Source: Gammaproteobacteria bacterium
GTDB lineage: Bacteria; Pseudomonadota; Gammaproteobacteria; Steroidobacterales; Rariloculaceae
Length of the DNA stretch: 64,000 nt
Assembly (NCBI GenBank): GCA_022826245.1
Contig: JAJDVG010000040.1
Coordinates: forward strand, 1 to 64,000
Direction of reading: 5' to 3'
This document shows, piece after piece, positions 1-64,000 of the stretch (position 1 is its first letter; every line of letters begins with the position of its first letter). The notes below the pieces were generated by a model, which worked only from the letters and a program-made list of their open reading frames with translations, was not told the origin of the DNA and made no database searches. The translations under genes were made by a program, and so were the position numbers.

Positions 1-129
1 CATCAAACTGCACAGCTTGTATCCGTCAATATCAGAATGAAGACGTACTAGGCTTGTCAAGCAGTTTTTCAACAGCATTTGTGTGCATTCATGCTACAAG
101 CGTTCTTGCGCCTTCACCCGTAAGCTGGT

Positions 130-826
130 GACATCATTCGCGGTACCGGCGGCATCCGCAACATCCGCAGGTGGGCGATGTCTGGACGCGGACGGCAAGG
201 TCCGGTGGTGCTGTATTCGAGGGACAGCCCTTGGTATGCGTTGGACCGGGCGTCGCAGAGGTGGGCGTCAACGCGACCGGCGAGCCGTCGCTGTCGCTGA
301 GCGGCAACTGCCTGCTGCTTGACGCTAACTGCCGGGCGCGTGAGGATTTGCTGAGGGATAATCTCGTCGCCGCGGTGTTCCAACTGAACGCCGCTGGTAT
401 CCCGGGCGGGATGGCCGGCCGGCGGGGGTGATTGCGTCGCTGGAGCGGGAGTTTCCGGAAGTCGCGAAGGAGGAAGGGACCATGATGGCATTGGCGAAGC
501 GAGCCTTGGAGTGGGAAGAGGAATACGGTCGGCAAGGCTTTGAGAAGGGGCTCAAGCAAGGCTTGGAGCAAGGCGAGAAGCGCGGTATTGAGCGGGGCCG
601 AGCGCAGGGCCTTGAGCGGGGTCTCGCGGCGGAGCGCGAACTGCTGCGCCGACAGGCGACCCGCAAGTTCGGTGCCGCGATCGGTGACGCGCTCGTCCGC
701 TATCTTGCCGAAGTTTCCGACCCGGACCGTCTCGCGGGGATCGGGGAACGCATCATCGATTGCGGCACGGGCGCCGAACTGCTCGGGTGGCTCGATGCGA
801 ACCGCGACGGCGACGACGCACATTGA
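130..826 (+). pseudogene. Degraded Rpn-family nuclease/transposase-like gene
   Basis: Three consecutive pieces in three reading frames read like the middle and end of an Rpn (recombination-promoting nuclease / PD-(D/E)XK transposase-like) protein. The first piece, from about 199, gives PVVLYSRDSPWYALDRA; the family typically has PVVLYNG-like text there. The second, about 261-431, gives LLLDANC followed by RDNLVAAVFQLNAA. The third, 428-826, gives ASLEREFPEVAKEEGTMM and a charged tail of repeated EKGLKQGLEQGEKRG-like heptads, the usual Rpn C-terminus. At least two frameshifts separate them, and no N-terminal catalytic half is visible in the first 130 bases, so I call it a remnant. The piece at 428-826 (132 codons) may still be called as a gene by automated tools. 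Family assignment is from recognised motifs; inactivation is inferred from the frame changes. Confidence 0.7.
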
Positions 827-1040
827 CCGGCGCACGAACTCCACAGGCGCCGCATTTACAACGATTTTCGTGAAAGAGTGATGATCGTGCTCCGGGCGTT
901 CGCAACTATCCCGGACACTCCAGCCTCATATCTCCTGAAGGAAATACTTGTGCGCCGAGCCTCATTCGTACGGATTCGAAATTCGATGGAAGCGGCGCTT
1001 GTCGAGCATCGACAAAGCGATTTTCTCGTGGAACGTGGCG

Positions 1041-1286
1041 TCAGGCGGCGTCGATGGCTTCGAAGCGCAGCGTCGGCCGGTCGCCGCGCCTGGAATAGCG
1101 GTGCTCACTGGCCATGTCCTCAAGTGCCGCATCGCGTTCGTCGGCTGTGGCATACCAGTGATAGCGTTCCCAATCCGCGCCGAGCAGACGTGCGAAGGAT
1201 TCCCCGCGCGGCAGGCTGACGCGAATGCCGAACGGCTTCGCCGCCGCGGGCTCGCGGCTCAGATTGTGTGCGTCGCAAATCTCCAT
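1041..1286 (-). CDS. Small conserved protein of unknown function
   Basis: About 81 residues from the ATG at 1286; an in-frame TTG at 1325 would give 94. The sequence has the compact text PFGIRVSLPRGESFARLLG, then DWERYHWYATADERDAALEDM and ends YSRRGDRPTLRFEAID. I have the impression of having seen similar short proteins in other gammaproteobacteria but know no function. It lacks membrane segments, cysteine pairs and a signal peptide. It lies about 80 bases downstream of the kinase gene on the same strand, so co-transcription is likely. No clear Shine-Dalgarno stands before either start. Confidence 0.6.
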   Translation of the reverse strand: MEICDAHNLSREPAAAKPFGIRVSLPRGESFARLLGADWERYHWYATADERDAALEDMASEHRYSRRGDRPTLRFEAIDAA

Positions 1287-1365
1287 GGGCGGGACCGCGT
1301 CAGTGACCGTCGAATCATAGCCCAACGCGCGGGAGGCGGCATGAGTGCGGTCACCGCCGCAGCCC

Positions 1366-2016
1366 TCAACCCAGTTGACGCTCCTCGGCCCCGTCGCGCT
1401 CGGGCCAGCCGAGGAGTCGCCGCGTCACGAAGTGGTATGGGGGTTTGAACAGCATTCGCCAGAGCCGCGCCATGAGCGACGGTCGCGCGAGCAATGCGCG
1501 CTGCCGCCGCGTGAGCGCTTCGGGTAAATAGTGGCGCTTGTGCTTGAGCAGATGGCGCAGGTCCTCGCGTGCGAGCAGGCGAAACCATCGGCCGCGCCGG
1601 GCTGAAACGACGGCGAGCTGGAAATCGACAACGGCCGGGCGCTCTCCGGGCATGCAGATCCAGTTGGCTTCCTTGGCGAGATCGTTGTGGGCGACGCCGC
1701 AGCGGTGCATCCGGAACAGGAGTCTCTGGGCGCGCCGAAAATACTGCCTCGTGACCGGTTGACCGACGTGCATCGGCACGCCGGGCAGCCAGGTCCGTCT
1801 GAGTGCGTGGCCGTCGAAACCGACCAGGCGCGGCGTGCCTGCCTGACCGTCCAGCGCCGCGAGCGCCGCCGCTTCGCGCCGCGCGAGGCTTTCGGCAAGC
1901 CAGCGCAGCCAGCCATGCGCTGACCGCGTATCGCGTACGACTACGGCGGCGCCCCCGTCGACTCCGAGCGCCACCGTGTCGAGACTGTCTCGCTTCAAAA
2001 TTCGCCGGGCGGCCAT
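1366..2016 (-). CDS. RIO1/Kdo-kinase-like small protein kinase
   Basis: A 216-residue kinase-fold protein reduced to the core of the RIO1/WaaP (lipopolysaccharide kinase) group. The catalytic loop reads MHRCGVAHNDLAKEANW (the HxDLxxxN pattern, here HNDLAKEAN), and the metal-binding segment reads VVDFQLAVV, with DFQ in place of DFG. The C-terminal part is basic and ends in a helical RRQRALLARPSLMARLWRML stretch. It lacks a signal peptide and transmembrane segments, so it should be cytosolic, possibly acting on a lipid-linked sugar or a protein at the inner membrane. The glycine-rich loop is weak. Its ATG is only about 16 bases from the preferred start of the divergent ATPase gene, so the two probably share a regulatory region. 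Family call is fairly firm; substrate unknown. Confidence 0.75.
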   Translation of the reverse strand: MAARRILKRDSLDTVALGVDGGAAVVVRDTRSAHGWLRWLAESLARREAAALAALDGQAGTPRLVGFDGHALRRTWLPGVPMHVGQPVTRQYFRRAQRLLFRMHRCGVAHNDLAKEANWICMPGERPAVVDFQLAVVSARRGRWFRLLAREDLRHLLKHKRHYLPEALTRRQRALLARPSLMARLWRMLFKPPYHFVTRRLLGWPERDGAEERQLG

Positions 2017-2019
2017 TGC

Positions 2020-2035
2020 TACAATCCGATCCGTG
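2020..2035 (+). promoter_or_regulatory. TACAAT -10-like element seven bases before a GTG start
   Basis: TACAAT at 2020-2025 is followed by CCGATCC and then GTG at 2033. If it acts as a -10 box, transcription would begin at or next to the start codon, giving a leaderless message for the large ATPase gene. No convincing -35 hexamer at 16-18 bases; TTCAAA at 1994-1999 is 20 bases away. Confidence 0.35.
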
Positions 2036-5000
2036 TCAAGAGTAACGCATGCAGGTGACTTCTTCGTCGTCGGTGGCGCCGTTCTGCCCGACCGGGCCTG
2101 CTACATCGAGCGCCGCGCCGACGAAACGCTGCGGGAGAGCATCGCCGAGCGGCAGTTCTCGTATGTCCTGAGCCCGCGCGCATCGGGCAAGTCGAGCCTC
2201 ATGGCGCGGACGATCGCGAAGCTGCGCCAGGCGAACCAGCTTGCCGCCGTCGTCGACCTGGCGCAGATCGGCGAGCGCAGCGACGGCGACGATGCGGGCC
2301 GCTGGTATTACAGCATCGCCTACCGGGTCCTGCGTGAACTCAGGCTCCGGACGGATCTGCAATCCTGGTGGCAGGACTCGAGCGTCCTGCCCGGCGAGCA
2401 ACGGCTCGTCGAGTTCTTCTCGGAAGTCGTTCTCGCGCATACGATCGAGCCCGTCACGATTTTCGTCGACGAGATCGAGCGCGCCGAAGCGCTGCCATTC
2501 GCCCGGGAACTGTTCTCCGCCATTCGGACCTGTTACGCGCGCCGCGTTTCCGATCCCGATTTCCATCGGCTCAATTTCGTCGTTCTCGGGGTCAGTACGC
2601 CGGCCAGGCTTTGTCCGGACGAGAGCTGGTCGCCGTTCGCCGACGGCCGCGCGATCGAGCTGCCCGATTTCAGCGCGGCGCAATGCCATCGCTTCGCCGC
2701 CGGCTTCGGTCTCGACGAGGAATCCGGCCGCGCACTGATGGACAGGATATACGGCTGGACGCGCGGCCAGCCCTATCTCACGCAGAAGCTCGCGAGGGGC
2801 GTTGCGAGAAAGGGCGCAAAGCTCGCGGATATCGATCGCACCGTACATGAGCTGTTCCTCGTGCCCGGCACGGCGCGCGAGGAGCCGCTGCTCAATCAGA
2901 TACGTGTCCTGCTCACGACGAAGTCCCCGACGACGCGGCAGGCCCTGGCATTGCTCGAACGATTGGGGCGCAAGGCCGAGACCGTTTCGTCGGCGGGTTC
3001 CGCTGCGCGCGAATCGCTGCACCTTGCCGGAATCGCGAGCCCGGAAAGCGGCGGTCGGCTGAGTTACCGCAACCGGATCTACGAGCGCGTGTTCGATGCC
3101 GAATGGGCAGCCGGCGCGCTGCCGATCAACTGGCGCAGGCCCGCCGCGGCCGCGGCCGTACTGGCGGTGCTCGTTCTCGCGCCGATCTGGTACTTCCAGG
3201 TCCTGCCGCAACCGTATATCGCGACGCTGTCGGTCGTGACCGGGGACTACGCGGTCGCGCAGGACGCGTACGAAAACCTGCGCGGCATACCGGGGTTCGC
3301 CGGCCGCGCCGACGGCCTGCTCGCCGAGGCGATGACGCGCCGCAGCCGCTCCGCACGCACGATCGACGAGGTGCTGGCCGCCGATGCCGTGCTCAGAGGC
3401 TTGCCGGATCGCGCCGCGCTTGCCGATGAACTCATGGGCGATTATTGGCTGCGCCGTTCCCGCGATGCGGCCCGTCGCGAACAGCGCGACGAAGCGTTGC
3501 TGCTCGCGGTTCAGGCCTTGCCGGGCCGCCCGGAAGCAGTGCTCGCAACCGCCGCAGAACTCATCGGTTCCGATTATCGACAACTCGAGCGCAGCTTTCG
3601 CTTGACCGAGCCGCCGCTCGACTGGCGGGTCGACTGGCAGCGCGGCGAACTGGTCGTCGTCGATCAGGCTCATCGCGTGCGGCATCTTGCATTGCGCGAG
3701 ACGCCGCGGCGCGCGGCCGCGGCCGACATCGGTTCGGTCGGGCGCATCCCCGGACGCTTGACCGCGCTGCAGCCGGTGCCCGTCGTCCGCGGGCTCGACG
3801 TGCCCGACGGCGGACTGGCCGGGGCGTTCGACCTGCTGCTGACCCTGCGGCACGCCCGGGCGAGCGACCTGCTCGTCACACTGACGGGGCCGAGCGGCGC
3901 CGACGCAACGCTTGCCGTACCGCAGCCACGTGCGGATCAGCAGGCGTTGCGCTTCAGTGCGCGCCCGGGCTCGCCGTTGTTCACGCTGGCCGGGGAGAGC
4001 AGGCGCGGGCCGTGGCGCCTGACCGCCATCGACCGCCGCTCGGGAGAGGTCGGTGTGCTGTTGAGCTGGGGGCTGCAGTTTGCCGGCGACGCCACCGGCT
4101 ACGTGGACACGCCCGAGCAGGGCATCGCGCTTCCCGATCCCCTCAGGACCGACGACGTCGGGATCGATCTCGATGCCGCCGGCCGCATCGCGCTCGCGCG
4201 GCCGACGCGGTCCGGCACGGTCGGTGCGCTTGCCGTGTGGGATCTGCTGGAGGGCGAGCTCGTCGGCGACGTGCAGATGCAATCGCCCGTCGAGCATGTG
4301 GTTTACAGCTCCGCGCACTCGCGCGCGCTCGTCGCGACGGCCGATGCGCTGACGATCTGGGATGTCGGCCGGGAGGCGCCGATTGCGAGCATCGAAGCGC
4401 CCGCGGGGTTCGCGCCGCCGCCGGTGCTCAGCATCGACGGCGGCTACTTCGCGGTCGCCGAGCGGTCCGGTTTCGCGCCGCCGCGTTTCAGTCTCGCACG
4501 CGTCGAGGATGGCGCGGTGGTCGGCGGAGGCACGGGCATTGCGGATGCTGTCGACTGGGTGCTCGGTCCCGGCGCGCGTTACCTTGCCGTGGTCGACTCG
4601 ACGGGAAGTGTGCGCGTCGTGGATCCACGCGGCGGCCGCCAGCTTGCGGATCTGCGCCACTCCCGGTCGATCGAGCGGCTCATTGCCGTGTCCGGTCAGG
4701 ACGTTCTCATTGCGATCGACAGCGCCGGCGATCTGCTGGCGTGGCGGATCGGAGCCGATGCGTCAGGCACTACACTGCCCGAACCGTCGCTGCTGGGCAC
4801 GACGATCGACCCGGCGAGCGTCAGCGTGGCGGCGGACGCCGGGGTGATCGCTTTCGAGGCGTCGCCCGGCCACGTGCAGGTCCGCGACCTTGGCGGCGAA
4901 ACGAGTCCGGGCTACTTCCGTCTCGATCCGGGCGTCGTGACGCGGCTCTCGGCGGACGGCCGGCAGATGCTGACCGTGACCGGCGATACGGTGTTTCGGC

Positions 5001-6046
5001 TGTGGACACTCGATCGGCGCGAGTCCGGGCTCACGCCGGATCCGGGACTGTCGGCACTTGCGCGCGACTCCGACGGCGGGACCGTGGCGCTCGGCTATCG
5101 CGGCGGACATGTGCGAATTCTCCACGTCGAAGAACTGCAGGAAGCCGCCGCGGTCGCCGACAGTGTCGATTTCATCGGTCATCGGGGCACCGTCACGAGC
5201 CTCGCGCTGAACGCGGCGAGCGGCATCATCGCCAGCGGCGGCGCCGACGGTGTCGTTCGTGTCTGGGATGCGGCCAGCGTCGCGCCGAATCCGGAGTTCA
5301 TGCGTCATCCTGCAGGTCCGGTACGCGCGGTCGAGATCAGCGCCGACGGCCGCTGGATCGTCAGCGCCGCGGAATATTCCGCCAGAGTCTGGTCAGCGAA
5401 CGACGGCGAGCTGGTCGGCGAGATCCCCGTCAACGGTACGGCGCTCGCGGTCGCGTTGTCGCCCGACGCAGAGCTCATTGCGGTCGGCGACAGCGCGGGC
5501 AACGTGTTCTTCGGCGCGCCGAGGGGGTCGGAGCCGCTGCAGTCGACGCGTACGCAGGCCGCCGTCAGGGCGGTTGAGTTCTCGCCTGATGCGACGCTCT
5601 TCGCGACCGGCGATGACGCCGGCGGTCTTCAGCTCTGGGACGCGGGCACGGCGCTGTCGCGCGGTGCGCCGAGCGTGTTTCCGCACGCGGTCGAGTGGCT
5701 GGATTTCAGTCCCGACGGGCGCTTCGTGCTCGCTCGCAGCGGTCACTGGATGCACCGTCTGGAGCTGACCGAAGCGGGCCTCGCGATCATCGATACGCGC
5801 CTGCTGCCTGTCGGGCTCGAGGCGGACGCCGTGCTCGCGGGCACGCAGGGGGAGGCCGTGCGCCTCGCCGGCGGCCGGGAAACGGGCCGCACGGCGTTTC
5901 AGACCCTCGATCTGACCCGGCCGGCCGAACCGCCGCTGCCGGAAGATTCTCCGCAGCTCGCGCGCGACTGGGAGGCGGTCCTAGGCCTGACGCTCGATAC
6001 CCGCACCGGCCTGGTCCGCGGTTCCTTCCAGCCCGATCGCCGCTGA
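2033..6046 (+). CDS. AAA-like ATPase / transmembrane / P-domain / WD40 fusion protein
   Basis: About 1337 residues from GTG 2033 (the track uses ATG 1976, which overlaps the divergent kinase). Order seen: residues 1-330, an AAA-like ATPase of the type found in large bacterial signalling proteins, opening FFVVGGAVLPDRACYIERRADE. It has a Walker A-like SPRASGKSS around residue 50 and a Walker B-like VTIFVDEIE around 150. At about 371-392 is one membrane segment (AVLAVLVLAPIWYFQVL) preceded by WRR, which favours N-in orientation. At about 392-560 is a helical region, and at about 580-690 a proprotein-convertase P-domain-like beta domain (SDLLVTLTGPSG, GPWRLTAIDRRSGEVG, WGLQFAG). From about 700 to the end come WD40-like blades (LAVWDLLEGE, LTIWDVGRE, VRVWDAASV, LQLWDAGTA). 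The topology places the P-domain and propeller in the periplasm. Function unknown; a sensor or conflict role is inference. Confidence 0.75.
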   Translation: MSRVTHAGDFFVVGGAVLPDRACYIERRADETLRESIAERQFSYVLSPRASGKSSLMARTIAKLRQANQLAAVVDLAQIGERSDGDDAGRWYYSIAYRVLRELRLRTDLQSWWQDSSVLPGEQRLVEFFSEVVLAHTIEPVTIFVDEIERAEALPFARELFSAIRTCYARRVSDPDFHRLNFVVLGVSTPARLCPDESWSPFADGRAIELPDFSAAQCHRFAAGFGLDEESGRALMDRIYGWTRGQPYLTQKLARGVARKGAKLADIDRTVHELFLVPGTAREEPLLNQIRVLLTTKSPTTRQALALLERLGRKAETVSSAGSAARESLHLAGIASPESGGRLSYRNRIYERVFDAEWAAGALPINWRRPAAAAAVLAVLVLAPIWYFQVLPQPYIATLSVVTGDYAVAQDAYENLRGIPGFAGRADGLLAEAMTRRSRSARTIDEVLAADAVLRGLPDRAALADELMGDYWLRRSRDAARREQRDEALLLAVQALPGRPEAVLATAAELIGSDYRQLERSFRLTEPPLDWRVDWQRGELVVVDQAHRVRHLALRETPRRAAAADIGSVGRIPGRLTALQPVPVVRGLDVPDGGLAGAFDLLLTLRHARASDLLVTLTGPSGADATLAVPQPRADQQALRFSARPGSPLFTLAGESRRGPWRLTAIDRRSGEVGVLLSWGLQFAGDATGYVDTPEQGIALPDPLRTDDVGIDLDAAGRIALARPTRSGTVGALAVWDLLEGELVGDVQMQSPVEHVVYSSAHSRALVATADALTIWDVGREAPIASIEAPAGFAPPPVLSIDGGYFAVAERSGFAPPRFSLARVEDGAVVGGGTGIADAVDWVLGPGARYLAVVDSTGSVRVVDPRGGRQLADLRHSRSIERLIAVSGQDVLIAIDSAGDLLAWRIGADASGTTLPEPSLLGTTIDPASVSVAADAGVIAFEASPGHVQVRDLGGETSPGYFRLDPGVVTRLSADGRQMLTVTGDTVFRLWTLDRRESGLTPDPGLSALARDSDGGTVALGYRGGHVRILHVEELQEAAAVADSVDFIGHRGTVTSLALNAASGIIASGGADGVVRVWDAASVAPNPEFMRHPAGPVRAVEISADGRWIVSAAEYSARVWSANDGELVGEIPVNGTALAVALSPDAELIAVGDSAGNVFFGAPRGSEPLQSTRTQAAVRAVEFSPDATLFATGDDAGGLQLWDAGTALSRGAPSVFPHAVEWLDFSPDGRFVLARSGHWMHRLELTEAGLAIIDTRLLPVGLEADAVLAGTQGEAVRLAGGRETGRTAFQTLDLTRPAEPPLPEDSPQLARDWEAVLGLTLDTRTGLVRGSFQPDRR

Positions 6047-6152
6047 CGGTACTGCGACGGCACGATTTCCGCGCACCCGTTCGTGGTATAGATACACACC
6101 CGTAGTGCGACTCCCCGCACCATCCACATCAACAGCGCGAGGAGCAGGAACG

Positions 6153-7094
6153 ATGTCAGCGACAGCCGTCTTGGTCTGCGGACCGGAGATCGCCTCGTAC
6201 GGCTTTCCTGACGGGCACCCATTTGGCACGTCCAGGCACGACACGTTCATTGACGAACTCGAGAAGTCCGAGTGCTGGGACCGGCTCGAGCGCATTTCGG
6301 CGCGACAGGCCACGCGCGGGGAACTGGAGTACTTCCATACGCCGGCTTACGTCGATCGGGTGATCGAGATGTCGCGCATCGGCAGCGGCTTTCTCGACCT
6401 CGGCGACACGCCGGCTTACGCGGGCGTGTACGAGAATGCCGCGTTCGTCGTCGGCGGAACGCTCAATGCGCTCGAATCGATCATGACGGGCCCGATTCCG
6501 CGCGCGTTCATCCCGATCGGCGGTCTGCACCACGCGGCGCGCGATTCGGCGGCAGGGTTCTGCGTGTTCAACGACTGCGGCATCGCCATTGAGGCCGCGC
6601 GGCGCCACCATGGATTGACGCGTGTCGCCTACGTCGATATCGACGCGCACCACGGCGACGGCGTCTTCTACGGTTTCGAGGACGATCCGGACGTGATCTT
6701 CGCCGACTTGCACGAGGACGGCCGCTTCCTCTACCCCGGCACCGGTTCGCGCGACGAGACCGGCAAGGGCGCCGCTGCCGGCACGAAACTCAACGTGCCG
6801 ATGCTGCCGGGGGCCGGGGATCAGCATTTCCTGCAGGCCTGGGAGGAAGTCGAGCGTTTCCTCGAGGATCATCCGCCCGAACTGATCCTGCTGCAGTGCG
6901 GCGCCGACTCGCTCGGCGGCGATCCGATCACGCACCTGGCCTACACCGAGGAAGCCCACGCGCACGCGGCAGTGAGGCTCCGGAAGCTTGCCGACCGCCA
7001 CTGCGGCGGACGGGTTCTGGCGATGGGCGGCGGCGGGTACAACCCGTACAACCTGGCGCGGGCCTGGACGCGTGTCGTCGAGGCGCTGGCCTGA
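6153..7094 (+). CDS. Histone-deacetylase-family (AcuC/HDAC-like) deacetylase
   Basis: A 313-residue arginase/deacetylase-fold protein. The zinc and catalytic segments are clear: GGLHHAARDSAAGFCVFND (the paired-histidine active site) and VAYVDIDAHHGDGVFYGF (Asp and His zinc ligands), then GADSLGGDP and GGGGYNP near the end. Such enzymes remove acyl groups from lysines, polyamines or small amide substrates with zinc. No signal peptide, so cytosolic. The start at 6153 was chosen because AGGAG lies nine bases upstream; the track's ATG at 6105 adds a low-complexity leader. It precedes glyA by 22 bases and may be co-transcribed with it. The exact substrate cannot be read from sequence. Confidence 0.88.
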   Translation: MSATAVLVCGPEIASYGFPDGHPFGTSRHDTFIDELEKSECWDRLERISARQATRGELEYFHTPAYVDRVIEMSRIGSGFLDLGDTPAYAGVYENAAFVVGGTLNALESIMTGPIPRAFIPIGGLHHAARDSAAGFCVFNDCGIAIEAARRHHGLTRVAYVDIDAHHGDGVFYGFEDDPDVIFADLHEDGRFLYPGTGSRDETGKGAAAGTKLNVPMLPGAGDQHFLQAWEEVERFLEDHPPELILLQCGADSLGGDPITHLAYTEEAHAHAAVRLRKLADRHCGGRVLAMGGGGYNPYNLARAWTRVVEALA

Positions 7095-7116
7095 CGTCGC
7101 GACCGGAGTGGCTCGA

Positions 7117-8382
<1,266 letters not shown>

Positions 8383-8388
8383 CCTGCC

Positions 8389-8916
8389 GTGTACTGTCCG
8401 TTCTGTAACCATAACGACACCCGGGTGATCGACTCGAGGCTGGCCGCGGAAGGCCGGCAGGTGCGCCGCCGCCGGGAATGCCAGGAGTGCTCCGAGCGGT
8501 TCACGACCTTCGAGACGGCGGAACTGCTCATGCCCCACGTCAGAAAGCGCGACGACCGCCGCGAACCTTTCGATGACGCGAAGCTGCGCAGCGGTATCGT
8601 CGCGGCGCTCAGGAAACGCCCGGTCGGCAGCGACGATCTCGAGAGGGCGATCGAGCAGATCGCCCACCGCATCCGCGTGACCGGCGAGCGCGAAATCGAC
8701 AGCAGCGCCATCGGCGGCCTGGTCATGGATCAGCTACGCCGGCTCGACGAGGTCGCCTACGTCAGATTCGCATCCGTCTACCGGAGCTTTCAGGACGTGA
8801 CCGAGTTCGAGGAGGAGATCAGGCAGTTGAGGGCGCTCTCGGATGCCGCCGCGGACCGCGGTCAGTTGTCCCTGCTTCCGGAGGATGCCGACGACGCCGG
8901 GACGCCGAAACCGTGA
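8389..8916 (+). CDS. nrdR: Transcriptional repressor NrdR
   Basis: A 175-residue regulator of ribonucleotide reductase genes. It has the N-terminal zinc ribbon [17 protein letters not shown] with the second pair CQEC near residue 31, then an ATP-cone domain (about 49-139) that senses ATP/dATP. The start codon is GTG. The C-terminal tail is slightly longer than usual. Its stop overlaps the start of ribD (GTGA), so translation of the two is probably coupled, as in many proteobacterial nrdR-rib operons. Confidence 0.97.
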
Positions 8917-10028
8917 CCCGGGCGGCCGACCGCGAGTTCATGGCGCGCGCGCTCCGGCTCGCCCGTAACGGTCTTGCCACGACCGACCCGAACCCGACGG
9001 TGGGATGCGTGCTCGTCCGTGACGGCGAGATCGTCGGCGAGGGCTTCACGGCGCCGGTCGGCGGGCCGCATGCCGAACGCGCGGCGCTGGCCGCGGCCGG
9101 CGACCGGGCACGGGGCGCGACGGCCTACGTGACGCTCGAGCCCTGCTGTCATCAGGGACGCACGGGACCTTGCACATCGGCGTTGCTCGAGGCCGGTGTG
9201 GCGCGCGTGGTTTGCGCGATGAGGGACCCGAACCCACTCGTCAACGGTGTCGGACTGAGCACACTCGCCGAGGCCGGCGTCGCGGTCGAGCAGGGCCTCA
9301 TGGCAAGCGGCGCGCGCGAGCTGAACGAGGGTTACCTGGCGCGTATGTCCCGCGGGCGGCCCTGGGTCAGGAGCAAGATCGCCGCGAGCATCGACGGCCG
9401 GACCGCGCTTGCGAGCGGCGAGAGCCAGTGGATCACGGGAGCCGACGCCAGACGCGACGTGCACCGCTGGCGCGCGCGCTCGAGCGCCGTCATGAGCGGC
9501 ATCGGAACGGTGCTCGCCGACGACCCTTCGCTGACCGCGCGGCCGGACGACGACTACGGCGAATTCGTCGCGCCGCTGCGCGTGATCGTCGATTCCGCGC
9601 TCCGAACGCCGCCCGCCGCGCGAACGCTGTCCCTGCCCGGCGAAGTCGTCATTTTCACCGTGGCCGACGCCACCGACCGGCGCCCCCCCCTTGAAGCGGC
9701 CGGCGCCCGGATCGAGCGCGTCGGCGGCGAGCCGCGCTGCGATCCCGAACATCTGCTCGCCCGCCTTGCGGAACTCGAGGTCAACGACGTCTGGGTCGAA
9801 GCCGGTCCGACGCTCAACGGCGCGCTGCTCGAGCACGGCCTCATCGACGAACTCGTGCTCTATCTTGCGCCGCGAATACTCGGGGACGACGCGCGCGGCA
9901 TGTTCGCTCTGCCGCCGCTCGCGAGTCTCGGGGACAGCCTCGAACTCGCGATCGATGACGTGCGCCGTGTCGGCGCCGACTTGCGCGTCCGGGCCCGTCC
10001 CGTTACGGTGCTGGCCCCCCGGGGATAG
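8913..10028 (+). CDS. ribD: Bifunctional riboflavin deaminase/reductase RibD
   Basis: A 371-residue enzyme carrying out steps two and three of riboflavin synthesis. The N-terminal cytidine-deaminase-fold half has the zinc site: PHAERAALA (His) and [14 protein letters not shown] (two cysteines). The C-terminal half is the NADPH-dependent reductase ([19 protein letters not shown], then [14 protein letters not shown]). Start is a GTG overlapping the nrdR stop codon. Residues and order agree with RibD of full length. Next gene is ribE, 22 bases on. Confidence 0.97.
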
Positions 10029-10050
10029 GACAGGCAGGCGGCGAGTCAAG

Positions 10051-10650
10051 GTGTTTTCCGGGATCGTCAGGACCACCGGCCGGGTCATCGAACGGACCGA
10101 CCTGGGCGGCGATGCGCGGCTCGCGATCGGTTACGGAACCGACGAACTCGGCGCCATCGCGCCGGGCGCGAGCATCGCGGTCAACGGGGCCTGCCTGACC
10201 GCGACTGCCTGTGGCCCCGGCCGTTTCGAAGCCGACGTATCGAAGGAAACGCTGGCGGTGACGACCCTGGGCGCCCTGGAAGTCGGCAGCCCGGTCAACC
10301 TCGAACCGTCGCTCAGGGTCGGCGACCCGATGGACGGCCACTACGTGAGCGGTCACATCGACGGTGTCGGCCGTGTCGTCGAGATCGGGCCTGCCGCGCG
10401 TTCGACCTTTCTCGCCATCGAGTTGCCCGGGACGCTGAGCCGCTACGTGGCGCGCAAGGGCTCGATCGCCGTCGACGGAGTGAGCCTGACGGTGAACGCC
10501 GTCAGCGGCCGCCGTTTCGAAGTCAACATCGTGCCGCACACACGCGAGGCGACGGTCATTTCCGGGTATGCGCCCGACACGCCTGTTAACATTGAGGTCG
10601 ACATCGTCGCACGCTATGTCGAACGTCTCGGCGGCCGGGAATCTTCGTGA
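10051..10650 (+). CDS. ribE: Riboflavin synthase alpha subunit
   Basis: A 199-residue protein with the duplicated beta-barrel arrangement of riboflavin synthase, which dismutates two 6,7-dimethyl-8-ribityllumazine molecules. The start at GTG 10051 gives the standard N-terminus MFSGIVRTTGRV (family MFTGIV). The repeats show as NGACLTATACGPGRFEADVSKETL in the first half and VDGVSLTVNAVSGRRFEVNIVPHT in the second; MDGHYVSGHIDG links them. The long track ORF starting at 9691 is read-through in front. Sits between ribD and the ribB-type gene. Confidence 0.96.
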   Translation: MFSGIVRTTGRVIERTDLGGDARLAIGYGTDELGAIAPGASIAVNGACLTATACGPGRFEADVSKETLAVTTLGALEVGSPVNLEPSLRVGDPMDGHYVSGHIDGVGRVVEIGPAARSTFLAIELPGTLSRYVARKGSIAVDGVSLTVNAVSGRRFEVNIVPHTREATVISGYAPDTPVNIEVDIVARYVERLGGRESS

Positions 10651-10720
10651 CGAACGATCCCGGGCACACCGGACAGGCAAGCAAAGTGCAGCGAACCAGG
10701 CATCCGGCTTCAGGGAAATC

Positions 10721-11887
10721 ATGATTACGCGAGCAGGAACCGAAAAGGCGTGGTCGGGACTCGATCCGATCGAGGACATCATCGCCGCGATCCGCAAGGG
10801 CGAGATGGCCGTGATCCTCGACGACGAAGATCGCGAGAACGAAGGCGACCTGATCATGGCCGCGAGCAAGGTTCGCAGCGAACACATCAATTTCATGGCG
10901 CGCTACGGCCGCGGCCTGATCTGCCTGACCCTGACGCGGTCGCGCTGCGAGCAGTTGCGGCTGCCGCTCATGGTCAGCGGCACCGACCGCCGCAAGTCCA
11001 CCAATTTCACCGTGTCGATCGAGGCGACCGAAGGCGTCACGACGGGTATCTCGGCGCATGACCGCGCTCGTACGGTGCGCGCCGCGGTGGCGCCCCAGGC
11101 GCAACCGGACGACCTGCGCCAGCCCGGGCATATCTTTCCGCTCATGGCGCAGCCCGGGGGCGTGCTGACGCGCGCCGGGCACACCGAGGCCGGTTGCGAC
11201 TTCGCGCGGCTCGCGGGACTCGAGCCGGCTTCGGTGATCGTCGAAATCCTCAACGACGACGGCACGATGGCGCGCCGCGACGATCTGATCGCCTTCGCGC
11301 GGCGTCACAATCTCAAGATCGGCACGATCGCGGACCTGATCGAATACCGCCTCGCGCACGAGGAAACGGTCGAAGCGATCGCCGAGCTCGGTATCGAGAC
11401 GCCGTTCGGCCCGTTCAGGCTCATCTGCTTCGACGATCACATCAACCGCAATGTGCACCTCGCGCTCGTGCGTGGAACGATCGACACGAGTCGTCCCGTG
11501 CTCGTGCGCGTGCACCGTCAGGACACCCTGAGCGACGTGGTCAACGTCCGGCATCCGCGCCTCGGCTGGCCCCTGGCGGACGCGATGCGGCAGATCGCCC
11601 GCGAGGGCAGCGGCGTGATCGTGATACTCAGGCACGACGAATCGGCCCGGGACCTCATGTCGGCCCTGCGTTCGCTGCGCGAAACGCAGGACTCGCTGGC
11701 GGCGCGGCGCGAGCGCAGCATGGACCTGCGTACCTTCGGCACGGGCGCGCAGGTGCTTCGCGCGCTCGGGATCACCAAGATGCGGGTGCTCAGCGCGCCG
11801 AAACACATGCATGCGCTGTCGGGATTCGGTCTGGAGGTCGTCGAGTACGTGGCGCCGGAAGACAGCGGCGACGCCGGGCATGGCTGA
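10721..11887 (+). CDS. ribB: 3,4-dihydroxy-2-butanone-4-phosphate synthase with degenerate cyclohydrolase II domain (RibBX type)
   Basis: A 388-residue two-domain protein. The N-terminal half is a complete DHBP synthase: [18 protein letters not shown] (acidic metal site), [39 protein letters not shown]. It makes the four-carbon unit used by RibH from ribulose 5-phosphate. The C-terminal half (about 215-388) aligns in position with GTP cyclohydrolase II but lacks the zinc-binding cysteines; where family members have a Cys-rich loop this reads [19 protein letters not shown]. This agrees with RibBX proteins described in other gammaproteobacteria, so a separate ribA is expected elsewhere. ATG 10721 is preferred (AGGGA just upstream); it overlaps ribH by 8 bases. 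Confidence 0.93.
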
Positions 11888-12359
11888 CAATATCCGCACG
11901 ATCGAGGGCGGCCTCGACGCGCGTGGATTGCGCGTCGGGATCGTCGCCTCGCGTTTCAACGACTTCATCGTCGACCGGCTGCTTGGCGCGGCCGTCGATA
12001 CGCTGCTCGAACACGGCGCCGATGCAGCGGACATCACGGTCGTTCGCGTTCCGGGAGCGTTCGAGACGCCGCTCGCGCTGCGCAAGATGGCCGCGAGCGG
12101 CGGCTACGACGCGCTCGTCGCGCTCGGTTGCGTGATCCGCGGCGCCACGCCGCACTTCGACTACGTCGCGGGCGAGGCGAGCAGCGGCGTCGCGAGCGCA
12201 TCGCTCGAGCACGGCATCGCGATCGGCTTCGGCATCCTCACTGTCGACACGATCGAACAGGGAATCGAGCGGGCCGGGTCGAAGGCCGGCAACAAGGGCG
12301 TCGATGCGGCCATTTCCGCGATCCGCATGGCGTCGGCGATGCGCGAGCTGGAGCGCTAG
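11880..12359 (+). CDS. ribH: 6,7-dimethyl-8-ribityllumazine synthase
   Basis: A 159-residue lumazine synthase, condensing the RibB product with the pyrimidine from RibD. Characteristic segments: [30 protein letters not shown] and [19 protein letters not shown], with the catalytic histidine near HFDYV. The ATG at 11880 overlaps the end of ribB, which fits translational coupling. Family members form icosahedral or pentameric shells in the cytosol. Confidence 0.97.
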
Positions 12360-12362
12360 CGT

Positions 12363-12797
12363 TTGGCAAGTACCGGTTCGCGACGCGGCGCTCGGGACTA
12401 TCTCGTCCAGGCGCTCTACCAGTGGCAGCTTGCCGATCACGACTTCGCTGAACTCGTCGGCCAGTTCGAGCGCGAGGAGGATTTCGCTTCCATAGACCAG
12501 GCGTATTTTCGGGCGCTGCTCGAAGTCGTGCTCGAGGATGTCGAGACGCTCGACGCGACCATCGCCCGTTTCGCCGTGAGGTCTCCGCAACAGCTCGACG
12601 CCGTTGGCCGCGCGATCCTGTTGCTTGGGCTGGCGGAACTCGGGAATCGCCCCGATGTTCCGACAAATGCGATCATCAACGAGGCGGTCGAGCTCGCGAA
12701 ACGGTACGGCGCCACCGACAGCTACCGCTTCGTCAACGCGTTGCTCGACAAGGCGGCGAAGGAACTCGGAGAGCGTGATGGCGGGCGCAGGCAATGA
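12363..12797 (+). CDS. nusB: Transcription antitermination factor NusB
   Basis: A 144-residue all-helical NusB, which with NusE binds boxA RNA in rRNA antitermination. Recognisable segments: RRGARDYLVQALYQWQL at the start and PTNAIINEAVELAKRYG with FVNALLDKAAKEL at the end. The start is a TTG at 12363, three bases after the ribH stop, an uncommon start codon supported by the conserved N-terminus. ribH-nusB-thiL is a standard order. Confidence 0.96.
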   Translation: MASTGSRRGARDYLVQALYQWQLADHDFAELVGQFEREEDFASIDQAYFRALLEVVLEDVETLDATIARFAVRSPQQLDAVGRAILLLGLAELGNRPDVPTNAIINEAVELAKRYGATDSYRFVNALLDKAAKELGERDGGRRQ

Positions 12798-13755
12798 CGA
12801 CGAGGCATTGGGCGAGTTCGAGCTCATCGACCGGTTTTTCGCGAGCGAAGCCGACGCCGACGGCATGCTGATCGGCATCGGCGACGACGCCGCCGTCATC
12901 GACGCCGAGGGGCCCTTGGCCATCGCCGTCGATACGCTCGTTGCCGGCACGCACTTTCCCGACAACTCTCCGGGCGACCTGGTGGGTTACCGGGTTCTGG
13001 CCGTCAACCTCAGCGATCTGGCGGCGATGGGCGCGCGACCGCGCTGGGCAACGCTGGCCCTGACCTTGCCGGAGACCGATCCGGTCTGGCTCGACGGTTT
13101 TTCAAAGGGCTTCCTGGACCTTGCCGCAGGGCATGGCGTCACGCTCGTCGGCGGCGACCTGACGCGGGGTCCGCTCGCTGCGACCGTTCAGGTCATCGGC
13201 AGCGTGGACCCGGACACCGCGATGACCCGCGGTGGGGGCAGGATCGGCGATGAGGTCTACGTGACGGGCACGCTCGGCGACGCGGCGGCGGGACTTGCCG
13301 CGCTCGGCGGCTTCCAGGTGCCGGACAGCGCCGTGCGCGAGCGGCTCGAGGGCCGATTCGCCCGGCCGGACGTGCGCGTCGCCGAGGGCCTTGCGATTGC
13401 GTCCCTTGCGAACGCGGCGATCGATGTTTCCGACGGGCTCATCGCCGATCTGGGGCACATCTGCAGGCGCAGCGGCTGCGGCGCCGTCGTCGATGTCGAG
13501 CGGATTCCGCTGTCCGCCGATCTGCTTACCGCATGCGCGCCCGACGAGGCTCTGGCACATGCGCTCGGCGGCGGCGATGACTACGAGCTCTGTTTCGCGG
13601 CGCCGGCCGAACGATCGGCGGCGATCCGGCGCGCGCTGCTCGAGACCGGCACGCGCGTCACGCGTATCGGTCGACTCGTTGCCGGCAACGGCGTCGCCTG
13701 TCGGCGCGGCGGCGAACCGTTCGACGTCTCCACGGGCGGCTACGCCCACTTCTGA
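12778..13755 (+). CDS. thiL: Thiamine-monophosphate kinase
   Basis: A 325-residue PurM-like kinase that phosphorylates thiamine monophosphate to the active diphosphate. Motifs: GIGDDAAVID near residue 40, DTLVAGTHFP, VGYRVLAVNLSDLAAMGARP, LVGGDLTRGP and AIDVSDGLIADLGHIC, all typical. Starts at ATG 12778, overlapping nusB by 20 bases. The track ORF begins earlier inside nusB. Confidence 0.96.
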   Translation: MAGAGNDDEALGEFELIDRFFASEADADGMLIGIGDDAAVIDAEGPLAIAVDTLVAGTHFPDNSPGDLVGYRVLAVNLSDLAAMGARPRWATLALTLPETDPVWLDGFSKGFLDLAAGHGVTLVGGDLTRGPLAATVQVIGSVDPDTAMTRGGGRIGDEVYVTGTLGDAAAGLAALGGFQVPDSAVRERLEGRFARPDVRVAEGLAIASLANAAIDVSDGLIADLGHICRRSGCGAVVDVERIPLSADLLTACAPDEALAHALGGGDDYELCFAAPAERSAAIRRALLETGTRVTRIGRLVAGNGVACRRGGEPFDVSTGGYAHF

Positions 13756-13861
13756 CGTGGCGTCTCCCGATCCGCATAGCTCGCCGCGCTGCCGCGTTCA
13801 TCGTCGCCCACACGCGCGGCCGGGCGTGATTCCCGGCGATCGCCGCACCCGGAGCTGAGCC

Positions 13862-14338
13862 ATGCGGACCCGATTCAATCCTCGATTGCTGCGCGATCCT
13901 GTTCACCTGCTCGCAACCGGTTTCGGGATCGGCCTCGTGCCGCGCGCGCCGGGCACGGCGGCCAGCGTGCTTGCGCTCGCGCCGCTGTGGCTGATGCTGG
14001 ACCTGCCGCTGGTCTTGCGGGCCGCCGTGGCGCTCGCCGTCGTCGCGCTCGGCATATGGGTGTGCGGAGAGAGCGCGCGCCGGCTCGAGGTCCACGATCA
14101 TCCGGCGATCGTGCTCGACGAAATTGCGGCGATGCTGTTGCTGTCCGTGCTGCTCGATCCCGACCTGCCGATGCTGCTGACGGCGCTCGTGCTGTTCCGG
14201 GTATTCGACATCGCCAAGCCCTGGCCGATCCGCGGCGTGGATCGGGCCGTGCCGGGCGGTGTGGGCATCATGCTCGATGACGTGCTCGCAGCCGGCTATA
14301 CGGCCGTCTGCCTCGCGGTCATCGGGATCGTCGTGTAA
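13862..14338 (+). CDS. pgpA: Phosphatidylglycerophosphatase A
   Basis: A 158-residue inner-membrane enzyme that dephosphorylates phosphatidylglycerophosphate. It opens HLLATGFGIGLVPRAPGTAASVLA, has PAIVLDEIAAMLLL (conserved acidic pair), FRVFDIAKPWPI and a final GGVGIMLDDVLAAGYTAVCL, all family hallmarks, with about four hydrophobic segments. It ends the rib-nusB-thiL run, 106 bases after thiL, and is convergent with xseB six bases away. Confidence 0.96.
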   Translation: MRTRFNPRLLRDPVHLLATGFGIGLVPRAPGTAASVLALAPLWLMLDLPLVLRAAVALAVVALGIWVCGESARRLEVHDHPAIVLDEIAAMLLLSVLLDPDLPMLLTALVLFRVFDIAKPWPIRGVDRAVPGGVGIMLDDVLAAGYTAVCLAVIGIVV

Positions 14339-14344
14339 GGGCCG

Positions 14345-14593
14345 TCAGTCCCCTGCCGTTTCGAACGGTTCCGGTTTCGGTTCCGCCTCGGCGCCCGACT
14401 TGAGCAGGATCTCGACCTTCTGTTCGGCTTCGCGCAGCGTCGTCTGGCATTGCCGCGTCAGCTTGACGCCGCGTTCGAACTCCTTGAGCGCCTGCTCGAG
14501 CGACAGTTCGCCGCTCTCGAGATTCCTGACCAGGGCTTCGAGTTCTTCGAGCGACTTCTCCAGTCGCGCGAGGTTGTCGGATTGCCCGGTCAT
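14345..14593 (-). CDS. xseB: Exodeoxyribonuclease VII small subunit
   Basis: An 82-residue, mostly coiled-coil subunit that assembles with XseA to degrade single-stranded DNA. The family pattern is clear: LEKSLEELEALVRNLESGELSLEQALKEFERGVKLTRQCQ. In many gammaproteobacteria xseB heads an xseB-ispA-dxs operon; here there is no ispA after it, only the convergent pgpA, and its upstream neighbour is katG, 75 bases away. Confidence 0.94.
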   Translation of the reverse strand: MTGQSDNLARLEKSLEELEALVRNLESGELSLEQALKEFERGVKLTRQCQTTLREAEQKVEILLKSGAEAEPKPEPFETAGD

Positions 14594-14668
14594 TCGATCA
14601 CCACGCGGTTCACCGGATGCCCGGCCGCTGCCGCGCGCTCGACGCCCTTCGGAACCGCTTTGCCCGGA

Positions 14669-17155
<2,487 letters not shown>

Positions 17156-19042
17156 ATGAGCAAGAGCTACCTCGCTGCCGACATCGAAGTGCTTAGCGGC
17201 CTCGAGCCCGTGCGCCGCCGGCCCGGCATGTACACCGACACCACGCGGCCGAACCACCTCGCGCACGAGGTCGTCGACAACAGCGTCGACGAGGCGATCG
17301 AAGGCTACGCGAAGAAGATTCGCGTGCGCCTCTTCGGCGACGGCTCGCTCGAGGTCGAGGACGACGGTCGCGGTATGCCGGTCGACATGCATCCGAAGGA
17401 AAAAATGCCCGGCGTCGAACTCATACTCACGAAGCTGCACTCCGGCGGCAAGTTCTCGAACAAGAACTACCGGTTTTCGGGTGGCCTGCACGGTGTGGGC
17501 GTCTCGGTCGTGAACGCGCTGTCGCAGAACCTCGAGGTGTGGATCAAGCGCGGCGGCGCCGAATACAACATGAGTTTCGTCAACGGCAGACGCCGCGGCA
17601 AGCTCGACATCGTCGGCAAGGTCGGCAAGGCGAATACGGGCACGACGATCCGTTTCTGGCCCGATTCTCGGTACTTCGACACCGTGACCTTCTCGCTCTC
17701 GAGGCTCCGGCACATGCTGAGAGCCAAGGCGGTGCTCTGCCCGGGTCTCGAGGTCTCGCTCGAGATCGAGAAAACCGGATCCAGTGAAACGTGGCACTAC
17801 GACAAGGGCCTCGAGCAATACCTGGAGGAGAGTCTCGTCGACGGCCAATGGTTGCCGGAGGCGCCCTTCGCCGGCCATCTCGAAGGCAAGCGCGAGACGC
17901 TCGACTGGGCGCTCGTCTGGCGCCTCGACGACGAGACCGGCGTCACGGAGAGCTACGTCAACCTGATTCCGACAACGCAGGGCGGTACCCACGTCAACGG
18001 CTTGCGTTCCGGGCTCACCGAAGCGCTGCGCGAATTCTGCGAGTTTCGCAACCTCTTGCCGCGCGGCATGAAGCTCTCGCCCGAGGATGTCTGGGACGGC
18101 GTGAGCTACGTTCTCGCGGTGAAGCTCGAAGACCCGCAGTTCGCGGGCCAGACCAAGGAGCGGCTCGGCTCGCGCGAGTGCGCGACTTTCGTTTCCGGCG
18201 TCATCAAGGACAACTTCGCAATCTGGCTGAACCGGCATCCGGAGACGGGCGACGAGATCGCGGCCGGGGCGATCGCCAGGGCGCAGCAGCGCGTCAAGTC
18301 GGCGAAAAAGGTCGTACGCAAGCGCGTCGTCTCCGGCCCCGCGCTGCCGGGCAAGCTCGCCGACTGCACGCTGCAGGAGCCGGCACTGACGGAGCTCTTT
18401 CTCGTCGAGGGCGATTCGGCGGGCGGCTCGGCGAAACAGGCCCGCGATCGCGAGCGCCAGGCCGTGATGCCCCTGCGCGGCAAGATCCTCAACACCTGGG
18501 AGGTCGAAACTTCCGAGCTGCTGGCCTCCCAGGAAGTGCACAACATCAGCGTGGCGCTCGGCGTCGACCCGAGTTCGGGCAAGCTCGACGGCCTGCGCTA
18601 TCACAAGATCTGCATTCTTGCCGACGCCGATTCCGACGGCCTGCACATCGCGACGCTGCTTTGCGCGTTGTTTTTGCGGCACTTCCGCTCGCTCGTCGAA
18701 GCCGGCCACGTGTTCGTGGCCATGCCGCCGCTGTACCGCATCGATGCCGGCAAGGAAGTCCACTACGCGCTCGACGATGCCGAGCGCGATCTCATCGTCG
18801 ATCGCGTCGAAGATCGCAACAAGCGCGTCGCCGTGACGGTCACGCGTTTCAAGGGGCTCGGAGAAATGGACCCGACCCAGCTTCGGGAAACGACGATGGC
18901 GGCCGATACGCGGCGGCTCGTTCAGCTTACCGTCGACGGCAGCGACGGCACGGACAGGCTCATGGACATGTTGCTGGCCAGGAAGCGCGCCCCCGACCGG
19001 CGCGAATGGCTGCAGGAGAAGGGCAATCTTGCGGAACTGTAG
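17156..19042 (+). CDS. parE: DNA topoisomerase IV subunit B
   Basis: A 628-residue type IIA topoisomerase ATPase subunit used in decatenating daughter chromosomes. GHKL ATPase motifs: EVVDNSVDEAIEGYAKKI, VEDDGRGMPVDMH, SGGLHGVGVSVVNALS. TOPRIM motifs: LTELFLVEGDSAGGSAKQARD, PLRGKILNTWEVE and ADADSDGLHI. Length and the RFKGLGEMDPTQLRETTM segment fit ParE rather than the longer GyrB. parC follows after 156 bases. Confidence 0.96.
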   Translation: MSKSYLAADIEVLSGLEPVRRRPGMYTDTTRPNHLAHEVVDNSVDEAIEGYAKKIRVRLFGDGSLEVEDDGRGMPVDMHPKEKMPGVELILTKLHSGGKFSNKNYRFSGGLHGVGVSVVNALSQNLEVWIKRGGAEYNMSFVNGRRRGKLDIVGKVGKANTGTTIRFWPDSRYFDTVTFSLSRLRHMLRAKAVLCPGLEVSLEIEKTGSSETWHYDKGLEQYLEESLVDGQWLPEAPFAGHLEGKRETLDWALVWRLDDETGVTESYVNLIPTTQGGTHVNGLRSGLTEALREFCEFRNLLPRGMKLSPEDVWDGVSYVLAVKLEDPQFAGQTKERLGSRECATFVSGVIKDNFAIWLNRHPETGDEIAAGAIARAQQRVKSAKKVVRKRVVSGPALPGKLADCTLQEPALTELFLVEGDSAGGSAKQARDRERQAVMPLRGKILNTWEVETSELLASQEVHNISVALGVDPSSGKLDGLRYHKICILADADSDGLHIATLLCALFLRHFRSLVEAGHVFVAMPPLYRIDAGKEVHYALDDAERDLIVDRVEDRNKRVAVTVTRFKGLGEMDPTQLRETTMAADTRRLVQLTVDGSDGTDRLMDMLLARKRAPDRREWLQEKGNLAEL

Positions 19043-19061
19043 TGCGGCAGAGCGGCCGCAC
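19042..19061 (+). terminator. Hairpin directly after parE stop
   Basis: GTGCGGC at 19042-19048 and GCCGCAC at 19055-19061 form a perfect 7-bp stem with a 6-base loop beginning at the last base of the stop codon. There is no T-run, so it may be an attenuator or mRNA-stabilising hairpin rather than a full terminator. Confidence 0.3.
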
Positions 19062-19138
19062 GGCGCAGGCGGCATCCGGCAACCCGCCGCCCAGGCACGC
19101 GTGGCAGCCGATCCGCCGTTTTCGGCGAGGCGGTCTTG

Positions 19139-19152
19139 CGCCACATGTGGCG
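19139..19152. promoter_or_regulatory. 14-bp perfect palindrome upstream of parC
   Basis: CGCCACATGTGGCG reads the same on both strands, 46 bases before the parC start codon. The size and symmetry fit a dimeric regulator site, but no regulator is implicated. Confidence 0.25.
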
Positions 19153-19198
19153 GAGCCCTTGCCACGGGCTGACGCACGAACCATTCGAGGCACGGATC

Positions 19199-21433
19199 AT
19201 GAAAGTGCAGGAGCTTGATTTCGACGGCATCGAGCGCGTGCCGATGGCCACGTTTACCGAGAAGGCCTACCTCGACTATTCGATGTACGTCATTCTCGAT
19301 CGCGCGCTGCCGCACATCGGCGACGGCCTGAAACCCGTCCAGCGGCGCATCGTGTACGCGATGAGCGATCTCGGGCTGTCATCGCGCTCCAAACCCAAGA
19401 AGGCCGCGCGCACGGTCGGCGACGTGCTCGGCAAGTTTCACCCGCACGGCGATTCGGCTTGCTACGAAGCGATGGTGCACATGGCGCAACCGTTCGCCTA
19501 CCGCTACCCGATCGTCGACGGGCACGGGAACTGGGGGTCGCAGGACGACCCGAAGTCGTTCGCCGCGATGCGCTACACGGAAGCGAAGCTCACCGCCTAC
19601 GCGCGCGTGCTGCTCGCCGAGCTCGGTCAGGGCACGGTCGACTGGGTCCCGAACTTCGACGGCACGCTCAAGGAACCGACGCTGCTGCCCGCGGCGCTGC
19701 CGAATCTACTGCTCAACGGCACGAGCGGGATCGCCGTCGGCATGTCGACCGACGTGCCGCCGCACAATCTTCGCGAGGTCGCGACCGCGCTCATGCGCCT
19801 GCTCGATTGGCCGAATACGAGTCTTTCGCAACTCATGCAGCACATTCAGGGTCCGGACTTCCCGACCGGCGGCGTGCTCGTGTCGAGCGCCGGCGACATC
19901 GAGCAGGTCTACCGGACCGGAACGGGCTCGCTGCGCCTGCGCGCCAGTTACGAGATCGAGAACGGCGAGATCGTCATTACCGAGCTGCCCCATCAGGCCT
20001 CGGGCGCCAAGGTACTGGAGCAGATCGCAACGCAGATGCGCGCGAAGAAGCTGCCGATGATGGACGACCTGCGCGACGAGTCCGACCACGAGTGCCCGAC
20101 CCGGCTCGTGCTGACGCCGCGCTCCAACCGCGTCGACGTCGCAAGGCTCATGAGCCACCTGTTCGCGACGACCGATCTCGAACGCACGGTGCGCGTCAAC
20201 TGCAACGTCATCGGCGTCGACGGCCGCCCGCGGGTTTACGGGCTCAAGCCCCTGCTGGAGGAATGGATCGGCTTTCGGACCGCGACCGTAAGGCGCCGTA
20301 TCGAGCATCGCCTGAACCGGGTGACGGCGCGCCTGCACGTCCTCGAGGGCCTCTTGATCGCGTACCTGAACATCGATGAGGTGATCGCGATCATCCGCGA
20401 GGAAGACGAGCCCAAGCCCGTGCTCATGGCGCGCTTCGACCTCAGCGACGCCCAGGCGGAATCGATCCTGGAACTGAAGCTGCGCAACCTCGCGAAGCTC
20501 GAGGAGATGAAACTGCGCGGGGAGCAGGCGGACCTGATGGAAGAACGGGCGGAACTGGAGGCGACGCTCGGTTCGCAGGAGAAGCTCAACGACCTGATCA
20601 AGCGCGAGCTTGCGGAACTCGCCGAAACCCATGGCGACGACCGGCGCACGGAGATCGACGACAAACAGGCACCTGCCCAAGCGATCGCCGAAGCTGATCT
20701 CGTCACGAGCGATCCGGTGACCGTCATCCTGTCCGAGCGCGGCTGGGCGCGCGCGGCGAAGGGACACGAGATCGATGCCGAAGCGCTCTCCTACCGCTCG
20801 GGGGACGGGTTTCTCGCCTCCGCGCCGGGCCGCAGCAACCAGCTTGCGGTGTTCATCGACAGTACCGGACGCGCCTACAGCCTCGCGGCGCACACGCTGC
20901 CGTCGGCCCGCGGCCAGGGCGAGCCGCTGTCCGGCCATGTCAACCCGCCCGACGGCGCAAGCTTCTGCACGGTGCTGACCGGCGCGCCGCAGGACCGCTG
21001 GATCCTCGCGTCATCGGCAGGCTACGGATTCATCGTCAGGCTCGAGGATCTCTATTCGCGCACCAAGGCCGGCAAGGCGGTGCTGCGCGTGCCGGACGGG
21101 CACACGGTCGTTGCGGCGGCGCCGGTCGGCGAGAAGGCCAGGTGGATCGCCGCGGCATCGAGCGACGGGCGCCTGCTCGTATTCGATCTGAAGGAATTGC
21201 CCGAACTCGGCAAGGGCAAGGGCATCAGGATTCTGGGGCTGCCTCCGGCCACCGGCGCGACGCTCGCGGGGCTCTGTGCTTTCGGTGAGCGCCAGCGTGT
21301 CAGGATCAAGGCCCTGGACCGCTGGATGACTCTCCGGTACAAGGACCTCGACCGCTATCGCGGCAACCGCGGCCGCCGCGGCCTGCTGCTGCCGCGCGGC
21401 TGGCAGAAGGTCGAGCGTGTGGCGAGGGGATAA
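19199..21433 (+). CDS. parC: DNA topoisomerase IV subunit A
   Basis: A 744-residue DNA-breaking subunit partnering ParE. N-terminal [21 protein letters not shown], then the quinolone-contact segment [19 protein letters not shown] with Ser and Glu at the positions equivalent to E. coli S80 and E84, so the classical resistance changes are absent. The catalytic tyrosine is in [13 protein letters not shown]-terminal beta-pinwheel is present. ATG 19199 is preferred since [16 protein letters not shown] is a natural N-terminus; the track ORF extends upstream. Confidence 0.96.
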
Positions 21434-21468
21434 TACCCGCGCGTCCACCAGTCCCCATCGGACCGCAA

Positions 21469-21547
21469 GCGACTGATCGCAACCGTTTCTCCCGAACACC
21501 TTCGAACTTGCTCGGCTTGAGCGGGAGAAACGGTTGCGAGTAGTCGC
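21469..21547. terminator. Long inverted repeat between convergent parC and epmB
   Basis: CGCAACCGTTTCTCCCG at 21478-21494 is matched perfectly by CGGGAGAAACGGTTGCG at 21522-21538. The pairing continues outward through GCGACT / AGTCGC, for about 26 bp with two mismatches and a 27-base loop. No T-run follows on either strand. Its place between two converging genes suggests a bidirectional terminator or a repeated palindromic element. Confidence 0.6.
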
Positions 21548-21577
21548 GTGGCCCGCAGTCGCGAGCACACCCGCCGC

Positions 21578-22615
21578 TCAGAGCGGCATCTTGCTCGACG
21601 CTCCGGGAATTTCTCGAACGAGTTTCGGAACGAGGTAACCGGGAAGTTCCGCCCGCAGGTCGGCGAGCAGTGCGCGCGCCCGCTCGTCGACGACCTCAAA
21701 GTGCGCCGTGCCCGTGACCGGATCGAGCGCGTTCAGATAGTACGGCAGCACGCCGCAGTCGAAGAGCCGGCGGCTGAGATTCGCGAGCGTTGCCGCGTCG
21801 TCGTTGACGCCGCGCAGCAGCACCGACTGGTTGAGCAGCAGGTCCGCCGGTCCTGCCAGCTCGCGAAGCGCGGCCTCCACGCTGTCGTCGAGTTCGTTGG
21901 CGTGGTTGCAATGGACGACCACGACGATCCGTGCCGAGCTTCGCCCGAGCAGTGCGAGCAGCCCCGTATCGACGCGCTCCGGGATCATGACGGGGAAGCG
22001 CGTGTGAATGCGGATGCTGCGGACCGAGTCGATGGTGTCGAGCGCGTCGAACAGGGTTTGAAGGCCCCGGTTCGAAACGCTGAGCGGATCGCCGCCGCTC
22101 AGAATGACCTCGCCGATATCGCCGCGACCTCGCAGCTTGCCGATCGCGCCCTCCCAACCGTGGCGGGAGGCGAGCTGCCCGGAGTACGGGAACTCGCGTC
22201 TGAAGCAATAGCGGCAATGGACGGGGCAGGCGCCGCTCGCGATCAGGAGCGTGCGCCCCCGGTACTTGCGGATGACGCCGTCGTCGGCGATGTCCTGTTC
22301 GCCGAGCGGGTCGTCGCTGAATCCCGCGGCGCGAACGTCTTCCTCGGCCCGGGGCAGGACCTGCAGCAGCAGCGGATCGTCGAGATCGCCCTTGCGCATC
22401 CGCGCGACGAAGCCGCGCGGCACGAGCAGCGGAAAGCCGGGCTCGCAGGCCACGGCTCGCAACCGCGCGGCCGGAATCTCGAGCAGTCCGGCCAGTTCGT
22501 CGATGTCCCGCACGGCGTCCTGCAGCACGCGTTGCCACGACGGGCGGTCGTGCCTGGCCACGTCGATGGAGCCCGTGACCGCGGGGTCGATCGAAGGTCG
22601 TTGAAACATGTCCAA
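21578..22615 (-). CDS. epmB: EF-P (R)-beta-lysylation enzyme EpmB (lysine 2,3-aminomutase type)
   Basis: A 345-residue radical SAM, PLP-dependent enzyme converting alpha-lysine to (R)-beta-lysine for EF-P modification. The cluster motif is GACPVHCRYCFRREFPY (CxxxCxxC). VILSGGDPLSVSNRGL and a C-terminal region TGTAHFEVVDERARAL follow. Its shorter length and the lack of the extra C-terminal zinc region of clostridial KamA fit EpmB. It is divergent from efp, 262 bases away, with epmA just beyond, which strongly supports the role. Confidence 0.94.
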   Translation of the reverse strand: MDMFQRPSIDPAVTGSIDVARHDRPSWQRVLQDAVRDIDELAGLLEIPAARLRAVACEPGFPLLVPRGFVARMRKGDLDDPLLLQVLPRAEEDVRAAGFSDDPLGEQDIADDGVIRKYRGRTLLIASGACPVHCRYCFRREFPYSGQLASRHGWEGAIGKLRGRGDIGEVILSGGDPLSVSNRGLQTLFDALDTIDSVRSIRIHTRFPVMIPERVDTGLLALLGRSSARIVVVVHCNHANELDDSVEAALRELAGPADLLLNQSVLLRGVNDDAATLANLSRRLFDCGVLPYYLNALDPVTGTAHFEVVDERARALLADLRAELPGYLVPKLVREIPGASSKMPL

Positions 22616-22783
22616 TATCGTCGCTTAACGCAGCTTCATGTCGTTTTATGCGTCAATTGAGCAGGACTAGAGCGCATTTCCAACAAATTACGCACGGCTC
22701 CGCTCACGCCCCGGTGCTTCGGGACGACCCTGCCGAGCGACCGTCACCGGTTCGCTTAATTCATTGTTGCGGTTATCATCCGG

Positions 22784-22789
22784 CGTGGC
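22784..22789 (+). promoter_or_regulatory. Candidate -10 box for efp
   Basis: TATCAT in the AT-rich stretch TTGTTGCGGTTATCATCC, 88 bases before the efp start. No clear -35 at optimal spacing, so a tentative call. Confidence 0.3.
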
Positions 22790-22877
22790 GCCGGGCGCTG
22801 CCGGTCCCCGCCGACACGACGCGCCGCCGGGCAACCACGATACCGCTCCGACCCCTGCTACGGATTTCGACCCTCCC

Positions 22878-23447
22878 ATGGCCAGTTATAACACCAACGA
22901 ATTTCGCGGTGGCTTGAAGATCATCATCGACTCCGACCCCTGCGTGATCATCGAGAACGAGTTCGTGAAGCCCGGCAAGGGCCAGGCCTTCAATCGCGTC
23001 AAGATCCGCAATCTCAAGACGGGCCGGGTCGTCGACCGGACCTTCAAGTCCGGCGACTCCGTCGAGGCCGCCGACGTGATCGAGCAGGAAATGGAGTACC
23101 TGTACACGGACGGCGACCTCTGGCATTTCATGGTCGCCGATAGCTACGAGCAGTTCGCCGCGGACAGGTCCGCCATCGGCGATGCCGAGCAGTGGCTCAA
23201 GGAACAGGGCGTCTGTCTCATTACGCTCTGGAACGGTTCGCCGCTGCACGTCGCGCCGCCGAATTTCGTCGAGCTCGAGATCGTCGAGACCGATCCCGGC
23301 GTCCGCGGCGATACCGCGCAGGGCGGGGTCAAGCCCGCACGGCTCGAGACCGGGGCCGTGGTGCGGGTGCCGCTTTTCGTCGAGCAGGGAGAGGTCGTCA
23401 AGGTCGATACGCGGAAGGGGGAGTATGTGTCGCGGGTGAAGGACTAG
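22878..23447 (+). CDS. efp: Elongation factor P
   Basis: A 189-residue tRNA-shaped factor that rescues ribosomes stalled at proline runs. The lysine-bearing loop is [16 protein letters not shown], with the Lys equivalent to E. coli Lys34 that EpmA/EpmB modify. Three beta-barrel domains of normal length, ending [19 protein letters not shown] 22878 gives the standard [12 protein letters not shown] start; the track ORF begins 114 bases earlier. Flanked by epmB (divergent) and epmA (convergent), so the substrate and both core modifiers sit together. Confidence 0.98.
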
Positions 23448-23530
23448 CTTCCACGGGAGTCACCGAGCGCCGACGACTCCGGGTGCGCGCGCCGCTTGCC
23501 GCCCGTCGGGAAAGACCTTTCCGCCGCGAT

Positions 23531-24595
23531 TCACCGATGCGCAAAGCTCATCGCCGCGGCGACATCGTCGAGTCCCGCCGCGAGCGCGACGAGGCGGTCG
23601 ATGCCGACAGCGACGCCTGCACAGGCGGGCAGCCCCTGCTCCAGCGCGGCGAGGAAGGGTTCGTCGAGCGGCGCTACCGGCTGGCCTCGCGCGTGCCGGG
23701 TTTCGATTTCCTGGACGAATCGGGCGCGTTGTTCGGCCGGGTCCGTCAGTTCCCGGAAACCGTTCGCGAGTTCGATCCCTCCGGCGAACGCCTCGAAACG
23801 CGCGGCAACGGGCGGTGTCTGCGGCTTGATTGCGGCGAGCGCCGCCTGGCTCGCGGGATAGTCGTGGATGAACGTCAGCACGTCGGGATCGAAACCGGCG
23901 ACCACGGCCTCGCTGAGCGCCAGGTCGAGCAGGGCATCGCGGTGGAGCCCGTCGGGCACGTCGATGCCGAGGCTCTCGAGGCGTCCGGGCAGCCCCGTGA
24001 GGTCGCCGTGCGGATCGATGCCCAGGCAGCGCTCAAAGGCCTGCGCGTATGTCAGGCGCGAGGCGGATTCGAACCGAACCGGTCCTCCGGGGATGCGGCC
24101 GAACCGGTCTGGTTTCTCGGATGTCGACTCGAGCCGGTCTGGTTCCACGGATGCCGACCCGAACGGATCGGGCGCCGACGACAGCGACCCTAGCGCAACC
24201 GACTCGCCGACGGCATGCCGAATGAGCTCGTCGACCTCGTCCATGAGCACCGTTTCGTCCCAGCCCACGCGGTACCATTCGAGCAGCGTGAATTCAGGCT
24301 GGTGCCAGCGGCCGAGTTCCGCGTCACGGAAGACGCGGCAGATCTGGTAGCTGTCGCCGACGCCGGCTGCCAGCAGGCGTTTCATGGCGAACTCCGGCGA
24401 CGTGTGCAGCCAGTGTTGGCGTCCGCCGACGCTCGCGCCGACGCTCTCGATGGCCGGATCGCTGATGCTCGCCGTAGACAGCGCCGGCGTCTCGACTTCG
24501 AGCACGCCTCGCTCGGCGAAGAACTCGCGGATGCGGGCGAGCAGGCCCGCTCTGAGGCGAAGCAGGTCCGGGGACGCGGACAGGACGTACGACAT
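23531..24595 (-). CDS. epmA: EF-P lysine ligase EpmA (GenX/PoxA), with internal insertion
   Basis: A class II lysyl-tRNA-synthetase paralogue without anticodon domain that attaches (R)-beta-lysine to EF-P. Motifs: LEVETPALSTASISDPAIES, WLHTSPEFAMKRLLAAG, YQICRVFRDAELGRWHQPEFTLLEWYR, ending ACAGVAVGIDRLVALAAG. At 354 residues it is about 30 longer than usual. The surplus lies at roughly residues 138-178, a low-complexity stretch of repeated PDRFG/PDRLES/PVRFES units encoded by imperfect DNA repeats. Downstream of psd by 26 bases on the same strand; probably one operon SCO1-psd-epmA. Confidence 0.94.
   Translation of the reverse strand: MSYVLSASPDLLRLRAGLLARIREFFAERGVLEVETPALSTASISDPAIESVGASVGGRQHWLHTSPEFAMKRLLAAGVGDSYQICRVFRDAELGRWHQPEFTLLEWYRVGWDETVLMDEVDELIRHAVGESVALGSLSSAPDPFGSASVEPDRLESTSEKPDRFGRIPGGPVRFESASRLTYAQAFERCLGIDPHGDLTGLPGRLESLGIDVPDGLHRDALLDLALSEAVVAGFDPDVLTFIHDYPASQAALAAIKPQTPPVAARFEAFAGGIELANGFRELTDPAEQRARFVQEIETRHARGQPVAPLDEPFLAALEQGLPACAGVAVGIDRLVALAAGLDDVAAAMSFAHR
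24075..24180. repeat. Imperfect tandem repeats inside epmA
   Basis: Three to four diverged copies of a roughly 25-31 base unit begin CGAACCGGTC (24075), CGAACCGGTCTGG (24100), GAGCCGGTCTGG (24131) and GAACGGATCGGG (24161). Units keep the reading frame and encode the extra segment in EpmA. Confidence 0.6.
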
Positions 24596-24621
24596 CCGGA
24601 TTGCTCAGGTACCCGCCGGGA

Positions 24622-25527
24622 TCATTCGACAGTCCCGGAGTTGAGCTCGACATGGCGGTTCGCGGAGGATTCTGAGGTTTCGCCCCGCGCAGTGAGCGTC
24701 CCGATCGGCATGCCCATCCTGAGCGTCTGGCCGCTCTCGAGCGCCTCGTTCCATACTGCGGCGCCGCGCTCGAAGACCACGATCACCGTCGAGCCGAGGT
24801 TGAAGCGTCCGATTTCCTCGCCCTTGCGGTAAGCGACGGACACCGGTTCATCCCATTGCCTGGCCCGGCCGCTCGGCAACTCGCCGTGCCGGGCCGTGCT
24901 GATGCTCGCGACGTTGAGCGCGCCGACGAGCACGACCGCCATGCGGCCGAACTCGCCCTCAAAGTGGCACACGACGCGCTCGTTGCGGCAGAAGAGTCGA
25001 TCGACGACGCTGGCGGTTGCTTCGTTGACGGCGAACCTGCGGCCCGGGATGTAACGCGTTTGCGTCAGGCCGCCCGCCGCGGGGGCGTGCACGCGGTGGT
25101 AGTCGCGCGGCGCGAGATAGACCGTGGCGTACGATCCGCCGATGAACGCATCGAGCTCCGAGCGCTGCTCGCCGAGCAGCGCCTCGATCCGGTAGCGAAT
25201 CCCCTTGGCCTGCAGGAGCGTCCCGTCGTCGATCGTGCCGTATTCGGTGAGCCTGCCGTCGGCCGGTGACACGATCGATCGCCCGCTGTCGTCGACCGGT
25301 CTTGCCCCGGACTTGAGCGCGCGGGTAAAGAAAGCGTTGAAGGTCGGGTAGTCGGCGGGGCTTGCGAACTCCGCTTCGCTCGCGTCGATGTGGTAGCGCC
25401 TGCTGAACCAGCGGATCAGCGCGTTCTTGACGAAGCGGTTCCCGGTTCGCGCGATGCGATAGACAAGTGCGCCGAGCAGGCGCTGCGGCAACAGCGCCTG
25501 CAGCCCGACGCGAAGCCTGGCTGTCAT
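24622..25527 (-). CDS. psd: Phosphatidylserine decarboxylase proenzyme
   Basis: A 301-residue inner-membrane enzyme forming phosphatidylethanolamine. The self-cleavage site FNLGSTVIVVFE (LGST, Ser becomes the pyruvoyl cofactor) lies near the C-terminus; APRDYHRVHAPAAG carries the conserved His and SPADGRLTEYG the conserved Asp. Overlaps the upstream SCO1 gene by four bases, so co-translated. The long acidic tail after the catalytic part is slightly unusual. Confidence 0.96.
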   Translation of the reverse strand: MTARLRVGLQALLPQRLLGALVYRIARTGNRFVKNALIRWFSRRYHIDASEAEFASPADYPTFNAFFTRALKSGARPVDDSGRSIVSPADGRLTEYGTIDDGTLLQAKGIRYRIEALLGEQRSELDAFIGGSYATVYLAPRDYHRVHAPAAGGLTQTRYIPGRRFAVNEATASVVDRLFCRNERVVCHFEGEFGRMAVVLVGALNVASISTARHGELPSGRARQWDEPVSVAYRKGEEIGRFNLGSTVIVVFERGAAVWNEALESGQTLRMGMPIGTLTARGETSESSANRHVELNSGTVE

Positions 25528-26198
25528 GAAGAAGGCGAGTTTGCGTAGCGTGTGCGGATTCGAACGACGTCGGTCGCGATCGCGGCGGCGTCATGGGAGG
25601 AGCCCGAGAACAGCGCCACCAGATCGGCGTCGGGTCCGATCACGTAAACCGTGCCGTTGTGGACCACGTTGTACCACTCACCGTCGCGCTCGTTCTTGTG
25701 CACCGTGACGCCGAGCGCGCCGAGCAGCGGCGCGAGCGCCTCGTCGGACCCGGTGACGCCGATGAACTCGGGGTCGAAGTTGCTCACGTAGTCGCCGATA
25801 CGTTCGGGCGTGTCGCGATAGGGATCCACGCTCACGAAGACGACGTCGGGGACGAGTTCCGGCGCCTGCGTGCGGATTTCGTCCCGGGCGCGGGCGAGCA
25901 CCTGCAGCGTCAGCGGGCAGATGTCAGGGCAGTGCGTGAACCCGAAGAACATGAGGCTGAATCGGCCTTCGAGATCGCTTGTCGTGAATTCGCGGCCGGC
26001 CTGATCGACGAGCACGGCATCGGGAATGGCGAGCGGAGGCGACAGCACCGTCGCGATTTCAGGCTCGGGCATCGTGTTGCGCACCGTCAACGCGAACAGC
26101 ATCGCGAGGCCGACGGCGAGCGCGGCGCCGATGAGGAGCGCAACGACGAGGTTGCTGGTGGCTTTGCCGGTCACGCGGCAAATTATCTCACAAGGCAT
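25524..26198 (-). CDS. SCO1/SenC family copper chaperone/thioredoxin-like protein
   Basis: About 224 residues with an N-terminal membrane anchor (LVVALLIGAALAVGLAMLFAL) and a periplasmic thioredoxin fold. The copper/redox site is FGFTHCPDICPLTLQVL (CxxxC) and the distal His is in VVHNGTVYVIGPD. Family members deliver copper to cytochrome oxidase CuA. The longest frame starts at ATG 26198, 14 bases from the divergent prmB start; a GTG at 26174 (MTGKATSNLVV...) is at least as likely and leaves room for promoters. No cytochrome oxidase genes are nearby. Confidence 0.9.
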   Translation of the reverse strand: MPCEIICRVTGKATSNLVVALLIGAALAVGLAMLFALTVRNTMPEPEIATVLSPPLAIPDAVLVDQAGREFTTSDLEGRFSLMFFGFTHCPDICPLTLQVLARARDEIRTQAPELVPDVVFVSVDPYRDTPERIGDYVSNFDPEFIGVTGSDEALAPLLGALGVTVHKNERDGEWYNVVHNGTVYVIGPDADLVALFSGSSHDAAAIATDVVRIRTRYANSPSS

Positions 26199-26212
26199 AT
26201 CATCGGCGACCC

Positions 26213-27211
26213 ATGAAAGACGCCGAACCTCGCAAGCGGCTCGAAGCGCATCGGCGCGGCATCGCTACCCGCCGGGCCACGAACGACCAGGAGCTTCGCC
26301 GACGGCTCGAACGCGCCGGGCGCAGTGAGGATTGGGTCGCAACGCTCGCCGACTGGTTCGACGGCCACGACCTCGCGTTCGGCCATGGCACCGACAATTC
26401 CACGGACGAAGCGTACTGGCTCCTGCGCCACCTGCATGAGTGGCGCGACGAGCTCCGGGATGCGCCGCCGGACCGCACGCTGCTCGATCCGCTCGTTGAA
26501 CTCGCCGTCAGGCGCGTGCGCGAACGCAAGCCGCTCGCCTACCTGCTTGGCGAGGCCTGGTTCGCGGGCTTGCGGTTCAGGGTCGACGAACGCGTGCTCG
26601 TGCCGCGCTCACCGATCGCCGAACTGATCGAGCGCCGGTTGGCGCCGTGGTGTGCGCTCGAACCCGGCGACCGGGTGCTCGACATCGGCACCGGCAGCGG
26701 CTGCCTGGGCATTGCCGTCGCAGTCCATTGCCCCGGCACGCGGGTCGACGCGACGGACGTGTCGGCCGATGCGCTCGCCGTCGCGGCCGACAACGTGGCG
26801 CTGCACGGCCTTGAGGATCGGGTCAGGCTGTACCGCGCGGACCTGTTCCCGGATACGGACGCGCGCTATCGCGCTATCATATCCAACCCACCGTACGTGC
26901 CCGCGGCGGAGATCGAGTCGCTGCCGCCGGAGTACGCGCACGAGCCCGAGCTCGCATTACGGGGTGACGCTGCGGGCCTGGGGCCCACGCTGAGATTGCT
27001 CGACCGGGCGGCCGATTACCTGCTGCCGGACGGCGTCGCGATCGTGGAGGTCGGCGACAGCGCCGAGGCGCTCATGCAGGCCCGACCGCGGTTGCCCTTC
27101 GTCTGGGTCGAGCTCGGACGCGGCGGTCACGGGGTCTTCGTGCTCGAGGCGGGCGATCTGCACCGATCCGGGCACAGCGCCGGGGGCGGGGCAGGACGGA
27201 ACAGGACATAG
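26213..27211 (+). CDS. prmB: Ribosomal protein uL3 glutamine methyltransferase PrmB
   Basis: A 332-residue SAM-dependent N5-glutamine methyltransferase acting on ribosomal protein L3. Helical N-terminal substrate domain, then [16 protein letters not shown] (SAM loop) and the catalytic [20 protein letters not shown]. The L3 type is indicated by the N-terminal region and by aroC immediately downstream (13 bases), a frequent pair. The last 20 residues are low-complexity. TATCAT ends nine bases before the ATG and may be its -10 box. Confidence 0.93.
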
Positions 27212-27224
27212 GACGATAGGAGCG

Positions 27225-28325
27225 ATGGCGGGCGACACCTTCGGGCGCTTGTTCACGGTGACGAGCTTCGGCGAGAGCCACGGCCCGGCGATGGGCTGTG
27301 TCGTCGACGGCTGTCCGCCGGGGCTCGCGATCGCCGAGAGCGACATCCAGCACGACCTGGACCGCAGGCGTCCCGGGCGCTCGCGCCACGTCAGCCAGCG
27401 CAAGGAGCCCGACCAGGTCAAGATCCTGTCCGGCGTGTTCGACGGCATGACCACGGGCACGGCGATCGGCCTGCTCGTGGAAAACGTCGATCAGCGCTCG
27501 CGCGACTACAGCAAGATCAAGGACAAGTTCCGGCCGGGCCACGCCGACTACACCTATCAGCACAAGTACGGGATTCGCGACTACCGAGGCGGCGGCCGGG
27601 CTTCGGCGCGCGAAACCGTCATGCGCGTCGCGGCCGGCGCCATCGCGCGCAAGTATCTTGCCGAGCGCGCCGGCATCAGGATCAGCGGCTACCTCGCGGA
27701 ACTTGGGCCATTCGAACTGAAGCCCCTCGATCTCGACGCGGTCAACGACAATCCGTTCTTCTGCGCGGAGCCGGCCAAACTCAATGCGCTTGACGGGTTC
27801 ATGGACCGTCTCAGGCGCGCGGGCGATTCCATCGGCGCGCGGATCAACGTGATCGCTTCGAACGTACCGACGGGGCTCGGCGAGCCCGTATTCGACAAGC
27901 TCGAGGCCGACCTCGCACACGCGCTGATGAGCATCAATGCCGTCAAGGGCGTCGAATTCGGCGACGGGTTCCGGTGCATTCAGCAGCGCGGCAGCGAGCA
28001 CCGCGACGAAATCACGCCCGACGGTTTCGCGAAGAACTCTTCGGGCGGCACGCTCGGCGGCATCTCGAGCGGCCAGGACATCCTCACGAGCATCGCGCTC
28101 AAGCCCACCTCGAGCATCCAGGTGCCGGGACGCACCGTGGATACCGAGGGCAAGGCCGCCGACATCGTCACGACCGGCCGGCACGATCCCTGTGTGGGAC
28201 TGCGCGCGACGCCCATCGCCGAGGCCATGGTCGCTCTGACGCTCATGGATCACTACCTGCGCCACAGGGCGCAGAATGCCGACGTCGCTCAGACGGACGC
28301 GGCGGGCACGAAGCGCAGCCCGTAG
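27225..28325 (+). CDS. aroC: Chorismate synthase
   Basis: A 366-residue FMN-dependent enzyme making chorismate from EPSP, last step of the shikimate pathway. Signatures: [58 protein letters not shown] and a C-terminal [18 protein letters not shown]. Normal length. A gap of 84 bases leads to asd. Confidence 0.98.
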
Positions 28326-28409
28326 TCCCGGCCGGAGGCGGGACTGCGGGTACCGTCTTCAAACCTTCGCCAACCCTTATTCCCACGATGACCCATTCGA
28401 GTTAGCAAG

Positions 28410-29432
28410 ATGTCCACTACCCATGACGTTGCCGTCGTCGGCGCCACCGGCCTCGTCGGCGAGACCATGATCCGAACCCTCGAGGAACGGAGTTTCCCGG
28501 TCGGCAAGCTGTATCCGCTGGCGAGCAGACGCTCGGCCGGGCGCACGGTCGCGTTTCGCGGCGAGCCGATTCCCGTCGGCGTGCTTGACGACTTCGACTT
28601 CGGGCAGGTGCGGATCGCACTGTTTTCGGCGGGCGGATCGGTCTCGGCCGAATTTGCCCCGCGGGCGGCGGAAGCCGGCGCCGTCGCGATCGACAACACG
28701 TCGCATTTCCGCAGGGATGACGACATTCCGCTCGTCGTCCCGGAAGTCAATGCGCACCGGGTCGCCGACTACACGAACCGCGGAATCATCGCCAATCCCA
28801 ACTGTTCGACGATCCAGCTCGTCGTCGCGCTCAAGCCGATCCACGACGCCGTCGGCATCGAGCGCATCAACGTCGCGACCTACCAGGCCATTTCCGGCGC
28901 CGGCCGCGCCGCGCTCGAAGCGATGAGCGAGGACGCCCACCGGATGGTGGCCGGCGGCGACGCCGCGCAGCGCGGCAAGGAAAAGCACGTCGCGTTCAAC
29001 GCCGTCCCCCACATCGCGGACTTCCTCGACAACGGGTACACGCTGGAGGAAATGAAGATGGTCTGGGAGACGCGCAAGATCCTCGAAGACCCCGCCATCC
29101 TCGTCAATCCCACGGCGGTGCGCGTGCCGGTCCATTACGGGCATTCCGAGGCCGTGCACATCGAGACGCGGAAAAGGATCACGGCGGCCGAAGCCCGCGA
29201 ATTGCTTGGCAATGCGCCCGGCGTCAGCGTCATCGACGGGCATGAAGTCGGCAGCTACCCGACGGCTGCAACGGATGCCGCTCACCGGGACGCCGTTTAC
29301 GTCGGGCGCATCCGCGAGGACCTGTCGCATCCGAGGGGGCTCGACCTCTGGATCGTTGCGGACAACATCCGCAAGGGCGCGGCGCTCAACAGCGTGCAGA
29401 TCGCCGAGATTTTGGCGAAGCGGTTCTTGTAG
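28410..29432 (+). CDS. asd: Aspartate-semialdehyde dehydrogenase
   Basis: A 340-residue NADPH enzyme at the branch to lysine, diaminopimelate, threonine and methionine. NADP loop VVGATGLVGETMIRTLEERSFP, catalytic cysteine in IIANPNCSTIQLVVALKP, and HYGHSEAVHIET near the C-terminus. Shares the canonical gammaproteobacterial order asd-fimV-truA. Confidence 0.97.
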   Translation: MSTTHDVAVVGATGLVGETMIRTLEERSFPVGKLYPLASRRSAGRTVAFRGEPIPVGVLDDFDFGQVRIALFSAGGSVSAEFAPRAAEAGAVAIDNTSHFRRDDDIPLVVPEVNAHRVADYTNRGIIANPNCSTIQLVVALKPIHDAVGIERINVATYQAISGAGRAALEAMSEDAHRMVAGGDAAQRGKEKHVAFNAVPHIADFLDNGYTLEEMKMVWETRKILEDPAILVNPTAVRVPVHYGHSEAVHIETRKRITAAEARELLGNAPGVSVIDGHEVGSYPTAATDAAHRDAVYVGRIREDLSHPRGLDLWIVADNIRKGAALNSVQIAEILAKRFL

Positions 29433-29521
29433 GGTATTGTTTGGCAATGGATTCGGGGCTTGCTCCACGCGCGATGCCCCGATGCGACTCGCCGGATGAC
29501 ACGCGCGGCGACGGAGGTTCC

Positions 29522-31198
29522 ATGAGAATACCGGCACGTTGGGTCGTCCTGCCGCTGTTGGCCGCGCCGCTTGGCGCAGGGGCGCTTGAACTCGGCGAAA
29601 TCGATATCCGCTCGGCGCTGAACCAGCCGTTCCTGGCGCGGATCGGGCTTCAGGTGGAAGCGCTCGACGAGCGCGAAGGCCTGTCCGTGGAGCTTGCGAG
29701 TCAGGAAACCTTCGAGCGCTATGGGCTCGATCGCCCCGAGTTCCTGTCGTCGCTCGAGTTTCGCGTCGCCCGCACCGCCGACGGCGGCGATTTCGTACTC
29801 GTCAGTTCGCAGGATCCGATCGCTGAGCCGTTCGTCACGATGCTCGTCGAGGCGACCTGGCAGCGCGGCCGAGTTCTGCGCGAGTACACGGTGCTGCTCG
29901 ATCCTCCGCTGCTGCTGCCCGAACCGGTCGCGGCCGTGCCCGTCGAGCCCGCCGAGACGCAAGCGCCGCAAGCGAACATCCCGCGTTCCGCGCCGCCGCC
30001 GCCGACTCCGGAACCGCCCGCACCGCAAGACGCGCCCGCGCTTGAGCCGAGCCCGCAAGCGCCGTCGACCCCGGAGGCGCCCGAACCGCAAGACGCGCCC
30101 GAACCGCAAATTGCGTCCGAGCTTGAGCCGCGCCCGCAAGCGCCTCCGTCTCCCGAAGTGACGCCGGTGCTTGCCGATGGCGGAAGCCACGGCCCCGTGC
30201 AGCGCGGCGAAACGCTCTGGGGCATCGCGGAGTCGTACCGGCCCGAAGACATCACCGTCTACCAGATGCTGGTCGCGCTCTACGAAGCCAACCCGGAGGC
30301 GTTCGGGGCCAACATGAACATGCTCTACGCCGGCGCCGTGCTGCGGATACCGGAGCGAGCCGAACTCGTCAGCTACACCGCGAGCGCTTCCGTGGCCGAG
30401 TTCGTACGCCAGACCGATGAATGGCAGGGACGCGTCCAGCAGCAGGCGCGGTTGCGCCTCCTGCCGCCGGATCCCGATCCCGGTGCTGCCGCCAGCGCTG
30501 CCGAGGCGGGCGCCGCAAGCCGGGATTCCGATGTCGGCGAATTGCGCGAAGAGGTCGCGGCCCTGCGGTCCGAACTCGATGAAAGCCAACGATTGCTCGA
30601 AATCCGGGATCAGGAACTCCGGGATCTGCAGGCGCAGGTCAACGCGGCAGGCGCCGCGGAGCCCGCTGCCGATCCCGAATCCGATCCCGTGTTCGCCGAC
30701 GAGTCCGGGTCCGCTCCCGGCGACGCGACTGCCGAGGATCGCCCGCCCGAACCGGTCGCGGCGCCTTCGTTCGTTTCAAGAGTCTGGCAGTTCGTCACGG
30801 GCCCGCTCGTCCTGATCGCGATCGCCGCGGCGCTCGTCGTGTTCATGGCCTTCCTGTTCCAGCGCCGCCGGCAGCGTTCGGAGCTTCCGGCTTTCGATCT
30901 CAGGATGATGACAGCCGGGCTGCGCGACGCAGACGCGGACCGTGCCGATCCGAAGGGCTCCCGGTCGGAGGACAAGCGGACAGCGGATGCCCCGCCGGAG
31001 GATGCCCCGAAAGCGGATGCGCCGCCGGAGGACGCCCCGACGGCGGATGAGATCGGGTCGAAGCTCGACCTCGCTCGTGCGTACACCGACATGGGCGATG
31101 CCGAGCGCGCGCGCAAGGCTCTTGCCGAGGTGCTCGAGGACGGCGATCCGGACCAGCGCCGGGAAGCGCAAACGCTGCTGGACGCGCTCGACGAGTAA
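29522..31198 (+). CDS. fimV: FimV-like polar/pilus assembly protein
   Basis: A 558-residue envelope protein. Signal peptide (WVVLPLLAAPLGAGALELG), the FimV N-terminal domain beginning LGEIDIRSALNQPFLARIGL, and a Pro/Ala/Glu-rich linker with repeated PQDAPxxEP units. Then a LysM-like peptidoglycan-binding segment (about 220-276, GETLWGIAESYRPEDITVYQML), a coiled coil (about 340-380), one membrane span (about 420-445) and a short acidic cytoplasmic tail. The tail ends in the TPR-like cap LDLARAYTDMGDAERARKAL. ATG 29522 follows GGAGG. Shorter than Pseudomonas FimV. In relatives FimV scaffolds type IV pili and polar signalling. Confidence 0.9.
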   Translation: MRIPARWVVLPLLAAPLGAGALELGEIDIRSALNQPFLARIGLQVEALDEREGLSVELASQETFERYGLDRPEFLSSLEFRVARTADGGDFVLVSSQDPIAEPFVTMLVEATWQRGRVLREYTVLLDPPLLLPEPVAAVPVEPAETQAPQANIPRSAPPPPTPEPPAPQDAPALEPSPQAPSTPEAPEPQDAPEPQIASELEPRPQAPPSPEVTPVLADGGSHGPVQRGETLWGIAESYRPEDITVYQMLVALYEANPEAFGANMNMLYAGAVLRIPERAELVSYTASASVAEFVRQTDEWQGRVQQQARLRLLPPDPDPGAAASAAEAGAASRDSDVGELREEVAALRSELDESQRLLEIRDQELRDLQAQVNAAGAAEPAADPESDPVFADESGSAPGDATAEDRPPEPVAAPSFVSRVWQFVTGPLVLIAIAAALVVFMAFLFQRRRQRSELPAFDLRMMTAGLRDADADRADPKGSRSEDKRTADAPPEDAPKADAPPEDAPTADEIGSKLDLARAYTDMGDAERARKALAEVLEDGDPDQRREAQTLLDALDE

Positions 31199-31294
31199 CC
31201 GCGCCAGGCGCGGCAACCCGTCCGGCCGTCTTGTCGGACGCCCGCCAATGCCGCGGCGCGGCCTGTGTTTCCCGCATTGACAGTTGGCCCAGAC

Positions 31295-32104
31295 ATGCCG
31301 AGATTCGCAGCGGGTATCGAATACGACGGAACCGATTTCGTCGGTTGGCAGACGCAGCGCAACGGGCGCAGCGTACAGTCGTCCCTCGCTGCCGCGGTCT
31401 CCACCGTCGCAGCGGAGCAGCTTGCCGTCCACGGCGCCGGCCGGACGGACGCGGGCGTTCACGCCCACCGCCAGGTCGTGCATTTCGATACGGCCGCAAG
31501 CAGAACGCCGCGCCAATGGTTGCTCGGAATCAACTCGAACCTGCCGGATGACGTCGCCGCGCGCTGGGTGACGCCGGTGGCAGCGGACTTCGACGCCCGC
31601 CGCTCGGCGCTGTCGCGAACCTACCGGTACTCGATCGTCTCGAGCGCGACCCGACCCGTGCTCGAGCGCCGCGGCGCCTGGTGGATCCGCGATTCCCTCG
31701 ATCCGGCCGGTATGAGCGCGGCGGCGACCTGGTGGCTCGGCGAACGTGATTTTTCGGCCTTTCGCGCTGCGGGATGTCAGTCGCGCACTCCGAACCGCTG
31801 TCTGAAAGCGGTCGGGATCAGCGCCAATGAATCGCTGACCGTCCTCGAGTTCACCGCCAACGCGTTTCTCTATCACATGGTGCGCAATCTCGTCGGCGCC
31901 CTCGTGCACATCGGTCGCGGCCGGGCGCCGGCGGACTGGGCAGGCGAACTGCTGGCGAGCCGGGACCGCACGCTGGCGCCGGCGACCGCGCCGGCGCGAG
32001 GCCTCACGCTGCTCGCCGTGAGCTATCCGGAATCCTGCGGATTACCCGTCGACAGCGAACGCCCGTGTATCATTCGGTCGTTGGAGTCTACGGTCAGACC
32101 ATGA
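31295..32104 (+). CDS. truA: tRNA pseudouridine(38-40) synthase
   Basis: A 269-residue pseudouridine synthase. Family start [21 protein letters not shown], catalytic aspartate in [19 protein letters not shown] and [22 protein letters not shown]. Last codons overlap the accD ATG. The extra C-terminal ~20 residues have no recognised motif. Confidence 0.97.
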
Positions 32105-32961
32105 GCTGGTTCGACAAACTGATGCCGTCGCGTATCCGGACGCAGCGGCGCAGCCGCTCGGTGCCCGAAGGGCTCTGGGTCAAGTGCGAAGCGTGTTCGG
32201 CGCAGCTCTACCGGGCCGAACTCAAACGCAATCTCTACGTCTGTCCGAAGTGCGAGCACCACTTGCGAATCGGGGCTCGCGAACGGCTCGAAATGTTCCT
32301 CGATGCGAACTCCGAGCACGAGATCGCCGCGAAGCTCGAACCGCAGGACCCGTTGCGGTTCAGGGACAGCCGGCGCTATCGGGAGCGATTGTCGACGGCG
32401 CAGAAGGAAACCGGCGAAACCGACGCGCTCGTGGTCATGGCAGGGACGCTCAAGGCCATTCCGCTCGTCGCCGCGGCGTTCGAGTACCGCTTCATCGGCG
32501 GATCCATGGGTTCGGCCGTCGGCGAGCGTTTCGTGCGCGGCGTTCAGTACTGCATCGAGCACCGCCGGCCGTTCGTGTGCTTCTCGGCGAGCGGCGGCGC
32601 GCGCATGCAGGAGGCGCTGTTCTCGCTGTTCCAGATGAGCAAGACCAGCGCGGCGCTCGCGGCCCTGGGCGAGTCCGGGCTGCCGTATGTCTCGGTCATG
32701 ACCGATCCCACGATGGGCGGCGTATCGGCGAGCATCGCCTCGCTCGGCGACATCAACGTGGCCGAGCCGAGATCCCTGATCGGATTCGCGGGTCCGCGCG
32801 TCATTCAGCAGACCGTCGGCGAGACCTTGCCGGAGGGGTTCCAGCGCGCCGAGTTGTTGCTGGAGAAGGGGGCGCTCGACATGATCGTCGATCGGCGCAA
32901 GGTACGCGACGAGATCGCATCATTGCTGGCCAAGCTCACGGATCGTCCGGAAGTTTCTTGA
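32101..32961 (+). CDS. accD: Acetyl-CoA carboxylase carboxyltransferase subunit beta
   Basis: A 286-residue subunit that, with AccA, transfers CO2 from carboxybiotin to acetyl-CoA. N-terminal four-cysteine zinc domain ([28 protein letters not shown]), then [20 protein letters not shown] and [18 protein letters not shown] of the crotonase-like core. ATG 32101 overlaps the truA stop (ATGA). Confidence 0.97.
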
Positions 32962-32978
32962 GCGGGGGTCGCGCCACC

Positions 32979-34280
32979 ATGGCCGATGCCGGGCGTTTCG
33001 CCACGGTCGACGAATGGCTCGCGTGGCTCGAGACGCTCCATCCGAAGAAGATCGACTTCAGTCTCGATCGGGTTCGCGCGGTGCTCGCCGCGCTCGATCT
33101 GAAGCCGCCGCCGTACCGGGTCATTACCGTCGGCGGCACGAACGGCAAGGGTTCCTGCGTCGCGCTGCTCGAGGGCGTTTATCTTGCGGCCGGCTATTCG
33201 GTCGGCGCCTTTACCTCACCGCATCTGTGGCGGTTCAACGAACGCTTGCGCCTCGACGGCGTGGACGCGACGGACGCGCAGTTGCTCGAACTGTTCCGGA
33301 TCATCGATGCCGGGCGCGGTCCGGTATCGTTGTCCTACTTCGAATTCTCCGCCGTTGCGGCGATCCTGTTCTTCGCCCGCGAACGCGTCGACGTCGCCTT
33401 GCTCGAGGTCGGCATGGGCGGACGGCTCGACGCCGTCAACGCCATCGATGCCGATGCCGCGCTGATCGTCAGCATCGATCTCGATCACCTCGAATGGCTC
33501 GGCGAGGATCGCAATTCGATCGGCCGCGAGAAGGCCGGCATCATCCGCGCGGGCCGGCCGGTCATCGTCGGCGACGCGGAGCCGCCCGATAGCCTCCTGT
33601 CCGCGATCGAGGTCAAGCGCGCGCACGGCATCCTGCGTGGCCGGGACTTCGACTGTAGCGCGAACGGCAGCGAGCTCGCCTTCGTTCGCAACGGAAAACC
33701 GGCCGTGGCGCTCCCGGCGCCGCGTTTCGGTGGAGCGATCCAGACAGCCAATACGGCGGCTTGCGCAGCCACGGTCGATGCGCTGCAGGCGATCCTGCCC
33801 GTGCACCGGGAAGCGCTCGTCGCGGGCCTGCGGCGCGCAAGCGCCCCCGGCCGGTGGCAACGGCTCGCGATCGACGGCGTGGAATGGATTTTCGACGTGG
33901 CCCACAATCCCGCCGCCGCCAACTGTCTGCGGCGCGAACTCGATGGCCTGCCGCCGGTACGACGCACGGTGGCGGTCTTCGCGGCGATGCGGGACAAGGA
34001 ACTCGAGCATCTCGTCGGCCCGTTCATCGCCGAGGTCGAGCGCTGGTTCGTCGCGCCGGTCGATTCCGAACGGAGCGCCTCGCCCGATGCGCTGGCGAAT
34101 CTGCTGCGTTCGCTGGGTTCCGGACGAGTCGAATTGCAGAGCGATGTCGCGAGCGCCTGCCTGTCGGCGCGAGCCTGCGTGCGGCCCGGCGACCGGGCTC
34201 TGGTCTTCGGTTCGTTCTATACCGTCGGTCCCGCTATGGCCGCGCTTGGGCTATACTGCGAACCACGTTCAGTTGGGTAA
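32979..34280 (+). CDS. folC: Bifunctional dihydrofolate synthase/folylpolyglutamate synthase
   Basis: A 433-residue Mur-ligase-fold enzyme adding glutamate to dihydropteroate and folates. ATP loop RVITVGGTNGKGSCVALLE, FTSPHLWRFNERL, LLEVGMGGRLDAVN, and IFDVAHNPAAANCL in the C-terminal domain. Start chosen at ATG 32979; the track ORF runs from far upstream in an accD off-frame. Confidence 0.96.
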   Translation: MADAGRFATVDEWLAWLETLHPKKIDFSLDRVRAVLAALDLKPPPYRVITVGGTNGKGSCVALLEGVYLAAGYSVGAFTSPHLWRFNERLRLDGVDATDAQLLELFRIIDAGRGPVSLSYFEFSAVAAILFFARERVDVALLEVGMGGRLDAVNAIDADAALIVSIDLDHLEWLGEDRNSIGREKAGIIRAGRPVIVGDAEPPDSLLSAIEVKRAHGILRGRDFDCSANGSELAFVRNGKPAVALPAPRFGGAIQTANTAACAATVDALQAILPVHREALVAGLRRASAPGRWQRLAIDGVEWIFDVAHNPAAANCLRRELDGLPPVRRTVAVFAAMRDKELEHLVGPFIAEVERWFVAPVDSERSASPDALANLLRSLGSGRVELQSDVASACLSARACVRPGDRALVFGSFYTVGPAMAALGLYCEPRSVG

Positions 34281-34288
34281 TCCTTGAG

Positions 34289-34939
34289 ATGGACCCGCGG
34301 TTGAAGGAACGACTCATCGGCGCAGCCGTGCTGGTGGCGCTGGGAGTGTGGCTGATTCCCTGGATCCTCGACGGTCCCGACCGGCAGCCCGCTCAGACCG
34401 AGACCGAGCCCGCGGTGGTGCTGCCGTCTCAGCCGGACGAATCCGCGCCGCTGCGAACGCGGACTGTCGATCTCGGCGGGCGTCCCGGCGCCGCGGCGGC
34501 TGCGCCCGAGACGGCCGTTGCAGACAATGCGGCAGCCGCGCCGAATGATCCCGACACCGATGCCGCCGGCGAGCCCCCGGCCCCGCAGCTTTCGGAACCC
34601 GTCGTGGCCCGTACGCGCGACGTGCGGGGCGTGGCCGCACCAGGCGCGCTGCGCCCGCCACCGAATCCTGAACCGGAATCCCGGACTGTCGCCGGCCGGA
34701 TCGAAGCGGGCGACTGGGTCGTTCAGCTTGGCAGCTTCAGCGAGCAGGACAATGCCGAGCGGCTGGCGGCTCGAGTGACGACACACGGCTTCGAGCCCGC
34801 CGTTTCAGTTTTCAGGGCCGGCGGGCAGCCCATGTACCGCGTCCGCGTCGGGCCCTACGACTCGCGCGGCCGCGCCGACGAGACCGCGTCTACACTCGCC
34901 GCGAACGGGTTCGTCGCACAGGTCGTCGATGCGAACTGA
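34289..34939 (+). CDS. dedD: SPOR-domain protein, DedD-like
   Basis: A 216-residue protein with a short cytoplasmic start, a membrane span (AAVLVALGVWLIPWIL, residues 10-26), an Ala/Pro-rich periplasmic linker and a C-terminal SPOR domain (about 140-215: GDWVVQLGSFSEQDNAERLAA, MYRVRVGPYDSRGRAD) that binds denuded septal peptidoglycan. Position between folC and cvpA matches dedD in gammaproteobacteria. Role in division is known for the family. Confidence 0.92.
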   Translation: MDPRLKERLIGAAVLVALGVWLIPWILDGPDRQPAQTETEPAVVLPSQPDESAPLRTRTVDLGGRPGAAAAAPETAVADNAAAAPNDPDTDAAGEPPAPQLSEPVVARTRDVRGVAAPGALRPPPNPEPESRTVAGRIEAGDWVVQLGSFSEQDNAERLAARVTTHGFEPAVSVFRAGGQPMYRVRVGPYDSRGRADETASTLAANGFVAQVVDAN

Positions 34940-34960
34940 CTTCCCGTCAGACGAGGAAAC

Positions 34961-35539
34961 ATGTCCTGGGCCGACTGGTTGATCATTGGCGTTTGCCTGC
35001 TTTCGGGCGCGTACGGGTTCTGGCGCGGATTCGCCAGCGAGGTCGTTTCGCTTGCGACCTGGCTCGCTGCGATCTGGCTCGCATGGCGTTTCGGCGCGTT
35101 CGTCGAGCCGTTGCTCGGAGTCTGGGAGGCGGCGCCGGAGCTCAGGGTCTGGGCTGCGCGCATCGTGGTCTTCGTCATCGTGCTCGTGGCCGGGGGATTG
35201 CTGGCCTGGATGGCGCGTGGACTCGTCAAACACACGGGCCTGACGGGAACGGACCGGAGCCTCGGAGCGCTTTTCGGCGTGGCCCGCGGCGTGCTGATCG
35301 TCGGCCTCGGCGTCATCGGCATGCAGTTCGCCGGGCTCGATCAGGACCCCTGGTGGCAGCGTTCGAAGCTCAGGCCCACGAGCAGCCAGGTCGCCGAAGC
35401 GATCCGCTACTACGCGGAACTCGGCGGCCGCTATCTGGCGGCCCGTGACGAGAGCCCGGCGGCGTCGGACAGGCGAGGCGGAGATTCGACTCGGGTTTCC
35501 GGAGGCGCAAGCATTCACATGACCGTCCGCGAGCATTAA
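34961..35539 (+). CDS. cvpA: CvpA family membrane protein
   Basis: A 192-residue inner-membrane protein with four hydrophobic segments, opening WADWLIIGVCLLSGAYGFWRGFASEVVSLATWLAAIWLA and carrying GLVKHTGLTGTDRSLGALFGVARGVLIV, both typical of CvpA (named for colicin V production). Located directly before purF as in E. coli. The hydrophilic C-terminal tail is unremarkable. Confidence 0.94.
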   Translation: MSWADWLIIGVCLLSGAYGFWRGFASEVVSLATWLAAIWLAWRFGAFVEPLLGVWEAAPELRVWAARIVVFVIVLVAGGLLAWMARGLVKHTGLTGTDRSLGALFGVARGVLIVGLGVIGMQFAGLDQDPWWQRSKLRPTSSQVAEAIRYYAELGGRYLAARDESPAASDRRGGDSTRVSGGASIHMTVREH

Positions 35540-35542
35540 ACG

Positions 35543-37072
35543 ATGTGTGGAATAGTCGGAATCGTCGGACGCGAAGCGGTCAACCACCCGCTCTACAACG
35601 CGCTCACGGTACTCCAGCACCGCGGGCAGGACGCCGCCGGCATCATCACCGACGGCGACGGGCTGCTGCAGATCCGCAAGGGCAACGGACTCGTCCGCGA
35701 CGTGTTCGAGGAGCGCCACATGCGCAGGCTGCGCGGCAACGTCGGCATCGGCCACGTGCGCTATCCGACGGCCGGCAGCGCGAGCCAGTACGAGGCGCAG
35801 CCCTTCTACGTCAATTCGCCATACGGGGTCTGTCTCGCGCACAACGGCAATCTCGTCAACGCCGAGGAACTCAAGCAGCTCGTCGAGCTGCACGATCGCC
35901 GTCACCTGAACACGAATTCGGATTCGGAAATCCTGCTCAACGTGCTCGCTCATGAGCTCGGACGGCACTCGAGCAACGGGCTTCGTCCGCCGGAGATACT
36001 GGCCGCCGTGCAGTCGCTGCACCAGCGCTGCTCGGGCGGCTACGCGGTCGTCGCGATGATCTGCGGCCATGGCATCGTCGCGTTTCGCGATCCATACGGA
36101 ATCCGTCCGATCATACTCGGAGTGCGCGAAACGCCGGCCGGCGTCGAGCGCATGGTGGCTTCGGAGAGCGTCGCGCTCGATGCGCTCGGTTTCGAGGTCG
36201 ACCGGGACATCCTGCCGGGCGAAGCCGTCTTCATTGGCAAGGACGGGGCGCTGCACAGCAGGGAATTCGACGGCGAGGCCGTCTATTCGCCGTGCATCTT
36301 CGAATTCGTCTATTTCGCACGTCCCGACTCGATCATCGACAATCTCTCGGTCTACAAGGCGCGCCTGCGGATGGGGGAGACGCTCGCGGCGAAGATTCAG
36401 CGGACCCGGCCGCATCACGATATCGATGTCGTCATCCCGATCCCGGACACGTCGCGGACGGCTGCGATGCAGGTCGCGTACCGGCTCGGGCTCAAGTACC
36501 GCGAAGGGTTCATCAAGAACCGCTACATCGGGCGCACGTTCATCATGCCCGAACAGGCGGCGCGGCAGGCGTCCGTGCGGCGCAAGCTCAATGCGATCGA
36601 TCTCGAGTTCGGCGGCAAGAACGTGCTGCTCGTGGACGATTCGATCGTCCGCGGGACGACGTCGCGCCAGATCGTCGAAATGGCCAGGGAAGCCGGCGCG
36701 CGTAGCGTCTATTTCGCTTCGGCCTCGCCGCCCGTCCGCCATCCCAACGTCTACGGCATCGATATGCCGGCCGCCCACGAGCTCATTGCCGCAGGTCGTA
36801 CCGAGGAGCAGGTGCAGCAGTTCATCGGCGCCGACTGGCTCGTGTATCAGGACCTTGAAGATCTCGTGGATGCCGTCGACCACGACAAGTCCGATATCGT
36901 CGCTTTCGATACTTCGTGCTTCTCGGGTGAGTACGTTACCGGCGACGTGAGCAGCGAATACCTCCACGCGCTCGAGGTCGTGCGCTCGAACACGGCCAAG
37001 GCCAGGCGGGACGAACGCGTCCGCCGGGACGAGGTCGGCGACGACGCGATGCAGGCCGCGGCGGGCCTTTAG
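35543..37072 (+). CDS. purF: Amidophosphoribosyltransferase
   Basis: A 509-residue enzyme for the first step of purine synthesis. N-terminal glutaminase exposes Cys2 after Met removal ([18 protein letters not shown]), with [12 protein letters not shown] and [10 protein letters not shown]. The PRPP motif is [21 protein letters not shown]. Starts four bases after cvpA. Convergent with lpxH. Confidence 0.98.
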
Positions 37073-37077
37073 GCGGA

Positions 37078-37097
37078 GGCGGCTCCCCGGCGCCGCC
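37078..37097. terminator. GC hairpin between convergent purF and lpxH
   Basis: GGCGGC at 37078-37083 and GCCGCC at 37092-37097 pair around an eight-base loop, within the 27 bases between the two stop codons. No T-run; a weak bidirectional terminator candidate. Confidence 0.35.
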
Positions 37098-37099
37098 GC

Positions 37100-37816
37100 T
37101 CAGATTTCGACGAGCTCGAAGCCCTTCTGGTCCCAACGTACGACACTTGCGCCGTCGTGCCACTCGCCGAGGACGATCCGCAGCGCCTTTTCCCCGTCAA
37201 GCGTAATTTCGTGCACGGCAGGCCGGTGCGTATGCCCGTGGAGCAGCGTCCTGACCCCGAAGCGCTGCATCGTCGCTTCCACGGCTGCCTGGTTCACGTC
37301 CATGATGTCTTCGGGCTTGGCCGCGATCTCGGTGCGGCTGAGCTGACGCAGGCCATCGGCGATCGCGCGCCGCTCCTTGAGCGGCTTGGCCAGAAACGCA
37401 GCCTGCCAGGCCGGATCGCGCACGGTCGCGCGCAGCGTCATGTAGTCCTTGTCGTCCGTGCACAGCAGGTCGCCGTGGGTCAGCAGCACCGCTGTGCCGT
37501 GGACTTCGACCGTTTCGTAGTCGCCGAGCAGCGTGCAGCCGGTCTCGGCGACGAAACGCTCGCCGATCAGGAAATCGCGATTGCCGTGCATGATGAAGCA
37601 CGCCGTGCCCGAGCGGGTCAGATGCTTCAGCGCGGCGGCGACCGGACGAACGCCGGCGTCCGTATCGTCGTCGCCGATCCACGCTTCGAACAGGTCGCCG
37701 AGGATGTACAGGCGCTCTGCGATGCACGCTTCGCGTTCGGCGAAGTCGATGAACCGCTCGATTCCTTCAGGGTGCGCCGACTCCAGGTGAAGGTCGGAGA
37801 TGAAGAAGACCGCCAC
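37100..37816 (-). CDS. lpxH: UDP-2,3-diacylglucosamine diphosphatase LpxH
   Basis: A 238-residue calcineurin-like metallophosphoesterase of lipid A synthesis, making lipid X. Metal motifs: FFISDLHLESAHPEG (DxH), YILGDLFEAWIGDDD (GDxxD), IMHGNRDFLIG (GNHD-like, here GNRD as in LpxH), LLTHGDLLCTDD and LLHGHTHRPAVH. Shows an outer membrane with lipid A. Follows the ppiA-like gene by seven bases on the same strand. Confidence 0.97.
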   Translation of the reverse strand: MAVFFISDLHLESAHPEGIERFIDFAEREACIAERLYILGDLFEAWIGDDDTDAGVRPVAAALKHLTRSGTACFIMHGNRDFLIGERFVAETGCTLLGDYETVEVHGTAVLLTHGDLLCTDDKDYMTLRATVRDPAWQAAFLAKPLKERRAIADGLRQLSRTEIAAKPEDIMDVNQAAVEATMQRFGVRTLLHGHTHRPAVHEITLDGEKALRIVLGEWHDGASVVRWDQKGFELVEI

Positions 37817-37823
37817 GTGGCGG

Positions 37824-38402
37824 CTACTCGATCAGCAGGACGACGTTCTCGATGACGATCGGGTTCACGGGCACGCTGCGGTCGAACTCGCCGCCGGCGC
37901 CGGTCGGCGCGTGGCCGATCTCGTCAACGATATCCATGCCTTCGACGACCGTACCGAACACCGTATATCCCCAGCGGGTCGGGCGCGGGTTCAGATCGAG
38001 GTTGTCGACGAGATTGACGTAGAATTGCGTCGTGCCGGAATGCGGCTCGGCCGTCCGTGCCATGCCGACCGTGCCGCGCAGGTTGCTGAGCCCGTTGCCC
38101 GATTCGTTGACTACCGAGCCTTCAGTCGGCTTCAGCATGAGATCGGTGGTGTAGCCTCCGCCCTGGGCGATGAATCCGCTGACTACGCGATGAAACACCG
38201 TGCCCGCGTAGAAGCCGGTGGTGACGTTTCTCAGAAATGCCTCGACGGTCAGCGGCGCCCGGCCCTGATCGAGTTCTATGACAAAGTCGCCGGCGCTCGT
38301 CTCCACGCGAACTCGCGGATCCGCCGAAATGATGGAAAGATCCTGGCCAAGAACCTGCGCGGTCGGCAACAGCAGGCTTAGCAATACGATCGCTGACCTC
38401 AT
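37824..38402 (-). CDS. ppiA: Periplasmic cyclophilin-type peptidyl-prolyl isomerase
   Basis: A 192-residue cyclophilin with a cleavable signal peptide (IVLLSLLLPTAQVLGQD), so periplasmic like PpiA rather than cytosolic PpiB. Core segments: YAGTVFHRVVSGFIAQGGGY, GTVGMARTAEPHSGTTQFYVNLVDN and YTVFGTVVEGMDIVDEIG. The track ORF is extended upstream; ATG at 38402 gives a proper signal. In a probable folD-ppiA-lpxH minus-strand operon. Confidence 0.93.
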   Translation of the reverse strand: MRSAIVLLSLLLPTAQVLGQDLSIISADPRVRVETSAGDFVIELDQGRAPLTVEAFLRNVTTGFYAGTVFHRVVSGFIAQGGGYTTDLMLKPTEGSVVNESGNGLSNLRGTVGMARTAEPHSGTTQFYVNLVDNLDLNPRPTRWGYTVFGTVVEGMDIVDEIGHAPTGAGGEFDRSVPVNPIVIENVVLLIE

Positions 38403-38485
38403 GACTGAATACCGTGCGTTGCCTGGCGGGACCCCCGATGATAGCCAAGTCGCCGCCGCCGTTGCACTGCGCGCCGCGCAGAACC

Positions 38486-39415
38486 TCATCCGCTCGGGCG
38501 AAGTTCCGCGGCCCTGACGGTGTTCGCCATGAGCATCGCGATCGTCAGCGGCCCGACGCCGCCCGGCACGGGCGTGAGCGCGCCTGCCGCCTCGGCGACG
38601 TTCGGGTGCACGTCGCCGACGAGGACCGAACCGCGGCGCTCGAAGAGTTCGAGCCGTTTCGGTTGCGTAGCGAGGAGTTGTCGGGCCTGGTCGGCATCGG
38701 TGACCCGGTTCATGCCGACATCGATCACGACGGCGCCGGGCTTGACGAATTCCTGCGTGACGAGGCCCGCGCGGCCGATCGCCGCGACGAGGATATCCGC
38801 CTCGCGGGCCACGCCCGGCAGGTCCCGCGTCCTCGAGTGGCACACGGTCACGGTTGCATTGCGGTGCATGAGCAGCATCGCCATGGGTTTGCCCACGATG
38901 TCGGAGCGGCCGATCACGACGGCGCGCGCGCCTTCGATGGCCAGACCTTCGCGATCGAGCATCTCGATGATCCCGGACGGTGTGCACGGCGCGAATCCGG
39001 TCCTGTTCTGCGCCAGATGCCCGGCCGAGATGGGGCTGAAACCGTCGACATCCTTGCCGGGATCGATGGCGTCGAATACGCGCTGCGCGGCGTTCGCGCC
39101 CATCGCCGCGGGCAGCGGCGACTGCACGAGGATGCCGTCGATTCGGGCGCTCGCATTGAACCGTTCGACGACGGCGAGCGTCTCTTCGAGCGTCGAACTG
39201 CCCGGCAGCGTCTCGAGCGTGACGCCCATACCGGAGTCTTCGGCGGTCCTGAGCTTGTTGCGGACGTAAACATGCGAAGCGGGATCGTCGCCGACGATCG
39301 CGATCGCCAGGTGCGGCGGACGTCCGAGCCCCTCGCGCACGGCCGCGATACGTGCTGCGAGGTCATCCCTGATTTGCTGCGCGATGGCCTTCCCGTCGAT
39401 AATTCTGGCCGGCAT
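38486..39415 (-). CDS. folD: Methylene-THF dehydrogenase/cyclohydrolase FolD
   Basis: A 309-residue bifunctional enzyme interconverting methylene-, methenyl- and formyl-THF. Motifs: HVYVRNKLRTAEDSGM (catalytic Lys), GILVQSPLPAAMG, DVDGFSPISAGHLAQN, VVIGRSDIVGKPMAMLLMHR and TPVPGGVGPLTIAMLMAN. Start at 39415 gives MPARIIDGKAIAQQIR; the longer track ORF runs into antisense tRNA. Functions with glyA earlier in the window. Confidence 0.97.
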   Translation of the reverse strand: MPARIIDGKAIAQQIRDDLAARIAAVREGLGRPPHLAIAIVGDDPASHVYVRNKLRTAEDSGMGVTLETLPGSSTLEETLAVVERFNASARIDGILVQSPLPAAMGANAAQRVFDAIDPGKDVDGFSPISAGHLAQNRTGFAPCTPSGIIEMLDREGLAIEGARAVVIGRSDIVGKPMAMLLMHRNATVTVCHSRTRDLPGVAREADILVAAIGRAGLVTQEFVKPGAVVIDVGMNRVTDADQARQLLATQPKRLELFERRGSVLVGDVHPNVAEAAGALTPVPGGVGPLTIAMLMANTVRAAELRPSG

Positions 39416-39488
39416 CCGCTTTACCCCGTGGGCGAAGGAGCGCGGATTCTCGCACGGCGTTTCGGCGAGCCTCAAGCGCGGCGTTCGA

Positions 39489-39517
39489 TTGATTCGACGG
39501 TCCACGGCCCATACCAT
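39489..39517 (+). promoter_or_regulatory. Promoter for tRNA-Pro/tRNA-Arg
   Basis: TTGATT (39489-39494) and TACCAT (39512-39517) are separated by 17 bases, about 30 bases before tRNA-Pro. A plausible sigma-70 promoter. Confidence 0.45.
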
Positions 39518-39547
39518 CTTGCTCTGGCGTCGATCGTCGACGCGAAT

Positions 39548-39624
39548 CGGGGCATGGCGCAGTCTGGTAGCGCATCTGCTTTGGGAGCAGAGGGTCGGCG
39601 GTTCAAATCCGTCTGCCCCGACCA
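39548..39624 (+). tRNA. tRNA-Pro (anticodon TGG)
   Basis: 77 bases with a full cloverleaf: acceptor CGGGGCA/TGCCCCG, anticodon stem TCTGC/GCAGA with loop TTTGGGA, T-loop GTTCAAATC, and encoded ACCA end. Forty bases upstream of tRNA-Arg. Confidence 0.97.
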
Positions 39625-39664
39625 GTTTCAATGAATTCGACAGGAGGTAATCACCACGACGAGA

Positions 39665-39741
39665 GCGCCCGTAGCTCAACCGGATAGAGCATCGGCCTTC
39701 TAAGCCGAGGGTTGCAGGTTCGAGTCCTGCCGGGCGCGCCA
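39665..39741 (+). tRNA. tRNA-Arg (anticodon TCT)
   Basis: 77 bases; acceptor GCGCCCG/CGGGCGC, anticodon stem TCGGC/GCCGA with loop CTTCTAA, T-loop GTTCGAGTC, encoded GCCA. Followed directly by ATTTTG and 130 bases without visible genes before the convergent SulP gene. Confidence 0.97.
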
Positions 39742-39874
39742 TTTTGCTACACGACCAAGCGCCATCGCAGGTGCTTGCCGGCTCTTGTGTCGCCCATGAA
39801 CCAGTTGGCGGGGAGGGCGACGGTATTTCAGGGCGACCTTGAACTGTTGCCGACCAGCCCGCGGACCCCCGGCA

Positions 39875-41746
39875 TCAATTTTCACCGGCCGCACTTGCGC
39901 TGGGGCCCGATGCAACTCCTCGGAAATCGGTTTCACCGGGCTTTCTGGGGTTTGCCTGGAACACGCAGCACGTCAGATCCCGGGCCCAGCAACTCTCGAC
40001 CGGGCATTCCGTATTGCCTTCGTCCTGCAATCGTTGCCAGGCGTGGTGGAGCGCGTCGTCGCGGCTGTGGAAGAAGTGGTGTTCCCCCGCCACGTCGAAA
40101 AAGCCGGTGCGGCGAAGGGCCTCCGTCACGTTTCCCGGTACGCGTGCGAACAATATCGAGATATCGAGACCGGCCAGGGTTTCGGAGAGCGTGCGCAGCA
40201 TGGCCTCGCCCGTGGCGTCGATTTCGTTGATGGCAACGGCATCGACGATGATGAACTTGAGGCCCGGCATCGCCGACACCCGCTCGAGCACCTTGTTTTC
40301 GAAGTAGGTGGTGTTGGCGAAGAACAGCGGCCCCTCGAAGCGCAGCATCTCGATCTTCGGACACTGTCCGGAGTCCGCGCGGCCCGCTTCGCGCAAACCG
40401 CCCTCGGCGTGGCGGGACAGGGAATAGATACGCGGGCTCATGGTGCGGTAGATATAGAGTCCGAGCGACAGCAGCACCCCCGTAACGATGCCGGTTTCAA
40501 GATTGGGTGCAAATGCCAGCGTCAGCACAAAGGTGGTCAGCGCGACGATGCCGTCGTGTTTCTGCGCTTTCCACGCATGAATCATCGGCTTGATCCGCAC
40601 CAGCCCACCCACGGCCATGATGATGATGATGGCCAGCGTCGGTTGCGGCAGGTGATACAGCAGGGGTGTCAGCAGTATCAGTGTCAGTCCGACAGTGGCG
40701 CCGGTGATCACCGCCGAGAAACCGGTGACCGCGCCCGCCTCGGCATTGACCGCTGAGCGGGAAAACGACCCCGCAACGGCATATCCCTGAAAGCAGCTCG
40801 CGGCGATGTTGCCGAGCCCCTGCCCGATCAGTTCCTGGTTGGCGTCGAGGCGCTGGCGCGTCCGCACGGCCAGGGCCTTGGCGACGGAGATCGCCTCCAT
40901 GAATCCGATCAGAGCGATGGTGACGGCAATGCCGGAGAGTTGCGTGATCGTGGAAAAGTCCAGTTGCGGCAATTCGAACGGGGGCAAGCCCCGCGGGATG
41001 CTGCCGACCACCTGGCCGCCAAAATTCTCGAAACCGATGATCCAGGACACGAGGGTCGTGACGATCACGGCGAGCAGTACGTTCGGCAGTTTGGGGTAGT
41101 AGCGTCTGATGGCGACGATCGCCACCAGCGTCAGCAGCGTGATGCTGATCGTCGGCCAGTGCGGCGACTCGACAGCCAGCACGATCGACTGCCAGACGGT
41201 TTCGTAGTGCTGGTCCGTTGGCCCGGGCTCGACGCCGAAAAGGTTTCCGAGTTGCGATGTGGCGATGATGATGGCGGCGGCGTTGGTAAAGCCGAGCACA
41301 ACGGGGTGCGACAGGAAGGCGATCAGGAAGCCCAGGCGAATCATTCCGAGTATCACCTGTACCAGCCCGATGAGCAGTGCCAGGGTGACGGCGTAGCTGA
41401 GATAGGCTTGCGGATTGTCCGCCGCGAGCGGCCCGAGCGCCGAGGCGGTCAACAGCGATACGACCGCGACGGGACCGGTGGCCAGTTGCCGGGAGGAGCC
41501 GAAAATGGAGGCTATGGCGACCGGCAGAAACGAAGCGTACAGGCCGTAGTGCGGCGGCAGGCCGGCCAATTGCGCATAGGCCATGGATTGTGGAACGAGC
41601 ACCAGGGCGACGGTGACGCCGGCAGTGATGTCGGCTCTGCGAACTGCGGGGTGCTTCAGTTCTCCGATCCAGTCCGCAAAAGGCGTGAAATGTGCCAGCA
41701 GACTCCGGGCAAACTGGATCGAGCGATGTAGGGAAGGGCGTTCCAT
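39875..41746 (-). CDS. SulP/SLC26 family anion transporter with STAS domain
   Basis: A 623-residue inner-membrane transporter with about 10-14 hydrophobic segments and a cytoplasmic STAS domain. Signature: ADITAGVTVALVLVPQSMAYAQLAGLPPHYGLYASFLP; STAS around residues 462-570 (FIIVDAVAINEIDATGEAML). Substrate may be sulfate, bicarbonate or a dicarboxylate; sequence alone does not decide. A C-terminal extension has five cysteines (CPVESCWARDLTCCVF within it). It lies on the minus strand between tRNA-Arg and tRNA-His, interrupting what looks like one tRNA series. Confidence 0.93.
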   Translation of the reverse strand: MERPSLHRSIQFARSLLAHFTPFADWIGELKHPAVRRADITAGVTVALVLVPQSMAYAQLAGLPPHYGLYASFLPVAIASIFGSSRQLATGPVAVVSLLTASALGPLAADNPQAYLSYAVTLALLIGLVQVILGMIRLGFLIAFLSHPVVLGFTNAAAIIIATSQLGNLFGVEPGPTDQHYETVWQSIVLAVESPHWPTISITLLTLVAIVAIRRYYPKLPNVLLAVIVTTLVSWIIGFENFGGQVVGSIPRGLPPFELPQLDFSTITQLSGIAVTIALIGFMEAISVAKALAVRTRQRLDANQELIGQGLGNIAASCFQGYAVAGSFSRSAVNAEAGAVTGFSAVITGATVGLTLILLTPLLYHLPQPTLAIIIIMAVGGLVRIKPMIHAWKAQKHDGIVALTTFVLTLAFAPNLETGIVTGVLLSLGLYIYRTMSPRIYSLSRHAEGGLREAGRADSGQCPKIEMLRFEGPLFFANTTYFENKVLERVSAMPGLKFIIVDAVAINEIDATGEAMLRTLSETLAGLDISILFARVPGNVTEALRRTGFFDVAGEHHFFHSRDDALHHAWQRLQDEGNTECPVESCWARDLTCCVFQANPRKPGETDFRGVASGPSASAAGEN

Positions 41747-41903
41747 ACCGCGTTATGACACGGAGGACGTATTCGCCGGTAGATTCATCCTAGCATACGC
41801 CGGGGCGGCGCCCGGTCGGCCGACTACGGGATGCGGCGCGACTGTCATGGCATCCCGAGGCGGGCGCGCCGCAAATTGATTACAATCGCAACCGGACAAC
41901 GAT

Positions 41904-41980
41904 GGTGGGCGTAGCTCAGTTGGTAGAGCCCCGGATTGTGGATCCGGTCGTCGTGGGTTCGAATCCCATCGTCCACCCCA
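41904..41980 (+). tRNA. tRNA-His (anticodon GTG)
   Basis: 77 bases including the extra G at -1 pairing with C73. Acceptor GTGGGCG/CGTCCAC, anticodon stem CCGGA/TCCGG with loop TTGTGGA, T-loop GTTCGAATC, encoded CCA. TACAAT at 41881-41886 is a likely -10 box. Confidence 0.97.
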
Positions 41981-42000
41981 CCTGACAACGTGCAATACAC

Positions 42001-42077
42001 GGGCCGTTAGCTCAATCAGGCAGAGCAGTGGACTCTTAATCCATTGGTTGTAGGTTCGATTCCTACACGGCCCACCA
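42001..42077 (+). tRNA. tRNA-Lys (anticodon CTT)
   Basis: 77 bases; acceptor GGGCCGT/ACGGCCC, anticodon loop CTCTTAA, so CTT reading AAG; T-loop GTTCGATTC; encoded ACCA. Twenty bases after tRNA-His, presumably one transcript. Confidence 0.95.
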
Positions 42078-42090
42078 TCCGAAAGACGGG

Positions 42091-42122
42091 CGCCTGCGTC
42101 ACAGGCGATCGCGCGGCGCGAT
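42091..42122 (+). terminator. Double hairpin after tRNA-Lys
   Basis: CGCCTG/CAGGCG (42091-42107, loop CGTCA) followed by the near-continuous palindrome ATCGCGC-G-GCGCGAT (42108-42122). No T-run, but position 14 bases after the tRNA suggests a terminator or processing structure. Confidence 0.45.
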
Positions 42123-42161
42123 AGTGGAATCGCGAAATCACGGCAGAAGAGGCTGAAGACC

Positions 42162-43514
42162 ATGGTACAGGCTGGCGAGTCACCCGAATCGGTCGGCGGC
42201 GAGCCGACGCTGCGGCGCAGCATCAGCCTGTGGCAAATGACGCTATACGGCGCCGGAGGCATGCTGGGGGCCGGCATCTACGGCCTGATCGGGCAAGTCG
42301 CCGCCGAGATGTGGTCGGCGATCTGGCTGGCTTTTGCGCTGTCGCTGGTCGCCGCGGGACTGACGGGGCTGTCCTATGCCTCGCTTGGCTCCCGTTATCC
42401 GCGGGCGGGCGGCGCGGCCTACATCACGCAGCGCGCCTACCGCCGCAGTCTGCTGACCCACATGGTCGGCCTGACCGTGGCCTGCTCGGGCCTGACCTCG
42501 ATTGCCGCCGGCGCCCGCGTGGTGGGCGAGAATCTGCAGGCCCTGGCCGTTCTCGAAGGCCTGCCCACCGGGACGTTGGCGTTCATCTATGTAGCCATCG
42601 TGGGCGCGATCGTCTATCGCGGCATCCGCGAATCGATGTGGGCCAATGTCGCCCTGACACTGATGGAAGCGGGAGGCTTGCTGCTGGTAATCGCGGTGAG
42701 CCTGCGTTTCTGGGGCTCGGCGAACCTGATGGAGTTTCCGGTCGGCCCTGAAACCGAAGCAGGGCTTCCGCTGGTGTTCCTGGCGCAGGGTATCGTGCTC
42801 ACCTTCTACGCCTTCATCGGTTTCGAGGACTCGCTCAACGTCGCCGAGGAGTTGAAGAACCCGCGCCGCAACCTGCCGCTCGGCCTGATTATGGCGCTGC
42901 TGCTGACCGTCGTCATTTACATGAGCGTGGCGGTCAGCGCCGTCTCGGTCGTGCCCTGGCAGGAGCTGGCCGAGGCCAACGCGCCGCTCGCCGAAGTCGT
43001 GGCGCGCGCCGCACCCTGGTTCCCGGCGTGGGTGTTCATCGTGATTACCGTGTTCGCGGTCGCCAACACCGGTCTGATCAACTACGTGACCACGTCGCGT
43101 CTGCTCTACGGCATGGCGCGCGACGGGCACCTTCCGCCCGTACTCTCGAGAGTTCATCCGGTGCGGCGCACGCCGCACCTCGCGATCGGGCTGATCTTCC
43201 TGCTGATCGTGATTCTGATTCTTTCGGGCGACATCTCGGAACTGGCCTCGGCGACCGTATTGCTGCTGCTGTTGGTGTTTTTGATGGTGAACAGCGCACT
43301 GGTCGTCCTGAAGCTGCGGCCCGACGAACCCCCGGGCGGTTTCGAACTGCCGATCGCGGTGCCTGCGCTCGGCGCGGCCGTCTGCGTCGTGATGTTCGCA
43401 ACCCGCGTCGGCGCCGGGGACTGGCGCGCCCCGGTGATTGCCGGCGTACTGTTGCTCGGGGTGGCCGCGCTTTACTTCGTGCTCAGGCTCCGACGCGCAG
43501 CGGATGAGGGATAG
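42162..43514 (+). CDS. APC-superfamily amino acid permease
   Basis: A 450-residue inner-membrane permease with about twelve hydrophobic segments. The first-helix motif MTLYGAGGMLGAGIYGLIGQVA and the FYAFIGFEDSLNVAEELKNPRRNLP segment after helix 6 are typical of amino acid/polyamine/organocation transporters. Substrate not determinable. First gene of the accessory block after tRNA-Lys, 85 bases downstream. Confidence 0.9.
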   Translation: MVQAGESPESVGGEPTLRRSISLWQMTLYGAGGMLGAGIYGLIGQVAAEMWSAIWLAFALSLVAAGLTGLSYASLGSRYPRAGGAAYITQRAYRRSLLTHMVGLTVACSGLTSIAAGARVVGENLQALAVLEGLPTGTLAFIYVAIVGAIVYRGIRESMWANVALTLMEAGGLLLVIAVSLRFWGSANLMEFPVGPETEAGLPLVFLAQGIVLTFYAFIGFEDSLNVAEELKNPRRNLPLGLIMALLLTVVIYMSVAVSAVSVVPWQELAEANAPLAEVVARAAPWFPAWVFIVITVFAVANTGLINYVTTSRLLYGMARDGHLPPVLSRVHPVRRTPHLAIGLIFLLIVILILSGDISELASATVLLLLLVFLMVNSALVVLKLRPDEPPGGFELPIAVPALGAAVCVVMFATRVGAGDWRAPVIAGVLLLGVAALYFVLRLRRAADEG

Positions 43515-43606
43515 CATCCGGCTCGGGGCCGGCGTTCGGCCGGAGTCGTGGCTTCCTTGCCGGAAACAAGGGCGGGGTCGTTGAAGATCGTTGCCGGCAC
43601 GCAGGT

Positions 43607-44185
43607 TCATCCGCCGGCCGGTCGGTCCGGCGGCGCCTGTCCGGTTCTGCGCAGGAACGCCTTGATGTGCGATGTCTCGAACTCCTGATAGTAGGCCGTG
43701 ATCATGAAGACCGGTTCGAAGTGCTGCCGATGGGCTGCGATGAAGCCCTCGAGGGATTCCTGGACGGTCTCGAGCACCGCTTGATGCGCCGGCACGCTCC
43801 AGTGCCCGGGCTGCTCCATGATGACGCGGCACGAGACTGCGCGGCATTCGACAAAGAGGTCGGAGTACTCGGGTCCGGCGCGTTCGACGTGCGCCTCGAT
43901 CTGCGGCTGCATCGATCGGGCCCACTCCGGGTCGCGCGGCTCCTCCGCGAACAGCAGGTCGGCGCGCAGGCGGTCGTGAACCATGACCGAGAACTCGGCG
44001 TTGACGACCTCCTCGAACTGTGACGCGTCGAGGCCGCTGGCGCCGGTGCCTGCGAATCGGATCAGCAGATGCCCGTCATCGTCACTGAAGACGAAGTTCC
44101 GGTCTGACTGGGTTTGGCCGTATTGCGGCCACATCAGCAGGACCCATCCCAGCGCGATGACGGCGGAGGAAACGGTGGCTCGCAT
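43607..44185 (-). CDS. Exported protein of unknown function
   Basis: A 192-residue protein with an N-terminal hydrophobic segment (AVIALGWVLLMWPQYGQTQ) likely to be a signal peptide or anchor. The only two cysteines are close together in FVECRAVSCRVIME, which could form a disulfide. C-terminal half is helical with acidic and aromatic residues. I do not recognise a named family. It is divergent from the DUF6152-type gene, with 214 bases between. Confidence 0.6.
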   Translation of the reverse strand: MRATVSSAVIALGWVLLMWPQYGQTQSDRNFVFSDDDGHLLIRFAGTGASGLDASQFEEVVNAEFSVMVHDRLRADLLFAEEPRDPEWARSMQPQIEAHVERAGPEYSDLFVECRAVSCRVIMEQPGHWSVPAHQAVLETVQESLEGFIAAHRQHFEPVFMITAYYQEFETSHIKAFLRRTGQAPPDRPAGG

Positions 44186-44399
44186 GACCGATTGCCGGCC
44201 CCGATAGCTTCGATGCCGGCAATTCTGCCTGTCTGCGGTCCCGCATTGTCAAGTGATCTGTGGCCGTGGCATATCGGTCCCGAACCGATTGTGATGAAAT
44301 GGGGGGTGGTGTTAGTCTGATACGACGAAAAAATTGTCTGAACATCAGGCAGAACGGGCTTACGGTTGTCGATCACTGACTCCTTTGGAGGCAAATGAA

Positions 44400-44792
44400 A
44401 TGCTAAAGCGGACTTTGGGAACAATCATTTTTTCCGGGTGGTTTCTGGCCAGCGGCGCATTGTTGGCGCATCACTCCCTGTCAGCGGTTTACGACATCCG
44501 CGGCCAGGGGGAAGTGACGGGCGTCGTCAAGAAGGTCGAGTTCGTCAACCCTCACGGGGTGATGACGATCGAGGTGCCGAATGACGACGGCGAATCGACC
44601 GAATGGGAATTGACGACGGGTTCGGCCAACACGCTGTCGAGCCTCGGCTTCGGCGGCGACGGCCCGAACAACGTCATCGCCGGCGATGTCGTCACCATCA
44701 CGTTCTACCCGGCCCGCAACGGCACGCCCCTGGGCTTCATCCGGTCGATCACACTGGCGGACGAGCGCACGATCGAGTTCGAGATCGAATAG
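44400..44792 (+). CDS. DUF6152-type exported protein (copy 1)
   Basis: A 130-residue secreted protein: signal peptide (IIFSGWFLASGALLAHH), mature start HHSLSAVYDIRGQGEVTGVV, then VEFVNPHGVMTIEV, and a small beta-rich body ending with ITLADERTIEFEIE. The AHHS...D and NPH motifs match the family I know as DUF6152; function undescribed. GGAG ten bases before ATG 44400. Followed after 34 bases by the larger exported protein; the same partnership recurs at 48.9-50.4 kb. Confidence 0.75.
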   Translation: MLKRTLGTIIFSGWFLASGALLAHHSLSAVYDIRGQGEVTGVVKKVEFVNPHGVMTIEVPNDDGESTEWELTTGSANTLSSLGFGGDGPNNVIAGDVVTITFYPARNGTPLGFIRSITLADERTIEFEIE

Positions 44793-44826
44793 GGCCTGAT
44801 TCCAACAATTCACGGGGGAAACGATC

Positions 44827-46605
44827 ATGTTCCTTGACAATGGAATCGTCAGGAAAGCGGGCGCCGTTGCGGTGGCGCTTGCCATCGGTTTGTCGTTCTC
44901 GGCGCGCGCCCAGTTTGGCCAGCCGCCGCAGCTATACACGCCGGAGCCCGACGCCCGAGACCTGAAGTCGGTGCTGTTCAACTGGACCTGGTACATGGGC
45001 ATGTTGCGCGGCATCGAGGAGCACGAGCTCATCATCTCGCTCGAATATCGGGGCGAAGGCACCATCCAGGTTGACGGCCAGGCCTGCGCGATCGCGCCGT
45101 ACGAGGACGCGGCGCGGCGGGGCGAGCTCGGCACGTCGGGATACCGCATCAGCGCCAGCTACCAGACGCCCGGCTACCGCACGCACATCGACTGCACTCT
45201 GCCGAATGGTCAGACGTATGCCAATATCGAGGTCGTCAGCGGCGAATACGCCTGGGACGAAGATATCCCGGGCGCCGGCCTCGTGCCGGGCGAAGGTACG
45301 GCCACGCCGAACGCCGATGCCCTCGAAGAGCGTTTGATTCGTCTTTGGGCCAGCCCGTTCGGCGCGCCCAAGGCCGCTTTGGCGGGCGCCGGAATCCCCT
45401 TGAGGAGAGTCTGGCGCGATCCCGGCGGGTTGCTCGAGGACGGTCCCGCGATGATCGGCGAAACGTCGCTGAGCTGGGACGGCGAGACGCCCGTCATCTC
45501 GTTCCCGATTCCCGGCGTCGACGGCGCCACGGGCGTTGCGCGGCTCGACGATCGCTTCATGGCCGAATCCGTGGTCGTGACCCACGGCCGGGATACTTAC
45601 GAGTTCGCCTACACCGACTACGACGACTACAACAATCCGCTGCACAAGATCGAGGTCTACCTGCCCGGCAGAATGACGGAGACCAAAAACGGCGAGGTCC
45701 AGCGCGATCTGGACACGATCGTGACGGAAACGGGCAGCGTCTACGTCGTCATACCCGTGCCGTCGAGCGTTGGCCCGGCCACCGAGGCGGTGGCGATGTA
45801 CGGGACCGACCAGCAGGCGCCGGTGCTCGACTCCACTGCGCCGACGCCGAGGCTCGCCGACGGCAGGCCCGACCTGACCGGGAGCTGGAGCAATCCCGGC
45901 AAGTTCTTCATCTGGCGCTACGGCAGCCGCCGCTGCGGGCCGACCCAGCTCGAAGGCTGCAGCACGCAGTGGAATCAGACGGTAGATTTCGTGTTCGAAG
46001 CCGCTTCGCGATTCGGGCCGAATCGCCCGATCTACCGGCCCGAGCAATGGGACGAGGTCATTTATATGGATATGTGGACCAACCTCTACGATCCGATCAT
46101 GACCTGCCAGCCGATGGGGATTCCGCGCCAGGGCGCACCCGGGCGTATCTTTCATACCGAACGCGACATCACCCTGCTCTATGGACGCGGCGGCGATGGC
46201 GGCGGCGGTTATCCGGACTTCCGCGTGATCGCGACCGACGGCCGCGAGGTGGACGAAAGGCAGGTCAGACAGACCAAGTACACCGGGCATTCCTCCGGCC
46301 ACTGGGACGGCGACACGCTCGTGATCGAGTCGATCGGCTTTACGCCGCTGACCTGGCTCGCGCGCGGCGGCTTCTTTCACTCCGAGGACATGAAGGTCAC
46401 CGAACGCTTCACGCGGCAGGGCGATCAGATGCTCTACGAGGTGACTGTCGAGGATCCCCAGGTGCTGCTCCATCCCTGGGTCCAGAACCCGATGCTCATG
46501 ACCACCGGCCAGGGCGGCCGCAACAGCAACGGCCTGGTCGGCGTCGAGCGCGGCAACTGCCAGCAGATCGTACTCGACGACATCGAGACGCAGTACCGTC
46601 ACTAG
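44827..46605 (+). CDS. Large exported protein with GHWDGDTLV-type C-terminal domain
   Basis: A 592-residue protein with a signal peptide (VAVALAIGLSFSARAQ). N-terminal 330 residues have no family I recognise. From about 335 comes a domain starting PDLTGSWSNPGK, then MTCQPMGIPRQGAPGRI, TGHSSGHWDGDTLVIESIG, MKVTERFTRQGDQMLYEVTVEDP and a final Cys (GNCQQIV). This C-terminal domain recurs in the protein at 49372-50433 and, to my knowledge, in many secreted proteins of acidobacteria and marine proteobacteria without assigned function. Beta-rich, no metal-binding pattern obvious. Probably co-transcribed with the upstream DUF6152-type gene. Confidence 0.65.
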   Translation: MFLDNGIVRKAGAVAVALAIGLSFSARAQFGQPPQLYTPEPDARDLKSVLFNWTWYMGMLRGIEEHELIISLEYRGEGTIQVDGQACAIAPYEDAARRGELGTSGYRISASYQTPGYRTHIDCTLPNGQTYANIEVVSGEYAWDEDIPGAGLVPGEGTATPNADALEERLIRLWASPFGAPKAALAGAGIPLRRVWRDPGGLLEDGPAMIGETSLSWDGETPVISFPIPGVDGATGVARLDDRFMAESVVVTHGRDTYEFAYTDYDDYNNPLHKIEVYLPGRMTETKNGEVQRDLDTIVTETGSVYVVIPVPSSVGPATEAVAMYGTDQQAPVLDSTAPTPRLADGRPDLTGSWSNPGKFFIWRYGSRRCGPTQLEGCSTQWNQTVDFVFEAASRFGPNRPIYRPEQWDEVIYMDMWTNLYDPIMTCQPMGIPRQGAPGRIFHTERDITLLYGRGGDGGGGYPDFRVIATDGREVDERQVRQTKYTGHSSGHWDGDTLVIESIGFTPLTWLARGGFFHSEDMKVTERFTRQGDQMLYEVTVEDPQVLLHPWVQNPMLMTTGQGGRNSNGLVGVERGNCQQIVLDDIETQYRH

Positions 46606-46984
46606 AATCCGCGCGGTCTGCGGGCGCCGGGCGTTGACGAGACGGCCGGCGCCCGCCTCGTCTCGCGACGCGAATATCGGACTTGCGAATCCGATACCGA
46701 TTCCAGCCATCCCCGAACGCCCCACGGGCGGGGCTTCGAATCCGGTTCAGGCTGCGGTGGTCACGACCTTCCTGCCGCCCGACCGGAGCATGGCAAAGAC
46801 AACGCCCTTTTCCATGCGCTGCGCCTGGGTCTATCCGCTCCGGCACGGTTTCCGCGACAGGCAGGCACAAGTCCCGCTTCCGCCGATTCCGGTCGAGTCG
46901 ACCGGATTTCGGTGGTTGGTGGGCAGCGTGCGGTCGCGCGCGCTAGTATTGGCATATCATATGTATATCTAGTAGGCACTTCAT
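46606..46984. other. Gene-free stretch before vapBC
   Basis: 379 bases. ORFs here are short and look random. The last 45 bases are AT-rich and hold the toxin-antitoxin promoter and direct repeats described separately. Nothing else recognised. Confidence 0.5.
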
Positions 46985-46987
46985 ATG
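46943..46987 (+). promoter_or_regulatory. Direct repeats overlapping the vapB start (candidate operator)
   Basis: CTAGTATTGGCATATCATATG (46943-46963) and CTAGTAGGCACTTCATATG (46969-46987) are imperfect direct copies, 26 bases apart; the second contains the vapB ATG. Antitoxins of this type normally repress their own promoter at repeated sites. Confidence 0.5.
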
Positions 46988-47239
46988 GCTACCAGGACAA
47001 CTCTCTTGTTGGATGACGAAGTGCGCACGGCGGCCAGGGAACTGGCTCTCCGATACGGCTGTTCGGTGTCCGAAGCCATTCGCCGCGCCGTGCTGCGCCA
47101 CCGCGACGCGACACTCGGCATTTCTCCGGGGCGGCGCAGAGCGAGGATGCGGGTCCTTGAGGAGTTGTTCGATCTGTTCGAGGGTCACGATGCCGAAGAG
47201 GAAATCCGTCGGCTCAAGGAACAGGATGAGGACTTCTGA
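46985..47239 (+). CDS. vapB: VapB-type antitoxin
   Basis: An 84-residue ribbon-helix-helix-like protein: TTLLLDDEVRTAARELALRYGCSVSEAIRRAVLRHR at the N-terminus (DNA-binding) and an acidic, probably disordered toxin-binding tail (EEEIRRLKEQDEDF). Its stop codon is directly followed by the vapC ATG. Known role: neutralise the PIN toxin and autoregulate. Confidence 0.87.
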   Translation: MATRTTLLLDDEVRTAARELALRYGCSVSEAIRRAVLRHRDATLGISPGRRRARMRVLEELFDLFEGHDAEEEIRRLKEQDEDF

Positions 47240-47635
47240 ATGCCGATACATCTGGATACCGATTTTCTGGTATACGCGTTGTCGGTAGCCGGGCCAGAGA
47301 GGCGGAAGCTGATAGAGATTTCGAATTCGGGCCAGTTGATCGAGATGAGCGCGATCGCGTGGTACGAATTCATGCGAGGGCCTCGTACTCCCCAGCAGAT
47401 GGGCCGAGCGCGAGCATTTTTTCAGCAGGACGGCATCATTCCTTTCTCGGAGTCCATCGCGGCGGAGGCAGCGGAGATGTTCCGACAGCTTGGGTCGCCT
47501 CGCCGGCGGGCTGCCGATGTGGCGATCGGCGTCACGGCCGCCGCCCGTGGAGCGACTCTACTCACCCGCAACGTCAGGGATTTCGCGGGAATCGCAGGGC
47601 TCGACGTCGCGGATCCGGAGGGGCGCTTGCGTTGA
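47240..47635 (+). CDS. vapC: VapC-type PIN-domain ribonuclease toxin
   Basis: A 131-residue PIN-domain protein. Acidic catalytic residues are visible: Asp in HLDTDFLVYALS, Glu in AIAWYEFMRG, Asp in RAADVAIGVTAAARG and Asp in LTRNVRDFAGI. Length is standard. Translationally adjacent to its antitoxin. Family members cut initiator tRNA or rRNA; the target here is unknown. Confidence 0.9.
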   Translation: MPIHLDTDFLVYALSVAGPERRKLIEISNSGQLIEMSAIAWYEFMRGPRTPQQMGRARAFFQQDGIIPFSESIAAEAAEMFRQLGSPRRRAADVAIGVTAAARGATLLTRNVRDFAGIAGLDVADPEGRLR

Positions 47636-47682
47636 AGCGCCGACTCCCACTCAGACGCGCGTTCGACGCACTGCAGGAACCG

Positions 47683-48063
47683 TCAGATACTCAGATGCAG
47701 CCGCATCGCCGCGTCGATCTCGTTCATGGTCCTTCGCGGCACGCGGCCCAAGCGATTCTTCAAGCGCTCAACGGCAATGGCGCGGATTTGTTCCGCCTGT
47801 GCTTTGGAGTCTTGCCGCAGACCGCACGGTCGGGCCGCGAGCCTGACCTGGAAGGGATACACGCGTCGAACGTTGCCGGTGACCGGCACAATCGTGACCA
47901 CGCCCCGCCTTATCGCCCAAGCGCTCTCGTTGGCCGCGTTATTGCTGACGACCACCGCCGGCCGCTCGAAAGCGGCCTCGGCGCCAATCGGGTGAGCCAA
48001 ATCGACCATCCATATGTCGCCCCGCCGAGGGCCACCGGGGAGTTCACTCCACGATGCCGTCAT
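47683..48063 (-). CDS. MazF/PemK-type endoribonuclease toxin
   Basis: A 126-residue toxin: PRRGDIWMVDLAHPIGAEAAFERPAVVVSNNAAN (MazF-fold start), VTIVPVTGNVRRVYPFQVRL, QAEQIRAIAVERLKNRLGRV. These are standard MazF segments. Start at ATG 48063, inside the end of the antitoxin gene (20-base overlap); the track's longer ORF is read-through from the antitoxin region. Known family role: sequence-specific mRNA cleavage. Confidence 0.87.
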   Translation of the reverse strand: MTASWSELPGGPRRGDIWMVDLAHPIGAEAAFERPAVVVSNNAANESAWAIRRGVVTIVPVTGNVRRVYPFQVRLAARPCGLRQDSKAQAEQIRAIAVERLKNRLGRVPRRTMNEIDAAMRLHLSI

Positions 48064-48262
48064 CTGCTGTCGCGTCCCAGTTCCTGGCGTCTTCTTCGGT
48101 CCATTCGGTCCAGGCCGACGCGTAGTCGTCGGCAAGTTGCGATGTGCGCAGTAGACGAAGCGCAGCCTGTATGACGCCTGATCGCGACTTAATGCCTTGC
48201 GAGCGCGCATAGGCGTCCACGAATCCGACTTCCTCGGACGGGAGGCTGATGCTGAGTTTCAT
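48044..48262 (-). CDS. Ribbon-helix-helix antitoxin paired with MazF-like toxin
   Basis: A 72-residue protein from ATG 48262: MKLSISLPSEEVGFVDAYARSQGIKSRSGVIQAALRLL is a CopG/ParD-like ribbon-helix-helix, and the tail (WTEWTEEDARNWDATADDG) is acidic as in toxin-binding regions. The track starts 16 codons earlier at 48310; MKLSISLP is the natural beginning. Overlaps the toxin gene, so coupled. Confidence 0.85.
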   Translation of the reverse strand: MKLSISLPSEEVGFVDAYARSQGIKSRSGVIQAALRLLRTSQLADDYASAWTEWTEEDARNWDATADDGIVE

Positions 48263-48294
48263 AAGCGGGTGGTCGACGGTCTTAATTTGAATGC

Positions 48295-48307
48295 TACTAG
48301 GGTAGTA
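48295..48307. promoter_or_regulatory. Palindrome upstream of the RHH antitoxin
   Basis: TACTA-GGG-TAGTA forms a perfect 5-bp inverted repeat 33 bases before the antitoxin start in an AT-richer patch (CTTAATTTGAATGCTACTAG). Suitable for binding of the RHH dimer. Confidence 0.35.
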
Positions 48308-48469
48308 CATTTCCGGCTTTACGCCAACCGGCTCCGGGGCATTGTCGGCGCCCCCGTTGCTCCTTGCTGTTGCGTCAACCTGAATTAGAGGGGGGCCACG
48401 CTACCTGGAGTCAGCGCTGCCAATATATTGCATGGGACAATGGAGCGCCTTTGCAAACGGAATCTACGG

Positions 48470-48874
48470 ATGCCAACCAACAGCTACATTGAGGCGAGCG
48501 GCAGTTGTCTGTGTGGCGGCGTGCGTTACCGTCTCACGGAACCGCCGCGCCCGGTTGTGTATTGTCACTGCAGTCAGTGCCGGCGGACGAGCGGCCATTT
48601 CGTCGCGGCCACGGCCGTGGCTCGGGATGCGCTCGTAATCGTCGCCGACGAGAGCCTCGAATGGTTCGCCTCTTCGGAGTTCGCCTCGCGCGGGTTCTGC
48701 AGGCGTTGCGGGTCGAGCCTGTTCTGGCGTCGGGTGGCCGGGGACCGTGTCAGCATCATGGCCGGGACGCTGGACGACCCCGACGGACTGCAGGCTCGCG
48801 AACACATCTACGTCGCCGACAAGGGCAGCTACTACGACTTGACCGATGGCTTGCCGAAGTGGCTGCAGGGATGA
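48470..48874 (+). CDS. GFA family (CENP-V/GFA-like) zinc protein
   Basis: A 134-residue protein of the glutathione-dependent formaldehyde-activating-enzyme-like fold. Zinc cysteines: SCLCGGVRYRL, VYCHCSQCRRTSGHF and GFCRRCGSSLFWRR; C-terminal HIYVADKGSYYDLTDGLPKW fits the family. No proven substrate; not necessarily formaldehyde-related. ATG 48470 gives the usual short leader before the first cysteine. Confidence 0.88.
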   Translation: MPTNSYIEASGSCLCGGVRYRLTEPPRPVVYCHCSQCRRTSGHFVAATAVARDALVIVADESLEWFASSEFASRGFCRRCGSSLFWRRVAGDRVSIMAGTLDDPDGLQAREHIYVADKGSYYDLTDGLPKWLQG

Positions 48875-48943
48875 GTGCGACTCCAGTCGTTCCATCCGGC
48901 ATGGCCATACTGCGACGGCCGGCTTCCGCTGCCGCCCAACGAT

Positions 48944-49375
48944 CTATCGCGTGCTTCTCAAGTCCGACGACGAGCCCGCGTTCACGACCCGACCGTCCGG
49001 AAACGTAACGGTCTTCGCGTTGGCGAGATTCGATCCATCTCTTGCGAGATAGCCCTCGACGGTGATCCGGTCGCCGATCTTCATCGTATCGCGGCCCCAT
49101 CGATACCGGATCAGCGTGTTCGGGCTTCCGAGTTCAAACGCCCAGTTGCTGACGGTGTCGTCGCCATCGGTGACGTCGAGATAGAAGAACGCGTGCGGAT
49201 TGGTCCATTCGACGTTCGTCACGGTGCCGGTCATGCTGACGAATTTCTCCGGATCGAACTGAGCGACGAAGGAGTGATGCGCGAACGCCATCCCCATGGC
49301 GCCGCCAAGAGCGAGCAGGACAACACCGCGCATGAGCGTTACTCCCGTGATCACATGGACTCTCCTGGTTGTCAT
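48944..49375 (-). CDS. DUF6152-type exported protein (copy 2)
   Basis: A 143-residue paralogue of the protein at 44400: hydrophobic leader (LMRGVVLLALGGAMGMAFAHHS), AHHSFVAQFDPEKFVSMTGTV, VEWTNPHAFFYLDV, GSPNTLIRYRWG, ending FPDGRVVNAG. The ATG at 49375 overlaps the preceding stop (ATGA), supporting that start; an internal ATG at 49333 would give a cleaner signal peptide. Last gene of a five-gene minus-strand operon. Confidence 0.75.
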   Translation of the reverse strand: MTTRRVHVITGVTLMRGVVLLALGGAMGMAFAHHSFVAQFDPEKFVSMTGTVTNVEWTNPHAFFYLDVTDGDDTVSNWAFELGSPNTLIRYRWGRDTMKIGDRITVEGYLARDGSNLANAKTVTFPDGRVVNAGSSSDLRSTR

Positions 49376-50433
49376 GGCCTGCCCCGCCACGGCAGCCCTT
49401 CGATGTTCATTTCCCGGTCGTTGTTTTCCATGCACACGAACTCGAGAATCTCCTGATCGGCGGCGGCGATGCCCGCCGTGCGGCGTATCGTGAACGGCTC
49501 CGTCCACGCATCGGGGTCCTCGGCCGTGACTTCAAGCTCGAGCGTACCGAAACTCGTTCGCCGGTAGCGCTCGACGATCCGCAGGCTCTCGCTGTGTATC
49601 CCGAAGCCGGGCGTGATCTCGTTGTAGCCGATCGTCTCGACCACGAGCGTATCGCCGTCCCAGTGACCGAGCGAGTGACCGTACCAGGACGGATTCCAGA
49701 ACTCCGGGCGATCGCGGTCGTCAAGGAAAATCTGCCGATACGCAGGTGTGACGAATTCCGAAATCTGCACGATCAGATCCGGCGTCTGCACGATCTTGTA
49801 CGGAAAATTCAGCGTCGTCGGGACGGCGCTGTAGGGCAGACAGTAGGCGCCGGCGATCGGATCGACGTTCATCTCGCGTAACTGGCGCGCAATGTCCTGC
49901 GCCCAGGGCTGCATTGCCGGCTGCCGACCCGGACCGGTGGACGCGATGTTGTACCAGATGCCGGACAGATCCGGCGTACCGTCAGCGAACCGGGGCGCCG
50001 GGTCGGACACCTCGCTCGACTTCGATCGCATGTCGTTGCCGAGCATCCCCGGATCGTCACCGATCGTGCCGAGGTTGATATGCCACTGCAGATTCAGGTC
50101 ATGGACGAGTGGCTCGCCGGCCGCAATGGCGACGCTGTCCTCGTTATAGCTTGCATACATGCAACAGGACGTCGGAAAGCTCAGTCGGTAGCTGCCTGCC
50201 GGCAGCCCGTCGACCGCGTACGATCCCTCGACGGAGACATCCGCGGAATAGACGACGTCCGTAGCGTTGTGAGTGAGATGGATCGGCGTATCGAGTCCGG
50301 TCACGATCGAGCCGTTCGGATCGATGAGCTTGCCGCTGATCGATCCGGATTCGCCCTGAGAAAAGCCTGGCCGGGGCACGAGCGCGAAAACGCTCAACGC
50401 GCCGACGGCCGCTGCGGTCATGGCTCGACTCAT
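49372..50433 (-). CDS. Exported protein: carboxypeptidase-regulatory-like domain plus GHWDGDTLV domain
   Basis: A 353-residue secreted protein. Signal peptide (AAAVGALSVFALVPRPGFSQ), then an Ig-like carboxypeptidase-regulatory-type domain (GSISGKLIDPNGSIVTG, GSYAVDGLPAGSYRLSFP). From about 165 comes the domain also seen at 45.9-46.6 kb: PDLSGIWYNIAS, AYCLPYSAVP, WYGHSLGHWDGDTLVVETIG, LRIVERYRRTSFGTLELEVTAEDP, FVCMENNDRE. Start and stop overlap both neighbours by ATGA. Function unknown. Confidence 0.7.
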   Translation of the reverse strand: MSRAMTAAAVGALSVFALVPRPGFSQGESGSISGKLIDPNGSIVTGLDTPIHLTHNATDVVYSADVSVEGSYAVDGLPAGSYRLSFPTSCCMYASYNEDSVAIAAGEPLVHDLNLQWHINLGTIGDDPGMLGNDMRSKSSEVSDPAPRFADGTPDLSGIWYNIASTGPGRQPAMQPWAQDIARQLREMNVDPIAGAYCLPYSAVPTTLNFPYKIVQTPDLIVQISEFVTPAYRQIFLDDRDRPEFWNPSWYGHSLGHWDGDTLVVETIGYNEITPGFGIHSESLRIVERYRRTSFGTLELEVTAEDPDAWTEPFTIRRTAGIAAADQEILEFVCMENNDREMNIEGLPWRGRP

Positions 50434-51938
50434 TGTCCTGTCTCCACCTGACGGATCACGGGCATCGTGTGTCCGGACGTATCCACGGGATGAGCAGCGA
50501 TCCCCGAACCATGACCGCCCGCGTGTTTCTCGACATCGATTCCGTGCCACCTGATCGCGCTCATGAGGTCGTCGAACCACAGGCTGAATTGCAGCGGGCG
50601 GTTTGGCGAGAACAGGTCTGCATTGAAGAGCAGCTTCTCGTCGGGTACGTACGCGGCGATCATTCCTTCGGCATGTTCGGTGTAAACGTCGTAAACGTGA
50701 ATCTCGCGTCCGAGTTCGTCAAGGGACAGGAACTGGCCCACTTCAATGAGGTTCACGCTCCGTGCCATGGTCGTTTCGAAGATCGCCCGAAAGTAATCGG
50801 CGTTCTTTTCGCTCGTGACGACGCTGGCGCCCGCCTCGACCACCGGTCGCATGCCGCCCGTGTGGTCGATGTGGTGATGGGTAAGGATCAGGTAGCTGAT
50901 CGGTTTTTCGGGCCAGCGCTCGGCCATCAGGGCAAGCAGCGTCCGCGATCGTTCCGGATACCAGCTCGCATCCACGAGGGCCAGCCCCTCGGGACCCTCG
51001 ATGATGAGATTGTTATGCGTGCCGGGCACCAGGAAGATGCCCGGAGCGATCTCCTCGATCGTGACGTTGTCGATCTGCGGATAGTTGCCGATGTTTCCGC
51101 CGCCGCCGCGCTTGAGGATGATGTGCGACATGTCCCAGCCCCAGCGCCGCATGGCGGGATCGCCGGACGCCAACTGGCTCGCATCGAAAGCGAGCAGGGA
51201 CTCGGCATCCTCGGGATTGACGGATACGGCCGATCTCACCTCACGACGCACGAGTCCGTCCCCGGTGAACTGTTCCAGTCGGAACGGAAACGGTACTCCG
51301 TCGATGTCGCGCCAGTCGCTGAAAACGATCCGGTTCTCGATGCGTCCCTCGTGCGGATCGTTTTCGGTCGTACTGACCGTTGCCGGCAGTCCACTCGTTG
51401 CGTCCATCTCTACCAACCATTGCGTGTCCTCAAGCACGAGTTCGCGCAGTTCGGCCGCACGTTCGCCGCTACCGGTAGTGCTGACCGCTCGCTGCTCGGC
51501 GTGAGCGAGCAGCAGGATCGGGTTCGATAGCCAGAGATCCTTGAAGTTCGCGCCGATCCGCGAGCTTTCCATGGGTCCGTCGAACTGGCCGGCAAGGCCG
51601 CCGCTCTGTCTCCTGGTGCCCACCGTTGCATTGTTGGTAAACGCAATCTGCATCGTGCCCGGCAGCGGATAGATCAACGACATGTCCCAGGACTCATGGG
51701 CACGATTGCCGGCCGGATCCCAGACCGCGACGAGGTCGTAGTCGGACGTATGCATGGCGAAAGCCCCGGCTACCACACTCTGCCTGGGTTCGAATCGCTG
51801 GGCGCGAGCTTCGATCCGGATGGATTCAACCTCGTCGCGGATCCGGTCGAAATCGATTTCCTGTCCCGCTGCGATGGTTCCGATGCCCCAGGCGAACAGG
51901 AAGAGCGCAGTCGATCGCGTAATCGTGCCAACGGACAT
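50430..51938 (-). CDS. Exported metallo-beta-lactamase-fold hydrolase
   Basis: A 502-residue protein with a probable signal peptide (TALFLFAWGIGTIAAGQE). The first ~300 residues are an uncharacterised beta-rich region. The MBL domain is C-terminal: ISYLILTHHHIDHTGGMRPV (HxHxDH, around residue 353), YTEHAEGMIAAYVPDEKLLFNADLF (third His and bridging Asp) and HAGGHGSG (last His). Such enzymes hydrolyse esters, lactones, sulfates or similar with zinc; the substrate here is unknown. Overlaps the next gene by ATGA. Confidence 0.82.
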   Translation of the reverse strand: MSVGTITRSTALFLFAWGIGTIAAGQEIDFDRIRDEVESIRIEARAQRFEPRQSVVAGAFAMHTSDYDLVAVWDPAGNRAHESWDMSLIYPLPGTMQIAFTNNATVGTRRQSGGLAGQFDGPMESSRIGANFKDLWLSNPILLLAHAEQRAVSTTGSGERAAELRELVLEDTQWLVEMDATSGLPATVSTTENDPHEGRIENRIVFSDWRDIDGVPFPFRLEQFTGDGLVRREVRSAVSVNPEDAESLLAFDASQLASGDPAMRRWGWDMSHIILKRGGGGNIGNYPQIDNVTIEEIAPGIFLVPGTHNNLIIEGPEGLALVDASWYPERSRTLLALMAERWPEKPISYLILTHHHIDHTGGMRPVVEAGASVVTSEKNADYFRAIFETTMARSVNLIEVGQFLSLDELGREIHVYDVYTEHAEGMIAAYVPDEKLLFNADLFSPNRPLQFSLWFDDLMSAIRWHGIDVEKHAGGHGSGIAAHPVDTSGHTMPVIRQVETGQ

Positions 51939-51996
51939 CAGGTGTCTACTCCGGGAACGGCCAATATTGCAAGTGTGAGTCTAACGCAGAGAGTGC

Positions 51997-52419
51997 TCAG
52001 TCCAGCAGCCAGTGCCTGTTGCTCATGTCGCCGATCCGGTAGCGCCCCGCACCGGTGAAGAACAGTGCCGCGCCGACCGCCAGGAAGAACAACTGTCCTT
52101 CCTTGTTCCAGCCGCCGAACTGATTGAGCCCGAAGAACGGAATCGGCAGCACGTAGAAGACCACGACCATCGTAATGATCACCGAAACGGCCGAAAGCCG
52201 TGTGAAGAGGCCGAGCACGAGCAGCACGGGGGCCACGATCTCCGACACGTAGACGAAATACATGAAGACGCCCGGGATGCCGTTGGCGGCCAGCAATCCC
52301 ATCTGACCTTCGACACCTTCGACGACCTTGGGCCAACCGTTCAGAAACAGATTGATCGCGAGCGTAATGCGCAGGATCAGGATTCCGGCGTCGCTGTCCG
52401 TCCAGCGGCCCTGTTGCAT
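51997..52419 (-). CDS. DoxX family membrane protein
   Basis: A 140-residue inner-membrane protein with four hydrophobic segments: LRITLAINLFLNGWPKVVEG, GVFMYFVYVSEIVAPVLLVLGLFTRLSA, VIITMVVVFYVLP, GQLFFLAVGAALFFTGAGRY. This is the DoxX/DoxD-like arrangement. Related proteins are linked to quinone or thiosulfate oxidation, not proven here. Fifteen bases after the exported Rossmann-protein gene. Confidence 0.88.
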   Translation of the reverse strand: MQQGRWTDSDAGILILRITLAINLFLNGWPKVVEGVEGQMGLLAANGIPGVFMYFVYVSEIVAPVLLVLGLFTRLSAVSVIITMVVVFYVLPIPFFGLNQFGGWNKEGQLFFLAVGAALFFTGAGRYRIGDMSNRHWLLD

Positions 52420-52434
52420 GTTCGCGCTTGCGAA

Positions 52435-53193
52435 TCAGTAGCCGACCGTGAAGCGTTGCCGCACGAACGCCCGGTTCTCTGCTTCATCGACCATCGCAGC
52501 CGCAAGATCGGCCACGTAAATCGAGCTGTTGCCGTCGGCATCGGTGACGAAACCGGTCGTCGATGTGCGGTACTCGCCGCGCCGCGTCGTGTCCGTGATG
52601 CCGCCGAAGGAGTAGCCGAGAATCCCGAACGGCGGGGTGATGACCGTCCAGTCGATGTCGCTTGCGAGGTAGGTGTCGAGCGCAACCCTGTGACCGATCA
52701 GGAACGAATACGGTTGCGTACCTTCAGCGACGGGCATCGGCGCGGCTGCGATCATCTCCTCGACCGTATCGAGCATCGTGGTGGCGCCTCCCACCTGAAT
52801 GACGTACGGAGCGTCCTCCATCGCGCCGAAAGCCGCGATCGCCGTGCTCGCCGCACGCGCATGGGTCGAGTTGGCCGGATCGAAGTCGCCCTCGGGATTG
52901 CCCTGCACCGAGATGACCACCGAGTCCGCGCCGCTCGTGACTTCGGTGAAGGACTCGACATCGGTGACGTCTCCCTGACGGGCGGTGAAATTCGGGTGCT
53001 CAACGGTCAGCCGGTCCGGCGAACGCGAAATTCCGATAACCGCGTGCCCTCGTTCGAGCGCCTCGGCAACGACGAGTCCGCCGATGTTGCCGCTGGCGCC
53101 GAAGACGACGATGGTCTGGCTTTCCTGCGCCTGCGACGGGCCGAAGCCCAGCAGCATGGCCGCAAGACCAGCCGTCAGCAGCGTGATTCTCAT
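52435..53193 (-). CDS. NAD(P)-binding Rossmann protein (NmrA/SDR-like) with signal peptide
   Basis: A 252-residue atypical SDR/NmrA-like protein: TIVVFGASGNIGGLVVAEALERGHAVIGISR is the dinucleotide loop (GASGNIGG), followed by GDVTDVESFTEV, GGATTMLDTVEEM and DIDWTVITPPFGIL. An N-terminal leader (MRITLLTAGLAAMLLGFGPSQAQE) looks like a Sec signal ending in AQA-type site, which is surprising for a nucleotide-binding fold. ATG 53193 is preceded by GGAGG. First gene of the minus-strand operon, divergent from the flavocytochrome operon. Confidence 0.8.
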   Translation of the reverse strand: MRITLLTAGLAAMLLGFGPSQAQESQTIVVFGASGNIGGLVVAEALERGHAVIGISRSPDRLTVEHPNFTARQGDVTDVESFTEVTSGADSVVISVQGNPEGDFDPANSTHARAASTAIAAFGAMEDAPYVIQVGGATTMLDTVEEMIAAAPMPVAEGTQPYSFLIGHRVALDTYLASDIDWTVITPPFGILGYSFGGITDTTRRGEYRTSTTGFVTDADGNSSIYVADLAAAMVDEAENRAFVRQRFTVGY

Positions 53194-53446
53194 TGCTTTT
53201 CCTCCGCGTTGGAAAAACACCCGTTCGGGATTCCGTGACCGACGGGCGTTGCCGGCACGATGTTACCGTATGCGTTCGCCGGTTCGCGGGAAGAATCGTC
53301 AAGAATGATCAAGCGGCCGGGGTTCGGCAGAAATGTTGTGCTACGATCAGTCGCTCGTGACGGGGCCACCGGCAGGCGGCTCGGCAAGGAACAACGATGT
53401 AACAGGCTCGCCGCTGGCGGCGTCGAGCGACGGAGGACTTCGGGGG
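53194..53446. promoter_or_regulatory. Divergent regulatory region between two oxidation operons
   Basis: 253 bases between divergent operons. Two adjacent 10-base direct repeats, AAGAATCGTC and AAGAATGATC (53291-53310), could be a regulator site. TACGAT near 53342 is a possible -10 for the plus-strand operon. The track's ORF extension here is not convincing. Confidence 0.4.
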
Positions 53447-53842
53447 ATGATCAACCGGCGACATTTCCTTGAGATGAGCAGCGGCGTGCTCGTGCTGCCC
53501 GCGACCGGACTCGGCGCCCTGGCCACGGTCGGCGAACCGGCCGATCGATTAATCGTCTACAACGCGGAGTACGCCGACTGCCGGCGTTTCGCGCGCGAGG
53601 CCCTGGGTGCAGGCGGCACTGCCGTCGCGCTCAGCGGTGACATCGGCCTTCGCGAGCGCATGGAGCTGTACCGCACGCTGCTCGAGACACCGAGGACCGT
53701 GCTCGGCATGACGACCGACGAGAATGCCTTTCGGATCGGCATGCTCGCGCGCGACGCCTTTCACGAGCAACTTGTGCATGAGACGGCCGGGCAGCGGCCG
53801 GTCTCATGGTTGGTGACACCGGTCAGGGAGCGCGCGGGCTGA
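53447..53842 (+). CDS. Small protein with Tat-type signal, unknown function
   Basis: A 131-residue protein starting INRRHFLEMSSGVLVLPATGLGALA, a twin-arginine-like signal (RRxFL) with hydrophobic core. The mature part (about 100 residues: RLIVYNAEYADCRRFAREALG, ALSGDIGLRERMELYRTLLETP) has one cysteine and no family I recognise. It precedes the flavoprotein gene by 54 bases, so is probably in its operon; a role as cofactor-free helper for the flavoprotein or cytochrome is only a guess. Confidence 0.7.
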   Translation: MINRRHFLEMSSGVLVLPATGLGALATVGEPADRLIVYNAEYADCRRFAREALGAGGTAVALSGDIGLRERMELYRTLLETPRTVLGMTTDENAFRIGMLARDAFHEQLVHETAGQRPVSWLVTPVRERAG

Positions 53843-53896
53843 GCGGCGATTCCTTGAAGACCATAGCGTAAAGATCAGGACGAGAGGGAGATTTCG

Positions 53897-55558
53897 ATGG
53901 CGATTCCACCGGGAGTAAGCGAAAGCGACTTCAACCAGGCATTGCAGGAGTTCGAGAACATCGTCGGCTCCGAATGGGTGTTCACGTCTCCGGAGGCCGT
54001 GGCGCTGTACCGGGACACCTATTCGCCCTTCTACGACGATGAGGGGGAACGGCTGACCTCGGCGGCGATCGCGCCCGATTCATCGGAGCAGGTGCAGGCC
54101 ATCATGCGGGTCTGCAATCGATACCGGATTCCGATCTACCCGATCTCCACGGGCAAGAACCTCGGATACGGCAGTGCGGCGCCGGCGTACTCCGGCAGCA
54201 TGGTGCTCGATCTGAAGCGCATGGACCGCATTCTCGAAGTCGACACCCGCAACCACACGGTGCTCGTCGAACCGGGCGTGACCTTCTTCCAGATCTATCA
54301 GCACTTCCGGGACAACAACCTCGAACTCGACCTCGACATACCGGACCCGGCCTGGGGCAGCCTGATCGGCCACGCGCTCGATCGCGGCGTCGCTCACACC
54401 TATACCGATTTTGGTCGGGACCGTTTCAGCACCGGTTGCGGCATGGAGGTCGTGCTCGCGAACGGCGATCTCGTGCGCACCGGTACGGGCGCGCTCGAAA
54501 CGTCCACCATGTGGCAGCACTACCGTTACGGCGTCGGCCCTTACGTTGACGGCATCTTCAGCCAATCGAACTTCGGTGTCGTGACGAAGATGGGTTTCTG
54601 GATCCGACCGCGCCACAGGGGCTTCAGGACCGGTTACGTGCACGTGCCGAACTACGAGGATCTCGAAGCGCTCATCGACGTGGAGTGCGAGCTCAGCAAC
54701 TCAGGCATCAATAACGGCATGACGTTTTTCGGCAGCGACGTCATGTCCCCGTTCGCACAGGATCCCGAGATCCGCGCCCAATTGCCGTCGAGCGGCCCGC
54801 TCGATCTTGCGGCCATCGATCGCCTCAGGCAGGAGCGCAATACCGGGTTCTGGTGGGCGAAGCTCGATTTCAACGCACCGCTCAAGGTCAGCGCGGCGCA
54901 GTGGGAGCACTGTCAGGATGTCTATTCCGCCGCCATACCGGGTTGCTGGTTCGAGGAGGAGATCGCGCTCGAGTTTCCGCTCAGCGAGGAGGAGAAAGCG
55001 CGCTTGAACACGCCCGGCAATCCGGAAATGGTGCATCTCGGCATGCCGAGCCTGGCCCGATTCCGCGGCGGCAACCGCAGCCCGAGGAATCCCGATCCGG
55101 ACTGGGGACACCTGTGGTTCGCGCCGCTGATTCCGAAGCGCGCCGAGGACATCTTCAGGGCCCAGCGAGTCTTCGATCAGGCGTACCGGGAACGCGGCAT
55201 CGACGCGGGCGTGACGTACTTCGCCAGGATCCCGATGTTCTGGCATGCGCGCGTCGGCGTATTTCTGGCGTCGCTTTCCGTCGGCCGGGACATCGAGGCC
55301 AACCGGAAATCGCGCGAGGACTTCCTGTACCTCGTCCAGGTCGCGGCCGACAACGGCTGGCAGGAATACCGCACGCCGAGCTTCTTCCAGACCGAGGTCA
55401 TGGACATGACCTGCGGATTCAACGATCACGCACTCATGCGTTTCTACGAAACCCTCAAGGATGCCGTCGATCCGAACGGGATACTTTCGGCCGGCAGATA
55501 CGGCATCTGGCCCGAGCATCTGCGCGAGGAGAAGGCGCCGTGGCACAAACGAGGATAG
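53897..55558 (+). CDS. 4-cresol dehydrogenase-like FAD flavoprotein (VAO/PCMH family)
   Basis: A 553-residue FAD-linked oxidoreductase. FAD-binding (VAO/PCMH) domain: IPIYPISTGKNLGYGSAAPAY, SMVLDLKRMDRILEVD, PDPAWGSLIGHALDRGVAHT and CGMEVVLANGDLVRTGTGAL, QSNFGVVTKMGFWIRP. C-terminal cap ends VDPNGILSAGRYGIWPEH, closely like 4-cresol dehydrogenase PchF and vanillyl-alcohol oxidase. Family chemistry: oxidation or hydroxylation of para-alkyl phenols with electrons passed to cytochrome c. The cytochrome gene overlaps its 3' end. No N-terminal signal is seen. Substrate is an inference. Confidence 0.85.
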   Translation: MAIPPGVSESDFNQALQEFENIVGSEWVFTSPEAVALYRDTYSPFYDDEGERLTSAAIAPDSSEQVQAIMRVCNRYRIPIYPISTGKNLGYGSAAPAYSGSMVLDLKRMDRILEVDTRNHTVLVEPGVTFFQIYQHFRDNNLELDLDIPDPAWGSLIGHALDRGVAHTYTDFGRDRFSTGCGMEVVLANGDLVRTGTGALETSTMWQHYRYGVGPYVDGIFSQSNFGVVTKMGFWIRPRHRGFRTGYVHVPNYEDLEALIDVECELSNSGINNGMTFFGSDVMSPFAQDPEIRAQLPSSGPLDLAAIDRLRQERNTGFWWAKLDFNAPLKVSAAQWEHCQDVYSAAIPGCWFEEEIALEFPLSEEEKARLNTPGNPEMVHLGMPSLARFRGGNRSPRNPDPDWGHLWFAPLIPKRAEDIFRAQRVFDQAYRERGIDAGVTYFARIPMFWHARVGVFLASLSVGRDIEANRKSREDFLYLVQVAADNGWQEYRTPSFFQTEVMDMTCGFNDHALMRFYETLKDAVDPNGILSAGRYGIWPEHLREEKAPWHKRG

Positions 55559-55890
55559 TCCTGTTCGTGCTGGGCCTTGGCCTCGCCGGCACCGCGTCGG
55601 CTCAGGACGACGCGGACCTCGCAACCGGCGAGCAGGTCTACAACACCTGGTGCGTGCATTGCCACGATGACAACCGGCCGTGGTCGGGCGGCGGCACGCA
55701 GGCGCTTGAAGTCAAGTACCAGGGTGAGCTGCCGGCCGATCTGCGCGAACGCACGGACATGAGCGCGGACCTCATCACCGCCTACGTGCGCGACGGCCTC
55801 TATCGCATGCCGCCGTTTCGGCTTACGGAGATCGGTGAGGAAGATATGCGGGCGCTTGCCGCATACCTGACGCGCAACAATCCCGAGTGA
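55540..55890 (+). CDS. Periplasmic c-type cytochrome, PchC-like
   Basis: A 116-residue protein: signal peptide (TRIVLFVLGLGLAGTASAQ), haem motif NTWCVHCHDDN (CxxCH, near residue 38) and a likely Met ligand in LYRMPPFRLTEIG. The GTG start at 55540 lies within the flavoprotein gene (19-base overlap) behind GAGGAG. By analogy with p-cresol methylhydroxylase it accepts electrons from the flavoprotein. Confidence 0.87.
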   Translation: MAQTRIVLFVLGLGLAGTASAQDDADLATGEQVYNTWCVHCHDDNRPWSGGGTQALEVKYQGELPADLRERTDMSADLITAYVRDGLYRMPPFRLTEIGEEDMRALAAYLTRNNPE

Positions 55891-55940
55891 TCGCCGCCTG
55901 GCCGGACATCCAGCGCCCTTGAAGCTTCAGGCCCGCGTTG

Positions 55941-57389
55941 TCATTCCGATGCGAGCGCCCGAAGCCGTTCGGTCAGCGTTTCGTATGAGGTCCGTGCGGC
56001 GCCGGTGAGATCCGGCACGGAGAGCGGCCTGAGTTCATGGGGGTCGTTGACGAGATCGTAGAATTCCTCTCGCTCGTTGATGACCACGAGCTTGTAACGT
56101 TCGTCGCGGATCGCCGTGCCGACTACCGCGCCCAGCGTACCCTCGCTCAGCACCCAGGATCGCCGACTCGGCAGGTTCTCCTCGTGGAAATGGTCCGCAA
56201 TGCTGACGGAGTCGATGGCGAGGTCGCCGGGCAGCGCCGCATCGATGTCGACTTCGGCGAGTTCGAGAATCGTCGCGAACAGATCGACCGCGTGAGCGAG
56301 CGGGCGCTCGACACGCCCCGCCGCGATACCCGGACCCGTGACGATCAACGGCACTTCGATCCCGCCCTGATAGACGGTTCCCTTGACGCGGTCACGGTCC
56401 CTGGGCGGCGGCGGATCGTCCCACTCGACCGTGCCGTTGTCGCCGAAGAAGATCACGTAGGTGTTCTGCATGACTTCATCCGGAATGCTATCGAGCAGCC
56501 GGCCGATCAGCGTGTCCATGGCCTCGACCTGCGCGAAGAAATAGGCCCGGTTGTTTTCTTCGCTGTCGAAGTTCGGCGGCAGGTCGCGGGCCGGGCTGCG
56601 GAGCAGTTCCCGCGGCGGCAGGTGCACCGGAGTGTGGGGGTTGGAGTAGGACATCCACAGGAACCATGGCTCGTCGCCCTGCTCGCCGATCCAGCGGATC
56701 GCGTCTTCGGTAATGTGGGTATCGTAGTAGCCCGATTCGGCCCTGAGTTGGCCGTTCTCCAGGTGCCGCCACGCAAAGTAGCTCGATGGCCCCCCGAACA
56801 GTACGCCCGAGTAATAGTCGAACCCGGAATCGTTCGGATGATCCAGTTGGCCGTTCAGGAGATCGGCAAGGTGCCACTTGCCGACGGCCGCGGTGGCGTA
56901 GGGCTCGGGCGCAGCCTGGAGCAGACGCGGCAGCATTATCTCGTCGGTCGACGGTCCGCGCGGGCGTCGGTTCGGCGGTGGGGGCCGTCGCGCGGAGAGC
57001 GACTCGTTGCCGGCCCCGACGAGACCGGCCGGCGTGTAGACGAGTTCGGTGGTCGCGTGGGCAGGCGATGTCGGGGTCGGCGCTTCCATCGCCGCCCACT
57101 GGGCCGGGATGGCCGAGCGAACGCCGGTGCGAAACGCGTAACGGCCGGTCAACGCGGCCGCCCGCGTCGGTGAGCAGACGTGCTGCGACCAGAAACGCTC
57201 GAAACGTATGCCCTCTGACGCCAGCCGATCGAGGGTCGGGGTCACCGCCGTGCTCTCGCCGAAGCCGTAACTTGCCAGGGATTCCGTGCCGAGATCGTCC
57301 GCGATGATCACGAGAATGTTGGGTGCGGCCGCGGAGACAGCCGGCAGCAGAACCGAGACCGTCGCGAGCGCGAGAACGAGTTTTTTCAT
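55941..57389 (-). CDS. Exported type I sulfatase
   Basis: A 482-residue sulfatase: signal peptide (LVLALATVSVLLPAVSAA), metal-binding PNILVIIADDLGTESL and the formylglycine site HVCSPTRAAALTGRYAFRTG with Cys72. VGKWHLADL, FFGDNGTVEW and KGTVYQGGIEVPLIVTGPG follow, all as in arylsulfatases. Cys-type sulfatases need a formylglycine-generating enzyme, not present in this window. The track ORF starts far upstream; ATG 57389 is right. Convergent with the flavocytochrome operon, 50 bases apart. Confidence 0.93.
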   Translation of the reverse strand: MKKLVLALATVSVLLPAVSAAAPNILVIIADDLGTESLASYGFGESTAVTPTLDRLASEGIRFERFWSQHVCSPTRAAALTGRYAFRTGVRSAIPAQWAAMEAPTPTSPAHATTELVYTPAGLVGAGNESLSARRPPPPNRRPRGPSTDEIMLPRLLQAAPEPYATAAVGKWHLADLLNGQLDHPNDSGFDYYSGVLFGGPSSYFAWRHLENGQLRAESGYYDTHITEDAIRWIGEQGDEPWFLWMSYSNPHTPVHLPPRELLRSPARDLPPNFDSEENNRAYFFAQVEAMDTLIGRLLDSIPDEVMQNTYVIFFGDNGTVEWDDPPPPRDRDRVKGTVYQGGIEVPLIVTGPGIAAGRVERPLAHAVDLFATILELAEVDIDAALPGDLAIDSVSIADHFHEENLPSRRSWVLSEGTLGAVVGTAIRDERYKLVVINEREEFYDLVNDPHELRPLSVPDLTGAARTSYETLTERLRALASE

Positions 57390-57419
57390 GGTTTCCCCCG
57401 GGCCGGTGGGCCGATTGCG

Positions 57420-57449
57420 ATTCTGGCTCTCGCGTTTGACGACTGTCAA
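57420..57449 (-). promoter_or_regulatory. Promoter for the sulfatase gene
   Basis: On the minus strand, TTGACA (57449-57444) and CAGAAT (57425-57420) are separated by 18 bases, about 30 bases before the start codon. Perfect -35, moderate -10. The -35 is half of an inverted repeat TTGAC-GACT-GTCAA. Confidence 0.5.
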
Positions 57450-57490
57450 TGCTGGCCCTGTCGGCGCCCGGGGCAGGCCCGCGGCTCCGC

Positions 57491-57496
57491 TATAAT
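57491..57496 (+). promoter_or_regulatory. TATAAT box upstream of tRNA-Leu
   Basis: A consensus TATAAT in GCTATAATGGGA. Transcription from here would run through the inverted repeat below into tRNA-Leu. No good -35 at 17 bases. Confidence 0.4.
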
Positions 57497-57504
57497 GGGA
57501 AATG

Positions 57505-57602
57505 AGGAGTCTGCGCCGCAGGAAGTCGCGATCGGCCGTCTTCGGCCAGGCGTTTCGCCCACAGCGAATTTTGAGCCGTGAATTCCTGCGGCGCAGGCTC
57601 CT
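57505..57602. repeat. 20-bp inverted repeat with 58-base loop before tRNA-Leu
   Basis: AGGAGTCTGCGCCGCAGGAA (57505-57524) and TTCCTGCGGCGCAGGCTCCT (57583-57602) are reverse complements with one mismatch. Each arm also contains its own small palindrome (CTGCGnCGCAG). It lies between the TATAAT box and tRNA-Leu. Confidence 0.7.
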
Positions 57603-57616
57603 GGCGGCGGGCCTGG

Positions 57617-57701
<85 letters not shown>

Positions 57702-57711
57702 ACGCTTTCGC

Positions 57712-57733
57712 ATCGCCGGCATTCCGCGGCGAT
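57712..57733 (+). terminator. Hairpin after tRNA-Leu
   Basis: ATCGCCG (57712-57718) and CGGCGAT (57727-57733) pair perfectly around eight bases, ten bases after the tRNA. No T-run. Confidence 0.3.
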
Positions 57734-57790
57734 ACTCCGAGTCCTGCCGGTTCAGCCGTCTTCGGCGAGGAGGTATTCCACCCCGCGCAG

Positions 57791-57818
57791 TTGGGCTTTG
57801 GCGCCGGGCTGGTAGAAT
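57791..57818 (+). promoter_or_regulatory. Promoter candidate for tig
   Basis: TTGGGC (57791-57796) and TAGAAT (57813-57818) with a 16-base spacer, 45 bases before the tig ATG. Confidence 0.4.
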
Positions 57819-57863
57819 TGCCGACCGGCAGATTGGCGCCGCGGCGCCGGAGAACGGAACAGG

Positions 57864-59189
57864 ATGGCAAGCACGGCCAACGTCGACGTCTCGGTCGAGG
57901 CGCCCGGTACGCTGCAGCGGCGCATGACCGTGCGTGTGCCGTCCGATGAAATTGAGCGCGAGATCGACGCGCGCCTGAAGAACATGCGCAAGACCGCGCG
58001 GCTCAAGGGGTTCCGTCCCGGCAAGGTGCCCGCCAGGGTCGTTCGCAAACGTTTCGGCGGCCAGGTGCGAAGCGAAGTGCTTTCGGACGTCATCCGCACG
58101 AGTTTTTCGCGCGCGATCGATCAGGAACGCCTCAACCCGGCCGGCAGCCCGGCGATCGAGCCGCTGACGAGCCAGGACGACCATTTCAGCTACCGGGCCA
58201 TCTTCGAGGTCTACCCCGAAATCGAACTCAAGGGCGTCGAAGGGCTCGCCGTCAAGCGGCCCGAGGTCGCGATCGAGGACAGCGACATCGACGCGATGAT
58301 CGACAAGCTGCGCGCGGGACTCGCCACCTGGGAGGCGGTCGAGCGCGCGGCGGCGCCCGGCGATCGAGTTACCGTCGACTTCACGGGCAAGATCGGCAAG
58401 GAGGCGTTCGAAGGCGGCGAGGGCAAGGATGTCCCGATCGTTCTCGGTTCCGGGCAGGTGATCCATGACTTCGACAAGGCGCTCAAGGGCGTCAGGTCCG
58501 GTGACGAAAAGCGCGCCAGGGTCAAGTTTCCGAAGGACTATCCGGTGGAGGAACTGGCCGGCAGGAAGGCCGTGTTCGAGATCGCGGTGCATCGCGTCGA
58601 GGAACAGGTGCTGCCCGAGGTCGACGACGAGTTCCTCACCAATTTCGGAATCGAGGACGGCGACATCGAGCAGCTCCGCAGTCAGGTGCTCGACAACATG
58701 CAGCGCGAACTCGACGAGAGGCTCAGATCGCACGCGAACACCAACGTGCTCGAAGCGTTTCTCGACGCGAACGAGATCGAGGTGCCGAACGCGCTCACCG
58801 AGCAGGAGATCGATTTCCTGCAGGCCGAAGCGATGCGCAGGCTCGGCGCCGACGATCCCGAGCAGGCTCCGGCCAGAGAGCTGTTTGCGGACGCCGCCGC
58901 CAGACGTGTCAAGATATCGCTGCTCGTGCAGGAGTTCATCGCCCGGCAGGGGCTTGAACTCGATCGCTCGCGGGTCGAGGAGCGCCTGGACACGCTCACG
59001 GCGCCGTACGAAAACCCGCACGAAGCCGCGCAGCTTTACAGGAGCAACCGGGAACTCATGGCGCAGGTGGAGTCGGCCGTCGTTCAGGATCAGGTCGTGG
59101 AACTGCTCACGGAGCGCGCCAGGGTGACCGGCAAGAAGATGACTTTCGATGAATTCATGGGCACGGCGGAAGCGGCGGAATCCGGCTAG
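57864..59189 (+). CDS. tig: Trigger factor
   Basis: A 441-residue ribosome-bound chaperone and prolyl isomerase. The ribosome-binding signature lies near residue 50: [21 protein letters not shown]. The FKBP-like PPIase domain (about 160-245) includes [20 protein letters not shown] and [18 protein letters not shown]-terminal helical arms are full length. Begins the conserved tig-clpP-clpX-lon order. Confidence 0.97.
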
Positions 59190-59217
59190 CGTTGCGGGGC
59201 CGGGAGTCGAGGAGCGG

Positions 59218-59838
59218 ATGGTGAGCACCAAAGGACTGAACCTTGTCCCGATGGTCGTCGAGCAGACGGCCCGCGGCGAGCGCGCGTACGATATCTACTC
59301 GCGGCTGCTCAAGGACCGGATCGTTTTCGTCGTCGGCGGGGTCGACGACCATGTCGCCAACGTCGTCGTGGCGCAGTTGCTGTTCCTGGAGTCGGAGAAT
59401 TCCGACAAGGACATTCATCTGTATATCAATTCGCCGGGCGGCATCGTCAGCGCGGGCCTGTCCATCTACGACACGATGCAGTTCATCAAGTGCGACGTCA
59501 GCACGATCTGCGTCGGCCAGGCCGCGAGCATGGGCGCATTGCTGCTCGCCGGCGGCGCGCAGGGCAAGCGTTTCTGTCTGCCGCACTCGCGCGTCATGAT
59601 TCATCAGCCGAGCGGCGGGTTCCAGGGACAGGCGTCGGACATCGACATCCACGCTCGCGAAGTCCTGAAACTGCGCGAGCAACTGAACGAAATCCTGGCG
59701 CGGCATACCGGTCAGCCCGTCGAACGGATCGCGCAGGACAGCGATCGCGACAACTTCATGGACGCTGCCACCGCGGTCGATTACGGTTTGATTGACGCCG
59801 TGCTCGAAAAACGCCTGGACTCGGACAGTAATCGCTGA
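59218..59838 (+). CDS. clpP: ATP-dependent Clp protease proteolytic subunit
   Basis: A 206-residue serine protease forming the tetradecameric Clp barrel. Catalytic triad: Ser in [16 protein letters not shown], His in [14 protein letters not shown], Asp in [16 protein letters not shown]. Start ATG 59218 sits behind GAGGAG; a short propeptide is likely processed. Works with ClpX encoded next. Confidence 0.98.
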
Positions 59839-59892
59839 AAAGTCAAAAGTTTAGGGCTCCGAATTCGTACTGATTGGCTGCGAAATACGGCT

Positions 59893-59921
59893 TTGCAGAC
59901 GTTCGGAACTAATGCTATAAC
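59893..59921 (+). promoter_or_regulatory. Promoter for clpX
   Basis: TTGCAG (59893-59898), 17-base spacer, TATAAC (59916-59921), 39 bases before the clpX ATG. A good sigma-70 match in an otherwise AT-richer 120-base gap. Confidence 0.55.
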
Positions 59922-59959
59922 GCCGGAACACGCTTCGAAGCTGGGCGGAAGGACTGCCA

Positions 59960-61240
59960 ATGACCGACGATTCTCGCGGCAAATCCGACGACGGTAAACT
60001 GCTTTACTGCTCGTTCTGCGGGAAGAGTCAGCACGAAGTCCGCAAGCTGATCGCAGGGCCCTCGGTGTTCATATGCGACGAGTGCGTCGAACTGTGCAAC
60101 GACATCCTCCGCGAGGAACTTGACGACCGCGCCGAGCGCGGCCGCGACGAGTTGCCGAAGCCGCACGAAATCAAGGCCGTGCTCGACGAGTACGTGATCG
60201 GCCAGCAGATCGCCAAGAAGGTGCTGTCCGTCGCGGTCTACAATCACTACAAGCGGCTGCAGACGCGTTTCAAGGAAAAGGGCAAGCAGGATGTGGAACT
60301 TGCCAAGAGCAATATCCTGCTGATCGGCCCGACGGGTTGCGGCAAGACCCTGCTCGCGGAGACGCTGGCGCGCCTGCTCAACGTGCCGTTCACGATCGCC
60401 GATGCGACGACGCTGACCGAGGCCGGTTACGTTGGCGAAGACGTCGAGAACATCATCCAGAAGTTGCTGCAGAAGTGCGACTACGACGTCGAGAAAGCGC
60501 AGACGGGTATCGTCTACATCGACGAGATCGACAAGATTTCGCGCAAGTCCGACAATCCGTCGATCACGCGCGACGTCTCCGGCGAAGGTGTCCAGCAGGC
60601 GCTTCTGAAGCTCATCGAGGGCACGGTCGCCTCCGTACCGCCGCAGGGCGGACGCAAGCACCCGCAGCAGGAGTTCCTGCAGATCGACACGTCGAACATC
60701 CTGTTCATTTGCGGCGGCGCGTTTTCGGGGCTCGACAAGATCATCCTGAATCGCTCCAGGCGCAGCGGCATCGGCTTCGTGGCCCACGTGCAAAGCGCCG
60801 ACACCGCACAAAACATCGGTGAGCTGCTCGGCGAGGTGGAACCGGAGGATCTGATCAGGTACGGCCTGATCCCCGAGTTCGTCGGCCGGCTGCCCGTCGT
60901 CGCAACGCTCGAGGAACTCGACGAGGACGCGCTCGTCGAGATTCTCGTCGAACCGAAGAACGCGCTGACCAAGCAGTACCAGCGGCTGTTCGAGATGGAA
61001 GGCGCGCAGCTCGAGTTCCGCGACGATGCCCTGCGCGCGATCGCGCACAAGGCCATGCGGCGCAAGACCGGCGCCCGCGGGCTGCGCACGATTCTCGAGA
61101 ACGTATTGCTCGACACGATGTACGACCTGCCGTCGATGAGCAGCGCAACCAAGGTGGTCGTCGACGATGCCGTGGTTACGGGCGACACGAAGCCCTACGT
61201 CATCTACGAGACCGAGGAGCGAGCCGCCGTCGGAGACTAG
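59960..61240 (+). CDS. clpX: ATP-dependent Clp protease ATPase subunit ClpX
   Basis: A 426-residue AAA+ unfoldase. N-terminal zinc domain ([25 protein letters not shown]), Walker [16 protein letters not shown], Walker [12 protein letters not shown], pore loop GYVGEDVEN and the ClpP-docking loop [16 protein letters not shown] (IGF). Length is standard. Delivers SsrA-tagged and other substrates to ClpP. Confidence 0.98.
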
Positions 61241-61393
61241 TTTCCCGTGGCATGCGCCCGCGACGCATCCGACGATGCAGCGGGAATTTCGTCACGGGTT
61301 GTCGTGCGCGGTTGATTTCGGGGCGTGCCGCCCCAAGCTGTAGTCACAACGATGCCGGCGCCGTGCGCGCAGGTAGTCATTCGGGAAATTCGC

Positions 61394-63814
61394 ATGGAAA
61401 CAGTCAGGTCCGATCTCGTGAGCGGCGGGCGTCTGCCGATACTGCCCCTGAGGGACGTCGTCGTGTACCCGCACATGGTGATTCCGCTCTTCGTCGGGCG
61501 GGAGAAGTCCATCGTTGCGCTCGATCAGGCCATGGAATCCGGCAAGGACATCTTCCTGGTCGCGCAGACCCAGGCGGACGTGGACGAACCTGAGGAATCG
61601 GACCTCTACCTGATCGGGACCGTCGCCAAGATTCTCCAACTGCTCAAGTTGCCCGACGGTACGGTCAAGGTGCTCGTCGAGGGCGCCGCGCGAGCGAGGC
61701 TCCACGAGCTTGAGATCGACGACTGCTTTTCGGCCGAGGCGGAATTGCTCGACGAGGACGACGACAATGACGATCGCGAGATGGACGTGCTGTCCCGTTC
61801 GGTCGTGGCGAGGTTCGAGCAGTACGTCAAGCTCAACAAGAAGATTCCGCCGGAGATTCTGACCACGCTCGCCGGCGTCGACTCCAACAGCCGGCTGGCC
61901 GACACCGTGGCCGCTCACATGGCGCTCAAGCTGTCCGAGAAGCAGAAGATTCTCGAGCTCGTCGAAGTCCGCCCGCGCCTGGAGCACGTGCTCGGCCTGA
62001 TCGACAGCGAGATCGAAATGCTGGGCATCGAGAAGCGAATTCGCGGCCGCGTCAAGCAGCAGATGGAGAAGAGCCAGCGCGAGTACTACCTGAACGAGCA
62101 GATGAAGGCCATTCAGAAGGAACTCGGCGACATGGACGAGGCGCCGAACGAACTCGCCGAACTCGAGCAGAAGATCAAGACATCGGGCATGTCAAAGGAA
62201 GCCAGGGAGAAGTCCACCTCCGAACTCAACAAGCTCAAGCTCATGTCGCCGATGTCGGCCGAAGCGACCGTCGTCAGGAACTACGTCGATTGGCTCGTGA
62301 AGGTGCCGTGGAAGAAGCGCACGAAGGTGCACGAGGATCTCGAGGCGGCCGAACAGGTGCTCGAGGAGGATCACTACGGTCTCGAGAAGGTCAAGGAGCG
62401 GATCCTCGAGTTCCTGGCGGTGCAGCAACGCGTCAGGGAGCTCAAGGGCCCGATCCTGTGTCTGGTCGGTCCCCCGGGCGTCGGCAAGACATCGCTCGGG
62501 CAGAGCATCGCGCGCGCCACGAACCGCAAGTTCGTGCGCATGTCGCTCGGCGGCGTCCGCGACGAAGCGGAGATCCGCGGTCACCGCAGGACCTACATCG
62601 GCTCGATGCCCGGCAAGATCATCCAGAACCTCGGCAAGGCCAAGGTGCGCAATCCCCTGTTCCTGCTCGATGAAGTCGACAAGATGTCGATGGACTTCCG
62701 CGGCGACCCGTCCTCGGCGCTGCTCGAAGTGCTCGATCCCGAGCAGAACTCGACATTCAACGACCACTACCTCGAGGTCGACTTCGATCTGTCCGAAGTG
62801 ATGTTCGTCTGCACGGCCAACAGCCTGAACATTCCCCCGCCGCTGCTCGATCGCATGGAAGTCATCCGCCTGCCCGGCTACACGGAGGATGAGAAGCTCA
62901 ATATCGCCAAGCGCTACCTGAACCCGAAGCAGATGCGCCAGAACGGCCTCGAGAAGGAAGAGGTCGCGATCTCCGACACGGCGATCATCGACATCATCCG
63001 CTATTACACGCGCGAGGCCGGCGTCCGAAACCTCGAGCGCGAGATCGCGAAGATCTGCCGCAAGGTCGTCAAGCAACTGCTGCTCAGGCCGCGCAAGAAG
63101 GCCCTGCGCGTCAACCATCGCAACGTCGGCAAGTATCTGGGCGTGCGCCGTTTCCGTTACGGGCGTGCCGAGGAGAACGATCAGATCGGTCAGGTGACTG
63201 GCCTGGCCTGGACCGAAGTCGGCGGAGAATTGCTCACGATCGAGGCGGCCACCGTTGCGGGCAAGGGCAAGCTCATCCAGACCGGGCAACTCGGCAACGT
63301 GATGCAGGAATCCGTCCAGGCGGCGATGACCGTCGTTCGCAGCCGGGCAGGCGTGCTCGGCATCGACGAGGAGTTTCCGCAGAATCTCGATGTCCACATC
63401 CACGTTCCGGAGGGCTCCACGCCCAAGGACGGCCCGTCGGCGGGCATCGGGATGTGCGCAGCGCTCGTGTCGTCGCTCACGAAGATTCCCGCGCGCTCGA
63501 ACTACGCGATGACGGGGGAAATCACGCTGCGCGGCGAAGTGCTGCCGATCGGCGGCCTGAAGGAGAAGTTGCTGGCGGCCCACCGGGGCGGCATCGATAC
63601 GGTGCTGATTCCGTCGGAAAACGAGAAGGATTTGGTTGAAATTCCAAAGAATATCAAGGACAAATTGGAGATCGTTCCGGTCAAGTGGATCGACGAGGTT
63701 TTCGACCTGGCTCTGCAGCATCGGCCCCATCCGAAAGCGGCCGAACCGGCGGCTGCCGAACGCGATCCCGCGCCTCAGGAAGGCGACCCGAACGAGGCTC
63801 ATTTGCCGCATTAG
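61394..63814 (+). CDS. lon: Lon protease
   Basis: An 806-residue ATP-dependent serine protease. N-terminal substrate domain beginning [23 protein letters not shown], Walker [19 protein letters not shown], Walker [12 protein letters not shown], and the Ser-Lys dyad in [17 protein letters not shown] and [23 protein letters not shown] 61394 gives the usual N-terminus; an upstream in-frame ATG at 61352 is less likely. The tail after the protease domain is Ala/Pro-rich. The 153 bases before it include a GGGGCG-TGC-CGCCCC hairpin (near 61319-61333). Confidence 0.97.
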
Positions 63815-63833
63815 CACTGCAAACGCGCGTTGG

Positions 63834-63863
63834 TTGACACGTCAAAAACCGCCTTGGTATAAC
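63834..63863 (+). promoter_or_regulatory. Strong sigma-70-like promoter downstream of lon
   Basis: Consensus TTGACA (63834-63839), 18-base spacer, TATAAC (63858-63863). It would start a transcript near 63870 that leaves the window. In many relatives a HU-family gene (hupB) follows lon, but no coding start for it is visible here. Confidence 0.6.
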
Positions 63864-63869
63864 GCCATT

Positions 63870-64000
63870 TTCTTGCAGTCCCCGCGCGCGCGACCGGCCA
63901 GGCGGAGACGGTGTCCGCCTCCGGAGGACGAAGAAAAATTCTTTGGGAGACGCCATGAGCGTTTGGGGTAAATGAGAAGCCGCGAAAGCGCGTAAGGGAT
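63870..64000 (+). other. Structured leader with two tiny overlapping ORFs (window edge)
   Basis: Downstream of the promoter are a GGCGGA/TCCGCC hairpin (about 63901-63919), a small AAGAA/TTCTT stem (about 63930-63942) and GGGAG in front of ATG 63956. That ATG opens the six-codon frame MSVWGK, whose stop overlaps ATG 63974 of a second frame, MRSRESA. Both are below ordinary gene size; they might be a leader peptide or chance. The segment is cut by the end of the window. Confidence 0.3.

Follow-up and report, generated by a model that had tools for sequence, protein, structure and literature searches.

The locus at positions 2033-6046 of the window, the 64,000-nucleotide stretch of DNA that was analysed, raises the question of what a single polypeptide with an ATPase, a membrane segment, a P-domain and WD40 blades might do. 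The P-domain is usually part of secreted proteases. The first-pass annotation had read these domains in this order and had proposed a transmembrane signalling or capture machine. The order was borne out by Pfam and AlphaFold2: AAA_35 and P_proprotein matched above the Pfam cut-offs together with many WD40/beta-propeller matches, and the confident models contained both the P-domain and the membrane helix.

Gene, domain layout and topology

The reading frame was already open from 1976, upstream of the GTG at 2033, which is a plausible start codon, and the stop was located at 6046. Of 196 genomes from one gammaproteobacterial order (Woeseiaceae and Ca. Rariloculus), 93 carried a full-length orthologue in single copy, while none were found beyond this order in class and phylum samples. 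Each carrier genome contained one AAA_35 protein (split genes not counted). The gene is real and ancient, and is carried in single copy by one order of bacteria from the sea and from sponges. The whole layout was kept in 21 aligned orthologues with 28-77% identity (in one of them, L037, an assembly gap spans the membrane helix), which indicated that the domain combination is not due to chance. Computation showed that the whole protein, consisting of STAND module, membrane helix, arm and double propeller with P-domain, was conserved as one unit. Across the ATPase, the P-domain and the propellers, comparison with a same-genus relative gave dN/dS values of 0.20-0.27. The mean column identity was 41% in the sensor part versus 57% in the ATP part, so the sensor part was diverging faster. 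No promoter or terminator signal exceeded the level of shuffled sequence. Apart from this order, four AAA_35 proteins were seen scattered through Gammaproteobacteria. The features of the gene were as follows.

2033-6046, plus strand: whole gene, 1337 aa, plausible GTG start at 2033 (ORF and full-length orthologues)
2057-3106, plus strand: STAND nucleotide module with nucleotide-binding domain, helical domain (HD) and winged helix, residues about 9-358 (Pfam, AlphaFold2, Foldseek)
2171-2197, plus strand: Walker A, SPRASGKSS, residues 47-55 (G52, K53)
2765-2773, plus strand: GxP motif G245-Q246-P247, opening the third HD helix, Gly and Pro invariant
3134-3202, plus strand: single membrane helix, residues 368-390, Arg-Arg at its N-terminal end (helix 360-382 in model numbering)
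3248-3565, plus strand: arm-like domain, six helices as three hairpins, residues about 406-511 (AlphaFold2 model)
3578-3697, plus strand: first propeller blade, four-stranded, residues about 516-555 (AlphaFold2 model)
3734-4081, plus strand: P-domain, residues about 568-683, after blade 1 (Pfam, PDB profile matches, model)
4094-5923, plus strand: remaining blades, about 13, residues about 688-1297 (Pfam WD40, model, Foldseek)

Pfam AAA_35 (PF14516) matched residues 16-264 (E 8e-26, 91.1 bits against a cut-off of 27) and was detected in 21/21 orthologues. The Gly and Lys of Walker A (G52/K53) were invariant in the alignments of 21 and of 49 orthologues. In the 21 aligned orthologues the Walker B residue D146 was also invariant, and the second acidic residue of Walker B was variable. 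Two AlphaFold2 models were obtained with pLDDT of 89.8 (nucleotide module) and 90.8. The GxP motif, a STAND hallmark (PMC6468293), was placed where helix 239-251 (model numbering) begins, and the HD was followed by a winged-helix domain with helices and a wing hairpin (model residues 258-354). Foldseek matches across the whole ATP module were 2qen, SSO1545, CED-4, MalT and Avs3, and ORC/Cdc6-type AAA+ proteins were included as well. As judged from the predicted structure, the nearest folds are the STAND proteins SSO1545, CED-4, MalT and Avs3. Based on these fold matches, the GxP motif and the winged helix, the annotated ATPase domain was retained but read as a STAND nucleotide switch, not as a generic AAA machine. 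An arm followed by a repeat-type sensor, as expected of a STAND protein, was also seen in the AlphaFold2 models, but beyond a membrane helix. STAND NTPases generally, though not universally, carry an effector domain at one end. Here AAA_35 begins within the first 16 residues and no domain was found by Pfam after the propellers, so an effector domain is absent.

The annotated single membrane segment with positive residues on its N-side was confirmed. The hydropathy peak AAAVLAVLVLAPIWYFQVL, with a Kyte-Doolittle mean of 2.16, was the only one above 1.6 in the protein, and it was immediately preceded by NWRRPAA. The hydrophobic stretch was conserved in the alignment of 21 orthologues, and some orthologues stayed below the hydropathy threshold of the scan. 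A positive-inside bias around the helix was found in 53/70 orthologues, while the flanking K/R counts were equal in 13/70 and reversed in 4/70. Independent support for the topology came from the near-absence of cysteines after the helix, where 5 were counted in 81,360 residues of 88 orthologues, compared with 193 in 19,087 residues of the ATPase part. The cysteine distribution, hydropathy and models agreed with the annotated architecture, a cytosolic ATPase connected across the membrane with a P-domain and propeller outside. It was strongly inferred that the ATP module faces the cytosol, with the arm, P-domain and propellers lying in the periplasm. The protein looks like Apaf-1, the switch of apoptosis, split by the membrane, with the ATP switch inside and the sensor propellers, which bear a small protease-type P-domain, outside.

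For the outer part, the arm-like label was based on the STAND arms described in PMC6468293. Pfam P_proprotein (PF01483) matched residues 603-683 (E 2e-9, 37.9 bits against a cut-off of 21) and was found in 85/88 isolated orthologue P-domain segments. The profile matches of the P-domain in PDB were a serine protease and the kexin and furin P-domains, while no peptidase family (S8 protease domain) was among the Pfam matches listed for the protein. WD40/beta-propeller matches were best at about 970-1240. Foldseek matched tandem WD40 proteins, including Apaf-1, to the propeller part. With blade 1 included, the modelled strands would suffice for two seven-bladed WD40 propellers, a blade number obtained from strand counting rather than coordinates. 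Both the P-domain and the propeller were present as annotated, but not in simple succession, because in the model the P-domain appears to be inserted behind the first blade.

Neighbouring genes and the EexN-type lipoprotein

The locus is surrounded by housekeeping genes, which together with the purifying selection on the gene argues against a mobile defence gene. Two genes lie upstream on the opposite strand.

1366-2016, minus strand: divergently oriented small gene resembling protein kinases (sub-cut-off matches to NCBIfam kinase families)
1041-1325, minus strand: small uncharacterised gene, locus marker across the order, without Pfam match

Both were rejected as specific partners: the kinase-like gene was present in 15/31 carriers and 7/27 non-carriers (Fisher p 0.11), and the 1041-1325 gene was found almost order-wide (47/58 genomes). 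Directly downstream in the window was a histone-deacetylase-like gene (6105-7094), ahead of which an ABC-F gene stands in two same-genus relatives. In Woeseiaceae-type loci the neighbours included a patatin-OMP gene, an MFS-acyltransferase fusion, YSC84, MscS, M48 and an EexN-type lipoprotein, and the lipid-related ones were not conserved beside the gene of the window.

The EexN-type lipoprotein gene was located directly downstream of the big gene in many relatives (15 loci). Among 58 genomes, it occurred in 22/31 with the big gene versus 0/27 of the others, as raw co-occurrence, and the genus of the window, like some other carriers, does not have it. Four members scored 38.3-43.9 bits against NCBIfam NF033894 (cut-off 33), and this assignment to the EexN family does not imply entry-exclusion activity.

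Possible roles of the protein

Of the signalling or capture machine proposed at first, signalling fits the anatomy and capture found no support. We consider it somewhat probable that the protein is a transmembrane STAND-type ATP switch serving as an envelope sensor. The domain families, the confident models, the nearest folds, the invariant Walker A and GxP, the cysteine distribution, the positive-inside bias, the AAA_35-TM-CHASE2 parallel, the lipoprotein adjacency and its restriction to genomes with the big gene, and the faster divergence of the sensor part were counted in favour of this reading. Counted against it were the missing lipoprotein in the window's genus and some carriers, the ORC/Cdc6-type fold matches, the housekeeping neighbourhood without direct functional hint, and the variable second acidic residue of Walker B. 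The analogy to Apaf-1, MalT and other STANDs suggests that the propellers and P-domain would bind a periplasmic or outer-membrane signal, perhaps joined in many relatives by the EexN-type lipoprotein encoded next door; the induced change would travel through the single membrane helix, and the cytosolic module might then swap ADP for ATP and cluster. In well-studied STANDs with WD40, LRR or TPR sensors, the off state is held by direct contact of sensor or arm with the ATP module (PMC6468293). In the big protein the membrane, lying between winged helix and arm, should separate the sensor from the ATP module and make this contact lock impossible, so another way of locking and triggering would be needed, with clustering or helix movement carrying the signal. 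Lacking an effector domain, the ATP module presumably recruits another protein once it has clustered.

This sensor might also be given a more specific form, a trans-envelope STAND receptor in which an outer-membrane lipoprotein joins the double propeller and P-domain of the periplasm to gate the cytosolic ATP switch via one helix, which we put forward tentatively and hold to be rather doubtful. If true, it would represent STAND control without sensor-NOD contact, in a core gene fixed across a large part of an order whose members live in sediments and sponges. The P-domain known from secreted proteases would be placed in an ATP-switch receptor, and the EexN-type lipoprotein would be a named candidate partner in little-studied marine bacteria. 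The conserved core protein offers a clean test case for STAND control across a membrane.

The absent cytosolic effector domain and the Woeseiaceae-type neighbours listed above would also suit an inside-out machine, in which the ATP module acts on the periplasmic scaffold of propellers and P-domain, driving or arranging it without inward signal, for example in organising envelope lipid or lipoprotein partners. This is unlikely, since the module is of STAND switch rather than motor type, a single membrane helix makes a poor lever for sustained work, and conservation of the lipid-related neighbours does not extend to the window's gene. Still less probable is an Avs-like anti-phage or conflict STAND that sets off a response once it has recognised part of an invader: the gene is single-copy, vertically inherited and core at a fixed housekeeping locus, has no effector domain, and its sensor part is under purifying selection and on the wrong membrane side for most phage components. 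The STAND fold with Avs3 among its matches, and plasmid AAA_35 relatives paired with TIR-AAA_35 genes, speak for this role, but the only PADLOC match, HEAT-ARM_XIII at residues 1092-1204, was confined to WD40 blades. The least probable reading was a wholly cytosolic Apaf-1-like switch in which the hydrophobic stretch does not form a membrane helix. Most WD40 proteins reside in the cytosol, and the orthologues with equal or reversed K/R counts or with hydropathy below the threshold are consistent with such a switch; the scarcity of cysteines after the helix in 88 orthologues, the positive-inside bias and the conserved hydrophobic stretch argue against it.

Comparison with known systems

The eukaryotic STAND proteins Apaf-1 and CED-4 share the STAND ATP module and helical arm with the big protein, and Apaf-1 also the double WD40 propeller. 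However, they work in the cytosol and carry a CARD effector domain at the N-terminus, whereas the big protein has no effector domain, an extra membrane helix between winged helix and arm, and a P-domain in the propeller. The prokaryotic STANDs MalT (a fold match) and PH0952 share NBD-HD-winged helix, GxP and a three-hairpin arm, but are soluble with a TPR sensor, and arm and sensor lock their ATP module by direct contact (PMC6468293). The P-domain is homologous to that of subtilisin/kexin proteases of the same order (L041-L046; family profile E 1e-13 to 1e-17), and the kexin and furin P-domains matched the family profile with E 0.002-0.005. In L041-L046, which are proteases, the P-domain is C-terminal, while the big protein has no protease domain. 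The EACC2 two-gene systems (PMC8195603), some with CHASE2, were rejected because the caspase core is missing in the big protein.

The layout of an AAA_35-TM-sensor receptor, as found here, is known from cyanobacteria. The AAA_35-TM-WD40 order occurs in Ca. Chlorohelix allophototropha (WP_341471937.1) and cyanobacterial relatives (such as BAY59541.1), in which the ATP module is 30-36% identical to that of the big protein over about 350 residues; the earlier statement that AAA-like/WD40 fusions are usually cytosolic was therefore too strong. Different from the big gene, which is core and chromosomal, these are plasmid-borne, lack the P-domain (family profile) and have a second AAA_35 gene upstream, and in the cyanobacterial ones the membrane helix is about 90 residues further on. 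Such a second gene, also typical of tandem cassettes (TIR/HTH-AAA_35 beside AAA_35-TM-sensor), is not present here. Planktothrix WP_042158336.1 (AAA_35-TM-CHASE2) has AAA_35, membrane helix and extracytoplasmic sensor in the same order, with a CHASE2 sensor and further membrane helices instead of propeller or P-domain. Literature searches for AAA_35 with WD40 yielded one paper, on sigma factors, and those for P_proprotein together with WD40 and AAA yielded none. The general plan is thus not new, as AAA_35-TM-WD40 and AAA_35-TM-CHASE2 proteins exist in Chloroflexota and cyanobacteria; new here are the P-domain insertion, the core-gene status and the lipoprotein link.

Domain layout and predicted structure

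The genes considered here were as follows (window coordinates).
2033-6046, + strand: big gene, 1337 aa
1366-2016, - strand: divergent kinase gene
1041-1325, - strand: small gene (c1)

The reading frame of the big gene ran uninterrupted from 1976 up to its stop at 6046, with a workable start at GTG 2033. The alternative GTG 1976 would run into the divergent kinase gene (start at 2016), and the conserved block of the relatives began at about codon 9 in the orthologue alignment. Only 17 nt lay between the kinase start and GTG 2033, with TACAAT at 2020-2025 in between; the transcript may be leaderless, or translation may begin at a later codon.

The AAA-like ATPase, membrane segment, P-domain and WD40 layout described in the first-pass annotation proved to be real. 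Pfam searches returned AAA_35 (residues 16-264), P_proprotein (603-683) and WD40/propeller matches, and a hydrophobic helix came right after NWRR. No peptidase or effector domain was found among the Pfam matches listed, and the NCBIfam search gave no family matches. The orthologue alignments were folded as two pieces, and the lone helix, the P-domain and the blade strands were all present in the models. In the model of residues 9-395 (49 rows; pLDDT 89.8, pTM 0.85), a nucleotide-binding domain led into three HD helices and a winged helix bearing a wing hairpin, followed by the lone helix at 368-390. Residues 398-1326 (88 rows; pLDDT 90.8, pTM 0.88) formed, in order, six helices as three hairpins, a four-stranded blade, the P-domain and about 52 strands. 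Counted on the DSSP string, 4 + 52 strands gave 14 blades, and therefore a pair of seven-bladed propellers, the P-domain being an insertion behind blade 1. In Foldseek, the ATP module was closest to 2qen and SSO1545 (TM 0.59-0.60 for the two), in a list that also held CED-4, MalT, Avs3 and ORC/Cdc6, and the 398-1326 model matched tandem WD40 propellers, with Apaf-1 among the best. The P-domain segment profile matched an extracellular serine protease (3hjr, E 1e-8), kexin and furin, in each case at the P-domain, and Pfam called the domain in 85 of 88 orthologue segments.

Membrane topology

The N-side of the helix, noted earlier as positively charged, carried more K/R than the other side in 53 of the 70 orthologues that the scoring script could handle (equal in 13, fewer in 4). 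Stronger topology evidence was the cysteine skew: 193 Cys in 19,087 residues before the helix against 5 in 81,360 after it, compared with 0.9-1.7% in cytosolic neighbour families and 0.16-0.20% in two exported families. Taken together, these sequence biases support the suggested cytosolic ATPase joined across the membrane to a P-domain and propeller: very probably, the ATP module lies in the cytosol, with the arm, P-domain and propellers in the periplasm. If this topology holds, the membrane would sit between winged helix and arm, so that the sensor-NOD and arm-NOD contacts (NOD, STAND nucleotide module) locking other STAND proteins could not form. A periplasm-facing ATP switch is the likely, but unproven, mode of working.

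Distribution, descent and a candidate partner

Full-length, single-copy orthologues were found in the genus of the window, that of Ca. Rariloculus versatilis (G002:C28 and contig JAQAJI010000013.1, with the gene at the same place), and across the order, in 93 of 196 genomes (71 of the 146 good ones) from families f1-f4, f6, f9, f11 and f15. A loose search matched 36 of 58 relatives, 31 of them orthologues by profile. Outside the order, none was found at E 1e-20 in samples of the class (274 genomes) and phylum (299), and a GTDB contig scan returned mostly Woeseiaceae and other gammaproteobacterial MAGs. AAA_35 was rare in the class (7/369, of which three were members of this family); within the order, carrier genomes had a single one apiece, bar one gene split across two contigs. 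Identity dropped with kinship, from 75-77% within the genus to about 38-52% within the family and about 31-41% within the order, as for vertical descent. Against a same-genus relative, dN/dS was 0.20 for the ATP module, 0.27 for the P-domain and 0.23 for the propellers. Small-genome members of the same family (L178, L179, L180, L182) lacked the gene with flanking genes intact. Such sites kept the order ilv-proB-proA-c21-c1-[gap]-MscS, with about 90-150 bp from c1 to the MscS-like gene; since the neighbours were kept in order around the gap, loss was more likely than late gain.

The locus was set among housekeeping genes, as were those of homologues; Woeseiaceae-type neighbours, named from sequence reading, included patatin-OMP, an MFS-acyltransferase fusion, YSC84, MscS and M48. 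Function is not readable from this neighbourhood alone. The family of the small gene, whose members have about 80-95 aa with W, H, Y, R and D residues that never vary and match nothing in Pfam or NCBIfam, marked the locus in the order even where the big gene was gone. A same-genus genome also held a second, broken partial copy with one internal TGA (G001:C8:87887-88063), about 760 bp past the intact one.

The one standout among the neighbours was a lipoprotein, about 150-270 aa long, whose N-terminus is of the EexN family (38-44 bits, cut-off 33) and whose tail is helical and charged. In 15 loci (the same genome counted twice in some) its gene came next in the same direction, 36-140 nt away, and in about 43 another gene lay in between. 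By profile, 22 of 31 carriers of the big gene had it, versus 0 of 27 non-carriers (Fisher p 5e-9, a test that ignores shared ancestry, with few independent events). As controls, the divergent kinase was found in 15/31 versus 7/27, and the small gene in 47/58 genomes overall. In E. coli, lipoproteins without Asp after the lipobox Cys are sorted to the outer membrane; none of 58 cases had Asp directly there, which by this rule would mean outer-membrane sorting. The profile search did not find this lipoprotein in the genus of the window, so it can be put forward as a candidate partner of the family but not of the window's copy.

Comparison with known systems

In STAND proteins, NBD-HD, with GxP located in helix H7, is joined by a winged helix specific to the class, by an arm, which in PH0952 consists of three helical hairpins, and by a sensor made of repeats (PMC6468293). 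All these elements were found in the big-gene protein, and its orthologues shared invariant Walker A Gly and Lys, Walker B Asp and G[QH]P ahead of the third HD helix; the customary effector domain, in contrast, was absent.

The earlier remark that the protein could not be matched to a described system held only in part, as AAA_35-helix-WD40/CHASE2 precedents exist, none of them with a P-domain match. The nearest ATP-part matches in PLSDB came from Ca. Chlorohelix, Abditibacteriota and cyanobacteria (30-36% identity). Four of these loci (L170, L172, L173 and L175) showed the same AAA_35, membrane helix and WD40 order, the AAA_35 of L170 being assigned from annotation and a tblastn match and not among the Pfam matches listed. 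L176 (Planktothrix) had CHASE2 in place of WD40, and L171 combined AAA_35 with PAS/GAF but lacked a helix around the corresponding place. A second AAA_35 gene stood just upstream in 6 of 7 fetched plasmid loci (L170-L173, L175, L176), overlapping or at most 10 nt apart. The first gene of the pair carried AAA_35, either by itself or joined to TIR (in two loci), HTH (in two) or both, and the second AAA_35 with helix and WD40/CHASE2, or with PAS/GAF. These pairs look like sensor-effector cassettes; no second AAA_35 gene was found in the carrier genomes searched in the window's order. The P-domain profile matched none of these six PLSDB relatives, but did match proteases from the window's order. 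That order has secreted proteases of the subtilisin-like kind that end in a P-domain (L041-L046), and proteases of this type are a possible source of the insertion. The big-gene protein belongs with the STAND/AAA_35 transmembrane proteins, and what is new against these precedents is the P-domain insertion, the core-gene status in one order and the candidate lipoprotein partner.
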